From the NCBI RefSeq assembly GCF_003855255.1, contig NZ_CP034072.1, positions 4,955,208 through 5,019,207 on the forward strand: DNA of 64,000 nt, in the 5' to 3' direction. The notes under the pieces were generated by a model, which was given only the letters and a program-made list of their open reading frames with translations, did no database searches and was not told the DNA's origin. Position 1 is the stretch's first letter; each line of letters begins with the position of its first letter. Shown here one piece after another: positions 1 to 64,000 of this stretch. This stretch comes from Mycolicibacterium nivoides. GTDB taxonomy: Bacteria; Actinomycetota; Actinomycetes; Mycobacteriales; Mycobacteriaceae. A program made the translations under genes and the position numbers.

Positions 1-60
1 GCATCGAAGCAGGTGGGTGACACAGCTGGTGTCGAGATGCCCAGCACTTCCTTCGGAAGT

Positions 61-174
61 CTAGGCATCGATGAGGTGACCAAGATCGGCCATGGACTCG
101 ACGATAAGGTGGAGGCACTGTTGCAGTTCCTCGGCGTCGAAGTCTCGATTCGGCCAGCCCTCTGGCGGCCCCGA
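61..174 (-). pseudogene. Possible 3' gene fragment, no start codon
   Basis: The minus strand holds an open stretch of 37 codons that ends in TAG at 61-63 and is closed upstream by an in-frame stop at 175-177. The translation (a short run reads FDAEELQQCLHLIVESMADL) looks like genuine amphipathic helical protein and contains no early start codon, so it looks like the end of a gene whose front is lost. I do not recognise the family. It could equally be chance coding potential. Confidence 0.25.
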
Positions 175-647
175 CTATCGGACGCGGGCCCCGTCGTGGC
201 GCGGGATCGATTACGGCGCGCTGTCACCGGAGCTATGCAGCGCACAATCGTGACGCAGCTATTCACACGCCGCCCACGGTGACACTTCTATCCAGACCTC
301 AAGAGGTCCAATCACGAGCGCGCAAGGCGCGAGACCAACTGGAGTCGGGCGCTCAGGCTCACCCGAGGGTTCTGAGAAATCTAGTTGGGACGTAGGAAAC
401 CACACCGCTTGGTGCAGAAATGGACACCGAGCACGTTCGTCGCCTTCGATTATCGGGCCAGCACCCACCGTGCAGCTCAGGCACGCCATCTTGGCGACCA
501 ATATTGCCCGCGTGCCGCATCACCGCATACACCGCGCAACATCTGGGCACGGTCGCCGGCTGCATATAGGTCGGTCCCACACACCGACTCGTCTCGATTC
601 ATAAGCGGCAAGGAGGTCACGCACACATATTTCGTTGATGCATCCGC
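175..647. other. Gene-poor stretch, nothing supported
   Basis: Several short open frames exist on both strands here, but none has a convincing start, ribosome binding site or family signature. Base composition looks less GC-rich than the rest of the window, as expected of decayed or laterally acquired DNA. No repeat, tRNA or insertion-sequence end was recognised. Confidence 0.4.
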
Positions 648-1055
648 TCACACGGATGGCCATACGAACAGTCGGGCGTCGCGAACAAGGGTGGACCGAA
701 ATCGGACGTGGGCTGTCTTCATTTGCGACAAGACATCGGTTATGCCCAGATCCGTCCGAAGAATCTTGGTGACGCAGAGGGCCTCTTGACTGGTGTCCTG
801 GGCCGGTGCACTGCGGCGCCGCTCAGGCTGTTTGACGTCCCATTCACGCAAATCGACGGCGTACACCGCCAACCCGGAGCGTCCTCCTGGTCCGGAGCAG
901 GCGTGCAGATCCACCGCAACGACAGCCCAGCGCGTCTGGTCCAGTCCCACCAATTCCTCGAACGAAGTCCCGTGCGCAATGTCTTGAAGCATCACCGCTG
1001 TACCAGACCAATCGTAGAAGGCCGGCAAACCAGCTATCTCCGTCAGTTCTTCCAT
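648..1055 (-). CDS. Small hypothetical protein
   Basis: A 135-residue protein starts at ATG 1055 with a purine-rich GGGG just upstream. The first 75 residues have well-formed alternating hydrophobic strands (for example WAVVAVDLHACS and LAVYAVDLREW) typical of a small alpha/beta or beta-sandwich protein. The C-terminal third is more basic and less regular, so the reading frame may have decayed there. There is no signal peptide, membrane segment or recognised motif. It lies downstream of the choD operon on the same strand, in otherwise gene-poor DNA. I do not recognise the family and assign no function. Confidence 0.4.
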   Translation of the reverse strand: MEELTEIAGLPAFYDWSGTAVMLQDIAHGTSFEELVGLDQTRWAVVAVDLHACSGPGGRSGLAVYAVDLREWDVKQPERRRSAPAQDTSQEALCVTKILRTDLGITDVLSQMKTAHVRFRSTLVRDARLFVWPSV

Positions 1056-1098
1056 CAGTCCCCACTATCGTCACACCACACCAGGTCTGAATGCATCG

Positions 1099-2844
1099 CT
1101 ATTTCACAACCCGTAGATTGGGCCCAGAGGCAAGGAGTCGCAAACCCAACACACCCGGCGCGCCGGCGGGCACGGTGGGGCTCTCCGGCTGAATCGGTGC
1201 GAGCTGTTTGTAGGGCTGCCCCTGGGCTGGCCGCACGTCGTCCTGCCCCTTATTGGGCCATAGTGACGCCGCCCGTTCGGCCTGCGCGGCGATCGAAAGT
1301 GCCGGATTTACCCCGAGATTCGCAGAAATCGCCGCACCGTCCACGACGTAGAGAGTCGGGTAGTTGTACACGCGGTGATAGGGATCGATCACGCCGGTCT
1401 CGGCACTGTCACCGATCGCCGCACCACCGAGGAAGTGCGCGGTCAGCGGGATGTTGAACAGCTCGCCCCAGCTGCCGACGGCAATGCCGCCGACCTTCTG
1501 CGCCATCTGCCGCGTCGCCTCGTTGCCGACCGGAATCCATGTCGGGTTGGGCCCGCCGTGCCCCTGCTTCGAGGACATGATCCGGATGCCCCCCGGCCCG
1601 CGCTTGGTGAACGTGGTGATCGAGTTGTCCAGGTGCTGCATCACCAGGGCGATCAGGGTTCGCTCGCTCCACCGTCTCGGGATCAGCATATTGAGCAGCT
1701 CAGCCGGCCGGGCACGGCCTTGGCTCAGAAACTGCTTCCACCGCGGCGCGTCGGTGCCCCCTGGGCCGGCGCCGTCGGTCATCAGCGTCTGCAGCAGGCC
1801 CATCGCGTTGGAGCCCTTGCCGTACCGCACGGGTTCGATGTGGGTGTCCGGCGTCGGGTGAATCGACGAGGTGATGGCTACGCCATGTGTGAGATCCATG
1901 TCGGTGGGCACCGTCTTGGTCTGCGCACCGACGATCGACTCGGAGTTGGTCCGGGTCAGCACGCCCAGACGATCGGACAGCTTCGTCAGCTTGCCGGTGT
2001 CACGAACCTTGAACAACAGTCGCTGAGTGTTGTACGTACCCGCCGCGACGATGAGGTACTTGGCGGTGAAGGTGCGCTTGCCCCGCCTCACCCGGCCGTT
2101 GGTCCGATGGGTCGACACCTCCCACAGCCCGTCACACCGCTGCTGAAAGCTGGTCACCGTGGTCATCGAATGTACTTGCACCCCAGCCTTTTCCGCGAGG
2201 CCAAGGTAGTTCTTGACGAGAGTGTTCTTGGCGCCGTGCCGGCAGCCGGTCATGCACTGGCCGCATTCGATGCAGCCGGTGCGCGCCGGGCCTGCCCCGC
2301 CGAAGTAGGGGTCCGGGACGGTCTTGCCCGGCGCCTTGTCACCGTCGGGCCCGAAAAACACGCCGACCGGCGTTGCGACGAATGTATCCCCGCAGCCCAT
2401 GTCGTCGGCGACCTCTTTGACGATGCGGTCCGCATCGGTGAAGGTCGGGTTCTTCACCACGCCGAGCATTCGTTGCGCCTGTTCGTAGTGCGGCATCAGC
2501 TCGCCACGCCAGTCGGTGATGTCCTTCCACTGCGGATCGTTGAAGAACGGGTCCGGCGGAATGTATAGCGTGTTGGCGTAGTTCAGGGAACCGCCGCCAA
2601 CGCCCGCACCGGCCAGGATCATCACGTTACGCAACAGGTGGATGCGCTGGATGCCGTACATGCCGAACTTGGCCGCCCACAAGAACTTTCGCAAATCCCA
2701 GGAGTTTTTGGCGAAGTCAACGTCTAAATACCGCCGACCTGCCTCCAAAACTCCAACCCGATAACCCTTCTCGGTGAGCCGCAGGGCGCTCACGCTGCCC
2801 CCGAATCCCGAACCGATAATGAGCACGTCATAGTCAGGCGTCAT
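1099..2844 (-). CDS. choD: GMC-type flavin oxidoreductase, ChoD-like
   Basis: A 581-residue flavoprotein of the mycobacterial ChoD (Rv3409c) type, annotated as cholesterol oxidase (3-beta-hydroxysterol to 3-ketosteroid). The N-terminus carries the dinucleotide-binding motif DVLIIGSGFGG (about residues 6-16), followed by the FAD-contacting GAGVGGGSLNYAN near residue 78. A cysteine-rich segment near residue 200 (CIECGQCMTGC) is typical of this subfamily. The C-terminal VVDGAAISANLGVNP with LSIAAQAERAA is the GMC flavin/substrate cap end. I chose ATG 2844 because the family begins MxPDYDVLIIG; a longer frame to 2913 adds unrelated sequence. The start overlaps the stop of the upstream DoxX gene, so translation was probably coupled. 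Whether the substrate is cholesterol is not settled for this family; another 3-hydroxysteroid is possible. Confidence 0.85.
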   Translation of the reverse strand: MTPDYDVLIIGSGFGGSVSALRLTEKGYRVGVLEAGRRYLDVDFAKNSWDLRKFLWAAKFGMYGIQRIHLLRNVMILAGAGVGGGSLNYANTLYIPPDPFFNDPQWKDITDWRGELMPHYEQAQRMLGVVKNPTFTDADRIVKEVADDMGCGDTFVATPVGVFFGPDGDKAPGKTVPDPYFGGAGPARTGCIECGQCMTGCRHGAKNTLVKNYLGLAEKAGVQVHSMTTVTSFQQRCDGLWEVSTHRTNGRVRRGKRTFTAKYLIVAAGTYNTQRLLFKVRDTGKLTKLSDRLGVLTRTNSESIVGAQTKTVPTDMDLTHGVAITSSIHPTPDTHIEPVRYGKGSNAMGLLQTLMTDGAGPGGTDAPRWKQFLSQGRARPAELLNMLIPRRWSERTLIALVMQHLDNSITTFTKRGPGGIRIMSSKQGHGGPNPTWIPVGNEATRQMAQKVGGIAVGSWGELFNIPLTAHFLGGAAIGDSAETGVIDPYHRVYNYPTLYVVDGAAISANLGVNPALSIAAQAERAASLWPNKGQDDVRPAQGQPYKQLAPIQPESPTVPAGAPGVLGLRLLASGPNLRVVK

Positions 2845-3290
2845 GGCAGCCCCCGCAACGATTGGTCGACCGTCGTGCCGTCGGAATGGCGGTTGACCAG
2901 AGTGCCCAGGCACTGAGGGCGGGCTGAAACAGCAGGCGGATGAACCGACGACGGTCGGTGTTGAGGACGAATGCGTTCCGCTTGTTGCGGTACTGGGCGA
3001 TGTTTCCCGGGAACACTGCGATGAAGAACGCGGCGATGATCCGTCCGATCTTCCACCCGATCGTGGGTGAGGACCGCCAGGCCCGCACCGAGCATGAGCT
3101 CCACCCCGCCGGAGGCCATCACGACGGCGTCAGGATCCAGGGGTATCGATCTGGGCACTTGCGCCTGGAAGTCCTCGCGGGCCCAGAAGAGGTGGCCCAG
3201 TCCGGCAAGGACGAGCACGCCTGACAGGGCCAGACGGGCGACTGTGCGCATCGCCGTGGTGGGGGGTTCGGTCACTTCATCGGATGTCAT
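2834..3290 (-). pseudogene. DoxX-family membrane protein, frameshifted
   Basis: The first frame (start ATG 3290) encodes a DoxX-like protein with a first membrane segment (RLALSGVLVLAGLGHLFW) and a second (VELMLGAGLAVL). It then runs into frame-shifted sequence after about 76 residues. The expected remainder, including the family-typical FFIAVFPGNIAQYRN, continues in the neighbouring frame from about 3070 to the stop at 2834. A single extra base between about 3055 and 3075 accounts for the break. It lies between gabD2 (35 bp upstream) and choD (overlapping), on the same strand, so it belongs to that operon. DoxX proteins are small membrane proteins linked to redox or thiol homeostasis. The defect may be real or a sequencing error. 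Confidence 0.7.
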
Positions 3291-3324
3291 CAGTTCTCCG
3301 TACCGGGTATTTGGCGCCGAGGTA

Positions 3325-4878
3325 TCAGCGGCCTGGAATCCATTGCAGGGCTTTGACGACGGGCGGCAGGATCTTCGCCCACAGCTTCGGCGGCACGCCG
3401 CGCGGGCCGCCGAGGTTCAGGATGCGGGTGGTGGCGATGGTCTGCGGTTCGGTGTATTTGGTCAGGCCCTCAGGGCCGTGGCGACGCCCGACCCCCGAAA
3501 TTCCCATGCCGCCCATCGGCGCGCCGGTGCTTCCCCAAGCGGGGCCGTAGCCTTCGTCGACGTTGACGGTGCCGGCGCGGATCCGGGCAGCGATCGCCTC
3601 ACCCTGGCTCTTGGTGGCCGCCCACACGCTGGCGTTCAACCCATACTCGGTGTCGTTGGCCTGCTCGACAGCCTCGTCGACGCCTGCGACCGGGTAAATC
3701 GAGACGAGCGGTCCGAAGGTCTCGTCACGGTAGCACTCGGCTTCGGCGGGAACGCCGGTGAGCACGGTTGGCTCGTAGAACAATGGGCCGAGATCGGGGC
3801 GGGCCTTGCCGCCGGCAATCACGGTGGCCCCCTTGGCGACAGCGTCATCGACGTGTCTGGCCACGGCTTTGAGCTGCTCCTCGGAAATGAGGCTACCCAT
3901 CTCGATGCCGAACTCGTAGCCCGCACCCAGCGTCATGTTGGTGACCCGTTCCCCGAAGATTCGGGTGAACTCAGGTGCGATCGACTGCTCGACGTAGATG
4001 CGTTCGATGGAGACGCACAGCTGGCCAGAGTTCGAGTAGCAGCCGCGCACGGCGGCGTCGGCCACCTCCTGCAGATCGGCCCCGGCCATCACGATCATCG
4101 GGTTCTTGCCACCCAGCTCGGCCGAGAAGCCGATGAGACGGGCGCCGGCCTGCTCGGCGAGCAGCCGACCCGTGGCCGTGGACCCGGTGAACATCACAAA
4201 GTCGCTGCTCTCCACCAGGGCGGCGCCCACCACAGAACCAGGCCCGGGGACCACGGCGAACAGATCCCGAGCGAGGCCGGCCTGGTAGAGCAGCTCGACG
4301 CACGCCAAAGCGCAATACGGGGTCTGGCTATCGGGTTTGAGCACCACAGCGTTGCCGGCAAGTAGGGCCGCGATAGCGTCCGACACCGCCAGCGTCATCG
4401 GGTAGTTCCACGGCGAGATCACCCCAACGACGCCCTTGGGCTGATACCGCACCACCGTCTTGGTCAGGCCCGGCAGCATCCCGGCTACGCGCTGCGGCCG
4501 CAACAGCTTTGGCGCGACGCGCGCGTAGTACCGAGCGGTCATGGCGATGTCGAGGATCTCTTCCTGGGCGGCGGCGCGTGATTTGCCGGTCTCGGCCTGC
4601 GCCATGTCCATCAGGGAGTCGCGGTTCTGCAGCACCAGGTCGTGGTAGCGGTTGAATATGGCAGACCGTTCCACAACCGGCCGGTCGCCCCAGCCGTTCT
4701 GGGCAGTCCGGGCGCGGGTGATCGCGTCCTTGGCGTCCTGTGCGGTGCCGACCGGCACGGTGGCCAATTGCTTGCCGGTGAACGCTTCAAGCACTGGGCG
4801 TGTCGGACGAGTGGCCGCGTCGGGGACGGCGACCAAGTCGGCGAGCCGCTTGAACGTTGCGGCGGACGGAGCAGGCAT
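3325..4878 (-). CDS. gabD2: Succinate-semialdehyde dehydrogenase, GabD2 type
   Basis: A 517-residue NAD(P)-dependent aldehyde dehydrogenase, nearly the same length as M. tuberculosis GabD2 (Rv1731, 518 aa) and starting with the same MPAPSA. It oxidises succinate semialdehyde to succinate, linking GABA or 2-oxoglutarate breakdown to the TCA cycle. The catalytic Glu lies in ELGGKNP (Glu254) and the nucleophilic Cys in SGQLCVS (Cys288). The cofactor region ISPWNYP is near residue 154. A strong AGGGGAAC precedes the ATG at 4878. It is the first gene of the gabD2-doxX-choD run. Pairing with ChoD may reflect sterol side-product metabolism, but that is inference. Confidence 0.9.
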   Translation of the reverse strand: MPAPSAATFKRLADLVAVPDAATRPTRPVLEAFTGKQLATVPVGTAQDAKDAITRARTAQNGWGDRPVVERSAIFNRYHDLVLQNRDSLMDMAQAETGKSRAAAQEEILDIAMTARYYARVAPKLLRPQRVAGMLPGLTKTVVRYQPKGVVGVISPWNYPMTLAVSDAIAALLAGNAVVLKPDSQTPYCALACVELLYQAGLARDLFAVVPGPGSVVGAALVESSDFVMFTGSTATGRLLAEQAGARLIGFSAELGGKNPMIVMAGADLQEVADAAVRGCYSNSGQLCVSIERIYVEQSIAPEFTRIFGERVTNMTLGAGYEFGIEMGSLISEEQLKAVARHVDDAVAKGATVIAGGKARPDLGPLFYEPTVLTGVPAEAECYRDETFGPLVSIYPVAGVDEAVEQANDTEYGLNASVWAATKSQGEAIAARIRAGTVNVDEGYGPAWGSTGAPMGGMGISGVGRRHGPEGLTKYTEPQTIATTRILNLGGPRGVPPKLWAKILPPVVKALQWIPGR

Positions 4879-5040
4879 TTGTTCCCCTAAAAGGTTGTTG
4901 AGTTTCGTGTCTGCCGAGTGGCTAGGGATGTGATGAGGGTGTGCCGCCCAGGACCGAATTTGTTCGCACGGATCTGGTCACTGCCCCGGATGCCTGTCAC
5001 CGACATCGGCCCAGTTCGGGGCGATCCGCGATCAGTATCC

Positions 5041-6786
5041 TCAACCATGGTGGGGTTTTGGGTTCATTTCGTAGGCGCCGGACAAGGCGGCGACACGCTG
5101 CCAGATACGGTCGAACCGCTCCCCTTCGACTACAGGCCTGCCGATCGCTGCCAGGGTGATCTGTTGTTGGGCCTCGGTGGTGGAGGGTTTGTCGTGCAAT
5201 CCGACTGCCGCAGCGTTGAAGTCGCGGACCAGTATGTCGAAGATCTGGTCGACCAGGTCGATGTCGAGACCGACGATCTCTGCTTGTTCCAGGATCAGCT
5301 GCCCGTACACGACCAGGGTGAACATTTCGGTAAGGGCGAGCCCGAAGTCAAGATCACCCTGCTGAGCGGCATCCGGGGGGGCCTCGCTCAATAGGGTGAC
5401 CAGATGCTCGGCCTGGGCGGTGAAGCGGGCCACGTTGGCGATGGCCGCCGAGGCGGCGTACACAGCGCGCCAGTCGTGGAACCGGACCTTCGCCAGCCCC
5501 CGCGCGGGGCCCTGGCGAAACAGGAATTCGTCGTCTGCGGCATCGAGCCGGGTGGGCACCGGCGGGTAGTGCTGAGGGTCGAACAGGTAGGCGGGCATGA
5601 ACTTAGCGATCAGCGCCAGGTTCACCGCGACGGTACCCTCGAGTTTGGGCAGCCCGTCGATGTCCCTCTTTGCGAGCAGCAGATACTGGTCGTCCTCGAA
5701 ACCCTTGGCGGCCACGACATCCGACAACAGCCCGACCACCTTCTGCGCCTCGGTCGTCACCTTCATCTTGGTGATTGGGTTGAACAACAGATACCGGCGG
5801 TCGTCGGGGTTCGCGCAGCGGAAGTAGTCCACCGCGCGGTCGGCGAACAGCCGCATCCCGATGAGCCGGGCGTACGCATCGACAAATTCGCGGCGCACGT
5901 GCGGGAAATCGGTGACCGGGTGCCCGTACAGAATCCGGTTGTGCGCGTGGGTGATCGTCTCGTACAGGGCGTGAGTCGCCGCGCCGATCCCGCCGAAGCA
6001 CAGGTTGAACTTGCCAACGTTGACCGTGTTCAACGCCGCGTCAAACGCGTCCTGGCCGGTGTGCAGGATGTGCTGCGCGGCGACTGGATAATCCTGCAGG
6101 GTGATCTCGGCGACGAATATCTGCGACGGGACGATGTTCTTGACCACGTGGAACTTCGGGTGCCCGGAGTCAGCGTAGAAGAACACGTACTGATCGGGAC
6201 CCTCGATGCCGGCGAGGCGCCCGAACACCGACACGGTGCTGGCGCAGTTGCCGTTGCCGATGTAGTACTTCGACCCGTTCGCGCGGAACCCCCCGGCGCC
6301 GTCGGAGGTCAAGACCATGTCGGTGGAGTAGATGTCGGCGCCGTGTTCCTTCTCCGAGAGACCGAACGCTGCGACTCCGCCATCGGCAAGGGCGCGCGCT
6401 GCCCGGGCACGGGCCGCGTCATTGCCGCTCTGCCACACCGGGCCCAACCCAAGCACGGTGACCTGCCACGGATACCAATAGTTGAACCCGTAGAAGCCCA
6501 GGATCTCGGAGAGCGCCGCCACCCGCGCGGTATCCCATCGCTTGTCTGGATCGCCCGCGCCGTCGCGCGCAGGGGTCAGAAACGTCGCGAACAAGCCCTC
6601 CTTCGCGACGAACTCCAGAAAATCGGCGTGAAACACCTTGCCGTGATAGTCCTGGATCAGCCGCTGCTTGCCGCGGTGTTCGAACCAGTCGATCGTCGCG
6701 CGCAGCAGCCGCCGCGTCTGCGGATCGAAATGCTCCGGGTCATACTTCACCGGATGGAGCAACAACCCATCGGATGCGTGCATCAT
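5041..6786 (-). CDS. Acyl-CoA dehydrogenase family protein
   Basis: A flavoprotein of about 581 residues from the large acyl-CoA dehydrogenase superfamily, longer than the usual 380-400 residues and closer to the FadE-type enzymes with an extra C-terminal helical region. GLSEKEHGADIYSTDM corresponds to the flavin-contacting loop, and NGSKYYIGNGNCA is the conserved middle beta-domain signature. The C-terminal helical bundle follows (VNVGKFNLCFGGIGAATHALY). Start ATG 6786 is preceded by GAGGACA; a longer frame to 6840 has no supporting site. A putative promoter with TTGACC and TAGGTT lies at 6957-6983 inside a 51-bp element shared with the desaturase gene at 8594. The adjacent PucR-type regulator may control it. 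The acyl substrate is unknown. Confidence 0.85.
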   Translation of the reverse strand: MMHASDGLLLHPVKYDPEHFDPQTRRLLRATIDWFEHRGKQRLIQDYHGKVFHADFLEFVAKEGLFATFLTPARDGAGDPDKRWDTARVAALSEILGFYGFNYWYPWQVTVLGLGPVWQSGNDAARARAARALADGGVAAFGLSEKEHGADIYSTDMVLTSDGAGGFRANGSKYYIGNGNCASTVSVFGRLAGIEGPDQYVFFYADSGHPKFHVVKNIVPSQIFVAEITLQDYPVAAQHILHTGQDAFDAALNTVNVGKFNLCFGGIGAATHALYETITHAHNRILYGHPVTDFPHVRREFVDAYARLIGMRLFADRAVDYFRCANPDDRRYLLFNPITKMKVTTEAQKVVGLLSDVVAAKGFEDDQYLLLAKRDIDGLPKLEGTVAVNLALIAKFMPAYLFDPQHYPPVPTRLDAADDEFLFRQGPARGLAKVRFHDWRAVYAASAAIANVARFTAQAEHLVTLLSEAPPDAAQQGDLDFGLALTEMFTLVVYGQLILEQAEIVGLDIDLVDQIFDILVRDFNAAAVGLHDKPSTTEAQQQITLAAIGRPVVEGERFDRIWQRVAALSGAYEMNPKPHHG

Positions 6787-6956
6787 CAATGTGTCCTCTT
6801 CGGTCGAGTCCTGGACCGTGCCGACATGCCCTTGCGTCACGGTTGGTCGGGCATGGGTAGCCGGTGATCAACCGGGCCAGGGCGCGGCGCGAGTAGTCGC
6901 GAGTCGATTCGTCGGAATTTCGGTCTATCGAATGGCGTGTACGGGGATGAGACGCC

Positions 6957-7023
6957 AACCTACGAACGGCCGGTATCGGTCAACAAGGCCATCGCAGCCC
7001 ACTCCAATGTGCTGCGAGCACAT
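6957..7023 (-). promoter_or_regulatory. Putative promoter and palindromic operator, copy A
   Basis: Read on the minus strand, this holds the perfect 17-bp palindrome ATGTGCTCGCAGCACAT (7007-7023), then TTGACC (6978-6983), a 15-bp spacer and TAGGTT (6957-6962). It lies about 170 bp upstream of the acyl-CoA dehydrogenase start. The block 6976-7026 is identical, in inverted orientation, to 8467-8517 upstream of the desaturase-reductase gene. The spacing of palindrome to -35 is the same in both copies. This looks like an operator plus promoter shared by two genes; the adjacent PucR-type protein is the obvious candidate ligand. Confidence 0.55.
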
Positions 7024-7146
7024 CGGCGAACGCCTCGGCTTCGGGTCAGCGAGACGAAGACCCGCGCAACACCGAGGCCCCCAGCACGTGACAGACAAGC
7101 AGGGCCGCATGCAGCTCACCGATGTTGTTCGTTGCGGGCCGGCCCC
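6961..7146. repeat. Inverted repeat, left copy (partner 8370-8532)
   Basis: About 165-185 bp here match the reverse complement of 8370-8532. The core 6976-7026 is 51 of 51 identical. Homology then continues at lower identity into the 3' end of the PucR-type gene. The repeat therefore comprises the last codons of a PucR-type gene plus the promoter region beyond it. There are no transposase genes or terminal target duplications, so it looks like segmental duplication with inversion rather than a mobile element. Confidence 0.7.
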
Positions 7147-8296
7147 GGCGCTCCTCGGCGCGCCGTACCCGTTGCAGGACCGTGTTGCGGTGGATTCCCA
7201 AGGCGCGTGCTGCGGTCACGAAACTGCCTTGCGCATCGAGTACCGCCAGCAGGGCGGCGCGCTCGTCGCGTGCCTTCGTGTCGGCTCTTGCCAGGTCGCC
7301 GAGCTGTGCAGCGACGAAGGATCTCGCTGCATCCAGGTCGCGCGAGATGGCGTCAACCAAAGCGATATCGGCGAACGCGGTGATCGACGGCGCAGCGCGC
7401 CGCGACAGTTCGATTACCCGGCGAGTCCGAAGCGCCTCCAGATGGGAGGTGCGAAAGCCTGCAGCGCCTGGATGCGGGGAGCCCACCGCGACGTGCACGC
7501 TCTCGACATCGCCGGAAAGCTCCCTCGCCATGCCGGCCAGCGATGACCTCACGTCACCCGTAATCGCCACCCAACCCCACACCGCAAGTGGCCCATCAGC
7601 CACCACGAGTGAGTGACTGCCACCGAGCAGCCCGCCCACCTGCCGGGCAATTCCCTCAAGGTCGACGCCGCGCTCGTGGACCCAACACACGAAACCGATC
7701 TGCCGACCGGTCAGGCGGTGGCCCATCACCCGTTCGGCCCGGGCGGTGTCGACACGTTCCCCGGCCAGCAGCGCCCGCACGATATCAGCGCGCTCAGCCC
7801 TTGCCTGGTTTTGCCGTCGGTCGAGTTCCGCGACGTACTCCGCGGCTACCAGACTGGAGATCCGGTCGATATAGCGAAACCCGTACCGCTCCAAATAGGT
7901 GAACGTCCTCAGCGCGACAGCGGGATCCTCGATCCAGTCGGCGATCGAGTGCGAAAGCTTCTCGGTGAAGTACTCGTGACCCAGCCGATAGAACCGCAGC
8001 ATCACATCCACGCTGTGCCCGCGTGATGCCATGGCTCGGGCATGTTCGAGTGCGGTCACCGGCGCCTCCGCAGCGGTTACGTCGATACCGTGACGAACCA
8101 TCGACAGCACCGCTTCAAGATTCGACGAACATGATCCCAGCGTCAGGCCGCGAAGCTCCTCATCGGCTCCGATTTCCGGTATCCGCTCGACCAGATACCT
8201 GAGCATGTCGTCGGCCAGACCGGGCATATTTGCCAGCAGAGACGTGGCGACGGCCCGTCCCGCCACCGCGCCGTCGGCCGGCTCAAGCACGTCCAT
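7046..8296 (-). CDS. PucR/CdaR-family transcriptional regulator
   Basis: About 416 residues. The C-terminus carries the PucR-type helix-turn-helix: ERAALLAVLDAQGSFVTAAR followed by ALGIHRNTVLQRVRRAEE. The middle contains a GGDEF-like degenerate domain (GFVCWVHERGV to VHVAVGS) as in CdaR-like regulators. The N-terminal half is helical and resembles the RsbR/sensor-like region of actinobacterial relatives. The start is uncertain: ATG 8296 fits the family better than ATG 8404, which would read through the remnant of another gene. It lies between two targets that share an operator-like palindrome, suggesting it activates the acyl-CoA dehydrogenase and the desaturase. The last residues (GASVLRGSSSR) look shifted by one base relative to the related remnant at 8343-8455. 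Confidence 0.8.
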   Translation of the reverse strand: MDVLEPADGAVAGRAVATSLLANMPGLADDMLRYLVERIPEIGADEELRGLTLGSCSSNLEAVLSMVRHGIDVTAAEAPVTALEHARAMASRGHSVDVMLRFYRLGHEYFTEKLSHSIADWIEDPAVALRTFTYLERYGFRYIDRISSLVAAEYVAELDRRQNQARAERADIVRALLAGERVDTARAERVMGHRLTGRQIGFVCWVHERGVDLEGIARQVGGLLGGSHSLVVADGPLAVWGWVAITGDVRSSLAGMARELSGDVESVHVAVGSPHPGAAGFRTSHLEALRTRRVIELSRRAAPSITAFADIALVDAISRDLDAARSFVAAQLGDLARADTKARDERAALLAVLDAQGSFVTAARALGIHRNTVLQRVRRAEERRGRPATNNIGELHAALLVCHVLGASVLRGSSSR

Positions 8297-8342
8297 ACCT
8301 GGCACACTAGCGCCGACAAATTCGCCAAAGCCCCCGTTCACG

Positions 8343-8455
8343 ATCGATCTTCGGCAGCACATCCGCGAGCCCGGCCAGCTGCATGGGCCCTTCTGGTCTG
8401 CCACGTTGCCGGGTACCTGGGTGTTGCGCGGGTCATCGCCTCGCGCATCCGAGAC
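8343..8455 (+). pseudogene. Remnant of a second PucR-type gene 3' end
   Basis: On the plus strand, correcting one missing base near 8385 gives a peptide containing ALLVCHVAGYLGVARVIASR, which parallels the end of the neighbouring PucR-type protein (ELHAALLVCHVLGASVLR). No upstream domain is left. It lies immediately before the shared 51-bp element, so the arrangement regulator-3'-end then promoter occurs on both sides of the intact regulator. This indicates an old inverted duplication or the loss of a second regulator gene that once preceded the desaturase. Confidence 0.5.
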
Positions 8456-8466
8456 TCAGGCAATCC

Positions 8467-8536
8467 CCGATGTGCTCGCAGCACATTGGAGTGGGCTGCG
8501 ATGGCCTTGTTGACCGACGCCCGCCATTCGTATGTT
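8467..8536 (+). promoter_or_regulatory. Putative promoter and palindromic operator, copy B
   Basis: Positions 8467-8517 are identical to the reverse complement of 6976-7026. The palindrome is at 8470-8486, TTGACC at 8510-8515 and TATGTT at 8531-8536 (15-bp spacer; TTGTTG at 8507 would give 18). It lies 58 bp upstream of the desaturase-reductase start codon and in the same relative orientation as copy A has to its gene. Conservation drops outside the block, which argues for function rather than only recent duplication. Confidence 0.55.
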
Positions 8537-8593
8537 GCAGAGAATTCACATTCCCTTAGCAACCCACATTCCAAAGCGCAGAGCAGGAATCCG

Positions 8594-10603
8594 ATGTCAA
8601 TGACGACTGAGCACTCTCAACCGGCAGCAACAGCCTCCCAACGCGTCCTGCCGGATCCCGGCGAGCAGATTCCAACGCTGTCATGGCCAACCGTCGGCAT
8701 CTTCACCTGCGCGATAACGATCTTCAGCATTTCCACCTGGGCGGCGCTCACCGACGCACTGCCTGCGATCGCCACCATCGCCGCGAGCTCAGCAGCGATC
8801 TTCGTTCTTTTCACCGTCCTGCACGACGCCTCCCATTACTCGATCAGTTCACATCGCTGGGTCAACGTCGCCTTTGGTCGCGTCGCAATGCTCTTCGTGT
8901 CGCCACTGATCTCCTTCAAGTCGTTCGCGTTCATCCATATCGAGCACCACCGCAACACCAACGACGCTGAGTTCGACCCCGATCACTTCGTCAGCGCCGC
9001 ACCCTGGTGGCAGCTGCCCTTCCGCTTCCCCGCGATGGACCTGCCATACATCGGCCTCCTGGTACGCAACCTGAGCAAGCGCCCCCGCGCCGAGCTTCTC
9101 GAAACCGCGGTCTTGATGACCTTGTCCGTGGCGGTGATCGTGTGGGCGGGCTTCGCCGGACACCTATGGACGCTCGCGCTGATCTACCTGATTCCCGAGC
9201 GTATCGGCATGTTCGTACTCGCGTGGTGGTTCGACTGGCTGCCCCACCACGACCTGGAGGACACCCAGCGCGAGAACCGCTATCGCGCCACGCGCAACCG
9301 CGTCGGCTCAGAGTGGATCCTGACGCCGCTGCTGTTATCGCAGAACTACCACCTGGTCCACCACTTGCACCCCTCTATCCCCTTCCACCGGTATGTCGCG
9401 GCCTGGCGACGCAACGAGGCCGCCTACCTTGAGCGAGATTCCGCAATAAGCACCGTCTTTGGGCAGCAACTCGACGCCGCGCAGTACCACGAGTGGAAAC
9501 GCCTCAACGGCAAACTGGCTTCACTACTTCCGGTTCGCATGCCGCCCTCTTCGGCGGCGCGCCACGCCAACAGCCATCCGATCTCCGTCAAGAGCGTCGA
9601 ACCCCTAACCTGCGACAGCGTCAAAGTCACTTTTGACATTCCCGACCACCTGAGCGATCAGTTTCAGTTCCAGGCGGGTCAACATCTGACGGTTCGGCAC
9701 CGCATCGATGGGAAGGAAGTGCGACGGAACTACTCAATCTGCGCATCGGCCACATCGCGAGAATTGGCGATCGGAGTGCGGCGCGTCGCCGGTGGGATGT
9801 TCTCCACCTTCGCTGTCGAAACACTGTGTGCCGGGGACGTCCTGGAACTGATGACGCCCACAGGTAGCTTCGGCGCACCCCTCGATCCACTCGCCCGACG
9901 CGCCTACGTAGCGGTAGCGGCCGGCAGCGGCATCACCCCCATCCTGTCGATCATGCGCACCACGATGGAGATCGAAACCGAAAGCCGCTTCACACTCTTC
10001 TACGGCAACCGAACCGCAGAGTCGACCATGTTCGCCGCCGAACTCGATGAGCTCGAATCTCGATATGCCGACCGGCTACGCATAGTCCACATCCGCTCAG
10101 CCCAGACGCACTACCCCACCCATCTTCGCGGACGTATTGACCTGGCGATGGTCCAACGGCTGCTTGCCGACGATCTCATTTCAATCGACCGATGGTATCT
10201 GTGCGGCCCGAGCGACCTCGTCACGACACTGCGCGAAGGTCTCGCATCCGAAGGGGTGTCGACCGAGCGGATGAACATCGAATTGTTCCGCGGTGCAGGC
10301 AGATCCGCACCCGTCAACAACGTCCCGAACTCGAAAATCGCCATCAGGCTGTCCGGCACAGAGCACACCGTCGACCTCGCAGCAGGCGAAACTGTCCTCG
10401 AATCGGCGCTAAAGAACAACATCGACGCGCCGTACGCCTGCCTTGGCGGAGCGTGTGGCACATGCAAAGCACGGATCACAACAGGAGCCGTATCGATGGA
10501 GCAAAATTTCGCGCTCAACAGCGCCGAAGTTGAGGCCGGCTTCGTCCTAACCTGCCAGTCCCATCCGACCACACCAACCGTCACGGTCGACTACGACAGC
10601 TGA
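8594..10603 (+). CDS. Fatty acid desaturase/hydroxylase fused to PaaE-type reductase
   Basis: A 669-residue two-part enzyme. Residues 1-315 are a membrane di-iron desaturase/hydroxylase with hydrophobic segments near 33-52, 58-76, 95-112 and 170-210 and His clusters HDASH (77-81), HIEHH (115-119), LPHHD (217-219) and HLVHH (253-257). Residues 325-669 are a ferredoxin reductase of the PaaE order: flavin motif RNYSIC (378-383), NAD region AGSGITPI (443-450), LCGP (536-539), then a plant-type 2Fe-2S domain with Cys616, Cys621, Cys624 and Cys654. The electron chain NAD(P)H-flavin-FeS-di-iron is thus in one chain. In mycobacteria desaturase and reductase are usually separate (DesA3 and Rv3230c). 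Start ATG 8594 has AGCAGGAA upstream; a longer frame from 8486 overlaps the promoter. The substrate could be an acyl chain, alkane or terpenoid. Confidence 0.85.
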   Translation: MSMTTEHSQPAATASQRVLPDPGEQIPTLSWPTVGIFTCAITIFSISTWAALTDALPAIATIAASSAAIFVLFTVLHDASHYSISSHRWVNVAFGRVAMLFVSPLISFKSFAFIHIEHHRNTNDAEFDPDHFVSAAPWWQLPFRFPAMDLPYIGLLVRNLSKRPRAELLETAVLMTLSVAVIVWAGFAGHLWTLALIYLIPERIGMFVLAWWFDWLPHHDLEDTQRENRYRATRNRVGSEWILTPLLLSQNYHLVHHLHPSIPFHRYVAAWRRNEAAYLERDSAISTVFGQQLDAAQYHEWKRLNGKLASLLPVRMPPSSAARHANSHPISVKSVEPLTCDSVKVTFDIPDHLSDQFQFQAGQHLTVRHRIDGKEVRRNYSICASATSRELAIGVRRVAGGMFSTFAVETLCAGDVLELMTPTGSFGAPLDPLARRAYVAVAAGSGITPILSIMRTTMEIETESRFTLFYGNRTAESTMFAAELDELESRYADRLRIVHIRSAQTHYPTHLRGRIDLAMVQRLLADDLISIDRWYLCGPSDLVTTLREGLASEGVSTERMNIELFRGAGRSAPVNNVPNSKIAIRLSGTEHTVDLAAGETVLESALKNNIDAPYACLGGACGTCKARITTGAVSMEQNFALNSAEVEAGFVLTCQSHPTTPTVTVDYDS

Positions 10604-10838
10604 ACCAAACACATGCGGCATTCCTCCACACACAAGACGTATACGTAGGCCAACTCCCGCCATCTCAACCTGCAATCCGCCATCCAACGTTGCAACCAAC
10701 AACTCGGGTGTGTCGCCGGAGCTTGTCAATCATCGTTGCTTCACGCTTGCCGAACGGGTGAAGCATCGGCGACTTAGCAGCCGGGCGGTACCGAAACTAC
10801 ACGTCGGCGGGCTGAGGCGGCGCGAAATGCAGGGCGAG

Positions 10839-11777
10839 TCAGGGAAGCCTCACAGCGCACCCTGCATCTGAGGCTTGCCAGGTTAATGATGGGATCGTCT
10901 GGCGCACAAGCATTTTGATCGCTTGCGTCGCGGGCTCGTCGTCGCCCGCCCGCCAAGCCAATATCATCTCAGCCGGGCGACTTTCTGCCCCAGCGATCGC
11001 CCGCAGGACGACTCCATCGATTCCCATATTGGCGGCGGCCGACGGGACAAGGGCGACACCCAGCCCGGCGCGGACGAGTGCCAGGATGGTGTGCACCTGA
11101 CTGATGTGCTGTACGTAGCGGGGCGCGATTCCGTTATCCAGGAAGATGCTGACAAGTAACTCGTAAAAGTACCTGGCCTCGGCGGGTGAGTACATGATGA
11201 ATTCCTCGCCATCCAAGTCCTTGACGTGCGGGTCGATCCGATCGTCGGCCAGACGATGCCGACTGGGCGCGGCTAGCACGAGTGGTTCGCGTTGCAGCAG
11301 GCTGGCTTCGACCCCGGCGGAGGGCATGGGTGGTCGAATCAGCACCAGGTCCAGTTCACCGGCGTGCAGTTCTTCCAGCTGGACGCTTGAAACACGTTCG
11401 CGCAGAACGAGATCGATGTCGGGCATCTGCTCTCGGGTCGCATTCACTATCGGGTCGAGCACTGAGTGTGCGGATGAACCGGTGAATCCGAGTGCCACCG
11501 TCCCGGCTTGCCCGGAAGGGATGCGGCGTACCGACAACGCCGCTTGCTCCGACATGCCGAGTATCCGCCGTGCGTCGGCGAGGAAAGCCCGCCCGGCCGG
11601 CGTGAGTTGGACCCCTCTACCGATGCGATCGAACAGCGCTACCCCGAGGTCGCGCTCCAGCTGCTGGATGCGCCGCGACAACGGCGGTTGTGTGATCGCC
11701 AGCCGGTCTGCCGCCTGTCCGTAGTGCAGGGTCTCGGCCACGACGACGAAGCTCTTCAACTGGTCGAGGGTGAACAT
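10839..11777 (-). CDS. LysR-family transcriptional regulator
   Basis: A 312-residue LysR protein: N-terminal winged helix (residues 1-60, with the recognition helix in AADRLAITQPPLSRRIQQLE) followed by a LysR substrate-binding domain. ATG 11777 is chosen because FTLDQLKSFVVVAETLHYG is the usual beginning of the family and GGAG precedes it; a frame back to 11822 adds unrelated residues. It diverges from the operon starting at 11889, the classic LysR position, so it probably activates the dehydratase/ABC operon in response to the substrate or an intermediate. The convergent 3' side holds 235 bp without a gene before the desaturase-reductase stop. Confidence 0.88.
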   Translation of the reverse strand: MFTLDQLKSFVVVAETLHYGQAADRLAITQPPLSRRIQQLERDLGVALFDRIGRGVQLTPAGRAFLADARRILGMSEQAALSVRRIPSGQAGTVALGFTGSSAHSVLDPIVNATREQMPDIDLVLRERVSSVQLEELHAGELDLVLIRPPMPSAGVEASLLQREPLVLAAPSRHRLADDRIDPHVKDLDGEEFIMYSPAEARYFYELLVSIFLDNGIAPRYVQHISQVHTILALVRAGLGVALVPSAAANMGIDGVVLRAIAGAESRPAEMILAWRAGDDEPATQAIKMLVRQTIPSLTWQASDAGCAVRLP

Positions 11778-11824
11778 CGATTCAATCTCCGCATCAGTTG
11801 ATGCCAAATAGGTGTTGGACACGC

Positions 11825-11837
11825 ATCGCTCGGCGAT
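11825..11837. promoter_or_regulatory. Small palindrome in the lysR/kdgD divergent region
   Basis: ATCGC-TCG-GCGAT is a perfect 13-bp inverted repeat midway between the LysR gene and the operon it faces. It is a candidate LysR operator by position. It does not fit the T-N11-A consensus exactly, so this is weak. Confidence 0.25.
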
Positions 11838-11888
11838 CGTACCGTGACCGGGATCGCAGATCGCTGCAACTGTGACCTAGGAGGTCTC

Positions 11889-12857
11889 TTGCCCACCTTC
11901 ACACCCCATGAGCTGGCCCAACACCTCGGTTCCGGACTTCTGTCCTTCCCGGTAACCCACTTCACCGCTGATCTGGCGGTTGACGAGGACGCCTACCGCG
12001 CGAACATTGCTCGGCTGGCCGAGCACGATGTCGCCGGCCTGTTCGCCGCCGGTGGCACAGGCGAGTTCTTCTCGCTGACTCCACAGGAGATCGACCTGTT
12101 GGTCCGCGCGGCCGTGTCCAGCGCGCCGACAACCACCCCGGTCCTGGCGCCGGCCGGCTTGGGAACCCGGCAAGCCGTCGCGATGGCCCGCGCCGCCGAG
12201 GACGCCGGGGCCGACGGCGTATTGCTCTTTCCGCCCTATCTGACCGAGGCGTCACCCTCAGGGCTGGGTGAGTATGTACGGACGATATGCGAGAGCACCT
12301 TATTGGGCGTCGTGGTGTACAACCGCGCGAACGCGATCTATCCCGCCCCCGTAATGGCTCAGCTCGCCGAGTCCTGCCCGAATCTGATCGGCTTCAAGGA
12401 CGGCGTCGGCGATCTGGAAGCGATGACACGCGTACACGCCACGCTCGGTGACCGCTTGGTCTACATCGGCGGACTTCCCACGGCAGAACTGTTCGCGGTG
12501 CCCTATCTCGAGCTCGGCGTGACGACCTACAGCTCCGCGATCTTCAACTTCCTACCCGAATTCGCGCTCGCCTTCTACGCTGCGGTGCGGCGGCGCGACG
12601 CGGCGACCATCCGCCGGTTCCTCGACGAGATCGTGTTGCCCTATGCAGCCATTCGTGATCGGCAACCGGGGTACGCCGTGAGTATTGTCAAGGCAGGCAT
12701 GCGCCTGACCGGACACTCCGCCGGACCCGTCCGGCCACCGCTGACCGACCTGGACCAGAACGAGTCCGCCTTGCTCGCCGAAATCATCAACCGCGCAGGC
12801 GCTCTCACCGACGATTTGGACCCAGGCCTGACCCGCGTGGCCGGTGCAACGCTATGA
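11889..12857 (+). CDS. kdgD: 5-dehydro-4-deoxyglucarate dehydratase-like enzyme
   Basis: About 322 residues of the dihydrodipicolinate synthase/N-acetylneuraminate lyase TIM-barrel family. [13 protein letters not shown] and the Schiff-base lysine in GFKDGVGD, with YNR before it, match KdgD, which converts 5-dehydro-4-deoxy-D-glucarate to 2,5-dioxopentanoate plus CO2 and water. I chose TTG 11889 because an almost perfect AGGAGG lies about five bases before it and the protein then begins with the family-typical helix; ATG 11844 would read through the promoter. It overlaps the next gene by ATGA. A related activity, 4-hydroxy-pyrroline-2-carboxylate deaminase, belongs to the same fold and yields the same product, so the upstream substrate is not certain. 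Confidence 0.75.
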
Positions 12858-14497
12858 CCGAGTGCATTCACGATGACCGCCCGCGCTCTTCGGCGGCCAC
12901 CCCTTCGGGGCGCATGCTCATCGCCGGCACACCGACGGTCGGCGACGGTCCCACGATGTACTCGAGGAATCCCAGCACCGGGACAAACCTCGAACCGGGC
13001 TATCCGGCCGCGTCAGCCGGACTCGTCGAGAGCGCCTGTCGACATGCGTCACAAGCCGCGGTGCCGTACCGGAATGTCGCGCCGAGTGAACGCGCCACGT
13101 TTCTCGACCGTATCGCCGACGAACTCGAACAGCGCCGGGAGAAGTTGGTCACCCGAGCTCGTTCTGAGACTGCGCTCGGCGTGCAACGCCTGCAAGGAGA
13201 GGCGGGCCGGACCGTTGGTCAGCTTCGACTTTTCGCAGCTGAACTGCGCGCGGGCTACTGGACGCAAGTACGGATCGACCCGGCGCAACCGGATCGGGCA
13301 CCGCAGCCCCGGCCAGATCTCCGCCAGAGACGGATCGGAGTCGGCCCTGTTGCGGTGTTCGGCGCCAGCAACTTTCCCTTGGCCTTCTCCACGGCCGGCG
13401 GCGATACGGCCTCGGCACTGGCCGCTGGATGTCCTGTCGTGGTCAAGGCGCACCCGGCGCATCTGGGCACCGCGGAGATCGCGGCCGAAGCGATTGCCGT
13501 CGCCGCCCGTGATACGGGAATGCCGCCCGGTGTGTTTTCCCAGATCGTGGGCGAGGGCAACGAAACCGGAGCACTGCTCGTCAGGGACCCGCGGATTCGG
13601 GCCGTGGGGTTCACCGGCTCTCGCCGCGGCGGACTGGCACTGTTGGCACTGGCACAGCAACGACCGATACCGATTCCGGTCTATGCCGAAATGAGCAGCG
13701 TCAACCCGGTGATACTGCTGCCCGCAGCACTCGCCGCACGGGGATCTGCCCTTGGCGAGCAGTTCGCTGCCTCCCTAACTCTCGGAGCCGGTCAATTCTG
13801 TACCAACCCGGGGCTGATCCTGGCGATCGACGGACCGGGACTCAGCCATTTCATCGACTCCGCCGCGACCGCGGTCACCGAAGATCCCGGGGCCACGATG
13901 CTCACCACCGCGATCGCGAAGGCGTACCAGACTGGCTCAGGCCGAACCGGAGGCCTCGCCGAGGTCGAGGTGCTCGCCCGCGGTAGCCGCCCAGATACCG
14001 CGGCCGGTGCCGCGGCCCAGCTACTGCGTACCGACGCCGGCGCGTTTCTCGGCAATCCGCTCCTGCACAAGGAAGTGTTCGGCGCCGCCTCGACCATCGT
14101 CGTCTGCGACGACCTGGTCGAACTGGTCGACGTGCTGGCGGCGATTGAAGGTCAGCTAACGGCAACCGTGCACGCCGACGCGGACGACCAGGCGGCCGCT
14201 CGGGCACTGATGCCGATCCTCGAGGACCTTGCGGGCCGGATCATCTTCAACGGCTGGCCGACAGGGGTGGAAGTGGGGCACGCCATGGTTCACGGGGGCC
14301 CGTACCCAGCCACCACGGACAGTCGTTCGACATCGGTCGGCACCGCCGCGATCGAACGGTTCCTCCGCCCAGTCGCCTATCAGGATGTGCCCTCAGCGCT
14401 GCTTCCCACCGAACTCAGCGCACCCGAATCAGCCGATGTGCCGTGGCGACTCGATGGCCATATGCAACTCCTTGCCCACTCTCGTGAGGACCGATAA
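12854..14497 (+). CDS. 2,5-dioxovalerate (2-oxoglutarate semialdehyde) dehydrogenase
   Basis: A 547-residue aldehyde dehydrogenase of the KGSADH type that oxidises 2-oxoglutarate semialdehyde to 2-oxoglutarate. It has the subgroup signature [20 protein letters not shown], the catalytic Glu in [10 protein letters not shown] and the nucleophilic Cys in [11 protein letters not shown]. The first 30 or so residues are an extra, poorly conserved tail. It is coupled to the upstream dehydratase by an ATGA overlap, so the pair would turn an aldarate intermediate into a TCA-cycle acid. Only 3 bp separate it from the permease gene. Confidence 0.85.
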
Positions 14498-14500
14498 CCG

Positions 14501-15346
14501 ATGGTCACATCGAATCCCGATACCGCGGCCGGTGCACCGGTGGCGACGATGACGAGCCCCGCCGTCCGAACCCCGCGTGCCATGATCCACCGCGACACAC
14601 TCATCACCGCTGCGAAAGCGGTTGCCGGCATGGTCGGGCTATTGACCCTGTGGCAACTGGCCGTCCTCGTCGCCAAGCCACCCGAGTTCATCCTGGTCGG
14701 CCCGATCGACGCATTCGCCGAATTGGCGAAACGCCCTGAGTACTTCGCCAACAACGCCTACATCACGCTTCAGGAAGCCCTCGCCGGATTCGTTCTCGGC
14801 ACCGCTCTCGGCGTCGCCTGCGGGGCCTTGCTGCACTACTCACCGACATTGCGGACCTTCCTGTATCCGGCATTGGTCGCAATCGACACGATTCCCAAAG
14901 TTGCTCTCGCACCACTGTTCATCGTGTGGTTCGGCTTCGGATTCGAGTCAAAGGCCTTCGTCGCCATGGCCATCGCATTCTTTCCACTGGTGATCAACAC
15001 CTACGACGGGCTGGCCTCGGTACCGCACGAATTGAAAGAACTGGCCCGGATCAACCGCGCGTCGAGTTTTCAGCGCATGACAAAGATCGAGTTCATCTAC
15101 GCGCTCCCCTCAGTTTTCTCTGGCGCGAAGATATCGATCTCACTGGCGGTCGGCGGTGCGGTGGTCGGTGAATTCATCGCCGGCTCAAAGGGTCTCGGGT
15201 ATGTGATCATGCTGGCCAACAGCCAGGTGGATCTGGCGTCGATGTTCGCGGCGTTCATGGTGCTGGCATCGATTGCCCTCATTCTCTTCTTCGTCGTCGA
15301 CCTGGCCGGCCGGAAACTCATGCCGTGGAAAACCCATGCCAAGTAG
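14501..15346 (+). CDS. ABC transporter permease, SsuC/TauC type
   Basis: A 281-residue inner-membrane permease with about six membrane helices. The cytoplasmic coupling loop (ELKELARINRASSFQRMTKI, around residue 175-195) matches the binding-protein-dependent transport permease family that serves sulfonates, taurine, pyrimidines and thiamine precursors. The N-terminal 30 residues are a polar extension. It is followed by its lipoprotein binding protein and its ATPase, so the importer is complete (permease, solute-binding protein, ATPase in that order). The substrate is not evident; operon partners suggest a compound degraded to 2-oxoglutarate. Confidence 0.88.
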   Translation: MVTSNPDTAAGAPVATMTSPAVRTPRAMIHRDTLITAAKAVAGMVGLLTLWQLAVLVAKPPEFILVGPIDAFAELAKRPEYFANNAYITLQEALAGFVLGTALGVACGALLHYSPTLRTFLYPALVAIDTIPKVALAPLFIVWFGFGFESKAFVAMAIAFFPLVINTYDGLASVPHELKELARINRASSFQRMTKIEFIYALPSVFSGAKISISLAVGGAVVGEFIAGSKGLGYVIMLANSQVDLASMFAAFMVLASIALILFFVVDLAGRKLMPWKTHAK

Positions 15347-15367
15347 GAGCGAAGTGCGGAGACTGCC

Positions 15368-16399
15368 ATGAGCAAGAAAGCCCCCAAGCTCGCCGCGGTG
15401 CTGTCAGCTGTTGCAGCCGCCGCTTCCCTGCTGTCGGCCTGCGGCGCCGGTGGCTCGGAGAATTCGATGTCGTTGATGGTCGATGTTGGATATCTGCCCA
15501 AACACGCGCCGTTTTTCTCAGCGGTGCGCCGGGGCTTCTTCGCTGCCGAAGGTTTGGATGTGACTGTCATGCCCGGCTCAGGATCAGGCAACACGGTAAC
15601 CGCGGTGGAAACCGGACGAGTGGATGCCGGATGGGCGGATTTTGGTGTCACCGTGATGAATCAGGGCCGCGGCGCCAAGGTGAAGCAGGTGAACCTGCTT
15701 CAGGCAAAGTCTGCCTACGCCGTGGTCAGCATGGACGGCAATGGGATCAACACCTGGGCGGATCTCAAAGGCAAGACCGTAGCAACCGAAGGCGCCGGTG
15801 CCATGACTTCGATGTGGCCATACGCGCTGAACCAGCTTGGGCTGCAACAGCGCGATGTCAACGTCGTCCACGCGGCCAGCAGCGCCAAGTTGCCCGGCCT
15901 GCTGTCCGGTCAGTGGGATGCCACCCTTGCCTTGTCGGTTTCGGACGCGCCGGCAATCGACGCATTGGGGAAAAACCCGGTGGTCCTGCGGTGGCGAGAT
16001 CTCGGAATCGACTTGTACGGCAACGGAATCATCTTCTCCGATGAGAGCCTCAAGAACCGGCCAGATCGGGTCAAGAAGTTCAACAACGCACTTCAACGCG
16101 CGTTCCTCTGGTCGTGCCAGAACCCGGAATCCTCAGCCGAGGACTTCCATCGCGAGGTCGAGGGTTACGAGACCAAGACCGTGGTCAAGGCACTCGACGA
16201 ACAATGCTCGCTCAACTGGTCGGACAACAGCCCCAACAGTCAGTTCGGCACCATGTCCGACGCCGGAGTCCAAGAAGTGATCGATATCTGTCACAACTTT
16301 CTCGGGCTGGACAAGAACATCACCGTCACCCCCGCGCAGGTGTACAGCGACGCCTTCATCTCTCCCCTGTCCAGGGGCGAACACATCACCGCGCCCTGA
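15368..16399 (+). CDS. NMT1/SsuA-like ABC solute-binding lipoprotein
   Basis: A 343-residue exported lipoprotein: short basic N-terminus, hydrophobic stretch and lipobox LLSAC with Cys25 as the lipidated residue. The mature domain is the type-2 periplasmic binding fold of the NMT1/THI5-like group (DVGYLPKHAPFFSAVRRGFF, then FAAEGLDVTVMPGSG), which binds small aromatic, pyrimidine or sulfonate-like ligands. It lies between permease and ATPase genes of the same importer. Ligand identity cannot be read from sequence. Confidence 0.88.
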   Translation: MSKKAPKLAAVLSAVAAAASLLSACGAGGSENSMSLMVDVGYLPKHAPFFSAVRRGFFAAEGLDVTVMPGSGSGNTVTAVETGRVDAGWADFGVTVMNQGRGAKVKQVNLLQAKSAYAVVSMDGNGINTWADLKGKTVATEGAGAMTSMWPYALNQLGLQQRDVNVVHAASSAKLPGLLSGQWDATLALSVSDAPAIDALGKNPVVLRWRDLGIDLYGNGIIFSDESLKNRPDRVKKFNNALQRAFLWSCQNPESSAEDFHREVEGYETKTVVKALDEQCSLNWSDNSPNSQFGTMSDAGVQEVIDICHNFLGLDKNITVTPAQVYSDAFISPLSRGEHITAP

Positions 16400-16417
16400 C
16401 CCGATCGGAGCCTTCAC

Positions 16418-17197
16418 GTGAACATTCCGAACGCCATCTCAGTGGATCAGGTTGGAGTCAGCTTCCGATCTCGCGACGGCCAGACCAACACCGTCCTTGA
16501 AGGAGTCGACTTCGCCGTCCGCCACGGCGAGTTCGTTTCCATCGTCGGACAATCCGGCAGCGGGAAGACCACGCTGTTGAAGACCATCTCCGGGCTGCAG
16601 CAACCGACCGCCGGGCAAGTTCTCGTCAAAGGTCGTCCGATTTCGGACGGCGTGGAGGACATCTCCATGGTGTTCCAGGCGCCGGTGCTGTTGCCCTGGC
16701 GCAACAACCTCGACAATGTCCTTCTCCCTTTGGAATTCCGCGGGAAGCGCGATACCGCCGCCAAGCGGTACGCCAAGCAGCTTTTGGAGATGGTCGGGCT
16801 GGCCGGTAAAGAGAAGCGCTATTCATACGAGTTGAGCGGCGGGATGCAGCAGCGGGTGGCGATCTGCCGTGCCCTGGTATCCAACCCTGAGTTGCTGCTG
16901 ATGGACGAACCGTTCGGCGCGTTGGATGCGATGACACGCGATTCGATGAACTTCGAGATCCAGAGGATCTGGCAGCAAGCCGGATGCAGCGTGCTGTTCG
17001 TCACCCACAGCATCTCCGAGGCCATCTGGCTCGGAGATCGAGTGGTGGTGGTCGGGGGCAAGCCCGGTCACATCGTCGCCGACATACCCATCGAACTTCC
17101 TCGACCGCGGTCGAAGGAACACCGCTACTCCGCCGAATTCGCCGAGTACGTAACCGAAATCGAGTCCCACATCGGAGTCACCGCAGGCATCAGCTGA
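16418..17197 (+). CDS. ABC transporter ATPase, SsuB/TauB type
   Basis: A 259-residue ATP-binding subunit. Walker A is GQSGSGKTT (about residues 45-53), the Q-loop lies in SMVFQAPVLLPWRNN, the signature is LSGGMQQRV, Walker B is LLLMDEPFGALD and the switch His is in LFVTHSISEA. The family energises SsuC/TauC-type permeases. It is the third part of the importer. Confidence 0.92.
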   Translation: MNIPNAISVDQVGVSFRSRDGQTNTVLEGVDFAVRHGEFVSIVGQSGSGKTTLLKTISGLQQPTAGQVLVKGRPISDGVEDISMVFQAPVLLPWRNNLDNVLLPLEFRGKRDTAAKRYAKQLLEMVGLAGKEKRYSYELSGGMQQRVAICRALVSNPELLLMDEPFGALDAMTRDSMNFEIQRIWQQAGCSVLFVTHSISEAIWLGDRVVVVGGKPGHIVADIPIELPRPRSKEHRYSAEFAEYVTEIESHIGVTAGIS

Positions 17198-17242
17198 ATT
17201 CGCCGGCACCTCCACTTTCCAACTCGTAAGGAACTGATTACC

Positions 17243-18898
17243 TTGTTGCATCTCACTGCCGATCCGAAGCTCTTGTTGGACGAGTTCAACCTCGACCCCC
17301 AGCGAAGCCTGTTGTTCTCGGCGATCCGGTTGGACTCGCATCCGCTGGTGTCACCGCTCATCGCGACCCGGGGAGACAATCGCCTGCTGCTGGTGCGGCA
17401 GCAGGAGCAGGGCAACGTGCTCTCCGCAGGTGTCCCGGCTCAGCGGGTCCGCTTCTACGCCCCATGGGTCACCATCGACCCTCGCCCGGTAGCCGATATG
17501 CCGGTGGCCGATTCACTCACCGAGCTGGTGGCCGAGCTGGCCCACGCAGAGCAGGTGCGCCTGGCCCACGACGTGGTCTACAGCCATTTCCTCACACTCG
17601 CACAGTCGATCGATGTGACGATCGAGCGCCGCGCGCCGCGGCCTGTGCGCATCCACCAGGTCCGCATCGACGATGTCGCCGCCCGGTTCGCAAAGTGGCG
17701 CGCACACGGTGCCGAAGTAGCATCCCAGTTGGTTTCGGGCATCGCGCATCTCGACGGAATCGAGTCAGAGTTCGGCGCACCCGACACCCGGTTCCGCGGG
17801 CTTGCCTCGATCGCCGCCGAACGATCGATCGGCGCCTGCCTCATCGCCGCACCGCCGAATTTCACCGAGATTACCGGCCTACCCTGCATCCCCGGGGCAG
17901 TGGCGCTGTGGCGACCGGAATCCGACGTCGTGCTGGTCTTCAGCATCGATGCGGGCGATACCACTGAACAGGTCTACGGCTCGGCGATCGGTGAATCGGC
18001 CTCACTCGCTGACGCGGTCGGCGCCAGCACATCCGATCGACGCGTCGGCATCGAGGAAGAATGGGTGTCGGTCGGCCTGGCGCAGGAGCTGATCGACGCC
18101 GGCATCGACCTGGTACCTATATCCGGGGAGCTGGCTCACTGGCGCGACGTACGCGACAACGAAGACCTCCCGTTCCAGCTGATCGCCGCGCGGACAAGCG
18201 TTTACGCCATTGAAGAGGCCCTGGATTGGGCCGACCGTCAAATCACCGCGGGGGTTCAGCTGACCGAACTCGACATCTTCGACCGCTACCTTCGTTACGT
18301 CGACCAGTTCCGCAACGAGAACAGCATCCCCTTCGACGTGGATCCCTATTTCACCAATCTGCACTCCTCGAACCGCATGCTCTTCCCCGGCCCGCCCATC
18401 GACTATCCGATCGACCACAGCACCACATGCATCCAGCTCGACGCCGGGGTTCGGGTCAGCATCGATGGAGTTACCCTTGCGACGTCGGACATGGCCCGGT
18501 CACTACCGCGCACCCCCGAAGCGAAAGAGGCGTACGCGTTCTTCTTCACCGTCGTCCGTGACGGGATCATCGGCCAGCTGCGACCCGGCGTGGTGTGCGA
18601 GAGCGTCCACGAAGGCACCATGCGCTTCCTCGAGCCGCATCTGCCCCGGATGATCGAGATCGGCATGCTCGGAGACGACATCGACTTCAACACCATCTAC
18701 CGCAAGCGCAACGTCGGGCACCTGATGGGTAAGCAGGAGTCCTTCGCCAACGAACTCCGGCCCGGCTACAAGCACACCCTCGACGTCGGCTCCTACGGCG
18801 CTGCGGAAATCCCGTGGCGGTACAACAACGCGGCCATCGGCACCGAAGACATGTGGTACATCGGCCGCGACCGCACCTACGTGCTCACCAGGCGGTGA
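17243..18898 (+). CDS. M24-fold (pita-bread) hydrolase-like protein
   Basis: A 551-residue protein with a creatinase/aminopeptidase P-like layout: a variable N-terminal half and a C-terminal pita-bread domain. Metal-ligand candidates are Asp in CIQLDAGVRV, Asp in ATSDMARSL, His in NVGHLMGKQES, and Glu in YGAAEIPWR and TEDMWYIG. It is longer than usual (about 400-460 residues), the extra sequence lying in the first 300 residues. The start is TTG 17243 with AAGGAA upstream, the only start that keeps the N-terminus. The next gene overlaps its stop. Such enzymes cleave N-terminal X-Pro bonds or C-N bonds of creatine-like compounds. In this operon a C-N hydrolase acting on the imported compound is plausible but unproven. 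Confidence 0.7.
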   Translation: MLHLTADPKLLLDEFNLDPQRSLLFSAIRLDSHPLVSPLIATRGDNRLLLVRQQEQGNVLSAGVPAQRVRFYAPWVTIDPRPVADMPVADSLTELVAELAHAEQVRLAHDVVYSHFLTLAQSIDVTIERRAPRPVRIHQVRIDDVAARFAKWRAHGAEVASQLVSGIAHLDGIESEFGAPDTRFRGLASIAAERSIGACLIAAPPNFTEITGLPCIPGAVALWRPESDVVLVFSIDAGDTTEQVYGSAIGESASLADAVGASTSDRRVGIEEEWVSVGLAQELIDAGIDLVPISGELAHWRDVRDNEDLPFQLIAARTSVYAIEEALDWADRQITAGVQLTELDIFDRYLRYVDQFRNENSIPFDVDPYFTNLHSSNRMLFPGPPIDYPIDHSTTCIQLDAGVRVSIDGVTLATSDMARSLPRTPEAKEAYAFFFTVVRDGIIGQLRPGVVCESVHEGTMRFLEPHLPRMIEIGMLGDDIDFNTIYRKRNVGHLMGKQESFANELRPGYKHTLDVGSYGAAEIPWRYNNAAIGTEDMWYIGRDRTYVLTRR

Positions 18899-19377
18899 CA
18901 GCGGTGAAGAACACGCTGCATGGCAGCCCATACGATCGACTCACCGCGCAGGGCCTGACGTTGCCGAGCTTGGGCGCACCCGCCTTCACCTACGAGGCGA
19001 CCACCCAGCATGCAGACCTGCTGTATGTATCCGGTCAGATCTCCCGCAACCATGACGGCGTGATCCTGAGCGGAACGCTTGAACCCGGCCATGCCCCCGA
19101 AGCCGGTCTCGTGGCGGCACGTGTCGCCGCGCTGAACCTTCTCGCCAGAATCGATCAGGCGGTCGGGCTCGAGCGGGTGAAGCAGATCCTCAAACTCAAT
19201 ATCTGGGTCTCCAGTTCCCGCAACTTCACCGACCAGCCTGCGATCGCCGAAGGCGCATCGCAACTGCTGATCGATGTGCTCGGGGCCGCAGGCGCCCACG
19301 CCAGGACCGCCTTGCCCGCCCAGGTGCTACCCAAAGGCGCCATGATCGAATTGGATGCGATCGTCGCCGTGAAATAG
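18895..19377 (+). CDS. RidA/YjgF-family protein
   Basis: A 160-residue member of the RidA family, which hydrolyses reactive enamines/imines. Family signatures are LLYVSGQISRN near the N-terminus, an internal IDQAVGLERVKQILKLNIWV, and the arginine-containing ARTALPAQVLPKGAMIE. The start is taken as GTG 18895, overlapping the TGA of the M24 gene; GTG 18904 is also possible. It is slightly longer than canonical RidA (about 130 residues), as in the YjgF-like Rid subgroups found in catabolic operons. Its presence suggests an imine intermediate in the pathway. It is the last gene of the operon. Confidence 0.85.
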   Translation: MTAVKNTLHGSPYDRLTAQGLTLPSLGAPAFTYEATTQHADLLYVSGQISRNHDGVILSGTLEPGHAPEAGLVAARVAALNLLARIDQAVGLERVKQILKLNIWVSSSRNFTDQPAIAEGASQLLIDVLGAAGAHARTALPAQVLPKGAMIELDAIVAVK

Positions 19378-19580
19378 CGGGCATCCGCACCCCAATCGCC
19401 TGCAGGGATCCGGCAGTACTCCTCGCCCGACATCGGATGCCAGTTGACGTAGACATCGCAGGTAGAGCCCAAGATCGCGTCGCAACGCGCGAGTTAAATC
19501 AGCGTCGCGTTTCGCTAATCTTCGCTGCAAGTCGACAACAACCCTCGATCGCCAATCACCAGGCCGCCTCAATCACCCAA

Positions 19581-19602
19581 CCAACTAGTTGGGTTGCTAC
19601 AC
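19581..19602 (+). promoter_or_regulatory. Palindrome CCAACTAGTTGG with adjacent -10
   Basis: A perfect 12-bp palindrome (19581-19592) is followed 4 bp later by TACACT (19597-19602), a fair mycobacterial -10, only 7 bp before the oxidoreductase ATG at 19610. The mRNA would be leaderless or nearly so. A repressor bound at the palindrome would block the promoter. TetR-type operators look like this; the ligand regulator is not identified. Confidence 0.4.
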
Positions 19603-19609
19603 TCCTGCG

Positions 19610-20650
19610 ATGCGCACTGGCATCTTCCTGAGTTATGCCGGCGGCTTCAAAGAAGCTGCCGACCAAGTCGTCGAACTGGAGAAGGTGGGCATCGACATCG
19701 CCCTGGTCGCCGAGGCGTACTCCTACGATGCGATCAGCCAGCTCGGCTACCTGGCTGCCAAGACCTCCACCATGGAACTCGGCACAGGCGTGGTCCCGAT
19801 CTACACCCGCACGCCGGCCCTGATGGCCATGAGCGCGGCCGGAGTCGACTACGTGTCCGACGGACGGTTCCGTCTCGGCATCGGCACCTCCGGCCCGCAG
19901 GTGATGGAGGGCTTCCACGGCGTGCCGTTCGACGCGCCGCTGGGCCGCACCCGCGAGGTGGTCGAGATCTGCCGCAAGGTGTGGCGCCGCGAGAACCTGG
20001 ACTACGACGGCAAGTACTACCAGCTGCCGCTGCCCGCCGACCGCGGCACCGGCCTGGGCAAATCGCTGCACCTGATCAATCACCCTGTCCGTGAGCGCAT
20101 TCCGATCACCATCGCCGCGCTGGGTCCGAAGAACGTCGAGCTGACCGCCGAGATCGCCGAGGGCTGGCAACCGGTCTTCTACCTCCCGGAGAAGGCCGAC
20201 GACGTGTGGGGCGACGCCCTGCGGGCCGGGGCCGCCAAGCGCGATCCGTCGCTGGGACCGCTCGACGTCATGGTCAGCGCAAGCCTGGCCATCGGCGACG
20301 ACGTCGACGACCGCCTCGCCTGGGCGAAACCCCAACTGGCGCTGTACATCGGCGGCATGGGCGCGCGCGGGCAGAACTTCTACCACAAGCTGGCCACCCG
20401 GTACGGCTACGGCGAAGTCGCCGACCACATCCAGGACCTGTTCCTGGCCGGCAAGAAGGCCGAGGCCATCGCCGCCGTCCCCGACGACCTGGTGCGCAAC
20501 GTGTCGCTGGTCGGGCCGAAGGGATTCGTCAAAGAGCGGCTCGCCGCCTACGCCGAAGCCGGTGTCACCACGATGCTGGTGCACCCGCTGGCCACCGATA
20601 CCGCCGAGACGGTGAAGTTCTGCGAGGAGCTCGTCTCGCTCACCCAGTAG
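19610..20650 (+). CDS. F420-dependent LLM-class oxidoreductase, Rv3520c-like
   Basis: A 346-residue luciferase-like monooxygenase-fold enzyme very close to the remembered sequence of M. tuberculosis Rv3520c (MRTGIFLSYAGGF, then VVELEKVGIDIALVAEAYSY). Conserved LGTGVVPIYTRTP and LGIGTSGPQV contact the flavin-like F420 cofactor. ATG 19610 is chosen because the family begins MxTGIFLSYAGG; an upstream ATG at 19589 overlaps the promoter elements. The physiological substrate of this branch is unknown. Neighbours give no pathway hint. Confidence 0.88.
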   Translation: MRTGIFLSYAGGFKEAADQVVELEKVGIDIALVAEAYSYDAISQLGYLAAKTSTMELGTGVVPIYTRTPALMAMSAAGVDYVSDGRFRLGIGTSGPQVMEGFHGVPFDAPLGRTREVVEICRKVWRRENLDYDGKYYQLPLPADRGTGLGKSLHLINHPVRERIPITIAALGPKNVELTAEIAEGWQPVFYLPEKADDVWGDALRAGAAKRDPSLGPLDVMVSASLAIGDDVDDRLAWAKPQLALYIGGMGARGQNFYHKLATRYGYGEVADHIQDLFLAGKKAEAIAAVPDDLVRNVSLVGPKGFVKERLAAYAEAGVTTMLVHPLATDTAETVKFCEELVSLTQ

Positions 20651-20792
20651 GGCCGGAGCGCGGGGGCGGGTGGGTACGGCCACCCGTCGCAAAATTTGAC
20701 GGTTCTCAAAATTGCAGTACCCGACTACTCACATCACCTCCCCTGGGACAAGTGACCATCAACGGGTCACACCGCCCCAAGGGAGATGAGAG

Positions 20793-21923
20793 ATGGTTCG
20801 TTCGTACCTCGGCGCCAGTGGTGCTGTCGCAAGCGCAGGCATCGTGGCGTTGGTCCTGGTGGTCGTAACCCCATCGGAAGCCCACGCCGCGAGCATCGAC
20901 ATGCGCGCCGTGCGCGTGACGTCCATCGCGTTTCCCTCGGCGCCGGCGACGACAGCAGCCGAACTCCCGGCCACACCGCCCGACCCGGTCGCGTTCCTCA
21001 CCGAGAACGCCCAGATTCTTTCTGACGGCATCGGGCAGTCGGCCAATCGCGCCACGGTCGCCGTGGTCGGTGAGGTAGTGCTTCCGTTCGTGACCGCGTT
21101 TTTGGCCGTGGCGTCACCAGCCCGGATTCCCACGATTCTCCTTCTGGCACAGGAGTCCTCGGAATCCATCTGGACCGGAACACTGAACACCAAATTCGGA
21201 CTCGACTACGACGAATTCGTCCCCGGCTTCTACATTCCGGCCGACGTCAAGCCCACAGGCAACCCCGGCGACGCCCATGACTACGCATTGCGCCAGATCG
21301 TCGACGGCGCCGTTCTGCCCGCGACGATCGTGGCCGTCAACCAGGTGGCCGCCAACCTCACCGAGGCGGGCGCCCCCGAGGTCATCGAGCAACTGCTGCT
21401 TTCGTCGGAAAAGCTTGGTGCCACAGCTTTTCAGGTAGCGGCCTATGTCCGCGCCTCGGCGGTATCGGCCGTCCAGGAACCCATCATCGCGGCCACCGAG
21501 GGCGGTGACGTCGGTGCCGCCATCCAGGCAGGGGCCACGCAGGTTCAGAAGGCCGTGTTCGGCGACCCGACCGCCGCCGACGCCCACGTCGACCCTTACG
21601 ACGCAACGAGTCCCACTGCTCCGTCGCTGGCGAAGCTGGGCGCGATCGGCTCGGTGACCACCGTCGCGCGCCAGGAAACCGAAAAGATCGCCGGCGCGCT
21701 GGTCCCCTCAAGCAATGTGCGTACTGCGGCCGACGATCAGGTGAGCTTCGGCAACGGACGCACCATCGTCCGCTCCTCGGGCACCGACAGTTCCACTACC
21801 AAGAGCACCGCGAACCCGACCAGGAAGAAGCCGGTGCGCGATGCGATCACCAAGGTGCGCAAGGACATCAGCCACGCCGCCACCCAGGTTCGCGACAACC
21901 TCAAGACGGCGGTGGGCCAGTAG
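20793..21923 (+). CDS. Secreted alanine-rich protein of unknown function
   Basis: A 376-residue protein with an N-terminal signal sequence: hydrophobic VASAGIVALVLVVVTP followed by a likely cleavage after SEAHA (about residue 32). The middle is rich in Ala, Val and Glu with amphipathic helices. The C-terminal 80 residues are polar and basic (NPTRKKPVRDAITKVRKDIS) and end in a helix. There are no cysteines and no recognised domain. This type of exported, Ala-rich protein is common in mycobacteria; I cannot assign a function. It converges with the TetR gene, separated by 12 bp. Confidence 0.65.
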   Translation: MVRSYLGASGAVASAGIVALVLVVVTPSEAHAASIDMRAVRVTSIAFPSAPATTAAELPATPPDPVAFLTENAQILSDGIGQSANRATVAVVGEVVLPFVTAFLAVASPARIPTILLLAQESSESIWTGTLNTKFGLDYDEFVPGFYIPADVKPTGNPGDAHDYALRQIVDGAVLPATIVAVNQVAANLTEAGAPEVIEQLLLSSEKLGATAFQVAAYVRASAVSAVQEPIIAATEGGDVGAAIQAGATQVQKAVFGDPTAADAHVDPYDATSPTAPSLAKLGAIGSVTTVARQETEKIAGALVPSSNVRTAADDQVSFGNGRTIVRSSGTDSSTTKSTANPTRKKPVRDAITKVRKDISHAATQVRDNLKTAVGQ

Positions 21924-21935
21924 GTTTCGCGGCTT

Positions 21936-22592
21936 TCAGGCAGGTGTCTTGGGAGCCGGACGCTTGCCGAGTGTCGCATTCAGGACCAACGATTCGAAAA
22001 GTCGGTTCACGCCGTCCATCTCGTCGGGCTCGGTGACCGCCGCCGCGTGCGCGAAGCCGTCGACAATCGCACCGATCACCCGCGCCACCTGGACCGGGTC
22101 GTACTCTGCGGAGATCCGCCCGGCCCGCTGGCCCGCCACGACAGAGCGGGCCAGCGCGTCGGTCATCCGCGCGCCCTGCTTCGAGTAACCCGCGATCAGC
22201 TCCTGGTGCCGACGGGCGTCGATCGGTGCCGTCGCGACGAAGCCGGCAAGTTCGGGATACTCGCGGTTGATCCGCATCGATTCGGTCAATGCCGCGCGCA
22301 GCAGTTCGTCCATCGAGTGCGGCCCGGCCATGGCCGGTGCGGCACTGGCCAGGATCTTGCCGTAGACGTCATCGCAGACCGCCTCGAACAACTTGTTCTT
22401 CGTCCCGAAGTGGTAGTAAACCGAGCCCGCCGTCACGCCGGCCATCTCAGCGATCAGATTGTTGGTCGCGGGTCCGTAGCCGAATTGCGCAAAGCATCGA
22501 CACGCTGCATCGATGACCCGTTGGCGGGTGTCGCCGCTGTCGATCCCGGCGGGCCGTCCCGGTCCGGTTCTGGCGGTCTTGGGCGCGCTCAT
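21936..22592 (-). CDS. TetR-family transcriptional regulator
   Basis: A 218-residue TetR repressor. The N-terminal HTH covers about residues 20-65 (VIDAACRCFAQFGYGPATNN, then IAEMAGVTAGSVYYHFGTKN), and the rest is the helical ligand domain. ATG 22592 is chosen because the RPAGIDSGDTRQRVIDAA stretch typically follows a short basic arm; the longer open frame to 22910 runs into the neighbouring gene's antisense. It lies 79 bp downstream of the small gene ending at 22672, on the same strand. The regulated gene is not evident. Confidence 0.88.
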   Translation of the reverse strand: MSAPKTARTGPGRPAGIDSGDTRQRVIDAACRCFAQFGYGPATNNLIAEMAGVTAGSVYYHFGTKNKLFEAVCDDVYGKILASAAPAMAGPHSMDELLRAALTESMRINREYPELAGFVATAPIDARRHQELIAGYSKQGARMTDALARSVVAGQRAGRISAEYDPVQVARVIGAIVDGFAHAAAVTEPDEMDGVNRLFESLVLNATLGKRPAPKTPA

Positions 22593-22671
22593 CGGACCAT
22601 CTTGACGCAGAGACACGGGGTCCGGGGTGACCACGTCAGTTGTCAGCGGCGCCCCCGACCAACCGCCGCGC

Positions 22672-23091
22672 CTACTGCCCGATCCACTCCCGGGCCCGCG
22701 CGAGGGTGCCCGCCCGATCAAACGTGTCGGCCTCCCAAGTGGTGGACCGGACATCGCCGCGGTCTCCGTAGCGGCGCATGATGTCGACGTGATGCGGCAG
22801 ACCGATGAACCGCTGCAGTGCTTCTCGGCTCGTCCAGACCGAGATCGACCCGCTGAGACCCGAAGCGGGCAGGCTCCACAACCACAGCCCGACCGCGCCC
22901 GGCATGGCATACCAGCCTTCCCTCATCCGCATCCCGTTGTAGGCGACGCCCGGCAGATGCCGCAGAGAATGCGCGGCATATTCGGTCACGCTCACGACGA
23001 CCGGCCCGTCGTCGGTGGAGGCGGGCCCGGGCATCCAGGAGACGATCAGCGGTCGGACGACGGCTGAGGCGAGGCTGTTGATCGAAGACAT
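22672..23091 (-). CDS. Conserved small protein, monooxygenase-like fold
   Basis: A 139-residue protein. The core (LWLWSLPASGLSGSISVWTS followed by REALQRFIGLPHHVDIMRRY) resembles the dimeric alpha/beta-barrel proteins that include DUF3291-like and antibiotic-biosynthesis monooxygenase relatives. The His-rich LPHHVDIM stretch could bind metal or heme. The start is ATG 23091, preceded by CTAGGAGCG about 10 bases upstream. It diverges from the MocR regulator with only 29 bp between start codons, so it is a likely MocR target. No catalytic residue is certain. Confidence 0.6.
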   Translation of the reverse strand: MSSINSLASAVVRPLIVSWMPGPASTDDGPVVVSVTEYAAHSLRHLPGVAYNGMRMREGWYAMPGAVGLWLWSLPASGLSGSISVWTSREALQRFIGLPHHVDIMRRYGDRGDVRSTTWEADTFDRAGTLARAREWIGQ

Positions 23092-23120
23092 GCCATCACG
23101 ATCGCTCCTAGTATTGGTAT

Positions 23121-24542
23121 ATGTCAGGGTCCAATCGTGGAGGCAATCAGCAGACCAATTTTGCTGATGCCGGATTTCCCCCGGATCTTCTGGTCGCCCT
23201 GGACCGGACGTCACGCGACGGGCTCGCGATGCAGTTGCAACATCAACTCCGCGTGGGGATACAGCAGGGCCGGCTCGCGGCAGGGTCACTCCTACCGCCG
23301 TCCCGCGCGCTGGCAGCACAGCTCGGCGTGGCCCGCAGCGTCGTCGTCGCCGCCTACGAACATCTGGTCGCCGATGGATATCTGTCCGGACGCCAAGGTT
23401 CCGGAACCAGGGTCAAACAGGTTGCCCAACAACCATCTCCGCACGTACGTCGAGCGCGGGATCCGGCCGCGCCGTTGGGCGGCGGCCTGCCCGACGCCGC
23501 ATTGTTTCCGCGTACCGAATGGCTGCGGCACTACCGCAACGCTCTCACCGAGGTGCCCAACGCCCAGCTCGGCTACCCCGGCCCGCTCGGAACTCGCTCG
23601 CTGCGCGAAGCCCTCTCCGATTACCTGGCCCGGGTACGCGGAGTTGCGACCACGCCCGACCGGATGATCGTCACATCGGGCCTCACACAGGGAATCGTGC
23701 TGCTGGCCCGGTCACTGCGGGCACGGGGATGCCAGACCCTCGCCGTCGAGGACCCATGTTTCGGATTTCACCGCGACGCCATCGCACGCGCCGGGCTGCG
23801 CGTGGTGCCGGTACCGGTCGACGAGAACGGGCTCGAGGTCGCGAGATTGGCCGAACTCGACGTCGACGGCGTGCTGGTGACTCCCGCCCACTCGTACCCG
23901 ACCGGTGTCGTCCTCGCCGCGGACCGCAGGGCAGCGCTGATCGAATGGTCCCGCGACCGGAACACGCTGATCATCGAAGACGACTACGACGCCGAATTCC
24001 GTTACGACAGAAGCCCTGTCGGCGCCTTGCAGGGACTCGACCCGGATCACGTAGCCTATGCGGGCTGCGTGAGCAAAACGCTGACTCCCGCCCTACGACT
24101 CGGTTGGATGGCACTGCCGCCCTGGCTGATGGAGTCCGTCGCGGCCGAAAAACTGCACGACGACATGGGCAACTCCGCGCTCGAGCAACTGGCCCTGTCC
24201 CGGTTCATCGGCACCGGAGGGCTGACTCGCCACCTGCGGCGGGTGCGCCCGGTGTATCGCCGGCGACGCGACGCCATGCTCGCGGCGATCAGCGTCTCGA
24301 TGCCCCAGACGCAGCCGACCGGCATCGACGCCGGTCTGCACGTCTACCTTCGGCTGCCGGGCAACTCCGACGAGGACACCGTCGTCGCCACCGCCCGGGA
24401 CCAGGGACTGCGTCTGGACGGTGCCCGCTGGAATTGGTCCGACCCCGATTCAGCACCGCCGGCCCTGGTGATCGGATACGGCGCACTGGGCGAGGCCGCA
24501 ATCCGCGACAGCATCGGCCGGCTCGGGTCGATCCTCACCTGA
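23121..24542 (+). CDS. MocR/PdxR-type GntR-aminotransferase regulator
   Basis: A 473-residue fusion. Residues about 30-100 are a GntR winged helix (GRLAAGSLLPPSRALAAQLG and VARSVVVAAYEHLVADGYLS). Residues 120-470 are a fold-type I aminotransferase domain with the PLP lysine in CVSKTLTPALRLGW and the Asp of IIEDDYDAEF. Such proteins sense pyridoxal phosphate or an amino compound. It diverges from the small gene starting at 23091. No pdxST genes are adjacent, so the regulated pathway is unknown. The mRNA is probably nearly leaderless because the intergenic space is so short. Confidence 0.88.
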   Translation: MSGSNRGGNQQTNFADAGFPPDLLVALDRTSRDGLAMQLQHQLRVGIQQGRLAAGSLLPPSRALAAQLGVARSVVVAAYEHLVADGYLSGRQGSGTRVKQVAQQPSPHVRRARDPAAPLGGGLPDAALFPRTEWLRHYRNALTEVPNAQLGYPGPLGTRSLREALSDYLARVRGVATTPDRMIVTSGLTQGIVLLARSLRARGCQTLAVEDPCFGFHRDAIARAGLRVVPVPVDENGLEVARLAELDVDGVLVTPAHSYPTGVVLAADRRAALIEWSRDRNTLIIEDDYDAEFRYDRSPVGALQGLDPDHVAYAGCVSKTLTPALRLGWMALPPWLMESVAAEKLHDDMGNSALEQLALSRFIGTGGLTRHLRRVRPVYRRRRDAMLAAISVSMPQTQPTGIDAGLHVYLRLPGNSDEDTVVATARDQGLRLDGARWNWSDPDSAPPALVIGYGALGEAAIRDSIGRLGSILT

Positions 24543-24696
24543 TCGACGGGGCATCAGAGCCGCTATCCGCGTCCGCCAAGGGCAGCACGCCGTCGATGGC
24601 GGCCGCCACGACCGAAGCCGCCATCGCATCGCAGCCGAGGAACAGTCCGCGGTTGCCGTGGCCGGCCAGCGCCTCGGCGTCGCGACGCTGAGGGCA
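24538..24696 (-). pseudogene. Possible C-terminal fragment of an FAD oxidoreductase
   Basis: The minus strand reads ALAGHGNRGLFLGCDAMAAS then VVAAAIDGVLPLADADSG before a stop at 24535-24537. A glycine-rich GHGNRG followed by an alpha helix and a Gly/Pro-Leu-Pro-like end is what closes many FAD-dependent oxidoreductases of the DadA/sarcosine oxidase group. No start codon or N-terminal FAD motif is found upstream, so it would be a remnant. The rest of the 24543-24812 gap shows nothing else. Confidence 0.3.
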
Positions 24697-24812
24697 CCGC
24701 CCGATCTCGCGGTGACTGTGCTTCACGTCACACCATGGTCTAACACTCAGGTGTCCGCTCCGGCGCCGAAAGTCCCACTGGCAGGGATCGAAATCCGATT
24801 CGGCAGGGGTGT

Positions 24813-26285
24813 CTAGCCGCCGACCTGCGGGAGCTCGTCGGCGGCGATCTCGCACGGTGTCTTGTCGGCGGGTGCCACCAATGGCTCGGCCGGCGGGGTC
24901 GGGGCAACCGGCGGTGCGACGACGGCCTGCGGTTCGACGTCGTCGGCGGCCGGGTCAGCGGGCACGGGCGCGTCGGGTGAATCCTCCTCGACCGCTTTGC
25001 CGTCAGTAGTCGCGTCGGTGTCCTCCTCGGTGGCAGCGTCTTCGGCTGCCGGCGCGTCGCCGTCGTCAGACTCGCGGTCGTCCGCGTCGTCGTCCGACTC
25101 GTCGAGATTGTCCGCGTCATCCGCGTCCACGGCATCGACCGCGTCAGATGTCTTCGGTGTGTCGAATTGCCCAGGCAGCCCATTGTCGGCGCCCGACCCC
25201 AGCGATCCCTCCGAGGTCGATCCGATCAACCCGCCGAACAAGTCTGCGAGTTGTTGACCGATCCCGGACAACCCGGATCCCCCACCCGACAACCCGGCCC
25301 CGGACAGTCCACTGCCGAGCGGCGAACCCCATCCCGATGCGGGATCGGGTGCGGCAGAGTTGGCGGCCGGTGGCGCGGATGGCGGGATCGGATCGGCGGC
25401 CGCCGACGCGAAAGGCGGTGCCGCAGCGACGGTCTGCGGGACCGTCTGGGGCATGCCCGCCGAGTCTGCCGGGCCCCACACCGGCGCCGGGCCGGAGGCG
25501 GCGGGCGCTACGAATCCGGCGGGAACCGTTCTGGCACTGCTCACCGGCGGGTCCGCTGAAACCGCCGCACCGATACGGGGCGTCCACGAGGGCCCGAGAT
25601 CACCGGGGATCTCGAACACCGGAGCCGGGCGATCAGTCAGCGCCATGATGGCGGCACTGTACGCGTCGTCCACGGCGGTGGTCGCCGAACGCATCTCCGC
25701 CACCCAGTCCGCCCCGATGTCGTTGTCGACGAACGGTTTCACCTGCGCATCGATCAGTTCACTGGCGGCGGCGCGATCTCCGAGGCCGGTCCGCACGGTG
25801 CGGGCCGCGGCCAGCCAGGTATCGCGTTGTGCCGCACAGCGCGTCGCGATGCGTTCGGTGGCCGCGACCTTGCTGTCGACGGCCCGGTACAGCTGATCAC
25901 GCAACGCGGCCATGGTGTCGGCCGCTGCCCGTACGGCGGCAGCGGCCTGCTGCGCCGCCCCACCGTGGCGCAGCAGAAACTCACGCGCTGCCTGCGCGCC
26001 GCCGCCCTGCCAGGCCTGGGCGAGTACCGTCAGCTGATCGTCCTGCAGTCGCAGCGCCTGCTCGGCCGAGCCCGCGGCCGCCGCCAAGGCCACACAATCG
26101 CTGTCCAGCGTCCCGAGGTCCAGGCCGTCTTCGGTGGCGTACCAGTCGTGCACCTGGCCGACGTGTGCGGTGAGGTCCGGATGCTGATAACCCAGTAGCC
26201 CACAGGCCCAGACGAATTCGGCAAAAGTCTCGACCGTGGGCTGTCCCCGGTCCAAACGTGCTGCGACATCCACGGTTTGGGCCAC
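24813..26285 (-). CDS. Ala/Pro-rich ESX-associated protein, Rv3439c-like
   Basis: A 490-residue protein equivalent in position and composition to M. tuberculosis Rv3439c. The first 200 residues are helical, with a WXG-like turn in LAQAWQGGGAQAAREFLLRH (about residues 88-107), as in large ESX-type proteins. Residues 220-370 are Pro/Ala/Gly/Ser-rich. Around residues 380-410 there is a strongly acidic run of Asp/Glu (DADDADNLDESDDDADDRES), followed by another Ala/Pro tail. It lies 3 bp downstream of the EspC-like 98-residue gene, and the two are probably co-transcribed with glmM upstream. A role as type VII substrate or partner is inference from the WXG-like turn and the pairing. Confidence 0.7.
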   Translation of the reverse strand: MAQTVDVAARLDRGQPTVETFAEFVWACGLLGYQHPDLTAHVGQVHDWYATEDGLDLGTLDSDCVALAAAAGSAEQALRLQDDQLTVLAQAWQGGGAQAAREFLLRHGGAAQQAAAAVRAAADTMAALRDQLYRAVDSKVAATERIATRCAAQRDTWLAAARTVRTGLGDRAAASELIDAQVKPFVDNDIGADWVAEMRSATTAVDDAYSAAIMALTDRPAPVFEIPGDLGPSWTPRIGAAVSADPPVSSARTVPAGFVAPAASGPAPVWGPADSAGMPQTVPQTVAAAPPFASAAADPIPPSAPPAANSAAPDPASGWGSPLGSGLSGAGLSGGGSGLSGIGQQLADLFGGLIGSTSEGSLGSGADNGLPGQFDTPKTSDAVDAVDADDADNLDESDDDADDRESDDGDAPAAEDAATEEDTDATTDGKAVEEDSPDAPVPADPAADDVEPQAVVAPPVAPTPPAEPLVAPADKTPCEIAADELPQVGG

Positions 26286-26288
26286 GCC

Positions 26289-26585
26289 TCAACCCACCCG
26301 TGCGGCCGCGGCGGCATCCGCGGCGACGTACCGGTCGGTGGTGCTCCGCAGCACCGCGGCGACCTCACCGGCAGCGCGGGCCCATTGCCGTACGGGCGCG
26401 ATGCACTCGTCGAGCGCGGCCCGCACCGACTCACCCGAGGCCGTGTGCGCCCGCCCGGCCGTCGCGCCGTCGAATCGCAGACGCATTCGGATGCCGGAAT
26501 CGACGATCTCGGCGACGGCATCGTACTGCCGTGCCGCCTGCTGCAACGCCGGAACATCGACGCGCGCGGTAGTTACCTCTCCCAT
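26289..26585 (-). CDS. Small EspC/WXG100-like protein, Rv3440c-like
   Basis: A 98-residue all-helical protein, the positional counterpart of Rv3440c (103 residues). Helix-turn-helix organisation (LQQAARQYDAVAEIVDSGIR, then VRAALDECIAPVRQWARAAG) and the C-terminal YVAADAAAAARVG tail (related to the EspC-type YxxxD/E export motif: Y-V-A-A-D) fit small ESX secretion targets. It is directly followed by the larger Rv3439c-like gene, resembling a heterodimeric secretion pair. Annotation as a type VII substrate is inference; it is 22 kb from the ESX-4 core genes. Confidence 0.65.
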   Translation of the reverse strand: MGEVTTARVDVPALQQAARQYDAVAEIVDSGIRMRLRFDGATAGRAHTASGESVRAALDECIAPVRQWARAAGEVAAVLRSTTDRYVAADAAAAARVG

Positions 26586-26622
26586 GCCCGGTTTAGACGC
26601 AGCCGGGAGCCGTGCGGTTCCC

Positions 26623-27963
26623 TCAGGTTGACTGGCCGCTGACCGAATCGGCCACCCGTACCGCGAGCAGTCGGGCCGTGTTCTCGTCGGCGGCCTCGAC
26701 CATCACCCGGACCACCTGTTCGGTACCCGAGGGCCGCAACAGGATTCGGCCGGTGTCGCCGAGTTCAGCCTCGGCCTCGGCCACGGCGGACTGCACGGAC
26801 GGCGCGGTGGCCACCGCGGCCTTGTCGTCGACCGCAACGTTGATCAGCACCTGCGGCAGCGTGCGCATCGGCTCGGCAAGCGCAGCCAAGGTACTGCGGG
26901 TCTGGGCCATCCGCGACATCAGCCGCAGGCCCGTGACGATGCCGTCACCGGTGGTGCCCAGTCCGGGCAGCACGATGTGACCCGACTGCTCACCACCGAG
27001 CGAGAACTCGCCGGCCCGCAGTTCCTCCAGCACGTAGCGGTCCCCGACACCGGTGGTGCGGACCTCGATACCGGCCGCCCGCATGGCCAGGTGCAAACCG
27101 AGATTGCTCATCACCGTGGCCACCAACGTGTCGGAGGCCAGCTCGCCGGCCTCCTGCATGGCCAGCGCCAGCACCACCATGATCGCGTCGCCGTCGATGA
27201 GCCGGCCCGAGGCGTCTACCGCCAGGCACCGGTCGGCGTCGCCGTCGTGGGCGAGGCCAAGATCGGCGCCGTGCTCGAGAACCGCGGCCTGCAGCACATC
27301 CATGTGGGTGGATCCGCAGCCGTCGTTGATGTTGAGGCCGTTGGGCGCGGCGTTGATCGCGATGACGTTGGCTCCAGCGGCCCGGTATGCGCGCGGAGCA
27401 GCCGCCCATGCCGCACCGTGCGCGCAGTCGACGACGACGGTGAGGCCGTCCAGGCGGGTGGTCACGGCCTTGGAGGCGTGGCGCAGGTAGCGGTCCAACG
27501 CGTCCTCGGCGTCGAGAACCCGGCCGATGCCGGCACCTGTCGGCCTGTTCCCGGGACCCGCCTGCACGAGTTCCTCGATGCGGTCCTCGGCGGCGTCATC
27601 GAGCTTGTGCCCGCCGGGACCGAAGATCTTGATGCCGTTGTCGGGCATCGGGTTGTGCGACGCGGAGATCATCACTCCGAAATTCGCGTCATAAGCGCTG
27701 GTCAGATACGCCACCGCGGGCGTCGGCAGGACACCGACGCGCAGGACGTCGACACCCTCGCTGGTGATACCGGCGATCACGGCGGCTTCCAGCATCTCGC
27801 CGCTGGCACGCGGATCACGGCCCACCACGGCGACCCGCCGGCCATGTCCCGCGGAACTGCCGAGACGCCGGGCAGCCGCCGAACCGAGTGCTACCGCCAG
27901 TTCAGCAGTCAGATCGCGATTGGCGACCCCGCGCACCCCATCGGTGCCGAACAGTCGACCCAT
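26623..27963 (-). CDS. glmM: Phosphoglucosamine mutase
   Basis: A 446-residue enzyme that interconverts glucosamine-6-phosphate and glucosamine-1-phosphate for peptidoglycan, arabinogalactan-linker and other cell-wall synthesis. The phosphoserine is in [12 protein letters not shown] (Ser102), the metal loop is DGDADRC, the sugar loop is GGEQSGH and the phosphate site [12 protein letters not shown] is near the C-terminus. ATG 27963 gives the canonical [12 protein letters not shown] start; an upstream ATG at 27999 does not. It is probably transcribed toward the Rv3440c- and Rv3439c-like genes. Confidence 0.95.
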
Positions 27964-28116
27964 GCCCTTAAACTTCTCATAATTGGCTGCCGGAAACACA
28001 ACCGACGAGGTCAGCGACCATCCCGGGGCCAGATCGATACTCGTTCGTGATCCTCGGATGCACGATCACCGGATCCCTGCCCGCGGCTGACCGCGGACAG
28101 GGTCGGTGACGAATCG

Positions 28117-28548
28117 CTAGCTGCCTTCGCTATCCGACGAGGAGTGGCCGGCCCCAGGAGCCTGAGGCGTCGTCGGCGCCGTCGGCGCGACGCTGCGCGG
28201 CGCCGTCCCCTCGGCCGCGTTGCCGGGCCGCTCAGTGGTGCCGTTCTGGCTGAACGAGATGGTCCCCAGGTTGTTGGTGCACACCACGTGGTCGGCGCCG
28301 TTCGTGTCGACGCCCTGCACAGCAGTGGTCAGCGATGACGTGTCGGTGTTCTCGCACACCCCCGCCGCGATCTGTGCTGCCGCGGCGGTGTCGACGTTCT
28401 CCAGGACCGAGACGTTGCCCAGGGTGAGATTCACCTTGCCGTCGCCGAGCGTGTCAGGCGCGGCGTTGGCGATCCCCAGGCCGACCGTAAACAGCAGCGA
28501 TCCGCCGAGCATCGCGCCCGCGGTCGCAGTCTTCACGAAGTTCCCCAC
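28117..28548 (-). CDS. Small secreted protein of unknown function
   Basis: A 143-residue protein with a clear signal peptide (basic start, hydrophobic AGAMLGGSLLFTVGLGIA, cleavage after ANA near residue 29). The mature part has two cysteines (GVCENTD and HVVCTNN) spaced for one disulfide, and a C-terminal Pro/Ala/Thr/Ser-rich tail typical of cell-wall-spanning disordered tails. The start ATG follows AGGAG. No family recognised. It is the only gene between glmM and rpsI. Confidence 0.7.
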   Translation of the reverse strand: MGNFVKTATAGAMLGGSLLFTVGLGIANAAPDTLGDGKVNLTLGNVSVLENVDTAAAAQIAAGVCENTDTSSLTTAVQGVDTNGADHVVCTNNLGTISFSQNGTTERPGNAAEGTAPRSVAPTAPTTPQAPGAGHSSSDSEGS

Positions 28549-28803
28549 AATTGCTCCTTCCGATGGAAAGCGGCCCCGGTCCCCCGACGTCGGTACGACG
28601 TTTCACCGGTGGCAGGAAGGTCCTGCGGTGCACAACCCTGCTGACACAAAGCGGCCCCCTGCTCTCCGCCCAGAGGGCTTCCCGCCACACCGGTGCTCAA
28701 ACCCGGAATCAGCAGAAAATTGCCCAACATGGTCGTCTGCCGAGGTCAGCCCCCTGAAATTCGTCCGGAGGCATGCCCTCGACGAGACCCCGGACATAAA
28801 ACA
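28549..28803. other. Intergenic stretch without a supported gene
   Basis: Together with the terminator at 28804-28840 this makes a gap of 315 bp. Two direct copies of an AAAGCGGCCCC string occur at 28567-28577 and 28648-28658. The promoter of the secreted-protein gene should lie here, but no strong -35/-10 pair stands out. Short frames on the minus strand have no ribosome binding site or recognisable family. Confidence 0.4.
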
Positions 28804-28840
28804 AACCCGCCGGGTGTGTACATGACACACCCGGCGGGTT
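28804..28840 (-). terminator. Rho-independent terminator of rplM-rpsI
   Basis: Arms 28804-28818 and 28826-28840 are perfectly complementary over 15 bp with a 7-base loop (28819-28825). On the minus strand the stem is followed by TGTTTTATG. This is a strong intrinsic terminator 24 bp after the rpsI stop. Confidence 0.9.
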
Positions 28841-28863
28841 CGTTCGGCCGTAAAGGCGACAGA

Positions 28864-29336
<473 letters not shown>

Positions 29337-29340
<4 letters not shown>

Positions 29341-29780
29341 TGGGCCACCTGCTTGATCTCGTACGGAACCGGCTGCTGCGCGGCGTGCGGATGATCCGGA
29401 CCGGCGTAGACCTTGAGCTTCTTCTGAATCTGACGACCGAGCTTGGTGTGGGGCAGCATGCCGATGATCGCGTTCTCGACGACGCGGGTCGGGTGCTTCT
29501 CCAGCAGCTGGCCGATGGTGCGCTTGCGCAGACCGCCCGGGTAACCCGAGTGGCTGTAAGCGAACTTCTTGGTGAGCTTGTCGCCGCTGACGGCGATCTT
29601 CTCGGCGTTGATGACGATGACGAAATCGCCACCATCGACATTCGGCGTGAATGTCGGCTTGTGCTTGCCGCGGAGCAGCTTGGCTGCTTCGACGGCGAGC
29701 CGGCCGAGCACCACGTCCTGGGCGTCGATGACGAACCACTGACGCGTGGTGTCACCCGCCTTCGGCGTGTACGTAGGCAC
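29337..29780 (-). CDS. rplM: 50S ribosomal protein L13
   Basis: A 147-residue L13 protein identical in length and close in sequence to the M. tuberculosis protein ([20 protein letters not shown] to [10 protein letters not shown]). The start is GTG 29780 with GAGG upstream; an ORF back to 29921 reads leader sequence. First gene of the rplM-rpsI operon. A promoter is visible about 150 bp upstream. Confidence 0.97.
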
Positions 29781-29932
29781 AGCGCATACCTCTATCTTTA
29801 TTCGAGCGTTAGCTCGGGTTTCGGACCCCGGAGCGAGCCGGGTGCCGGTCGCGGCGCGTGTACTCGGTTTCCCGGCGACCGACATTGACCCGGGACCCGC
29901 TCGCCCCAAAGGGCAGCACACACCAACGGAGC

Positions 29933-29962
29933 AGCTTACCGGTCGGCGTCGAGGCAGGTCAA
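29933..29962 (-). promoter_or_regulatory. Promoter of rplM-rpsI
   Basis: On the minus strand TTGACC (29957-29962) and TAAGCT (29933-29938) are separated by 18 bp. Transcription would start near 29926 and give a leader of about 145 nt before the rplM GTG. L13 leaders in other bacteria carry autoregulatory structures; here the leader contains a short GAGC...GCTC-type stem near 29800-29815, but no known motif was recognised. Confidence 0.6.
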
Positions 29963-30168
29963 AACGCCCTTGTGGGCCCGACGCACAGACTGGGCCGCAA
30001 AGCCCCGCCCCACGTCACCCGGCGCTCTGCCGCCCTCCTGGAGAACTCACACCGCGGACGCATCGCAACTCCCAGATTCCGGGCGTGCACTGGGGTGACC
30101 GAAGGCGGCGGCATTGCCGTCAGAGGAGGCCGCCCTGCCGTGACGGGTGACCGTTGCCGAGGCCGGGT
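29963..30168. other. Intergenic remainder upstream of the rplM promoter
   Basis: With the promoter and leader this forms a 388-bp gap between rplM and the PASTA-like gene. Nothing else is recognised. In M. tuberculosis the ESX-4 gene esxT would follow here. Confidence 0.4.
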
Positions 30169-30594
30169 CTAGTGCTTCTTCTCGGCCTGCGCCTGGTCCT
30201 GCGCGGCCTGCTGTTGAGCAGCCTGAATCGCCGCGCGGCCCTCCGGGCTGGCCGCGGAGTTACCGGGTCCGGTGGCCGATGCCACCGACTTGTCGCAGTT
30301 GAGGGACACCAGCGTCTGATTGGTGGCCGAGCCCGTGGTGTTGGGCGGTGGCTGCACGGTGCGGTCCTGTTGACGGGTGACGACGCAGTCCGACCAGGAT
30401 TCGCGGTCACCGACGGTGGTCTCCACCACGGGCGAGTACCCGGCTCCGCTGAGCGTGCCCGATGCGTCGCCGTACTTCTGGCCGACGACATCTGGCGACG
30501 ATGCGTGTGCGACACCGCTCATGACCAGAGCCGCCAGCGGCGTCGCGAAGGCCGCCGCCACCCCGGGAATGCGCGTTGACATGCGTTCCACCAC
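30169..30594 (-). CDS. Secreted PASTA-like protein
   Basis: 137-141 residues depending on start (GTG 30594 or ATG 30582). A signal peptide (PGVAAAFATPLAALVMSGVAHA) precedes a domain beginning PDVVGQKYGDASGTLSGAGY, which follows the PASTA pattern (P-x-V-V-G, then helix, then G-Y/F). Two cysteines (SDCVVTRQQD and SLNCDKS) could pair. The tail is Ala/Gln-rich. Single secreted PASTA-like modules are common in mycobacteria, and a cell-wall ligand is possible. It follows the 85-residue membrane gene by a few bases, so the two form an operon. Confidence 0.65.
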   Translation of the reverse strand: MVERMSTRIPGVAAAFATPLAALVMSGVAHASSPDVVGQKYGDASGTLSGAGYSPVVETTVGDRESWSDCVVTRQQDRTVQPPPNTTGSATNQTLVSLNCDKSVASATGPGNSAASPEGRAAIQAAQQQAAQDQAQAEKKH

Positions 30595-30597
30595 AAC

Positions 30598-30855
30598 CTA
30601 TTTCGCAACCGGAGGGGTGGTATCGGTGACCGTGCTACCGAGTTTCATCGGGCCGACCACGGGCTGGGTGAAAACCGTGTTCGTCGGCGCATCACCGGAT
30701 CCGGCGAGCGGGTTGCCCTGCCCCGCAGGCATTTCCTCGGGATAACCGAACGCGAACGCCGCCATCGCCGAGATGGCGGCGACACCAAGTAACACGCCCG
30801 TTACCTGTATCCGACTGTGCCCCTTGAGCTTCAGCTGCCCCTCGTGTGTACTCAT
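30598..30855 (-). CDS. Small membrane-anchored protein
   Basis: An 85-residue protein with one hydrophobic segment (VTGVLLGVAAISAMAAFAFG, about residues 18-37) and an extracytoplasmic Pro/Thr-rich tail. The N-terminus is basic (LKLKGHSR), consistent with an N-in signal anchor. It is immediately upstream of the PASTA-like gene. No family or function recognised. Confidence 0.55.
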   Translation of the reverse strand: MSTHEGQLKLKGHSRIQVTGVLLGVAAISAMAAFAFGYPEEMPAGQGNPLAGSGDAPTNTVFTQPVVGPMKLGSTVTDTTPPVAK

Positions 30856-30956
30856 GGCGCATATGTGACGCCCGAATTCTGTAGGGCACCCCGCCAGCGG
30901 GCTGTGGAATTGCTGAGCCAGGAAACTCCGAGCTTTACGCCAGCATTCTCACGGCG

Positions 30957-32246
30957 TCAGGACACCCCGTCCTGCTGGTCGGGCACCACGCTTCCGTCCG
31001 GACGGTGCAGCGGGCCTTCCTTACCGCTGGGCTCGATGTAGCCCTCCGTCGCGCACTGGTATGCGTCGCCCTGCTTCTTCTTCGGCTCGATGAACATCGG
31101 ATTTACGACCCAGCGACCGTCGGCGTTGTCGTAGGCCGAGCACATCAACTCGGTCTTGTTGCGGTTGAGCACCAGGCGCAGGGCGGTGGCATCGGTGAGG
31201 AACGTGACGTCGGTGTCGGAGTCCCCGGCGCCGAAGGCCGCGCGCTTGGGCTCGGCCTGCTGCTCGAACGCGGCGGGTCCCTTGACCCCGAAGACGTCCT
31301 CGTTGACCCGGCACCGCTTGCCCTCCATGTACGGGATGGCCGTCTCGCCCCCGCACGCCACCAACTTCGACGTCAGGACATCACCGTCGCGCTCGGTCCG
31401 CACCCCCATCACCTTGTCAGGCGTGAAACCGAGGTCGGCCGCCCACACCCGCACCACCGGCTCCGCCGACGCGGAGATGATGCGCACGTCGAAACCGTTG
31501 GCGCGCAAGGTTTCCACCAGATCTCGCATTTGCGGGTAGTACCGCACCCAGCCAGTCTCGTCGCCGCTGCCGACCTTTTGTTCGGTGCCTTCGGCCGCCT
31601 CGAGGTTCTCCTTACGGGCCGCCTCGGCGAAACCGGTCAGCTCGGATTCGTGCCAGCCGGCCAGCATCTGCGCCGCCCACGCGTACGACGGTTCGAACCG
31701 GCGGGCGTTGAACCCGGCGAACGCCGCCTCGTCGGCCCGCGTCTCCCCGTCGGTGTAGACCGACAGCAGTTCGTCGGCGCACCCGAGGTCGGTGTTGGTG
31801 GGCATGGGCTGGCCGGGCGTGGCCGCGGCACACGCCTTGGCCAGAGCCGCCGCGGCTTGCGGGGTGAGGTAGGGGCTCGTGGTCGACCAGTCGCCACCGG
31901 CAGGTGCCCGCAGCTTGCCGTTGCGCACCATCCAGAAGAACGTCGCATCGCCGATGTCGTTCTTGACCACGGTGTTGTCCCAGTCGAACAGCGCGAGCGG
32001 TGCGCCATCGGCCACCGAGCCGTTGGCCCCGCAGGTCCCCAACTCCGCGAGCATCGCGTTGATCCGGTCCCGGTTGTCGCCGTACCAACCGGGGTTCTCG
32101 GCCAACGTGCGACAGGCCGCGGCGGGAGTCTCGGCCGAGGTGCCCGACGACTGCGAAGACTCGGTGCCGGAGCCGCACCCGGCGACAGTCAGCACCGCGG
32201 TCACTGCGGCAACGAGTAGGGACAGCGGTGCGCGTGAGGTCATCAA
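30957..32246 (-). CDS. Exported HAD-superfamily phosphatase lipoprotein
   Basis: A 429-residue lipoprotein with lipobox TVAGC (Cys24) and a HAD phosphatase domain. Motif I is FDWDNTVV (nucleophile Asp88, acid/base Asp90), motif II is IISASAEP and motif IV is GAGDSDTDVTFLTD. Many Cys residues fit an exported enzyme. Pseudomonas PchP, a periplasmic HAD phosphatase, acts on phosphocholine and phosphoethanolamine. Here the gene follows eutC by 25 bp on the same strand, downstream of the ethanolamine permease and ammonia-lyase genes. The simplest reading is that it frees ethanolamine (or choline) outside the membrane for uptake by the permease. The substrate is inferred from context only. Confidence 0.75.
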   Translation of the reverse strand: MMTSRAPLSLLVAAVTAVLTVAGCGSGTESSQSSGTSAETPAAACRTLAENPGWYGDNRDRINAMLAELGTCGANGSVADGAPLALFDWDNTVVKNDIGDATFFWMVRNGKLRAPAGGDWSTTSPYLTPQAAAALAKACAAATPGQPMPTNTDLGCADELLSVYTDGETRADEAAFAGFNARRFEPSYAWAAQMLAGWHESELTGFAEAARKENLEAAEGTEQKVGSGDETGWVRYYPQMRDLVETLRANGFDVRIISASAEPVVRVWAADLGFTPDKVMGVRTERDGDVLTSKLVACGGETAIPYMEGKRCRVNEDVFGVKGPAAFEQQAEPKRAAFGAGDSDTDVTFLTDATALRLVLNRNKTELMCSAYDNADGRWVVNPMFIEPKKKQGDAYQCATEGYIEPSGKEGPLHRPDGSVVPDQQDGVS

Positions 32247-32271
32247 GGGGTTCCCTGTCTGGTGAGTTCGA

Positions 32272-33045
32272 CTAGGTCAGTTCGGCGAGACCCGGTGTGC
32301 CGAGCGCCGAGGTCCGTGAGGTGTCCTTCAGGTCGACGCCGGAGCGGCCCAGGGCCAGCGCACCGTCGACCAATCCGGCTGCCACCCGCGCGGCTTCGGC
32401 GTATCCCAGGCCGTCGGGCGGGTGGATGTTGGAGATGCAGTTGCGGTCCGCGTCGGTGCGGCCGGGCATCGGCAGGTGGGTGAGGTAGATGCCGAGGCTG
32501 TCGGCGACGCTCAGACCTGGCCGCTCCCCGATTATCACGAGCACTGTCCGCATGTGGGCCTGCGCTGCGACGTGGTCACCGAGGGCGACGCGGGCCTGCG
32601 TCGCGATCACCGGCGGGGCCAGGGTGTAGCGGTCCCGCAGCTCGGCCACCAACGCCGCGAGCAGCGTCGCACCGTGACGATCCAGTGCGGTCGGCGACAA
32701 CCCGTCGGCCAGCACGAAGCCGATGTCGGCCGGGGTGTCGGGCACCTGCATGCCCTCGGCGGGCTCACGCCCCAGATCGGGCCGGCGCAGATACTCGTCG
32801 CGGGAGGTGGCCTTACTGGTCACCACCGTCGGCTCACCGATGCCCACGTTGCGGACCGCCGTCACCAGTTGATCGGTGTCCAACGGCACGTGCACGGCAT
32901 CGCGGGCCGCGGCGTGCGCCGCGGCCAATTCCAGCACCCGGCGGGTGGGCAGTGCGTTACCGGCCCGACCCAGCCCGATCCTGGCCTGCGTGGTCTTACG
33001 CAGCTCATCCCAGAACTCTTGGACCGCAATCTCATTGGGACTCAT
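32272..33045 (-). CDS. eutC: Ethanolamine ammonia-lyase small subunit
   Basis: A 257-residue EutC subunit of the B12-dependent ethanolamine ammonia-lyase, which splits ethanolamine into acetaldehyde and ammonia. Recognisable blocks are TQARIGLGRAGNALPTRRVL near the N-terminus, VADGLSPTALDRHG and VLIGERPGLSVADSLG-like VLVIIGERPGLSVADSLG, and DRNCISNIHPPDGLGY near the end. The start ATG 33045 overlaps the eutB stop (ATGA). The subunit is a little shorter than the enterobacterial one (about 295 residues), as is usual for actinobacteria. Confidence 0.93.
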   Translation of the reverse strand: MSPNEIAVQEFWDELRKTTQARIGLGRAGNALPTRRVLELAAAHAAARDAVHVPLDTDQLVTAVRNVGIGEPTVVTSKATSRDEYLRRPDLGREPAEGMQVPDTPADIGFVLADGLSPTALDRHGATLLAALVAELRDRYTLAPPVIATQARVALGDHVAAQAHMRTVLVIIGERPGLSVADSLGIYLTHLPMPGRTDADRNCISNIHPPDGLGYAEAARVAAGLVDGALALGRSGVDLKDTSRTSALGTPGLAELT

Positions 33046-34457
33046 GATGTCTCCGCGGAAGTCAGGGACCGCAGCACCGAACGCTCCAGGTCGAACGGCG
33101 TCAGCTTGCCGGAGTCGTCGACCATGCCGACGCTGCGCAGCCAAGCCTCGAACTCGGCGGCCGGCCGCAGGCCCAGGGTGCGCCGGGTGGTCAGCACGTC
33201 GTGGAACGACAGGCTCTGGTAGCCGAGCATCACGTCGTCGGCGCCCGGCACGGTGATGACGAACGCCACTCCGGCCGCGGCCAACAACGTCAGCAGGTTG
33301 TCCATGTCGTTCTGGTCGGCCTCGGCGTGGTTGGTGTAGCAGACGTCCACCCCCATCGGCAGGCCCAGCAGCTTGCCGCAGAAGTGGTCTTCCAGGCCCG
33401 CCCGGATGATCTGCTTACCGTCGTAGAGGTACTCCGGCCCGATGAACCCGACGACCGTGTTCACCAGCAACGGCTGCAGGTCGCGGGCCACCGCGTAGGC
33501 ACGGGCCTCCAGGGTCTGCTGGTCCACCGGCTTGCCGCCGACGCCCAGGTGCGCACCGGAACTGAGCACCGAACCCTGCCCGGTCTCCAGGTACATGACG
33601 TTGTCGCCGACGGCGCCGCGGCGCAGGCTGCGCGCCGCCTCGTTGCCCTCCCGCAGCAGCTGCAGGTTCACCCCGAATGCGGAGTTGGCCCCCTCGGTGC
33701 CGGCGACGGACTGGAACATCAGGTCCACCGGCGCACCGGCCTCCACCAACCCGATCGTGGTGGTGACATGCGACAGCACGCAGGACTGGGCGGGGATGTC
33801 GTAGCGCGTGCGGATCGAATCGAGCAGATACAGCAGGTCCGCGGTGGCCTGCGGCGAGTCGGTGGCCGGGTTGATCCCGATCACCGCGTCGCCGCAGCCC
33901 AGCAGCAGCCCGTCGAGCACGGCCGCGGCGATCCCACGAGGGTCATCGGTGGGATGGTTGGGCTGCAGTCGGGTGGCCAGGGTGCCGCGGGCGCCGACGG
34001 TGGTCCGGAACGCCGCGGTCACCTCCGCGGCGGCCGACACCGCGATCAGATCCTGGTTGCGCATGATCTTGCTCACCGCCGCAACCATTTCCGGGGTCAG
34101 CCCCGGTGCGACGGCGGCCAGTCGCTCGGCGCTGTGATCATGGGCCGCGGTGTCCATCAGCCAATCCCGCAGCCCGCCGACGGTCAGATGCGAGATCTCC
34201 GAAAAGGCTTGCCGGTCATGGCTGTCCATGATCAGCCGGGTGACCTCGTCGGTGTCGTACGGCACCAGTTCCTCGTTGAGGAAGGTGTCCAGCGGCAGGT
34301 CCGCGAGCACCCAGGCGGCCGCGGCGCGTTCACCGTCGTGCTCGGCCGCGCAGCCGGCGAGCTGATCGCCGGAGCGTAGCGGGGTGGCCTTGGCCATCAC
34401 CTCGACCAGACCGTCGAAGCTGTAGGTCACCCCCGAAACCTGCTGGTGGTACTTCAT
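33042..34457 (-). CDS. eutB: Ethanolamine ammonia-lyase large subunit
   Basis: A 471-residue EutB, the catalytic TIM-barrel subunit that binds ethanolamine and adenosylcobalamin with EutC. Family blocks include QPNHPTDDPRGIAAAVLDGL, the GCGDAVIGINPATDS stretch and the ETGQGSVLSSGAHLGVGGKP stretch. Length matches the family (about 455-470). It is coupled to the permease gene upstream and eutC downstream by ATGA overlaps. No EutA reactivase gene is next to it; the diol dehydratase reactivase genes lie just upstream instead. Confidence 0.95.
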   Translation of the reverse strand: MKYHQQVSGVTYSFDGLVEVMAKATPLRSGDQLAGCAAEHDGERAAAAWVLADLPLDTFLNEELVPYDTDEVTRLIMDSHDRQAFSEISHLTVGGLRDWLMDTAAHDHSAERLAAVAPGLTPEMVAAVSKIMRNQDLIAVSAAAEVTAAFRTTVGARGTLATRLQPNHPTDDPRGIAAAVLDGLLLGCGDAVIGINPATDSPQATADLLYLLDSIRTRYDIPAQSCVLSHVTTTIGLVEAGAPVDLMFQSVAGTEGANSAFGVNLQLLREGNEAARSLRRGAVGDNVMYLETGQGSVLSSGAHLGVGGKPVDQQTLEARAYAVARDLQPLLVNTVVGFIGPEYLYDGKQIIRAGLEDHFCGKLLGLPMGVDVCYTNHAEADQNDMDNLLTLLAAAGVAFVITVPGADDVMLGYQSLSFHDVLTTRRTLGLRPAAEFEAWLRSVGMVDDSGKLTPFDLERSVLRSLTSAETS

Positions 34458-35890
34458 TTCAGGGCACTCTCCGCTTCGGCGAGCATCGCGAACTCCTCGT
34501 CGGGCGAGTTGGCCACCAGGCGGTGGCGGCTATAGAGCGCGAAGTAGAGCATGAACGCGCAGAACACGGCCAGGCACAGGCCCGCGGCCACCGGGCTGAC
34601 CACGAAGGTCGCGATCAGCGCCACGACCGCCACGACGAGGGCGAAGCCGGTGGTGACGATGCCGCCCGGAGTGCGGTAAGGGCGCTTCATCTCCGGCTCG
34701 CGGACCCGCAGCACGATGTGGCTGATCATCATCAGCACGTAGCTCAGCGCGGCGCCGAAGACCGCCATGTTCAGGATCAGATCACCGTGGCCGGTCAGCG
34801 ACAGCAGGAAGCCGATGATGCCCGGGACGATCAGCGCGAGCGTCGGGGCCTTGCGCTTGTTGGTCACCGACAGCGAGGTGGGCAGGTAACCGGCCCGCGA
34901 CAGCGCGAAGGTCTGCCGCGAGTAGGCGTAGATGATCGAGAAGAAGCTCGCGACCAGCCCGGCCAGGCCGATGTAGTTGACCAGCTTGGCCGCCGTGCCG
35001 GTACCGCCGAGCGCCTGCACCAGCGGATCGTCCACGGTCGACATCGCGTCGGCACCGCCGGCGCCGGCCGTCAGGAACAGCACCGTCACACAGGTGACGA
35101 TCAGCACCGTCATCGCGGCGATGATGCCGCGCGGCACGTTGCGCTCCGGGTTCGCCGTCTCCTCGGCGGCCAGTGGGACGCCTTCGACGGCCAGGAAGAA
35201 CCAGATCGCGAACGGGATGGCGGCCCAGATTCCCAGGTAGCCGTGCGGCAGGAAGCTCGAAGCGCCGAGCGCGGCGGCGTCTGGGGCGATGTCGGTCAGG
35301 TTGGCGACGTCGAAGTGGCCGATGGCGCTCACGGCGAAGATGACCAGGCCCAGCAGCGCGATCGCGGTGATGACGAACATCAGGCGCAGCGCCTCACCGA
35401 CACCCGCGAGGTGGATACCGATGAAGATGACGAACGCGGCCAGGTAGACCCACCAGCCCTTGTGAATGCCGAACAGGCCAAGGGATTCGACGTAGCCGCC
35501 GATGAACGTGGCGATCGCCGCCGGGGCGATCGAGTATTCGATCAGGATCGCGGTGCCGGTGGCGAAGCCGCCCCACGGGCCCAGGGCGCGGCGGGCGAAG
35601 GTGTAGCCGCCGCCTGCCGCGGGCAGTGCCGAGGACAGTTCGGCCAGGCCCAGCACCATGCAGAAGTACATGGCGGCGATGACCACCACGGCGATCAGCA
35701 GGCCCCCGAAGCCGCCCTGTTCGAGGCCGAAGTTCCAGCCCGAGAAATCGCCGGAGATCACGTAGCTGACGCCGAGGCCGGCCAACAGCAGCCACCCCGC
35801 GCTTCCGGATTTGAGCTGACGTTTCTTCAGATAGTCAGCGCTCTCCAGGTGTTCTTCCACACCCGCCATTTCAAACTCCTTCATTGACAA
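34454..35890 (-). CDS. eat: Ethanolamine permease, APC family
   Basis: A 478-residue 12-helix transporter of the amino acid-polyamine-organocation family. YVISGDFSGWNFGLEQGGFG in the first helix, AELSSALPAAGGGYTFARRA and the polar loop FLAVEGVPLAAEETANPERN are typical of the ethanolamine permease (Eat/EutP) group. ATGA coupling to eutB supports the substrate. A 200-bp leader with GC-rich hairpins precedes it, between this gene and the reactivase gene ending at 36091. Confidence 0.9.
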   Translation of the reverse strand: MSMKEFEMAGVEEHLESADYLKKRQLKSGSAGWLLLAGLGVSYVISGDFSGWNFGLEQGGFGGLLIAVVVIAAMYFCMVLGLAELSSALPAAGGGYTFARRALGPWGGFATGTAILIEYSIAPAAIATFIGGYVESLGLFGIHKGWWVYLAAFVIFIGIHLAGVGEALRLMFVITAIALLGLVIFAVSAIGHFDVANLTDIAPDAAALGASSFLPHGYLGIWAAIPFAIWFFLAVEGVPLAAEETANPERNVPRGIIAAMTVLIVTCVTVLFLTAGAGGADAMSTVDDPLVQALGGTGTAAKLVNYIGLAGLVASFFSIIYAYSRQTFALSRAGYLPTSLSVTNKRKAPTLALIVPGIIGFLLSLTGHGDLILNMAVFGAALSYVLMMISHIVLRVREPEMKRPYRTPGGIVTTGFALVVAVVALIATFVVSPVAAGLCLAVFCAFMLYFALYSRHRLVANSPDEEFAMLAEAESALK

Positions 35891-36090
35891 CGGTTTCGTA
35901 TGTCTCGTTATGTGATGCCGTCAGCTGATGACGGTCTTGCAGGCGGCGGCCCACCTCTAACCCGGCAACACCGCCGGGCCGACGCCAGATCTCCGGCGGG
36001 GCAACCTTCCAAAGGTATGAAACTCAACCTTTAATCGAAGATTATTGCCCCACTATGCGGCGGTGTCTACCCCAACGGCGAATTTCGTTG
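35891..36090 (-). promoter_or_regulatory. Structured GC-rich leader upstream of eat
   Basis: Between the reactivase small subunit and the permease lie 200 bp with several potential stems, for example CCCGGC-aacacc-GCCGGG at 35961-35978 and an interrupted CGCC/GGCG stem around 35983-35999. The stretch nearest the reactivase is AT-richer (around 36017-36050) and could hold a promoter. I compared by eye to cobalamin, guanidine-I, SAM and glycine riboswitch hallmarks and found no match. It may be a promoter plus attenuator or an unknown RNA element. Confidence 0.35.
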
Positions 36091-36447
36091 TCAATAGTTG
36101 GGTTTGAGTGGCACTCCGACCACGATCCGCGCCGCATTGTGGCCGAGTACGCGGCGCGCCCCAGCGTCGGATCCTTCACCAGAAGACAGCTCGGGCAACG
36201 GATCTGACAATTTGGCGTGCTGCACGCACACCTCGCCGGCGGCTCCGACACCCACCCCGACATTTAGCGGCGATCTGAGTGCCGCGCGGCGCGCCAGTTC
36301 CGCCGCCGCCACCCCGGCGTCGCTCGGAACCAACAGATACGGAACACCTTCTTCCTCGATGCCCGCCAGCACGTCCCGTTCGATCACACGGCTGCCCGCA
36401 CTCAACACCACGATCGCGGGACGATCGGGGTGACCACCGCTATGCAC
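36091..36447 (-). CDS. pduH: Diol dehydratase reactivase small subunit
   Basis: A 118-residue PduH/DdrB-type protein (RPAIVVLSAGSRVIERDVLA, then GIEEEGVPYLLVPSDAGVAA). With DdrA it removes damaged cobalamin from inactivated diol/glycerol dehydratase. The start is GTG 36447, within the last codons of the large reactivase gene; GGAGTGGG precedes it. Upstream in-frame codons belong to antisense-like sequence of the other frame. Last gene of the dehydratase operon. Confidence 0.88.
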   Translation of the reverse strand: MHSGGHPDRPAIVVLSAGSRVIERDVLAGIEEEGVPYLLVPSDAGVAAAELARRAALRSPLNVGVGVGAAGEVCVQHAKLSDPLPELSSGEGSDAGARRVLGHNAARIVVGVPLKPNY

Positions 36448-38299
36448 TGGCGCCCACTCCGACCAGTCGAGCGTGTGACGCCACCAGGCCTGTGGCCACC
36501 GCATTCCGCGGTCCTTCAGACCCACGCACATTGCCTGTGCCGCAGACAATCCCGAAGGGGGCCAGGGCATCCGCGATGAGCTCGGGGATCTCGAAGTCCA
36601 GCGCGCACCCACCGAGCAGCACGACAAACCCGATTTGGCGCAGGTCGCCGGCGGGCGCGACAGCCCGCAGCGCGCGCAGCGCGTTGGCGACGAAGACCCG
36701 CTCCTTGGCCGCGCGGCGCACCGACCTGATCCGTTCCATGGAATGCCGGGTGGGGATCGCATTCATTCCGTACTCGGCCAGCGTGACCACCCGCGCGAAC
36801 GATGTGGCAGGCAACGGCTTCTCGAAGAACATCACGGTGTTGTTCTCCAACCGGACATGAAAGAAGCTCTCCGCCTTGCCCAACGGCGATCGCTTGATGT
36901 CTTCGGCCAGTTCCAGATTGTCGAGCCCGAGCTCGGCGTCGATCAGTTTGGTGACCAGATCGCCCGCACCGGCCAGATGCACGGCACTGATACCGGCATC
37001 CACTTCGACGAGTGCGGCATCTGTCGACCCGCCACCGAGATCGAGCACCACGAGCGGCTTGTCGGTTCCCGGGGTGGTCAGCGCGCCGAGCGCCGCCATC
37101 TCGGCTTCGACACCCCCGACCATCACCTCGACACCTGCGGCCCCGGCAGCCCGCAACCGGCTGCGCACCTCCTCGGCCACCGCACGCATTCCACTTTCAC
37201 GAGTCCGGACCATGGCGGCCAGCGCTACCGCGTTCTCCAGGGTCACCTCGCCGGCAACTCCACCGCGAACCTCTTGTGGCACAAAGGTATCCACTGCCAG
37301 CAGATCTTGAATGCGCACATCAGCGAGGGCGTGACCGGAGAGCTCGGCCATGCTGCGCCGGACGTTGGCTATCATGCCGCCGGCGTTGGTGCCGGACTCC
37401 CCCGCCACATCCGCGAGTGGAGCGACCCGCTCGACCGCGCCCATAATCTCCAGTGCACCGCGGGACACGTCGACCGTCGCGCGTTTGTGCACGCCGGACA
37501 GCTCGAGCGAGCCCGCCGGGATACTGCGATCCGCGACATCGCCTGCGGGAGTGCGCACCACCACAGCCGAGCGGTTGCCGGTCAGCGCTCGGGCCACCGG
37601 CGAGATCACCTTGGTGGCAGCCGCGTCCAGATCGAAGATCGTCGCCAGGCCATAGGCATTGGACAAGGTCCGGATCGAGTTGCCGGGCGCGGCCACCTCG
37701 ACTGCGGCCAACATGCCCAGAGGCAACGCATCGATGCGCGATACCTCATCGATCACCGGAACCACGGTGTCGAGCCGATTGGCCACCAGCACGGCGTCGT
37801 CGTTGGCCAGGATCACCCCGCGTACAGCCAGGCCGCGTGCGGTCGCGGCATTGATCGCGCGGGCCGCTTCCTCGAAGTCCACTCCCCTGGGTACAACGAC
37901 GATCGCCTCGGTGCCGGAAGGGGTTTGGGCGAGGACGTCGATTGCGACGGTGAAGCCCACACCGAGGCCGCGGCCACCCGGGGTGCGCGGGTCATGGCCG
38001 ATCATCGTCGACTCGGTGATGATGGTCTCGGTGATGGTTTCCATCGCCATGCCACTGATGACCGGGGTGGCCTCGTTCAGCAAGACGATGTCGAGCTCGG
38101 CCAGCTCGATCGCACTCGTCTCCAGCGCACGAACCACCGCCTGGGCCACCCCGTCGACATTGCCTGCAGTGCCCTTGACGCCGGTCGTCGGAGTCAGCGC
38201 GGCGCCACGGAACCGGATCGAGCCGTCATTTGCGACAACCGCGGCGCTGGCCTCGGTCGTCGAGTTGCCGATGTCGACACCGACAACGGTCAGTGCCAT
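36440..38299 (-). CDS. pduG: Diol dehydratase reactivase large subunit
   Basis: A 619-residue PduG/DdrA ATPase, close to the family length (about 605-610). The actin/Hsp70-like phosphate loops GVDIGNSTTE (residues 7-16) and LDLGGGSTDAALV are intact, and the middle block AMETITETIITESTMIGHDP and TPGGRGLGVG is typical. It uses ATP to exchange inactive cobalamin from the dehydratase. Its start overlaps the stop of the medium subunit gene (TGATG). It may also serve the ethanolamine lyase nearby, which lacks EutA, but that is speculation. Confidence 0.93.
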   Translation of the reverse strand: MALTVVGVDIGNSTTEASAAVVANDGSIRFRGAALTPTTGVKGTAGNVDGVAQAVVRALETSAIELAELDIVLLNEATPVISGMAMETITETIITESTMIGHDPRTPGGRGLGVGFTVAIDVLAQTPSGTEAIVVVPRGVDFEEAARAINAATARGLAVRGVILANDDAVLVANRLDTVVPVIDEVSRIDALPLGMLAAVEVAAPGNSIRTLSNAYGLATIFDLDAAATKVISPVARALTGNRSAVVVRTPAGDVADRSIPAGSLELSGVHKRATVDVSRGALEIMGAVERVAPLADVAGESGTNAGGMIANVRRSMAELSGHALADVRIQDLLAVDTFVPQEVRGGVAGEVTLENAVALAAMVRTRESGMRAVAEEVRSRLRAAGAAGVEVMVGGVEAEMAALGALTTPGTDKPLVVLDLGGGSTDAALVEVDAGISAVHLAGAGDLVTKLIDAELGLDNLELAEDIKRSPLGKAESFFHVRLENNTVMFFEKPLPATSFARVVTLAEYGMNAIPTRHSMERIRSVRRAAKERVFVANALRALRAVAPAGDLRQIGFVVLLGGCALDFEIPELIADALAPFGIVCGTGNVRGSEGPRNAVATGLVASHARLVGVGASA

Positions 38300-38895
38300 C
38301 AGGTGCCCAGTGCCTCAGGGGTCAGCTCGGCGAACTCCGGCGTCACCTCTACCGGGCGAGCCTGCTTGCGGATCTGCTCGGTCTCCTTCAGATGCAGCAA
38401 CGCCGCCTTGGCCTGCCAGCGGGGCCGGGCCATCTGATCGTTGAGCGTCGGAACCGGCTCGGGCGACTCACCTTTGGCGTATTGGGCGGCGTTCGAGCCG
38501 ATGCGGCGATACGTCTCCAACGTCATCAGAGGGCTCTGCGGGAACAGCTCGAGGCTGGACAATCGCGGGAGATCACGCTGATGGATCATCGATGTGCCGC
38601 GAGACAGGATGCCGATGCCGATTCCCGATCCGCTCAGCCTGGCCGCCGCGTGCGCGACCACGGCAAGGTCGCTGCTGTGCCGGATCCGGATGCATCGTGC
38701 GGCCACCTCCTGCTCCTCGATGCCGGCCAGGATCTGGCGGATCACTTCGGCATGAGACAGGCCGATGATGGTCTGGCTGAAGAAGTCGGCGAACGCCGGC
38801 GAAATCGCCAGCACCACTTCATCGGAACGCTTTCCCGGTTCCGCCGGCCGCTCGCCGGTGAACGTCAGGGTGCGGGGCCCGGTCACTGCCGACAT
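38299..38895 (-). CDS. pduD: Diol/glycerol dehydratase medium subunit
   Basis: A 198-residue medium subunit. The cobalamin-binding middle (DEVVLAISPAFADFFSQTII to GIGIGILSRGTSMIHQRDLP) and YRRIGSNAAQYAKGE match PduD/DhbC. With the large and small subunits it forms the B12-dependent enzyme converting 1,2-propanediol to propionaldehyde or glycerol to 3-hydroxypropionaldehyde. It starts 1 bp after the large subunit stop. The N-terminal extension that targets some PduD proteins to microcompartments is short and not hydrophobic here, fitting the absence of shell genes. Confidence 0.9.
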   Translation of the reverse strand: MSAVTGPRTLTFTGERPAEPGKRSDEVVLAISPAFADFFSQTIIGLSHAEVIRQILAGIEEQEVAARCIRIRHSSDLAVVAHAAARLSGSGIGIGILSRGTSMIHQRDLPRLSSLELFPQSPLMTLETYRRIGSNAAQYAKGESPEPVPTLNDQMARPRWQAKAALLHLKETEQIRKQARPVEVTPEFAELTPEALGT

Positions 38896-38896
38896 G

Positions 38897-40615
38897 TCAC
38901 TCGACCTCCAGTTCGGGGTTCTCGGCGCTGGTCACGTGACGCAGCCGCTTCATCTCCTCCCAGCGCGCGCCCGTGGGGCGGTAGCCGGTGCCCGGGCCTG
39001 CGTAGTCATTGCGGTCGTTGACCGCCGACAATGGCCGCAGCTCGCGCGTCATGATCGCCGACGTCTGTAGGAGGTCACCCGAAACCCGTTGGCGCAACAC
39101 GGCCAACAGGTTTTCGGCGATGTCGGAAAACCCGGTGGATTCCAGCGCCTTCACCAGATCCAGACCGGTCACGCCGCGGTCCATCACCTGCTGCGCGCCC
39201 TTGAGGTCTTCCAGTACGTCACGCGGGATCAGCTCGCGGCTGCCGTGGGCGTACACCGCGGCCTCGATCTCCGCATCGGTGATAGCGGGCAGATCGAGGT
39301 AGGCGAACACCGCCTGCAGCGCCTTACCCGCCCGGCTGCGCGCGGCGAGGATCTCGGACTCGTTGACATGGCGCAACCCGCCGTCGATCTGCAGGTCCCG
39401 CTGGATGGTGTTGAAGTCGTCGAAGTCCTCGGCATCGACGTTGGACCCGGCGAACATGTTGTCGTAGTTGGGCGTTGCCGAATACCCGGACGTGATGAAA
39501 TCGGTACCCGGCATCATCTGGGGCAACAGGCGTGCCGTCCGCCGCATCGGCGAATGCGAGAAGGACTGGTCATTGCCGGACGCACACTCCAGGTCCACCG
39601 CGGAGGCAATGAGGTTCTCGGCCGCGACCGCCCGGATGCCCGCCGGTACCGCACCCGGTACGCCGATGCAGGAGATCGAACCGTTCTGCAGGCCTTGTAC
39701 GCCTGCGCCTTTCGCCACCAGGATGCAGCGGATCTCCAGATACAGCATCGAGCGGCCCTCGGCGTTGCCCATCTGCACCTCGGAACCGGTGCCTGAGGTG
39801 AACCGCATCTTGATCCCCCGCGACGCGTAGGCCGCCGCGAGAAATGCCTTCGACCACGGCGTGTCATCGCCGTCGACGAACACCGACTCGGTGCCGTACA
39901 CCGAAATGGTCTCGGCGTACGCAGTGATCCCGCGCATGCCTAGCTCCAGCTCGGTGGCCTCCTCCAGCGCGCACTGAGTCAGGCGCCCACCACAGCCGAC
40001 TTGGCTGCCGATCTGCAGCGCCATCGCCACCAGCGGGGCGTAGCGCACCACACCCAAAGTCGTTTCGACTTCCGAGAATCCGCGCAGCGACGCCTCGGCG
40101 GCTTCACAGGCCACCTGCAGTGGGTTGTCACGAGCGCTGGTGCAGTGCGCCTGGTTGGCCGTTGTACGACGGGCCCGCATCTTCTGCATCCCCATCATGA
40201 TCTCGACGATGTTCATCGTCTTGGCGACCTCGAGCAGCTTGGCCGGGGTCAGGCCACCGGTCACCGCGATCACCTCGTCACGGGTCACGTGGGGATCGAC
40301 CAACATCCGGGCGATCTCGACCGCGGGGATTGCCATGGCCTGTTCCGTGGTGGCCACATCAATGGCATGGTCGGCGATGAACTGGTCGATGAAGTCGAAG
40401 TCGGCGCGAGCGCGGCCGTCCATCTCGACGATCACGCCGTCGGCGACCCGCACGCTGGGCGCGGGATCGAATTCACTGTCCAGCGCGACCATGCCCACCT
40501 CGGGCCATTCCTCGACGAAGCCGTCGAGGTTGACCGGCCGGTCCTCCAGCACCTTGGTGCGCTCGGACTGCCTGCGCCGGCCGGCCGCGGAATGTTGTGG
40601 CGATACTGCCGTCAC
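38897..40615 (-). CDS. pduC: Diol/glycerol dehydratase large subunit
   Basis: A 572-residue catalytic subunit (family about 555). Key blocks are RPVNLDGFVEEWPEVGMVAL near the start, MNIVEIMMGMQKMRARRTTA, YAETISVYGTE and FTSGTGSEVQMG, SISCIGVPGAVPAGI and SGNDQSFSHS. The start is GTG 40615, preceded by AGGAG eight bases upstream and 10 bp after the small subunit stop; the frame back to 40801 overlaps the previous gene and is unrelated sequence. Whether the physiological substrate is propanediol, glycerol or another vicinal diol cannot be told from sequence. Confidence 0.93.
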   Translation of the reverse strand: MTAVSPQHSAAGRRRQSERTKVLEDRPVNLDGFVEEWPEVGMVALDSEFDPAPSVRVADGVIVEMDGRARADFDFIDQFIADHAIDVATTEQAMAIPAVEIARMLVDPHVTRDEVIAVTGGLTPAKLLEVAKTMNIVEIMMGMQKMRARRTTANQAHCTSARDNPLQVACEAAEASLRGFSEVETTLGVVRYAPLVAMALQIGSQVGCGGRLTQCALEEATELELGMRGITAYAETISVYGTESVFVDGDDTPWSKAFLAAAYASRGIKMRFTSGTGSEVQMGNAEGRSMLYLEIRCILVAKGAGVQGLQNGSISCIGVPGAVPAGIRAVAAENLIASAVDLECASGNDQSFSHSPMRRTARLLPQMMPGTDFITSGYSATPNYDNMFAGSNVDAEDFDDFNTIQRDLQIDGGLRHVNESEILAARSRAGKALQAVFAYLDLPAITDAEIEAAVYAHGSRELIPRDVLEDLKGAQQVMDRGVTGLDLVKALESTGFSDIAENLLAVLRQRVSGDLLQTSAIMTRELRPLSAVNDRNDYAGPGTGYRPTGARWEEMKRLRHVTSAENPELEVE

Positions 40616-40625
40616 CGGTGTTCTC

Positions 40626-41054
40626 CTATTCGCTGGTGGCCAGGATGTCGCGGCGCTCGTAGACTTCGGCGGCCTCGCGGACGAGCCCGGCCAGCAATGT
40701 CGCCCCGTATTTCGTGTCCAACTCGTCGGCGATCGCGTCGAGCTCGGCCCTGGTGGAGGCGTTGGGCCGCAACGCGTTGTAGATCTGCAGCACCCGCTCA
40801 TCGCTGATGGCGGTCATCTCCGCAGCGCGACGCAGGTTCGAGCCGAGCTGCCGGCGTCCCACCTTCTCGGCGATCTGCGCCTGCAGTCGCAGGGTCGGCG
40901 GGGTGATGCGTAGGTCCGACGCGACGACCTCACCAGACATCACCGCATCCATGGTGATGTCACCGATCGGCTTGCCGTTGGGGGTGAACAGCAGATCCTC
41001 GCGATGGATGCTCAGCGGGTAATCGACTGAAGGATCGAGGATCGGTTCTGTCAT
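40626..41054 (-). CDS. pduE: Diol/glycerol dehydratase small subunit
   Basis: A 142-residue small subunit (YPLSIHREDLLFTPNGKPIG, then AEKVGRRQLGSNLRRAAEMT), close to PduE/DhbE. It is the first gene of the five-gene operon small-large-medium-reactivase large-reactivase small, an order different from enterobacterial pduCDE but seen in actinobacteria. Phased TTGCA repeats lie in the 125 bp before it. Confidence 0.9.
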   Translation of the reverse strand: MTEPILDPSVDYPLSIHREDLLFTPNGKPIGDITMDAVMSGEVVASDLRITPPTLRLQAQIAEKVGRRQLGSNLRRAAEMTAISDERVLQIYNALRPNASTRAELDAIADELDTKYGATLLAGLVREAAEVYERRDILATSE

Positions 41055-41093
41055 TCACTACTCCAACTGACTCGGGGCGGTTCTCCCACCGAC

Positions 41094-41148
41094 GTGCAAC
41101 ACAACGCGGTCCAATTGTGCGCTGCATCACGTTGCATCAAGGTTGCGC
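41094..41148 (-). promoter_or_regulatory. TTGCA repeat array upstream of pduE
   Basis: The plus strand shows CTGCATCA (41122), TTGCATCA (41132) and TTGCGC (41143), spaced 10-11 bp so that they lie on one face of the helix, plus an inverted TGCAA at 41095-41099. The 17-mer TTGCATCAAGGTTGCGC (41132-41148) matches 13 of 17 positions of TTGCAGCACAGTTGCAC (45233-45249) before the aldehyde dehydrogenase, in the same orientation relative to the gene. This looks like an activator site, probably for the GAF-domain regulator encoded at 45287-46591. Confidence 0.5.
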
Positions 41149-41179
41149 CGCAGGTCAGTGCGGCTAATCTGTCCCGACG

Positions 41180-41905
41180 ATGGACGCTGGAAAATCCGAC
41201 CCGATCGCCGCGCTGGGTGAGTTCTTTGCCCTTCCTGCGGCCGACCCCGTCACCTGGCGGCCGATCGCGTCCCTGTGCGGCGACCAGGCGGCCGTGCACG
41301 AATACACGATGCGCACCCGAGCCGCGACCGCATCCGGTTTCGGGATCGACGAAGCCGATGTCCCCGTCAAGGCGGCGGCATCCTCCGTACACCTGTCGAT
41401 CACCGCCAGACTGGTGTCCCCCGTTGTCGGTGCCGCGGTATGCCTGGGTACCGTCCCGCTCTTGACCTTGGATTCGCTGTTCTGGCAATCTGATTCGTCC
41501 CACCGACCGACCCTCGGTACGGCCGGCGCCGAGTCGGTGACCGAGACCGATCCACACCGGGCCGCGGCCGTCATCACCGGTTCTCTGATCGGAAACGTGT
41601 TGAGCCTACTGAACGACACCATGCGGTTGGCGGAATCTCTATCGCCCCAGGTGATGTGGGGCAATATCGCCTCGGCGGCCAACGGTGCCGTCACCGTACT
41701 GGCCCAGTCCCGTCCCGACGCGCGGGCCCGCGGCCGCGCCCTCATCGACGCGCTGATCGCGACCGAACCGCTGTGCGCCACCGCGGACTTCGCCGGAGGT
41801 CGGTTCCGGCGCCGCAACTGCTGCCTGTTCTACCAGGTTCCCGGCGGCGGCTACTGCGGCGACTGCGTTCTTGTCGACAGCGTTCCCGGCGGTGTGACCG
41901 GCTGA
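41180..41905 (+). CDS. FhuF-like 2Fe-2S protein
   Basis: A 241-residue protein whose C-terminus reads NCCLFYQVPGGGYCGDCVL, the Cys-Cys-x10-Cys-x2-Cys pattern of the FhuF family. FhuF proteins reduce ferric siderophores in the cytoplasm. The rest is helical and matches the family in outline (the SSVHLSITARLVSPVVGAAV stretch). It is divergent from the dehydratase operon across the TTGCA array and converges with the HbpS/GlcG gene. Location in a B12-dependent block rather than a siderophore locus suggests it might reduce another ligand, for instance cobalamin, but that is conjecture. Confidence 0.75.
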   Translation: MDAGKSDPIAALGEFFALPAADPVTWRPIASLCGDQAAVHEYTMRTRAATASGFGIDEADVPVKAAASSVHLSITARLVSPVVGAAVCLGTVPLLTLDSLFWQSDSSHRPTLGTAGAESVTETDPHRAAAVITGSLIGNVLSLLNDTMRLAESLSPQVMWGNIASAANGAVTVLAQSRPDARARGRALIDALIATEPLCATADFAGGRFRRRNCCLFYQVPGGGYCGDCVLVDSVPGGVTG

Positions 41906-41907
41906 AG

Positions 41908-42306
41908 CTACAGGGCCGCGGCCCCTGCGGTGGCCACCGCTACGTCCTGCTCGACGCTGCCGGCGCTGACCCCGACCGCGCCGGTCACGACGCCGTCGGC
42001 TTCCAGCGGTATTCCGCCGCCGAACACGACCAATCCGCCCGAGGTCTGCTCCAGGCCATACAGCTCGCCGCCCGGCTGGCAGACGTCCATCAGCGCGCTG
42101 GTGGGCAGGTTCATCATGACGGCGGTGCGCGCCTTGCGGATCGAGATGTCGATGCTCGCCTTGATCGCGCCGTCCATGCGCACGAAGGCGACCAGATGCC
42201 CTCCGTCATCGACCACTGCGATGTTCATAGGCTGGCCGATCTCCTCAGCCTTGACTATTGCGGCGTCGATCACCTTCTGCGCGGTTGGCAGCGGCAGGGA
42301 ACCCAT
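41908..42306 (-). CDS. HbpS/GlcG (PduO C-terminal-like) protein
   Basis: A 132-residue DUF336-family protein (AQKVIDAAIVKAEEIGQPMN, then IAVVDDGGHLVAFVRMDGAI and the glycine-rich GGIPLEADGVVTGAVGVSAG). The same domain forms the C-terminal, corrinoid/heme-associated half of the PduO adenosyltransferase in propanediol operons, and free-standing copies bind heme or act in cobalamin metabolism. Position between the dehydratase operon and the alcohol dehydrogenase supports a role in handling the B12 cofactor. The stop is 2 bp from that of the convergent FhuF-like gene. Confidence 0.8.
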   Translation of the reverse strand: MGSLPLPTAQKVIDAAIVKAEEIGQPMNIAVVDDGGHLVAFVRMDGAIKASIDISIRKARTAVMMNLPTSALMDVCQPGGELYGLEQTSGGLVVFGGGIPLEADGVVTGAVGVSAGSVEQDVAVATAGAAAL

Positions 42307-42356
42307 GAGTCTCCTCGCGAATCATGTTGATGGACAGTTTTTGTCAAGCAATACCG

Positions 42357-42412
42357 CGAGTGTGAGGCTGTTACGAGCGTGCGGGTCAGATGTCGCAACA
42401 GCTTCACACTCG
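42357..42412. terminator. Large imperfect stem-loop after the alcohol dehydrogenase
   Basis: CGAGTGTGAGGCTGTT (42357-42372) pairs with AACAGCTTCACACTCG (42397-42412), 15 of 16 positions, with a 24-base loop. It lies just after the alcohol dehydrogenase stop (minus strand) and 50 bp before the HbpS/GlcG start. It may be a terminator or a regulatory palindrome; there is no T-run. Confidence 0.45.
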
Positions 42413-42434
42413 ACGGCAGATCAGGGGACCTCTG

Positions 42435-43496
42435 CTACCGGTAGTCGATGACGATCCGGCCGTCGATCTGTCCGCGTTCCATCCGGTCGAACACGTCGTT
42501 GATCTGATCGAGCGACGTCGTCTCGACAATCGGGTGGATCAGGCCACGGTGGTAGAAATCGAGGGCTTCGACCATGTCCTGGCGCGAACCCACGATCGAG
42601 CCGCGGATCGTCAGCCCCTTGAGCACGATGTCGAAGATGGGCGCCGGGAAGTCTCCCGGCGGCAGCCCGACGAACACGATCGTGCCACCCCGGCGAGCCA
42701 GCCCGATGGCCTGGCCGAACGCCTGCGGATGCACCGCCGTCACCAGCACGCCGTGCACGCCACCGGTGGCCTTCTGCACCTCGGCCACGACATCGGAAGT
42801 CTTGGCGTTCACCGTTACCTCCGCGCCGAGTCGGCCGGCCAGTTCCAGCTTGCTGTCGTCGATGTCGATCGCGACCACCCGCAGACCCATCGCGCGGGCG
42901 TACTGCACCGCGACGTGCCCCAGCCCCCCGACCCCGGAGATCGCCACCCATTGACCGGGCCGGGTGTCGGTCACCTTCAGGCCCTTGTAGACCGTCACCC
43001 CGGCACACAGAACGGGTGCCACCTCGACCGGGTCGGCGCCGTCCGGGATTCGTGCGGCGTAGGCGGCGTTGACCAGCATGTAGGAGCCGAAGCTGCCGTC
43101 GACGCTGTAGCCACCGTTGCGCTGCTGCTCACACAGGGTCTCCCAGCCAGTGCGGCAGTACTCGCACGTGCCGCAGGCCGACCACAGCCAGGCGTTGCCG
43201 ACCTTGTCGCCAACCTTCAGGTCGGCCACTGCGGGCCCCAGCGCCACCACGGTGCCGTAGCCTTCGTGGCCCGGCACGAACGGCGGGCTCGGCTTCACCG
43301 GCCAATCGCCATGCGCGGCATGGAGGTCGGTGTGACACACGCCGGAGGTCTCGAGCTTGACCAGTGCCTCACCCGGTCCGGGTGTCGGCAGGTCGAGCTC
43401 GGAAACCTGCAGCGGGGCACCGAATTCGGTGACCACCGCCGCGCGCATCCGGCCGGCACTGTTGGCGCCGACGCTGTCGTCGAGAGTCTGAGTCAT
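42435..43496 (-). CDS. adhA: Zinc-dependent alcohol dehydrogenase, propanol-preferring type
   Basis: A 353-residue medium-chain dehydrogenase. Catalytic zinc ligands are in GVCHTDLHAA and PGHEGYG, and the structural zinc site is the four-Cys CGTCEYCRTGWETLC. The Rossmann motif is ISGVGGLGHVAVQYARAMG. It interconverts primary alcohols and aldehydes with NAD. Standing between the diol dehydratase genes and the aldehyde dehydrogenase, it could reduce surplus aldehyde to alcohol or oxidise the alcohol. The first 15 residues are an extra tail. Confidence 0.9.
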   Translation of the reverse strand: MTQTLDDSVGANSAGRMRAAVVTEFGAPLQVSELDLPTPGPGEALVKLETSGVCHTDLHAAHGDWPVKPSPPFVPGHEGYGTVVALGPAVADLKVGDKVGNAWLWSACGTCEYCRTGWETLCEQQRNGGYSVDGSFGSYMLVNAAYAARIPDGADPVEVAPVLCAGVTVYKGLKVTDTRPGQWVAISGVGGLGHVAVQYARAMGLRVVAIDIDDSKLELAGRLGAEVTVNAKTSDVVAEVQKATGGVHGVLVTAVHPQAFGQAIGLARRGGTIVFVGLPPGDFPAPIFDIVLKGLTIRGSIVGSRQDMVEALDFYHRGLIHPIVETTSLDQINDVFDRMERGQIDGRIVIDYR

Positions 43497-43563
43497 GAGT
43501 CGTTCCCATCATTGAAAGGTGTTGCTGGCAGCCGATTTTTGTTGTTATTCGGTTATGCGACTC

Positions 43564-43600
43564 CGCGGGCAGCACCGGCACTCACCGGGCGCTGCCCGCG
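43564..43600 (-). terminator. Perfect stem-loop downstream of the aldehyde dehydrogenase
   Basis: CGCGGGCAGC (43564-43573) pairs exactly with GCTGCCCGCG (43591-43600) across a 17-base loop. It lies 50 bp after the aldehyde dehydrogenase stop on the minus strand. There is no T-run, as in many mycobacterial terminators. Confidence 0.6.
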
Positions 43601-43647
43601 CGGCAGCATGACGACCTTTCCGGGCCGGACTCGTCGAGCTCGACGGT

Positions 43648-45171
43648 CTAGAAGAAGCCCTGGGCCTTGTTGGCGTAGCTCACCAGCAAGTTCTTGGTCT
43701 GCTGGTAGTGATCGAGCATCATCTTGTGGTTCTCCCGGCCGATGCCGGACTGCTTGTAGCCGCCGAACGCCGCATGCGCGGGGTAGGCGTGATAGCAGTT
43801 GGTCCACACCCGGCCGGCCTTGATGTCCCGGCCTGCGCGGTAGGCGGTGTTGCCGTTGCGGCTCCACACGCCGGCACCCAGGCCGTAGAGGGTGTCGTTG
43901 GCGATCGAGATGGCGTCGTCGTAATCCTTGAACGACGTCACCGCGACGACCGGGCCGAAGATCTCCTCCTGGAACAGCCGCATCTTGTTGTGCCCGGTGA
44001 AGATCGTCGGGGCCACATAGAAGCCGCCGTTGAGATCGCCACCCAGATCGGCCCGCTCGCCACCGGTGATCAGTTGGGCGCCTTCGGATTTCCCGATCTC
44101 GATGTAGGACAGGATCTTCTCCAGCTGGTCGTTGGAGGCCTGCGCACCGATCATGGTCTCGGTGTCGAGCGGGTCGCCCTGACGCACTGCCTTGGTGCGG
44201 ATCGCGGCCAATTCCAGGAACTCGTCGTAGATGTCGGCCTGGATCAGCGACCGCGACGGGCAGGTGCACACCTCACCCTGGTTCAGGGCGAACATGGTGA
44301 ACCCTTCCAGGGCCTTGTCCTGGAAATCGTCGGCGGCGGCCAGCACATCGGAGAAGAAGATGTTCGGGCTCTTGCCGCCCAGCTCGAGCGTCACCGGGAT
44401 GAGGTTCTGGCTGGCGTACTGCATGATCAGCCGGCCCGTGGTGGTTTCACCCGTGAAGGCGATCTTGGCGATCCGGTTGCTCGAGGCCAGCGGCTTGCCG
44501 CACTCGACACCGAACCCGTTGACCACGTTGACCACACCGGCGGGCAGCAGATCACCGATCACCGACATCAGGTAGAGCACCGAAACCGGGGTCTGCTCAG
44601 CGGGTTTGAGCACAACCGCGTTGCCCGCGGCCAGCGCCGGGGCCAGCTTCCACACGGCCATCAGGATCGGGAAGTTCCAGGGGATGATCTGGCCGACCAC
44701 GCCGAGCGGCTCGTGGAAGTGGTAGGCGACGGTGTCCTCGTCGATCTGCGAGAGCGAGCCTTCCTGGGCACGCAGCACACCGGCGAAGTACCGGAAGTGG
44801 TCGACCGCCAGCGGGATGTCGGCGTTCAGCGTCTCGCGGATCGGCTTGCCGTTGTCCCACGACTCGGCCAGCGCGATGGATTCGAGGTTCTCCTCGATCC
44901 GGTCGGCGATCTTGTTGAGGATGACGGCGCGCTCGGCCGGCGAGGTCTTGCCCCATGCCGGCGCGGCAGCGTGGGCGGCGTCGAGCGCCTTCTCGACGTC
45001 GGCCTCGGTGGAACGGGCCACCTCGCAGAAGACCTGACCGGTGACCGGCGTCGGGTTCTCGAAGTAACGGCCCTCGGCGGGTGCGACCCACTCGCCACCG
45101 ATGTAGTTGTCGTAGCGGGCCTCGAACGACATCAGGGCGCCTTCGGCACCCGGACGTGCATAAACAGTCAT
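43648..45171 (-). CDS. NAD-dependent aldehyde dehydrogenase, Rv0458/ThcA type
   Basis: A 507-residue aldehyde dehydrogenase, the same length as M. tuberculosis Rv0458 and similar to the ThcA-type enzymes induced in actinobacteria. The catalytic Glu is in [12 protein letters not shown] and the nucleophilic Cys in [31 protein letters not shown] marks the cofactor site. The start ATG 45171 follows CAGGAGATTGCC; the frame back to 45249 overlaps the operator region. It likely oxidises the acetaldehyde and propionaldehyde made by the two B12 enzymes. It lies downstream of the GAF regulator, and TTGCA repeats lie between them. Confidence 0.92.
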
Positions 45172-45232
45172 GGCAATCTCCTGCATCGGACACCAGATGT
45201 GTCGGTCATCACTAAAGGTAGTCAGCAGTAGG

Positions 45233-45270
45233 TTGCAGCACAGTTGCACTGATCAAAAGCAACGTTGCAC
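45233..45270 (-). promoter_or_regulatory. TTGCA repeat array upstream of the aldehyde dehydrogenase
   Basis: Plus-strand TTGCA occurs at 45233, 45244 and 45265, spaced 11 and 21 bp (one and two helical turns). GCAACGTTGC at 45259-45268 is a perfect palindrome. The pair TTGCAGCACAGTTGCAC is the counterpart of the array before pduE. The regulator gene ends 16 bp further upstream, at 45287. Confidence 0.5.
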
Positions 45271-45286
45271 AGGACCGTGGACCGGA

Positions 45287-46591
45287 TCAGCCCAGTTCGG
45301 AATCGATTCCCGCCAGGTGGCCGCGGGCCTGGGCGCGGGCCAGCGGGTCGGCCTCGGCGTGGTCGTGCAACACCCGCCAACCCTGCCGGTCGTCGCGGCC
45401 GTCGGGCAATGCCAACCAGCGCCGCAGCAGGCTGAGGCTGCCGCCGGCCAGCACCGCTTCGCGCAGGCTGGCGCTCAGTTCGGTGCGCAGCCGCGCGATG
45501 GCCGGGGAGACCGATTGCGGCAACAGCGCCCCCGTGTACGCGTCCAGGGCGGCCGAGACGTTCCCGGCCTGCAGCGCGTCGAAGACGTCGCCCATATCGC
45601 TGGCCACCGGCATCAGCAGCCGGTACGGCCGCGACTCGATGTAGGTGCTGCCGATGACCCGGCGCAGCCGCGACACCTCGGCCCGCACGGTGACCACGTC
45701 TAGGTCCTTGTCGTCGAGCAGGATGGCCAGGTGATCGGCGCTCAGCCCCTCGGGGTGCCGGATCAGCAGGACCAGGATGTCGGCGTGCCGCCCGGTCAGC
45801 CCGCTGGATTCGGGCCGGCCCGCGGCGTCGGTCACCTGCCAGCGCGGGCGGTCGGCGCCCAGCACCGTCAACCGTGCCCCCTCGGGGGCGGCAGGTGCAG
45901 CGGGTCCGGTGAGCCGTAGCAGGGCCAGCTGGTTCTCGACCGCGACTGCGGTGGCCCTGACCAGTGCCAATGTCTGAGGTGACGCGACCGCGGACCCGCC
46001 GGTCAGGTCGATGGCGCCCAGCAGCACCCCGGTGGCCGGGTCGTGAACGGGCACCGCGGTACAGCTCCAGGAGTGCACGGTACGGGAGAAGTGTTCGGAC
46101 CCGAGGATCTGCAGTTCACGGTCCAGCGCCAGCGCGGTGCCCGGCGCGTTGGTCCCGGCTGCCCGCTCGCTCCAGTCCGACCCGGGCACGAAGTTCATCG
46201 CCTCGGCTTTGCGGCGTACGCCGGCGTCTCCCTCGACCCACAGCAGGGTGCCGTCGGCCGCGGTGATCGCCACCACCACTCCGGCACCGACGGCATCGTC
46301 GACCAGCAGGCGGCGGATCAGCGGCAGGGTGGGCGCGAGCGGATGCGTGTTGCGCAAATCGGTCAGTGCCGCCGCGGCGGCGGCCGCCCGGGTGCCCAGA
46401 TCGGGGTCGACGCCGGTGGCCAGGCTGCGCTGCCAGCTCTCCATGATGACGCGGCGCACCGGGGCGGAATCCAGGGAATCGGCGTCGACCTGGCCTTCGA
46501 TGAACAGGTCGTGGATAGCGCGCACCTTCGCGGGCAGGGCCCGGGCAGACATCCGGCCTCCCGCGTTCCTCGATGCGGCCACGGCGATCAT
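45287..46591 (-). CDS. GAF-domain transcriptional regulator, AcoR-like without AAA+
   Basis: About 434 residues. The N-terminal region (VRRVIMESWQRSLATGVDPD) is the usual start of AcoR/acetoin-type regulators, followed by a GAF domain (about 85-200; GVVVAITAADGTLLWVEGDA and APGTALALDRELQILGSEHF). There is no sigma-54 AAA+ domain; instead a winged-helix-like segment follows (LTGRHADILVLLIRHPEGLS, then VVTVRAEVSRLRRVIG), as in short actinobacterial relatives. ATG 46591 (GGGAGAG upstream) or 46552 are possible starts. It probably senses an alcohol or aldehyde and controls the aldehyde dehydrogenase and dehydratase operons through the TTGCA arrays. Confidence 0.8.
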   Translation of the reverse strand: MIAVAASRNAGGRMSARALPAKVRAIHDLFIEGQVDADSLDSAPVRRVIMESWQRSLATGVDPDLGTRAAAAAAALTDLRNTHPLAPTLPLIRRLLVDDAVGAGVVVAITAADGTLLWVEGDAGVRRKAEAMNFVPGSDWSERAAGTNAPGTALALDRELQILGSEHFSRTVHSWSCTAVPVHDPATGVLLGAIDLTGGSAVASPQTLALVRATAVAVENQLALLRLTGPAAPAAPEGARLTVLGADRPRWQVTDAAGRPESSGLTGRHADILVLLIRHPEGLSADHLAILLDDKDLDVVTVRAEVSRLRRVIGSTYIESRPYRLLMPVASDMGDVFDALQAGNVSAALDAYTGALLPQSVSPAIARLRTELSASLREAVLAGGSLSLLRRWLALPDGRDDRQGWRVLHDHAEADPLARAQARGHLAGIDSELG

Positions 46592-46719
46592 CTCTCCCGG
46601 CGTCGGGCCATTGGTATGGCATTCACGCGTAACCGCCAGGATAGTTGACCAGCCCGACCTGTGATGGATACCACCGGGAGGTCGACCAGCAGAAATCGGG
46701 GAATCGACCCCGCTACCCG

Positions 46720-46725
46720 TATAGT
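46720..46725 (+). promoter_or_regulatory. Candidate -10 of the DEAD-box helicase
   Basis: TATAGT at 46720-46725 is an excellent -10 match 119 bp before the helicase start. No good -35 stands 16-18 bp upstream. The resulting leader of about 110 nt would suit the cold-responsive leaders known for such helicases, but this is unproven. Confidence 0.35.
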
Positions 46726-46843
46726 TGGGGCACGGCGGCTTGTCTGTTCTGCCTTTGCCGCCTTCTCGATCGTCAAACCGAGCGCCGCGAGATGTCACTC
46801 GCGCCGGGCAGGACGACCGCCCTCTATTTTCGGAGCTTTCATT

Positions 46844-48280
46844 TTGTCTGTCCAAGAGACCCCTGGCACCGCTGTGCCCACATTCGCCGAACTCGGCCTG
46901 CCTGCCGAGATCGTCGCGACCCTGGCCTCGAACGGGGTCCAGACCCCGTTCCCGATCCAGGCCGCGACCCTGCCTGATTCACTCAAAGGTCGCGACGTCC
47001 TCGGCCGTGGCCGGACCGGCTCCGGCAAGACCTACGCGTTCCTGTTGCCCCTGGTGGCGCGGTTGGCGACCAGCGGCACCCGCCGGGCCCCGAACCGGCC
47101 GCGCGCGCTGATCCTGGCGCCCACCCGCGAACTGGTCACCCAGATCGAAGCCTCGCTGGCCCCGTTGGCCGCGGCAACCGGCCTGCGGTCGGTCAACATC
47201 TTCGGTGGCGTGGGCGCCAACCCGCAGATCTCCGCGCTGCGGGGCGGCGTGGACATCGTGATCGCCTGCCCCGGCCGGCTCGAAGACCACATGAGGTCCG
47301 GCCACGCCGACCTGTCCGCGGTCGAGATCACCGTGCTCGACGAGGCCGACCACATGGCCGACCTCGGCTTCCTGCCCGGCGTGAAGCGACTGCTGGACCG
47401 CACCCCGAAAGACTGCCAGCGCCTGCTGTTCTCGGCCACCCTCGATGCCGGGGTCGATGTGCTGGTCAAGCGCTATCTGCACGACCCCGTGGTGCACAGC
47501 GTCGATTCGGCGCAGTCCCCGGTGACCGCGATGGTGCACCACGTGCTGCATGTGGACAACGCCGCACGGGTCAACGTGGTCGCCGATCTGGCTGCCGCCC
47601 CGGGCCGCACCATCGTCTTCGCTCGCACCAAGCACGGCGCGAAAAACCTGACTCGCCAACTCAATTCGCGCGGCGTGTCAGCAGTTGAGCTGCACGGCAA
47701 CCTGTCTCAGAATGCTCGCACCCGCAACCTGACCGCGTTCTCCGACGGATCAGCGGCCGTTCTGGTGGCCACCGACATCGCCGCCCGCGGCATCCACGTC
47801 GACGACGTCAGCCTCGTGGTACACGCCGACCCGCCGGTCGAGCACAAGGCCTACCTGCACCGGTCCGGGCGCACCGCCCGCGCCGGGAACGAGGGCACCG
47901 TGGTGACCCTCATGCACGACGCGCAGGTTTCCGATGTCCGCACCCTGACCAAAAAGGCCGGGGTCAAGCCCACGATCACCCGGGTGAACGGGACCGATCA
48001 TCCGGTGCTTCGCGAGATCGCCCCCGGAGAGCGCGTTTTCGGTGATCCGATTCGTCCCGAGCCGGTCGCTCAGGCCGCTCCGGCGCCTCGGCGCCAGGGC
48101 AACAAGTCCGGGCAGCCGGGCAAGTCGGGCCAGCAGCAACAGCAGCGCCGCCGCCCGAGCGGTTCCTCCCGCAATGGCGGAGCCCCCGCGGCCCGGACCG
48201 GGTCCGGCGCCGGCGGACAACAGCGCGGTGGTGGACACCGCCGTCCCCGCCGTTCCAACGACTCCAACTCGAGCCGCTAG
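46844..48280 (+). CDS. rhlE: DEAD-box ATP-dependent RNA helicase, RhlE type
   Basis: A 478-residue RNA helicase. In order: Q motif [11 protein letters not shown], motif [11 protein letters not shown], Ia [41 protein letters not shown] and [12 protein letters not shown]. The C-terminal 90 residues are Gln/Arg/Gly/Ser-rich and basic, as in RhlE proteins that remodel structured RNA during cold stress or ribosome assembly. The start is TTG 46844 with CGGAG nine bases upstream, since the conserved sequence begins just after it; an upstream ATG at 46661 would add 61 unrelated residues. Confidence 0.93.
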
Positions 48281-48289
48281 ATCGGAAGT

Positions 48290-48329
48290 GTGCGGTCCCG
48301 CTCGTCCTCTCCTCCGAACGGGACCGCAC
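48290..48329. terminator. Bidirectional stem-loop between rhlE and esxT
   Basis: GTGCGGTCCCG (48290-48300) and CGGGACCGCAC (48319-48329) are perfectly complementary (11 bp) with an 18-base loop. It lies between the convergent helicase and esxT genes and can end transcription from both sides. Confidence 0.75.
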
Positions 48330-48346
48330 CGGCTCTTCCGGGCGCG

Positions 48347-48643
48347 TCAGACTCCCCACGCGTTGGCAGCACTGCGGTCGGTGGCGGCCACCTCGTCGGC
48401 ACCGTCGCGCACCGCATTGCCCAGGGAGAACAGGATGTCGTTGAGTGCCGCCGCGGCCTGGTTCCACCGGGCCTGCTCGACGGCATAGGCTTGCGCCGCT
48501 TCGCGAGTCCACACCTGCTGCAGAGGCGCGATCTGCGAACGCAATTCGTCGAGGGCGGCGTTGAACCGGCGCGAGGTGGTGTGGATCTCCTGACGGACCG
48601 AGTACTCGATCTCGCCGAAGTCGTAGGACAGAACGTGATCCAT
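48347..48643 (-). CDS. esxT: ESX-4 WXG100-family protein EsxT
   Basis: A 98-residue two-helix protein closely matching M. tuberculosis EsxT (YSVRQEIHTTSRRFNAALDE then LRSQIAPLQQVWTREAAQAY). The central turn reads W-T-R instead of W-x-G, as in the M. tuberculosis protein. It pairs with EsxU and is exported by ESX-4. The gene ends the minus-strand run eccC4, Rv3446c-like, esxU, esxT. Confidence 0.95.
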   Translation of the reverse strand: MDHVLSYDFGEIEYSVRQEIHTTSRRFNAALDELRSQIAPLQQVWTREAAQAYAVEQARWNQAAAALNDILFSLGNAVRDGADEVAATDRSAANAWGV

Positions 48644-48655
48644 CGCCGGCCCCGG

Positions 48656-48979
48656 TCAGATTCCGTCGCCGACGGCGCCGAGCCGCTGCGCGTGGGTGTC
48701 GGCAGCGGCGCGCAGGGTGCGCTCGTTGGTCCGGATGGTCTCGGCGATCCGACCCAGTGTGGTGTGCAGGGTCAGCGATTCGCCGTTCCAGCGGTCAACC
48801 ACATCACGGAACCGCACCGCAGCCACGCCGCCCCATACTGACGGCGGCACACTGCTCATCTTCCCGATGAACGTCTGCAGCATGGCCCGGACGTCGTCGT
48901 TGAGGACGTCGATCCGGCCGGCCACGCTCGTCATTACGTCGAAGTCGGTGCCCAACGGCCCCGTCAGTCCTGGTGACAT
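48656..48979 (-). CDS. esxU: ESX-4 WXG100-family protein EsxU
   Basis: A 107-residue partner of EsxT with the WXG turn in [20 protein letters not shown]. The start ATG 48979 follows AGAGGAC; a frame back to 49051 lacks support and M. tuberculosis EsxU is 105 residues. It lies 12 bp upstream of esxT, the usual layout for a heterodimeric Esx pair. Confidence 0.94.
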
Positions 48980-49057
48980 GTCCTCTGGTCCCTCCGGTCT
49001 TGTCTTGCGGGATATAACAATTCGACGCAGACCGACCCGCTTTGGTTCCACCCGATT

Positions 49058-50215
49058 TCAGAACGCTGCGTGCGCTGAGCCGGTGGCGGCCTCACAGGCC
49101 ACCCGCACCGCCTCCGCTTGCCCCGAGGCACTCTGGCACCCGACCGCGATCCGCACCGCACCATCGACGAACACCGCCCAACGAATTTCCCTCCCGGCGC
49201 GTACCTCGCGGTAGCTGACCACCGGACGCGAAGCGACGACCGCGGACGGGTCGAAGTCGACGAAGACCCCGGCGGGCTGCTCCTGCAGAGCCCGCTGCAG
49301 GGTGTCCGCGACCGTGCCCTGCGCGACCCCGGATTGCGTCAGATGAATCATCACCTGCGGGTCAGACGGCGAAACCACCTGAACCCGAGCCGATCCCGGC
49401 CCGTCGGTGACCCGCCGGACAGACCACCCCGCCGGGATCTGCATGCCGACCCGGCCCTCGACGAGAACCGTCATCGCCGCAGCGTCCGCCGGGCCGCCGT
49501 GAGCGGCGAAGGCGATGACGCCCAGCACCGCTGCCAGGGCCGCTGCGGCACCGATCGCCATCCGGCCCGCACGCACGCCGACCTCCCCGGCTGCGGCCGG
49601 AACATCCGCGGTACCCGCGGCGACGAGACCGTCGCGCCACGTCCGGAGGTCGGCCCAGGTGACCGTCACGCCGCGACGGCGTAGTCCGGCCGTCACCGCG
49701 TTGCCCAACGTCACCGCTCCGGCGACCTCCGCCGGCGCATCCACGACCACCTCGGCCGATGTCCCGGCAATCGCGATCACTGTGCGTACCACCGCCTCCG
49801 GGTCCAGATCGTCCTCCGCATGGCGGGCCAATGCGACGCTTCGGGCATCGGAACCCGACACCACGACAATCTCGGCGGCGATCTCCACCACGGCCCAGAA
49901 CGTACCGGGCAACGCTGCACTCAGGGCCTGAACCCGCTGCATCACAACAACTTCAGCCTCTGAGCGAACCGCGGCGGCCCGCACCCGATCACACTGATCG
50001 GCTGTCCACCAGGTCGGGCACACCAGGGTGAGATCCCGAGCCCCGGCACTCGCCGCGGAGAGCACGTCGGCCCACAGCTCCGATACCGCAACCGGTTCGT
50101 CATCGACCAGGGCGATCTCGTCGTCGACACTCGCCACTGCCACCGCGGCGAGGTACGAGACCGCTCCGGGTCCGCGCACGGTCACCGGGCCAACCTCGAC
50201 GACAGCCGGCCTCAC
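49058..50215 (-). CDS. Type VII secretion-associated protein, Rv3446c-like
   Basis: About 385 residues. The start is GTG 50215, overlapping the stop of eccC4 (GTGA). The N-terminal 200 residues have a Rossmann/actin-like pattern (VVEVGPVTVRGPGAVSYLA and TLVCPTWWTADQCDRV); a membrane segment (MAIGAAAALAAVLGVIAFAA) lies near residue 245, and an extracytoplasmic domain follows (VEGRVGMQIPAGWSVRRVTD). This is the family found only in ESX-4 loci, between eccC4 and the esx pair. Its exact role in the secretion machine is unknown. Confidence 0.88.
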   Translation of the reverse strand: MRPAVVEVGPVTVRGPGAVSYLAAVAVASVDDEIALVDDEPVAVSELWADVLSAASAGARDLTLVCPTWWTADQCDRVRAAAVRSEAEVVVMQRVQALSAALPGTFWAVVEIAAEIVVVSGSDARSVALARHAEDDLDPEAVVRTVIAIAGTSAEVVVDAPAEVAGAVTLGNAVTAGLRRRGVTVTWADLRTWRDGLVAAGTADVPAAAGEVGVRAGRMAIGAAAALAAVLGVIAFAAHGGPADAAAMTVLVEGRVGMQIPAGWSVRRVTDGPGSARVQVVSPSDPQVMIHLTQSGVAQGTVADTLQRALQEQPAGVFVDFDPSAVVASRPVVSYREVRAGREIRWAVFVDGAVRIAVGCQSASGQAEAVRVACEAATGSAHAAF

Positions 50216-53200
50216 CCCGCATCGACCCCGTCGGGCAGCATGACCTGGACCAACTGATCCGGCGCCGAACGGGTGATCAGTGTGCCGCGTCCCGGTGGAA
50301 GCCGAACCGGCCGTGCCGATCCCAGCAAGGCACCGTCGTCGGGGTTCGCGCTCATCATCAGGCCCATGCAACCGAGGTCTTTCACTCCTGCCAGGACCGG
50401 GTCGAACATCGCCCGCGCCGCACCTCCGGAACGGCGGGCCAGCACCAGGTGCAGTCCGAGGTCACGGGCATGCGGCTGGTAATGCAACAACGGCGAAAGC
50501 GGATTCGTCCCGCCGCCGGCCACCAGGTCGTAATCGTCGACCACGACATAGAGTTCCGGTCCGGTCCACCACGAGCGGTCGTGGAGCTGTCGCTGGGTGA
50601 CCTCGGGCCCGGGCATCCGGTTCCGCAGTGTCTCAAGCACTCTCGGCAGAGCGACGTCCAGCGCCCCGGCAGAGGGCGCGTATCCGGCAAGATGGTCCGA
50701 TTCGACCGCTCCAAGCAGGGTGCGGCGGAAGTCCACGATGAGCAGTTGCACGCTCGACGGATCGTTCGCCGTCACCAAGTCGCGGCACAGGGTGCGCAGC
50801 GCGGTGGACTTGCCGCACCCGTTATCACCGAGGATCACCAGGTCGGGCTGGGCGGCGAAATCGACCAACACCGGCGCGAGTTCGCGTTCGCCAAGACCCA
50901 GCAGCACTTCGGTGGCGGGCCGGGCCCGCGGCGTCGGACCCAGCTCGGGCCCGCGCACCCACGTCGGCAACAACCGGACGGCCGGCGCTCGGGCGTCACC
51001 GTACTGGGCGCGCAGGGTGTCTCCGATCCGCGTCAGGGACGTGCCGATGCCGGCATCGCTCGGTGTGCCGTCCAACCGGGGTAGCGCGATCAGCAGCTCG
51101 CGGCCCTCACGGGTCAGGCCCCGGCCCGGCGCGCTCTGGACGAGCTGCCGGGCGCGTTTGCGGTCCATCTCGGATTCGGCCGGATCGCCGAGCCGCAACT
51201 CGATGCGGGTTCCCAACTGGTCCTTGAGCGCCGGACGGAACTCCGCCCACCGCGACGCCGTCACCACGACGTGGACTCCGAGCGAAAGCCCTTGCACTGT
51301 AAGCGCGGTGATCGATGGCTCCAGGGAGTCGAGTTCTCCGCGTAACGTCGACCAACCGTCGATGATCAGGAACACATCGCCGAACGGATCATCGAAGTCC
51401 CCGCCGTCACGCCGTGTCCGGTATTCAGCCATGGACCCGATGCCGAGGGCGGTGAAACGCGCTTCACGGGCGCTCACCAGAGCATGCAACTCCGCAACGG
51501 TGCGCCGGACCAGATCCGTGTCGGCGCGCCCGGCCACCGCACCCACATGTGGCAGCGCCCGCAGTGCATTCAATGTTCCCCCGCCGAAGTCCAGACAATA
51601 GATCGCCAGGTCACGGGGATGGTGAGTGGCGGCCAGGGCCACCGCCAATGTCATGGCAGCCGTGGACTTTCCGGACTGGGGACCACCGACGATCGCCACG
51701 CTGCCCTCGGCACCGCCCAGCGCCAGCATCAGTCGGTCCCGGCGCTGCTCGAAAGGACGGTCGACCAGACCGATCGCTACCTCCAGTGGCTCCGAATCGG
51801 ACAACAGCACGTCGCTGAGCGGGACCGCGCGCGGCAGCGGAGGCAGCCACACCTGATGCGCCGGTGTCCCATGGCCGGCCAACCGGTCGACAACCTGCTG
51901 CAGCACCGTGATCGTTACCGGTGCCGCAGGGCGAGGATCGATCTCCGCCCAGGTCCCGGTGAATCGCCGCGGCCGCAACGACCCCTGCGGTACGTACGAC
52001 GGCGGTTCGGGTACCTCGCTTGCGGCCGAGACGAACGCGGTCTGGAACCTGATGATCTCGCCGGACGGTGTCTTGAGAAAGGCCGCCCCCGGGGTGTTGG
52101 GCAACTCGTACGCATCGGCGACACCGAGCACCGATCGGGATTCGTTGGGCGAGAAGGTCTTGAGGCACACCCGGTACGCCAGGTGGCTGTCCAGCCCACG
52201 AAGTCTGCCCTCGTCGAGGCGCTGGCTGGCCAACAGCAGATGTATCCCCAGCGAGCGCCCGAGCCGTCCGATCGCTACGAACAACTCGGCGAAATCCGGG
52301 TGCTGCTGGAGAAGTTCGGAAAACTCATCCACCACGATAAGCAGCGCGGGTAATGCGGGCAGGTCCGTACGCCGCCGGTATTCGGCGATGTTGGACAGAT
52401 TTCCGGCCGCCCGAAGCAGCTCCTGGCGGCGGGTCATCTCCCCGGCCAGCGCATCGGCCATCCGGGTCACCAGAAACTCCTCCTCGGCCAGATTGGTGAT
52501 CAGCGCGCTGATGTGGCGGGCCCTCTGCAGGCCGAGAAACGTTGCACCGCCTTTGAAATCCACGAGGACCAGATTCAGCTCCTCGGGTGAATGCGTGGAG
52601 ATCAGCCCCAGCACCAACGTACGCAGGAACTCCGATTTCCCCGACCCGGTGGCTCCGACACAGAGCCCGTGTGGGCCCATACCGTCATGCGCGGCTTCCT
52701 TGAGGTCGAGGTGTAGCGGATCACCATCCGCACACCGGCCGACCGGAACCCGAAGCAACCGCTGAGGATCCGATATCGACCAGTTGTTCGGCGGTTCGAT
52801 GGCGGCCGGATCGTCGATACCGATCAGCGCCGGCCAACCGGAATCATCGGGTACCGGCACGCACCGGTACCGCGCGAGCCTCCGCGCACATGTGATGGCC
52901 TGCTCCTGGCTCATCTGATCGGGCTGTACCGGAGCGGCGCCGCATTGCACCACGTCCGCACCCAGGTCCAGATGCAGATCGGAGCGGGCGATGGCGGCAG
53001 CATCGGCTGGACCGACGACGCTCACCAGCGTGACACCCGTACCGGGCGCCGGTGTCGCTGCCGACGCGGTGGCGGAGTCGACGATGACGACGGTGTGCAG
53101 CGGGGGCGCCGCGGCAGGCAGGTCGGCAAGTGTGCTCAGCCGCAGCGCAGTGGCCGCGGCGCGACTGTCGGGATACCAATGATGGGCGAGCCATTTCAAC

Positions 53201-54015
53201 CACTCCCAGCCCGCCGTCGTCGATCCGTCGACCACGGCGGCGATGCGGACGTGTCGCGGGCTGTGGGCCATGGCCAGTTGGCAGACCATGGCCCGCAGCA
53301 GGGCCCGGGCTGAGGCGCGCGACCCGCTCACGGTCACGTGGGCGAGCCCGCACAGGTTCACCGTCACCGGGGCATCAATGATCATCGACCGACGCCGGAT
53401 CAGTTGCGCCAGAGCCGATGCCGTCACCGGATCTGAATCGCGCCCCAGATCGGTACCCCCGGCGACCAGCCGGGTGGACAGCGGTCGGTCCCCCACCCCG
53501 ATCCGCACCTCACAGAACTCAAGGTCACCGGGCCGGCGCTGCCACATCCGCTCGCCACCCGCCAACGTCCACAAGCGTCCCGGAGCGGGGTGACCCGCAT
53601 GCAGCGCCAGCCACTGTGAGTGGGCGGTTTCTCCGACCGCGGTGTCGATCCCGTCCAGGTACCGCAGGTACTCACAGCGGTCCCGGTGCAGCTGTGGAGC
53701 CCGGCCGTTGCCCCTGAAGCTGTAGGCGGCCGTGCCGATCGCCGACACCGCCATCATGATCGGGAACATCATGGACGCCGGGCCCCGCGAGGCAAACGTG
53801 CCCGAGGTGGCGTACACCGCGATCATGCCCGCCATCGCAACCACGAGCACCAGCGGCAACAGCCTGGTCAACGGGCTGACCGGAGTGTGTCGAGGCAGTG
53901 CGGGCGGCGCATCGATCACCACCTCCCCGGTCGGCGGTTCCGCTGTGGGGAGCGCGCGGGTAGTGGTCGGGGTGCGGATGGGTTCCATCGACGTTTGGAC
54001 GCGCGCCGGGCCCAT
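50212..54015 (-). CDS. eccC4: ESX-4 secretion ATPase EccC4
   Basis: A 1267-residue FtsK/SpoIIIE-type motor. Two membrane helices lie at about residues 45-95 (LTRLLPLVLVVAMAGMIAVY). Three ATPase domains follow with P-loops GATGSGKSE (about 457), GGPQSGKST (about 778) and GDNGCGKST (about 1063). The first two Walker B regions (LVLVDFKGG and DVFLIIDGW) are recognisable. EccC recruits Esx substrates and drives translocation. Unlike ESX-1, both halves are in one gene. M. tuberculosis Rv3447c is 1236 residues. ATG 54015 is preceded by AAAGGGAA. Confidence 0.95.
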   Translation of the reverse strand: MGPARVQTSMEPIRTPTTTRALPTAEPPTGEVVIDAPPALPRHTPVSPLTRLLPLVLVVAMAGMIAVYATSGTFASRGPASMMFPIMMAVSAIGTAAYSFRGNGRAPQLHRDRCEYLRYLDGIDTAVGETAHSQWLALHAGHPAPGRLWTLAGGERMWQRRPGDLEFCEVRIGVGDRPLSTRLVAGGTDLGRDSDPVTASALAQLIRRRSMIIDAPVTVNLCGLAHVTVSGSRASARALLRAMVCQLAMAHSPRHVRIAAVVDGSTTAGWEWLKWLAHHWYPDSRAAATALRLSTLADLPAAAPPLHTVVIVDSATASAATPAPGTGVTLVSVVGPADAAAIARSDLHLDLGADVVQCGAAPVQPDQMSQEQAITCARRLARYRCVPVPDDSGWPALIGIDDPAAIEPPNNWSISDPQRLLRVPVGRCADGDPLHLDLKEAAHDGMGPHGLCVGATGSGKSEFLRTLVLGLISTHSPEELNLVLVDFKGGATFLGLQRARHISALITNLAEEEFLVTRMADALAGEMTRRQELLRAAGNLSNIAEYRRRTDLPALPALLIVVDEFSELLQQHPDFAELFVAIGRLGRSLGIHLLLASQRLDEGRLRGLDSHLAYRVCLKTFSPNESRSVLGVADAYELPNTPGAAFLKTPSGEIIRFQTAFVSAASEVPEPPSYVPQGSLRPRRFTGTWAEIDPRPAAPVTITVLQQVVDRLAGHGTPAHQVWLPPLPRAVPLSDVLLSDSEPLEVAIGLVDRPFEQRRDRLMLALGGAEGSVAIVGGPQSGKSTAAMTLAVALAATHHPRDLAIYCLDFGGGTLNALRALPHVGAVAGRADTDLVRRTVAELHALVSAREARFTALGIGSMAEYRTRRDGGDFDDPFGDVFLIIDGWSTLRGELDSLEPSITALTVQGLSLGVHVVVTASRWAEFRPALKDQLGTRIELRLGDPAESEMDRKRARQLVQSAPGRGLTREGRELLIALPRLDGTPSDAGIGTSLTRIGDTLRAQYGDARAPAVRLLPTWVRGPELGPTPRARPATEVLLGLGERELAPVLVDFAAQPDLVILGDNGCGKSTALRTLCRDLVTANDPSSVQLLIVDFRRTLLGAVESDHLAGYAPSAGALDVALPRVLETLRNRMPGPEVTQRQLHDRSWWTGPELYVVVDDYDLVAGGGTNPLSPLLHYQPHARDLGLHLVLARRSGGAARAMFDPVLAGVKDLGCMGLMMSANPDDGALLGSARPVRLPPGRGTLITRSAPDQLVQVMLPDGVDAG

Positions 54016-54110
54016 CGGGTTCCCTTTCCGCTCCGAAATTTTGGTGCGCGGGGGTGCATGCCGGGTCGGTTAACGTGACAGGCATCGGCGTCTACCGGGG
54101 GGGTGATGCG

Positions 54111-55457
54111 ATGCCGGATTCGTTGCGCCACGTATCGATTCACTGCGGGTCTCCGGCCGAAGCCGGAAACGCTGCCACGGTCGACCTGTCCCTGCCCGCT
54201 GCGATGACTGTCGGCGAACTGCTGCCATGGATCGTCGATGCACTCGGCGCCGGGGACGGCACACCACGCCGATGGCAGCTGGCACACCTCGGCGGCCGCC
54301 GCCTGGATGATGCAGCCTCCTTGGTGCAGAACGATATTCAAGACGGCGATCTGCTGGTGTTGGCCGGCTACTGCGAACAGCCCTCACCCGAGCGGGCGCC
54401 GATGGGCGCGCTGACCTTCAGCTCGACCGATGACCGCATCCCCGTCGGACTGCGCGCCGCCGCCTGCTTGTTGGCCTGCGCGCTGGGACTCCTGGCGTTG
54501 ATGTGGGCCGGGCTCGGCACCGAGGGATTGGATCGTCTCGCCGCCACGGCGGTGGTGACTGTCACCGTGATGGCCATCGCGGTGTCGGCACCGCGCCTGG
54601 GTCTGAGTTCGGCCGTGATCGCGACGCTCAACGTCGCGGCGGTGGCGTCCGTTGCGGTTCTGGGATTTCTCGTGGTTCCGGGCGGGCCCGCGCCGGCGAA
54701 CTTCTTTCTGGCCACGACGGCCGCGGGCTCGGTGGGTGCGGTCCTGATCCGGGCATCCGGTGACAGCAGACAGATCCTGCTCGCGGTCGTGACGGTCGCC
54801 GGGTTGCTTGCCCTGCCCACGGGCTTGGCAACGCTGTGGCCGTTGGCCACACCGGCATGGGGTGCGATGGTAGGCGCACTCGGGCTGGGCCTGCTGCCAT
54901 TTGCCCCACGCTTGTCCATCGCGCTCGCCGGCCTGACGCCTCCGGTGCCGGGGTACCCCGATACGGAGGATGAGGCGCCGGCGGAAGAAGCATCGGACGC
55001 CGACGCACGTGCCCTCCACGGGCATCGGAACCTCGTCAGCCTGGTAGCCGGATGTTCGGCCGCGGCGGCACTGGGCACCACGATCCTCGCCCTCACCGGT
55101 GCTCAACGGGTCACCGCCGTCGAGGTGGTGTTCGCCGCGGTCGTGGGCGTGGCCCTGCTGCTGCGCTCACGCACCTACGCGTCCGGACACTGCCGCACAG
55201 CTACGGTGGTCTGCGGATTTCTCTCGCTCACTGCGGCTTTCGCCCTGATGGTGGCATGGGATCCGACGCGGGGCAGTTGGGCGGGCATCCTGGCCGTGAG
55301 CGCCGGCATGGCCGCGCTCTGGCCGGTCACGGTCCAAAGTCCAATGGCAGAGCGGCTCGCCGACGCCGTCGAGTACAGCGCGCTGGCAGCGGTGGTGCCG
55401 TTGGCATGTTGGCTCGCCGACGTTTTCGATCTCGTCCGCGACCTGGGATTGCGGTGA
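54111..55457 (+). CDS. eccD4: ESX-4 membrane channel protein EccD4
   Basis: A 448-residue protein. The N-terminal 95 residues form the ubiquitin-like cytosolic domain (RHVSIHCGSPAEAGNAATVD, then LPAAMTVGELLPWIVDALG). It is followed by about eleven membrane helices from residue 115 to the end, interrupted by an acidic loop (DTEDEAPAEEASDADARALH). EccD forms most of the ESX membrane pore. ATG 54111 follows a purine-rich GGGGGGTGATGCG. It diverges from eccC4 across about 95 bp. Confidence 0.93.
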   Translation: MPDSLRHVSIHCGSPAEAGNAATVDLSLPAAMTVGELLPWIVDALGAGDGTPRRWQLAHLGGRRLDDAASLVQNDIQDGDLLVLAGYCEQPSPERAPMGALTFSSTDDRIPVGLRAAACLLACALGLLALMWAGLGTEGLDRLAATAVVTVTVMAIAVSAPRLGLSSAVIATLNVAAVASVAVLGFLVVPGGPAPANFFLATTAAGSVGAVLIRASGDSRQILLAVVTVAGLLALPTGLATLWPLATPAWGAMVGALGLGLLPFAPRLSIALAGLTPPVPGYPDTEDEAPAEEASDADARALHGHRNLVSLVAGCSAAAALGTTILALTGAQRVTAVEVVFAAVVGVALLLRSRTYASGHCRTATVVCGFLSLTAAFALMVAWDPTRGSWAGILAVSAGMAALWPVTVQSPMAERLADAVEYSALAAVVPLACWLADVFDLVRDLGLR

Positions 55458-56779
55458 AACGCTCGGGCCGGTTGACCGCGGCGTTGGTCGCCGGGTTTCC
55501 GCTGCTGTCCGTCGCGCCGGCCGCTGCGGTGGTACCGCCCGCGGTCGATGCCACCCTGCTGCCGCGACCCGCTCCGCCGGCGCCCGTCATACCCACCGAG
55601 CAGCGCCGGCCTTGCTACCAATCCGCGGTCGGCCTCACCGGCACAGCGGACAACCCATTGAGTCTGGACGCTGTGTGGCCGCTTACTCGTGGCGAGGGCC
55701 AGAAGATCGCCGTGATCGATACCGGAGTCGCCCGGCATCGATTGCTGCCGCGCCTGATCGGCGGCGGCGACTATGTGTCCCGCGGTGACGGCACCGCGGA
55801 TTGCGATGGTCACGGCACGATCGTCGCCGGAATCGCCGCCGCCGCACCGAGCGCCGGCTTCAGCGGTGTTGCCCCCGATGCCGCCATCCTGTCAATCCGG
55901 CAGTCGAGCAACAAGTTCGCCGCAGATGGTGAGGCCACCGGTGTCGGAGACGTCGACACCCTCGCCATGGCGGTCCGCACCGCGGCCGATCTCGGCGCGA
56001 CCGTCATCAACATCTCGTCTCCTGCCTGCGTACCCGCCACCGAAGCACCCGATGACCGCGCCCTCGGCGCTGCGCTGAGCTACGCCGTCGACGTGCGCAA
56101 CGTCGTGGTGGTCGTCGCGGCGGGCAACGTCGGCGCGGGCTGCACCCAACAAGACGGTCCGGTCGGGCTGCCCGGCGAACCTGACTGGAACAACGTGCGC
56201 TCGGTGTCCAGCCCGGCCTGGTACGACGACCTGGTGTTGTGCGTCGGATCGGTCGGGTCCGGCGGCACCGCGTCGGTTTTCAGCCTGGCCGGTCCATGGG
56301 TGGATGTGGCCGCCCCCGGCGAAAACCTCGTGTCGCTGCATCCCGACGGCGAACAGTTGATCCGCACGATCGGACGGGAAGCCCCGATTTCAGGGACCAG
56401 TTACGCCGCGCCGGTCGTCGCCGGGGTCGCCGCATTGGTGCGTTCCCGATTCCCTCAGTTGAGCGCACGAGAGGTGATGCGCCGCATCGAGGACACCGCA
56501 CGCACGCCGGCCGACGGCTGGAATCCGTACGTGGGGCACGGCATGGTCGACGCCCTGGCCGCGGTCAGTGACAGCACAACGCCGCCCGCATCCGCACCGA
56601 CCGCTCCGGTTTCGGTGGCACCGACTGTCCCGGTGCCCATCGATCCCCTGCCGCGGCGCATCGCCTTCGGCGGCGCGGCCATTTGTGTAGCCGCGACGGT
56701 CCTGACCGCATTGATTCTGGCGGCCAACCGGTTACGCCGGCGCCGCCCGGATGCCGGACACGGTGTCACGAACGACTGA
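55454..56779 (+). CDS. mycP4: ESX-4 mycosin protease MycP4
   Basis: A 441-residue membrane-anchored subtilisin. A signal peptide (LTAALVAGFPLLSVAPAAAV) leads into the catalytic domain with Asp in AVIDTGVARH (near residue 90), His in CDGHGTIVAGI (near 118) and Ser in SGTSYAAPVVAGV (near 315). A Pro/Ala linker and a C-terminal membrane helix (AICVAATVLTALILAANRL) anchor it outside. The start is GTG 55454, overlapping the eccD4 stop. Mycosins stabilise the ESX complex and cleave some substrates. The 3' end overlaps eccB4 by 48 bp. Confidence 0.95.
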   Translation: MKRSGRLTAALVAGFPLLSVAPAAAVVPPAVDATLLPRPAPPAPVIPTEQRRPCYQSAVGLTGTADNPLSLDAVWPLTRGEGQKIAVIDTGVARHRLLPRLIGGGDYVSRGDGTADCDGHGTIVAGIAAAAPSAGFSGVAPDAAILSIRQSSNKFAADGEATGVGDVDTLAMAVRTAADLGATVINISSPACVPATEAPDDRALGAALSYAVDVRNVVVVVAAGNVGAGCTQQDGPVGLPGEPDWNNVRSVSSPAWYDDLVLCVGSVGSGGTASVFSLAGPWVDVAAPGENLVSLHPDGEQLIRTIGREAPISGTSYAAPVVAGVAALVRSRFPQLSAREVMRRIEDTARTPADGWNPYVGHGMVDALAAVSDSTTPPASAPTAPVSVAPTVPVPIDPLPRRIAFGGAAICVAATVLTALILAANRLRRRRPDAGHGVTND

Positions 56780-58135
56780 TGCCGCGTCACGGTTGAGTTC
56801 GGGGCCGCGCGGCAGCATGGCCAGCATCGGCCACGGCGCGGGGACAGCGCTGGTGCCCAGACCGAGTTGTTCGGCGGTCTCCCCGTCGCGGATCCCGAAC
56901 AGCACACCGAGATCGTTCAACAGGTACCGCGGTCCACCGGCGGCCGCCCCGCGGATGACGCTGCCGGCCTCAAGCAACACGCTGCGGCCCGCCGGGATCT
57001 GCGTACGATCGATGTTCGGCCCCTCGCCATCAGCCTGTGCGAGCTGCATGCTGCCACCCGGCAGCGAGTCAGCCATGGCCACAGTCGTATTCGTGTCGGG
57101 TCCAGGCCGCCTCGGATCCCAGCGGGCGCACACCACCGCTCTTCCACGAGGCAGCACCCGCTCCGGAAACCGGGCCACAGCGAGTCCGGCGGCGACCGGC
57201 ACGTCGGCCACCACGTCGGCGGGAACGACGGGCGGTTCGTCGTGTGGCTGCGCCACGCCGAAGCGGATGACATCGGCCGCCACCCGGTCGATGCGCTGCA
57301 GCCCGTCGGCGAGCACCACGTAGAACTCGGCGGGACCGGCACGCACCACGCGGATCACGGTGCCCACCGTGATTCCTCCCAGCCCGGCCGGTCCGGGAGT
57401 GCCCACTCCCGGGATCGTGGGCGCCTGCAGGGCAGGAGCCTCGGGTACGGAGTCGAGAAGGGCTTGCGAAACCGGCTGAGCGGAAACACCTTCCAGGTGC
57501 AACGCCCGCACGACGGCGATGTCGCGAAGATCCACCCGCGCCCGCCACCCGTCGGCAAGCAGGTAGGTCGATCCTCCCACCGCGCGTGCTGAGACCAACA
57601 GGGCCTGACCGCTGAGCAGTGGCGAGATCTCGGGGCCGGCCCGGCCCGCTACCAGCACGGTCTCGGTGGGTTCGGCGACATCGCAGGTCGCCCAACCTGA
57701 CTCGTCCAGGTTCAGCGGCCGGTCGATTTGAGTGGGAGCGCCCGGTATCCCGACCAGCGGTCCGCGGCGGAACTTCGCGATCACAGCATCGTCGACCACG
57801 ACCGGATTCGCCGGTGCGCCGACGATGAGCCGGGCCGAAGCGAGGTTGAGCACGGGATGCACGGTGTCGCCGATGCGCACGTACAGCGCGCCGGTGTCAC
57901 GCGTCATCAGGATCGGCGCGTCGCCGGGCGCCGAGCCCGGACGCACCAGTGCGAGCGCCGCGCACACCCCGATCGCGACGGCCGCCAGTACGCACCCCGC
58001 ACCGTAGGCCACCGCTTGTGCGCGCAATGGATCGTCGAGCATGCGGGCGTCACCGCGAACCAGCGCATGAGCCATGCGCCGCAGCAGGAATCGATGTCCG
58101 CTGAGCTGTAATCGAGTGGCCGATCGCCGTACCAT
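56732..58135 (-). CDS. eccB4: ESX-4 core component EccB4
   Basis: A 467-residue protein. The cytosolic N-terminus (TRLQLSGHRFLLRRMAHALV), one membrane helix (AVAYGAGCVLAAVAIGVCAA, residues about 42-65) and a large extracytoplasmic repeat domain (TGALYVRIGDTVHPVLNLAS, VGIPGAPTQI) are typical of EccB. It converges with mycP4, and the last 48 bp of the two genes overlap. No eccE gene is present, as expected for ESX-4. Confidence 0.94.
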   Translation of the reverse strand: MVRRSATRLQLSGHRFLLRRMAHALVRGDARMLDDPLRAQAVAYGAGCVLAAVAIGVCAALALVRPGSAPGDAPILMTRDTGALYVRIGDTVHPVLNLASARLIVGAPANPVVVDDAVIAKFRRGPLVGIPGAPTQIDRPLNLDESGWATCDVAEPTETVLVAGRAGPEISPLLSGQALLVSARAVGGSTYLLADGWRARVDLRDIAVVRALHLEGVSAQPVSQALLDSVPEAPALQAPTIPGVGTPGPAGLGGITVGTVIRVVRAGPAEFYVVLADGLQRIDRVAADVIRFGVAQPHDEPPVVPADVVADVPVAAGLAVARFPERVLPRGRAVVCARWDPRRPGPDTNTTVAMADSLPGGSMQLAQADGEGPNIDRTQIPAGRSVLLEAGSVIRGAAAGGPRYLLNDLGVLFGIRDGETAEQLGLGTSAVPAPWPMLAMLPRGPELNRDAASVVRDTVSGIRAAPA

Positions 58136-58188
58136 ATGTCCCCCGTGCGCAACCCTAACCCGGCCGGGGACAGCGTGATTACGCCGAT

Positions 58189-58749
58189 TCAGTCCTCGCG
58201 CTGGCGTTGACGGTAGGCCGCGACATGCTGGCGGTTGCCGCAGTTGCCGGTGTCGCAGAAGATCCGCGAGCGGTTACGCGACAGGTCGGTCAGCACCGCC
58301 TCACAGTCCGGGGCCGCGCAGATCTTGAGACGCCGCAGTTCGCCGCCGCGGATCAGGTCCGCCAGCGCCATCGCCATCTCGGCGCCCATGCGCTGCGCCA
58401 GCGGGTCGTCGACCGAGGCCAGGTGCAGGTGCCATTCGGGCATCTCCTTGTGCCGCGTCAGCCACGGTGCCGCCTTGGTGTCGCTGAGCAGGGCGTTGAC
58501 CCGACGGACCGTCTCCTCCTCGTCGTCGGCCACGGCCCAGATCTCCCCGACGCGCCTGCGCAGCGCGCGCACGGCCTCCAGTTCGGCATCGTCGCGGTCA
58601 CGCCGGCCGGTCCAGCCGAAGTCATCCAGGTAGGCGTTCAGGTCGGCCTGGTCAGACAGTTGTTCGCCTTCTACCCGATCGGTGTTCACCAACACCATCG
58701 CTGCCCGGAGTGTGAGCTCCGTGTCATAGGTAAAAAGCATTTGACTCAT
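58189..58749 (-). CDS. CGNR zinc-finger (ABATE) regulator
   Basis: A 186-residue protein with the N-terminal ABATE domain (LRAAMVLVNTDRVEGEQLSD) and a C-terminal CGNR zinc finger: cysteines in LKICAAPDCEAVLTD and FCDTGNCGNRQHVAAYRQRQ. Such proteins are DNA-binding regulators often next to transporters. It diverges from the EamA gene and two nearly identical 12-mers flank the shared promoter region, one overlapping its own start codon. Confidence 0.88.
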   Translation of the reverse strand: MSQMLFTYDTELTLRAAMVLVNTDRVEGEQLSDQADLNAYLDDFGWTGRRDRDDAELEAVRALRRRVGEIWAVADDEEETVRRVNALLSDTKAAPWLTRHKEMPEWHLHLASVDDPLAQRMGAEMAMALADLIRGGELRRLKICAAPDCEAVLTDLSRNRSRIFCDTGNCGNRQHVAAYRQRQRED

Positions 58750-58810
58750 GACCCCCTGTCGCCGTAAGTTCTACCCTACTGTCATTACCATAGTCGATTT
58801 TACTCATGAC
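58741..58810. promoter_or_regulatory. Direct repeats in the CGNR/EamA divergent region
   Basis: TTGACTCATGAC (58741-58752) and TTTACTCATGAC (58799-58810) match at 11 of 12 positions, 58 bp apart. The first overlaps the CGNR start codon, the second lies 22 bp before the EamA start. They are candidate autoregulatory operator sites for the CGNR protein. Confidence 0.4.
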
Positions 58811-58832
58811 ATGCCCCAGGGGAGGTGTTCCG

Positions 58833-59870
58833 ATGACTGCCGAAGCCCAGCTCGACCGCACGACCGCCGATAACCACTTCCGGCTCGGCCTCTTGTTCGC
58901 CGTCAGCTCCGCGCTCGCCTTCGGCTCGTCGGGCCCGTTCGCCAAAGCCTTGATGGAATCCGGCTGGAGTCCCACCGCCGCCGTCACGGCCCGGCTCGCC
59001 GGCGGCGCGCTCATGATGGCCGCGTTCGCCAGCGTCGTCCGGCCCGGCTGGATCCGCGAGGTGCTCGGCCACGCCAAGACCGTCGTCGGCTACGGCCTGA
59101 TCCCCATCGCCGGCGCGCAACTCTGCTACTACAACGCCGTCGCACACCTTTCGGTCGGCGTGGCCCTGCTTTTGGAGTACACCGCGCCGATCCTGGTCGT
59201 CGGCTGGGTCTGGGCCACCACCCGGCACCGCCCCAGCGCCATGACGTTCGGCGGCGTGGGTGTCGCCATCGCCGGCATCGTCCTGGTGCTCGACGTGTTC
59301 AGCGGCGCCCAGATCAACCTCGCCGGCGTGACCTGGGGCCTGGCCGCTGCGGTGTGTGCCGCCTGCTACTTCATGATGTCCAACAAGGCCAGCGCCGACG
59401 GCGACGGCCTCAGCCCGATCAGCCTGGCAGCCGGCGGTCTGATCGTCGGCACCGCTGCCGTGGCGCTCCTCGGCGTCACCGGCGTGATGCCGCTGATCTT
59501 CACCACCAACCCCGTCACCATCGCCGGGCACACCACTGCGTGGTTGGTGCCGGTGATCGCACTGGGCCTGATCCCCACCGCCCTGGCCTACACCCTCGGC
59601 ATCGTCGGGATCGCCAAACTCAAGCCGCGCTTCGCCTCCCTGGTCGGGCTCTCGGAGGTACTGTTCGCCGTCCTCATCGCCTGGATCATGCTCGGTGAGG
59701 CCATGTCGGTGAGCCAGGCGATCGGCGGCGCAGTGGTCCTGGTGGGTCTGGCCGTGGCCCGCCAGGGTGACCGCAGCGAGCAGGCGAACCCTGAGACAGC
59801 CACTCAGATCGAGCTTGCGACCTGGCCCGATATGGCGCTGCAGGAGACGTCCGAACGCACAATCGATTAG
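58833..59870 (+). CDS. EamA/DMT-family transporter
   Basis: A 345-residue inner-membrane transporter with ten predicted helices and two EamA repeats (AFGSSGPFAKALMESGWSPT in the first half; YTLGIVGIAKLKPRFASLVG in the second). Members export amino acids, nucleotides or metabolites. The start ATG 58833 follows AGGGGAGG; ATG 58806 lies at the operator repeat. It is probably controlled by the divergent CGNR protein. The substrate is unknown. Confidence 0.9.
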   Translation: MTAEAQLDRTTADNHFRLGLLFAVSSALAFGSSGPFAKALMESGWSPTAAVTARLAGGALMMAAFASVVRPGWIREVLGHAKTVVGYGLIPIAGAQLCYYNAVAHLSVGVALLLEYTAPILVVGWVWATTRHRPSAMTFGGVGVAIAGIVLVLDVFSGAQINLAGVTWGLAAAVCAACYFMMSNKASADGDGLSPISLAAGGLIVGTAAVALLGVTGVMPLIFTTNPVTIAGHTTAWLVPVIALGLIPTALAYTLGIVGIAKLKPRFASLVGLSEVLFAVLIAWIMLGEAMSVSQAIGGAVVLVGLAVARQGDRSEQANPETATQIELATWPDMALQETSERTID

Positions 59871-59889
59871 CCGCGGCTAAGCATTTTGT

Positions 59890-60564
59890 GTGACTATGTC
59901 CCCCGTGAGTCTCCTCCGGAAGTCGGCCCGGGCGGCCGCGATCGTCTCAACCCTGGTCAGCGCAGCTTTCCCGCTGGCGCTCGCCGCACCCGCCGCGGCG
60001 GCGCCGTGCTCCGACATCGAGGTCATCTTCGCCCGCGGCACCAACGATCTCCCAGATCTGGGACGTCCCGGGCAGGCCTTCGCCGACGCGCTGCGTTCCC
60101 AGGTCGGCGGCCGCACAGTGTCCACGTACGGGGTGAACTATCCCGCCAGCTATGACTTCCTGGCCGCAGCCGACGGCGCCAACGACGCCGCCAACCGCAT
60201 CGCCACGCTGGCGTCCTCCTGCCCGTCCACGCGGGTCGTGCTCGGTGGCTACTCACAGGGCGCCGCGGTCGTGGACATGCTGGCCGGCATCCCCCCGCTC
60301 GGCAACAAGGTCGGAGAAGTCGGATCGGCACCGCCCCTGGCCGGCGAGCTGGTCCCCCAGGTCGCCGCTGCGGTCGTCTTCGGAAACCCCTCGGCCAAAT
60401 TCGGGATCCCACTCACCTCGTCGATCTTCGGCGGCAAAGCGATCGACCTCTGCAAGGACGGGGACCCGATCTGCTCGCGTGGCCGGAACCCGTTCGCGCA
60501 CAGCGATTATGTGACGTCAGGCATGGCAGATCAGGCCGCCAACTTCGTCGCGGGAATCGTCTAG
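59890..60564 (+). CDS. Secreted cutinase-family esterase 1
   Basis: A 224-residue secreted esterase. A signal peptide ends in APAAAA near residue 38. The catalytic Ser lies in LGGYSQGAAVVDM, Asp in DGDPICSRG and His in PFAHSDYV; four cysteines form the two family disulfides. The fold opens with CSDIEVIFARGTND. Start GTG 59890 is 19 bp after the EamA stop. M. tuberculosis has cut3 and cut4 at this position. Cutinases of mycobacteria act as lipases, phospholipases or mycolate-ester hydrolases. Confidence 0.92.
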   Translation: MTMSPVSLLRKSARAAAIVSTLVSAAFPLALAAPAAAAPCSDIEVIFARGTNDLPDLGRPGQAFADALRSQVGGRTVSTYGVNYPASYDFLAAADGANDAANRIATLASSCPSTRVVLGGYSQGAAVVDMLAGIPPLGNKVGEVGSAPPLAGELVPQVAAAVVFGNPSAKFGIPLTSSIFGGKAIDLCKDGDPICSRGRNPFAHSDYVTSGMADQAANFVAGIV

Positions 60565-60589
60565 TCAACAACTGACGTTAGGATTTGGT

Positions 60590-61270
60590 GTGGCTATTGA
60601 TCTTGTTCGTCGCTGCACCGTGTTCCTCGCGGCAGCGCTCACCGCTGCTGCCGCCGTCGTCGCACCGGTTGTGGTGCCCACCTCCACCGCGGGGCTCGGA
60701 GCGGCACTCCCCGTGGCCGAGGCCGCGGACTGCCCCGACATCGAGGTGGTCTTCGCCCGCGGCACCAACGACACCGCCGGCCTCGGCCGGATCGGCAATG
60801 CGTTCGTCAGTTCGCTGCGCAACAAGGTCGGCGGCCGTTCGGTCGGCGCCTATGCGGTGAACTACCCGGCCAGCTTCGACTTCCTGGCCGCGGCGGGCGG
60901 CGCCAACGACGCCTCCGGCCACATCCAGTGGATGGTGGACAACTGCCCCAACACCCGCCTGGTGCTGGGCGGGTACTCCCAGGGCGCCGCGGTCATCGAT
61001 GTGATCGCCGCCGTCCCGTTCCCGGCCGTCGGTTTCAACGCGCCGTTGCCGCCGAACGTCCCCGAGCACGTCGCCGCGGTCGCCGTCTTCGGCAACCCGT
61101 CGGCCAAGCTCGGTTTGCCGCTCACCTCCAGCCCGGTGTACGGAGGCCGCGCGATCGACCTGTGCAACCCGGGCGATCCGATCTGCGGTGACGGCGACAG
61201 CGTGCAGGCACACCGGGCGTACGAAGGCCCGGCCAACGACGCCGCGAACTTCGTCGCCGGACTCCTGTAG
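60590..61270 (+). CDS. Secreted cutinase-family esterase 2
   Basis: A 226-residue paralogue of the preceding gene, 25 bp downstream. Start GTG 60590. A signal peptide precedes CPDIEVVFARGTNDT. Nucleophile LGGYSQGAAVIDV, Asp in PGDPICGDG and His in VQAHRAYEG complete the triad. Closest in arrangement to M. tuberculosis cut3/cut4. Confidence 0.92.
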   Translation: MAIDLVRRCTVFLAAALTAAAAVVAPVVVPTSTAGLGAALPVAEAADCPDIEVVFARGTNDTAGLGRIGNAFVSSLRNKVGGRSVGAYAVNYPASFDFLAAAGGANDASGHIQWMVDNCPNTRLVLGGYSQGAAVIDVIAAVPFPAVGFNAPLPPNVPEHVAAVAVFGNPSAKLGLPLTSSPVYGGRAIDLCNPGDPICGDGDSVQAHRAYEGPANDAANFVAGLL

Positions 61271-61273
61271 TCG

Positions 61274-61999
61274 ATGTCCGCTACGATCGCTGAGGTGGTC
61301 GAACTTCCTAGCGAAAGTCACGTAGCCCGACTGGTTCGGCGCTGTATCGGTGTGGCAGCCATCATCGCGACGGCATTTGCTGTCCTGCCGATCACCGCGG
61401 CTGTCCTGCCCGGTTCACTGGCGGTCGCCAATGCCGCCTCGTGCCCACCGGTCGAGGTCGTCTTCGCCCGCGGCCGCACCGAACCCGCAGGCGTCGGCAC
61501 CCTCGGGAACGCGTTCGTGAGTTCTCTGCGCTCCAAGGCCAACAAGAACATCGGTGTATATGCCGTGAAGTACCCGGCCGACACCGAAGTCGACATCGGC
61601 GCCAACGACATGAGCGGGCACATCCAGTACATGATGGACAACTGCCCGGACACCCGGTTGGTGATCGGGGGTTACTCGCTGGGCGCGGCAGTCGCCGACG
61701 TGGTGCTGGCCGTCCCGTTCACCGGGTTCGGCTTCAAGACTCCGCTGCCCGCGGGCGCCGACAGCCACATCGCCGCAGTCGCCCTGTTCGGCAACGGCGC
61801 CGCGTGGGTCGGTCCCATCACACGCTTCAGCCCGGTCTATGCCGACCGGACCATCGAGCTGTGCCACGGTGCCGACCCGATCTGCAACCCCGCCGACCCC
61901 GACACCTGGAAGAACAACTGGCCCGATCACCTGGCCGGCGCCTACATCGACGGCGGAATGGTGAACCAGGCCACGGATTTCGTGGCGGGGCGCATCTGA
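61274..61999 (+). CDS. Secreted cutinase-family esterase 3
   Basis: A 241-residue paralogue starting ATG 61274, 3 bp after the previous stop. The signal region is long (VARLVRRCIGVAAIIATAFA to VANAAS). The nucleophile elbow is IGGYSLGAAVADV, with Leu instead of Gln after the Ser, the Asp lies in GADPICNPADPD and the His in WPDHLAGAY. The nearby FARGRTEP replaces the FARGTND of the first two copies. It forms a distinct subgroup with the fourth copy. Confidence 0.88.
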   Translation: MSATIAEVVELPSESHVARLVRRCIGVAAIIATAFAVLPITAAVLPGSLAVANAASCPPVEVVFARGRTEPAGVGTLGNAFVSSLRSKANKNIGVYAVKYPADTEVDIGANDMSGHIQYMMDNCPDTRLVIGGYSLGAAVADVVLAVPFTGFGFKTPLPAGADSHIAAVALFGNGAAWVGPITRFSPVYADRTIELCHGADPICNPADPDTWKNNWPDHLAGAYIDGGMVNQATDFVAGRI

Positions 62000-62093
62000 G
62001 TCGGCCCCGGCCACTCGCCGAGATGAACTTCGTCGCCGGATCGTTGCCGGACCGCCACCTATTCTCGACGGCACCGTAAATACCATCTAACGC

Positions 62094-62756
62094 GTGATTG
62101 GCCATCGAATGTCGGCCGCACTGATCACCGCTTTGACTGCCGTTGTGGTACCAATGACGGTGGCGCCCAGCATGATTGGCGCCGCGAAGGCCGCCACCTG
62201 CCCACCGGCGGAGGTGGTGTTCGCCCGCGGCCGCATGGAGCCCCCAGGTCCCGGACAAGTCGGTGCCGCCTTCGTCAACGCACTGCGCACGCTGCGCGGA
62301 CCGAATGTCGCCCTCTATTCGGTGAGGTACCCGGCCGACACCCAGGCTGACGTGGCCGCCAACGACATGAGCCGCCACGTGCAGTGGATGACCCGCAACT
62401 GTCCGAACACCCGGCTCATCCTGGGCGGATACTCGCTCGGCGCCGTCGCGACCGATCTCATTCTGGCGATGCCGATCTCGGCGTTCACCTTCAACAGTCC
62501 GCTTCCCAAGGGCACGGACCGGCACGTCGCGGCGGTGGCACTGTTCGGCAACGGCGCCAACTGGGCCGCACCGATCACGCTGTTGAACCCGGCCTATCAG
62601 AACCGCACCATCGACTTGTGCCACTCCGATGATCCGATCTGCAATCCGAGCAGCCCGTACAAGTGGCGGGCCGGCTGGCAGGATCACCTGGCGCCCGGCT
62701 ACATCCGGTCAGGCATGGTGGCCCAGGCGGCCAGGTTCGTCTCCGCCCGCCTCTGA
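62094..62756 (+). CDS. Secreted cutinase-family esterase 4
   Basis: A 220-residue member. Start GTG 62094 (or ATG 62109). Signal peptide to AAKAA near residue 35, then CPPAEVVFARGRMEPP. Nucleophile LGGYSLGAVATDL, Asp in SDDPICNPSSP, His in WQDHLAPGYI. It lies 94 bp after the third copy and shares its GYSLG elbow and C-terminal WxDHLA block, so copies 3 and 4 are a tandem duplication of their own. Confidence 0.88.
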   Translation: MIGHRMSAALITALTAVVVPMTVAPSMIGAAKAATCPPAEVVFARGRMEPPGPGQVGAAFVNALRTLRGPNVALYSVRYPADTQADVAANDMSRHVQWMTRNCPNTRLILGGYSLGAVATDLILAMPISAFTFNSPLPKGTDRHVAAVALFGNGANWAAPITLLNPAYQNRTIDLCHSDDPICNPSSPYKWRAGWQDHLAPGYIRSGMVAQAARFVSARL

Positions 62757-62819
62757 GGGCTGTGGATAACATTCGTCCGGGGCAGGTCGATTGTCGGTAG
62801 ACCCACCGATGCTGGCCCC

Positions 62820-63704
62820 GTGGACGAACAACTCCCGGACTCTTCTCCCGGCAGTCGGCCCGGGCCCTTCCTGGGCAGCGACGCAATAGAAGCCGGACTA
62901 CTCACCGCCCACGATCTGCGTACGAGGTATCGCGCCGTCTACCGCAATGTGTATCTCGCCGATGACGTCGCCCTCACACCGGGATTGCGAGCCCGGGCCA
63001 CATGGCTGTTCGCCGGTCCCGACGCTGTTCTGTGCGGCATTTCGGCGGCCGCGGTGCACGGCGTCAACTGGTTGGACGTCAACGCGCCGGCCGAGGTCGT
63101 ACGGGGCAATCGACGCGCGCCGGCCGGGATCCAGGTGCGCTCGTATGCCCTTGCCCCTGAAGATATTTGTGACGTGGACGGGATGCGGGTCACCACCGTG
63201 GCGCGGACGGTGTTCGATCTGGGCCGGTTGCTGCCGTGCGCAGATGCCGTCCCGGTGTTGGATGCGTTGATGAACCAGTCCGGAATCGACCGAGAGACGG
63301 TGTGGTCGTTGGCCGATGCGATTCCGGGGATTCGAGGTATCGACCGTCTGCGGATGTCGCTGGCGCGGGCCAATGGCGGCGCCGAGTCGCCGCTTGAGTC
63401 GCGAACTCGGCTACTGCTACGCCACACGGGGATACCGGGGCTCCAAACTCAGATCCCGTTCTATGACCAGTGGGGTTTGGGGTGGAACCGGGCGGCGATG
63501 GGTTGGCCTAGATGGAAGTTGGCCGTCGAGTGCGATGAGGAGAAGGACTCAGCCGGGTGCCGAGCGTGGGTGCACTCGCACACGGCCGAACTCGAATCGT
63601 ACGGCTGGACCGTGGTCTGGGTGACCGAGTCGATGCTCTCAGGCCAGAACGACATCGTCGAGCGGGTGCGGCGAAAGCTGTTGGCAGCCGCACGGCGTGG
63701 GTAG
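62820..63704 (+). CDS. AbiEi/DUF559-like protein
   Basis: A 294-residue protein. The N-terminal half matches the AbiEi-like winged-helix group common in mycobacteria (TAHDLRTRYRAVYRNVYLAD, then DGMRVTTVARTVFDLGRLLP). The last 90 residues resemble the DUF559/Vsr-like nuclease fold (WPRWKLAVECDEEKDSAGCR, then HTAELESYGWTVVWVTESML). The usual EYDGEQH motif is replaced by ECDEEKD, so the nuclease site may be lost. Start GTG 62820 by the family's N-terminal spacing. No toxin partner is adjacent. Function unknown. Confidence 0.65.
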   Translation: MDEQLPDSSPGSRPGPFLGSDAIEAGLLTAHDLRTRYRAVYRNVYLADDVALTPGLRARATWLFAGPDAVLCGISAAAVHGVNWLDVNAPAEVVRGNRRAPAGIQVRSYALAPEDICDVDGMRVTTVARTVFDLGRLLPCADAVPVLDALMNQSGIDRETVWSLADAIPGIRGIDRLRMSLARANGGAESPLESRTRLLLRHTGIPGLQTQIPFYDQWGLGWNRAAMGWPRWKLAVECDEEKDSAGCRAWVHSHTAELESYGWTVVWVTESMLSGQNDIVERVRRKLLAAARRG

Positions 63705-63876
63705 AACACCCACCCAAGCCCTCGACCAGCTACTGTCCAACCCGTCCAACCCAGCTGTTGCGTTAGACCCCTGAACCCAAGGGCCAAAAAACCGCAGCAA
63801 CATACACATTCGTTGCAGAGCCTGAATCGGGAAGTACGAACCCGGACGTCCGAGCACCGAAGTGCAGGCCAGACGC

Positions 63877-64000
63877 TCAGTCAGCGGTCCGCACGTCACG
63901 GGTGATCAAGTTGCGGGCCTCGAGCTCATCGTCGGCCGGGTAGTCGACCTGCACGAGTGTGAGCCCGCGGGCAGGAGCAGCGGCGAAATCACTCGATCTG
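63877..64000 (-). CDS. truA: tRNA pseudouridine synthase A, 3' end only
   Basis: The last 40 codons run off the right edge. They read [18 protein letters not shown] and end with TRDVRTAD, matching the C-terminus of TruA, which makes pseudouridines 38-40 in tRNA anticodon arms. In M. tuberculosis truA (Rv3455c) also lies shortly after the cutinases on the same strand. The region 63705-63876 before it contains no gene. Confidence 0.88.

Follow-up and report, generated by a model that had tools for sequence, protein, structure and literature searches.

GabR of Corynebacterium glutamicum, a PucR-type activator of gabTDP, is encoded next to its target, as the regulator described here is next to its putative one. 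According to the available part of the report on it (PMC7652997), GabR is a large oligomer that binds strongly only where two sites are present, and its sites lie directly upstream of the -35 box. The PucR-type regulators cited in that part are all activators, with PucR of Bacillus subtilis both activating and repressing. Also cited there are PutR and AdeR of B. subtilis, PucR-family activators with inverted-repeat sites of 17 bp and 24 bp, respectively, which serve amino acid catabolism, unlike the system considered here.

We analysed a 64,000-nucleotide stretch of the Mycolicibacterium nivoides genome (the window) in which a PucR-type regulator gene, pucR, lies between two inverted 51-bp blocks. 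We propose that this regulator controls the adjacent desaturase-reductase fusion through the block, which would act as an operator-promoter consisting of an inverted pair of TGTGC half-sites and a direct third half-site upstream of a TTGT../TAnnnT promoter. The ancestor would have carried pucR, this element and the desaturase gene head to tail. In the window's lineage, pucR and the element would then have been duplicated in inverted orientation, leaving the intact pucR pointing away from the desaturase gene, with a complete second copy of the element at its end, and the old pucR reduced to a 3' stub. The second copy faces genes for an acyl-CoA dehydrogenase, an aldehyde dehydrogenase and a GMC oxidoreductase, which would thereby probably have joined the regulon, and a later exchange between the arms would have equalised the two blocks. 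Taken as a whole, from operator-promoter and inverted duplication to dehydrogenase recruitment and later exchange, we consider this account fairly likely. The features concerned are collected in Table 1.

Table 1. Features of the locus, in window coordinates.
Feature	Position	Strand	Basis
GMC oxidoreductase, cholesterol-oxidase type (below NCBIfam cut-off), co-directional	1099-2913	-	domains
Aldehyde dehydrogenase (succinic-semialdehyde type), co-directional	3325-4878	-	domains
Acyl-CoA dehydrogenase-like protein, first gene behind second operator	5041-6786	-	domains, homologues
Left arm of 131-nt inverted pair, including final pucR codons	6956-7086	-	repeat alignment
Putative -10 box TAGGTT, dehydrogenase side	6957-6962	-	sequence position
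51-bp block, dehydrogenase side	6976-7026	-	identical to desaturase-side block
Putative -35 box TTGTTG, dehydrogenase side	6981-6986	-	sequence position
Third half-site, dehydrogenase side	6997-7001	-	element search of own genome
Operator palindrome, dehydrogenase side	7007-7023	-	pattern search of window
PucR-type regulator, 416 aa	7046-8296	-	Pfam domains; start codon from relatives' alignment
Putative -10 box of pucR, TAGTGT, ending 7 nt upstream of ATG	8304-8309	-	upstream alignment
Decayed 3' end of second pucR copy, beside desaturase promoter	8377-8444	+	alignment to own pucR
Right arm of 131-nt inverted pair	8407-8537	+	repeat alignment
51-bp block, desaturase side	8467-8517	+	identical to dehydrogenase-side block
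Operator palindrome RTGTGC-N5-GCACAY before desaturase	8470-8486	+	TGTGC in 30/30, GCACA in 29/30 aligned relatives
Third half-site nGnGC, same direction as first and 21 bp from it	8492-8496	+	GnGC in 30/30
Putative -35 box TTGTTG, desaturase promoter	8507-8512	+	TTG there in 25/30, one-base shift in 3
Putative -10 box TATGTT, desaturase promoter	8531-8536	+	TAnnnT with 17- or 18-bp spacer, 30/30
Desaturase-reductase fusion: FA_desaturase and PaaE-like FAD/NAD/2Fe-2S reductase	8594-10603	+	domains; start codon via relatives

The regulator and the inverted pair

The regulator carries a PucR helix-turn-helix (PF13556, HTH_30; 39.4 bits against a cut-off of 27, residues 384-436 of the 452-aa open reading frame) and a GGDEF-like domain (PF17853, GGDEF_2; 45.9 bits against 24.5), the latter being found in about half of the PucR family according to the available part of PMC7652997. 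A Pfam scan (E <= 0.001) gave no match to the N-terminal PucR domain, PF07905, and hence the protein is filed as PucR-type by its helix-turn-helix and GGDEF-like domains. Comparison of its N-terminal fold points to a helical domain that is possibly globin-like. Membership of the Rv1453 family (NF050824) was rejected at 126.9 bits against an equivalog cut-off of 600. No solved structure related to the regulator by sequence was found, and its 36 plasmid homologue records all lie below 60% identity (34.7% for the best shown). For the desaturase fusion, none of 165 plasmid records covers 80% of the query, the 15 shown matching the reductase half, and the best 60 of 110 matches among solved structures fit only the reductase/ferredoxin part.

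The TAnnnT box before the ATG of pucR (window 8296-8309) is common to near relatives, and the transcript is probably leaderless. Autoregulation through the GTGTGC half-site upstream of pucR was considered and rejected: this motif shares letters with the -10 box (TAGTGTGC) and is missing from relatives in which that box reads TAGTCT, TAGGGT or TAATCT. Beside the desaturase gene (window 10839-16399), a LysR-type gene points away from a row of co-directional genes of the DHDPS, aldehyde dehydrogenase, ABC-permease and NMT1-like binding-protein families, apparently a separate catabolic and uptake unit.

The two 51-bp blocks are exact reverse complements at 51 of 51 positions, as a preliminary description of the window had stated, and form the core of a longer inverted pair of 131 nt with 110 identical positions. 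Of the 80 arm positions flanking the block, 21 differ, and in the spacer/-10 stretch 5 of 19 do (block against flanks, Fisher 1.2e-5); a difference-free run of 51 nt, given 21 differences over 131 positions, arose in only 4 of 20,000 random draws. The right arm, before the desaturase gene, carries a decayed copy of the pucR tail, aligned to it with two one-base indels.

Inverted repeats that flank one gene could also be the ends of a mobile element carrying pucR. We regard this as extremely improbable: in relatives the sequences homologous to the arms make up an ordinary pucR tail and desaturase promoter, pucR fills the space between them, and the genome holds no further copy of them, a 161-bp left-arm query matching only the two arms in its 6,905,961 bases (E <= 0.001).

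The element in its own genome and across relatives

The palindrome that had been called perfect, ATGTGCTCGCAGCACAT, is so over its two 7-bp arms; the 3 bp at its centre, CGC, are not self-complementary. The third half-site stands 21 bp, or two helical turns, from the first and repeats it. Of the promoter claimed earlier, TTGACC/TAnnnT, the TAnnnT box is present on both sides, whereas TTGACC is spaced 15 bp from this box and is shared by just 6 of 30 relatives. TTGACC was probably mis-assigned as the -35 box, and the TTGTTG that it overlaps, 18 bp from the -10 box, appears the better candidate. With a predicted start about 7 nt past the -10 box, the palindrome would be centred at about -65 and the third half-site at about -49, positions which would fit an activator binding as an oligomer. 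A sigma-70 and terminator scan of 6700-8700 gave no match; since the scan models TTGACA/TATAAT, the empty sigma-70 result does not speak against a TAnnnT promoter. A search of the window for the palindrome pattern, allowing up to 3 mismatches, found 4 strand-hits at 2 places, compared with 0.14 on average in shuffled sequence.

The genome of 6.9 Mb contains 11 TGTGC-N5-GCACA sites, against 6 in the reversed control. The full element, comprising the palindrome, the third half-site and correctly spaced promoter boxes, occurs only at the two blocks, so that in this genome the block defines exactly two putative promoters. Likewise, exact occurrences of ATGTGCTNNNAGCACAT are confined to the two block sites. 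Three kinds of candidate were discarded. One site in minus orientation (L149), within a long reading frame, is accompanied by the third half-site yet lacks promoter boxes; of five RTGTGCN5GCACAY places, the other three fall within long open reading frames of high GC3; and a search allowing 2 mismatches returned 17 places against 12 in the reversed control, which is noise beyond the two exact sites. TGTGC-N5-GCACA is absent within about 400 bp of either end of all three pucR paralogues in the same genome (31-32% identity). A second PucR-type gene of Mycobacterium sp. URHB0044, with 37% identity and a similar helix-turn-helix segment (locus L181, G742:C1:349000-361000, about 5346-7315, minus strand), is directly followed by TGTGC-N5-GCACA plus TGTGC, before a gene with an FMN reductase domain (PF03358), and the operator may serve a wider PucR subfamily. 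The same genome has a third pattern match, within a reading frame (L182).

Among 401 genomes of the family, the window's included, 29 carry the desaturase fusion at E <= 1e-150; the regulator is present in 18 at E <= 1e-100, and each of these 18 also carries the fusion; within the genus the regulator is present in 18 of 396 genomes. For comparison we used 31 distinct genomes besides the window, after 7 of 8 extra loci had been merged as duplicates. The pucR and desaturase genes stand head to tail in 27 of these and are divergent in three (G074, G325 and Mycobacterium sp. URHB0044), and in Mycolicibacterium sp. P9-22 (G554) they lie about 26 kb apart on one contig. The regulator gene thus adjoins its putative desaturase target in 30 of 31 relatives, and an inverted-repeat site upstream of the -35 box is found in 31 of 31. 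The element precedes the desaturase gene in all 31, including genomes with PucR identity as low as 56%; the palindrome is exact in 30, with one mismatch in nzgw95, and its exact form occurs once per 4-18 kb stretch in 29 of 30 loci.

Thirty relatives were aligned on the palindrome; P9-22 was left out and its DNA examined separately. TGTGC occupies positions 1-5 in 30 of 30, and GCACA positions 11-15, with position 11 deviating only in nzgw95. The third half-site has G, G and C at positions 23, 25 and 26 throughout (30/30). The hexamer at 37-42 starts with TTG in 25 relatives, is shifted by one base in three (G059, G040 and G076) and reads TGGTGG in two (G060 and G061), and TAnnnT follows this hexamer by 17 or 18 bp in all 30. 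In P9-22 the element has stayed with the desaturase gene (L180, G554:C29:446000-462000, 6914-9012; L125) and none is found in the 14-kb stretch around pucR; with pucR some 26 kb from the element, this strain would be a natural case of regulation in trans.

The element precedes none of 12 desaturase homologues without this pucR, examined in 11 genomes, where the best match has 2 to 5 mismatches. Across the genus, the palindrome together with the third half-site occurs in 17 of 18 regulator-bearing genomes against 27 of 378 others (Fisher 4e-17). Of these 27 we read the stretches for three. In G487 and G575 a long reading frame contains the site. G574 has three sites, of which the one read (L185 4555, minus strand) is intergenic, between an oxidase-like gene and a gene for a long PPE-like repeat protein; at the threshold applied, G574 lacks an ortholog of this pucR. 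The match in G487 (L184 3225, minus strand) falls within a long glycosyltransferase-like reading frame and recurs with nearly equal letters in eight further genus genomes lacking this pucR; this near-constant match in nine genomes looks like a coding coincidence.

CRP/GlxR-type sites are TGTGA..TCACA-like, and the TGTG/CACA half-sites of the palindrome resemble those of the CRP family, so that the palindrome could be the site of such a factor and not of this PucR. We judge this very unlikely. The core is TGTGC-N5-GCACA and comes with a third half-site; the element tracks this pucR across genomes and is absent before the desaturase homologues without it; and the genome has only two full sites, as against the 191 CRP sites mapped in M. 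tuberculosis (PMC4117774, available part). In 31 relatives the element co-occurs with the PucR-type regulator, keeps a fixed position and has invariant half-sites. This supports the proposal of a promoter/operator tied to that regulator, and the block is very probably the regulator's operator-promoter, ancestrally serving the desaturase gene.

Origin of the second copy and the dehydrogenase genes

In 15 close relatives (about 77-84% desaturase protein identity) with no indel in the block, it departs from the window's at 7-12 of its 51 positions. Within this group 28 of the 51 are variable, whereas the window's two copies differ at none. The comparison was first made on 17 of the 30 relatives, chosen for their nearness, giving 7-14 differences and 29 variable positions; N. 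exalbida and G563 were then dropped because a one-base indel inflates the ungapped count. Given that 28 of 51 positions vary among close relatives, the identity of the blocks cannot be read as a measure of selection strength. Function alone would not be expected to hold variable positions equal, and hence a recent exchange between the arms, by gene conversion or an inverting crossover, appears the better account of their identity. Support for a function of the element itself comes from the comparison across species.

The left arm consists of the pucR tail and the element and the right arm of the pucR stub and the element, so in the simplest history an inverted copy of pucR and the element downstream of it would have arisen first, and the old pucR would then have decayed. 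The idea of two independently kept operators was not borne out; the blocks are probably products of an inverted duplication that carried the pucR tail along. Alternatively, the stub and element may have been copied before the dehydrogenase gene first, with a crossover between the inverted elements then flipping pucR.

Crossovers between the identical 51-bp blocks could also flip the pucR segment of about 1.4 kb repeatedly and so act as a homologous-recombination switch. The crossover would lie outside the pucR stop codon and inside the shared operator/-35 region, leaving both promoters and pucR intact in either orientation, and only the gene downstream of pucR would change, affecting read-through and the local supply of regulator. 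Repeated flipping would explain identical blocks beside flanks that have diverged by 26%, but we think such a switch very improbable.

Mycobacterium sp. URHB0044 offers a partial parallel. Its pucR is divergent from the desaturase gene and is accompanied by a weak pucR-like stub (score 28 against its own pucR); its 14-kb locus has only the element of the desaturase gene and no second one, and a reading frame convergent with pucR. The 3' end of this pucR (L023 8220-8362) diverges from six aligned relatives after LLV, and beyond it (L023) the element is absent and the opposite strand has a TetR-like reading frame. Against a shared inversion, the grouping of URHB0044 with the window is rejected by an AU test on concatenated PucR and desaturase (p 0.0034), a test that was chosen after viewing single-gene trees which are poorly resolved for the window. 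The likeness to the window is suggestive only; since the two do not group, pucR may have flipped more than once.

On the dehydrogenase side, the element was found upstream of none of 30 homologues, which come from 29 distinct genomes out of 148 with a match, in a search of 500 bp ending about 30 codons inside the query reading frame, which indicates that the copy facing the dehydrogenase gene is new. Genes conserved without the block, the outcome that the preliminary description had set against its own reading, were thus not seen for the desaturase (31 of 31 genomes with this pucR keep the element) and were seen for the dehydrogenase, none of whose 30 homologues has it. The new copy nevertheless retains every invariant position of the element.

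These observations bear on whether the desaturase-side element is the true operator and the dehydrogenase-side copy a passive relic of duplication with no regulatory role. The absence of the element before all 30 dehydrogenase homologues favours a relic, as do a block identity that gene conversion can explain in place of selection and the URHB0044 locus, in which pucR and the desaturase gene diverge with no second element. However, the left copy has kept the palindrome, the third half-site, the -35 box and a correctly spaced TAnnnT -10 box in spite of 21 differences over 80 flanking positions, and URHB0044, with its convergent reading frame past pucR, shows no such copy. We therefore consider a passive relic possible but rather unlikely.

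A second arrangement of the same genes is found in Nocardia gamkensis (G326/L020), where a single strand with one element carries, in succession, pucR, the element, the desaturase gene, a different aldehyde dehydrogenase gene, the dehydrogenase gene, a truncated aldehyde dehydrogenase gene and the GMC oxidoreductase gene. The dehydrogenase is 91% identical to that of the window, and the two dehydrogenase upstream stretches match clearly only in 44 nt (about 6754-6797) around the start codon. For the truncated aldehyde dehydrogenase (L020 14284-14740), the match is confined to residues 1-37 and 318-433, which adjoin each other. The same functional gene set is thus brought together in two layouts.

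Judged from the sequence, control of the dehydrogenase genes by the regulator, as in the account we favour, is reasonably probable. Since pucR and the dehydrogenase gene share a strand, read-through from the pucR promoter could be an alternative source of dehydrogenase expression. A small regulon comprising the desaturase and dehydrogenase groups, as had been predicted, is plausible. The basis of the suggested link between desaturation or hydroxylation and beta-oxidation is the enzyme families together with the N. gamkensis parallel.

Comparison with known systems

We recognised no paper on this regulator-desaturase pair or its operator in the open-licence literature. The analysis provides a precise predicted operator for an uncharacterised PucR-type subfamily of mycobacteria, nocardiae and rhodococci. 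Furthermore, the locus would be a natural case of regulon growth, in which a regulator and the target operator trailing it were duplicated in inverted orientation and captured a second group of genes, and it illustrates that the identity of repeated operators may stem from recombination and not from selection.

As described in the available parts of the respective papers, the known systems differ from the present one in target, domain content or site. GabR lacks the GGDEF-like domain and recognises two 21-bp inverted repeats, whereas here a single 17-bp inverted repeat is joined by a half-site and the target is different (PMC7652997). MabR (Rv2242) of Mycobacterium tuberculosis is also PucR-type, but its target is mycolic acid synthesis, unlike here (PMC11617747), and the window's regulator shares 14% identity with it over the aligned N-terminal domain. 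EtnR1 of Mycolicibacterium chubuense resembles the present regulator in having a PucR helix-turn-helix domain and in belonging to an oxygenase gene cluster of a mycobacterium; that cluster encodes a soluble alkene monooxygenase, whereas the enzyme here is a membrane desaturase fusion (PMC8784404).
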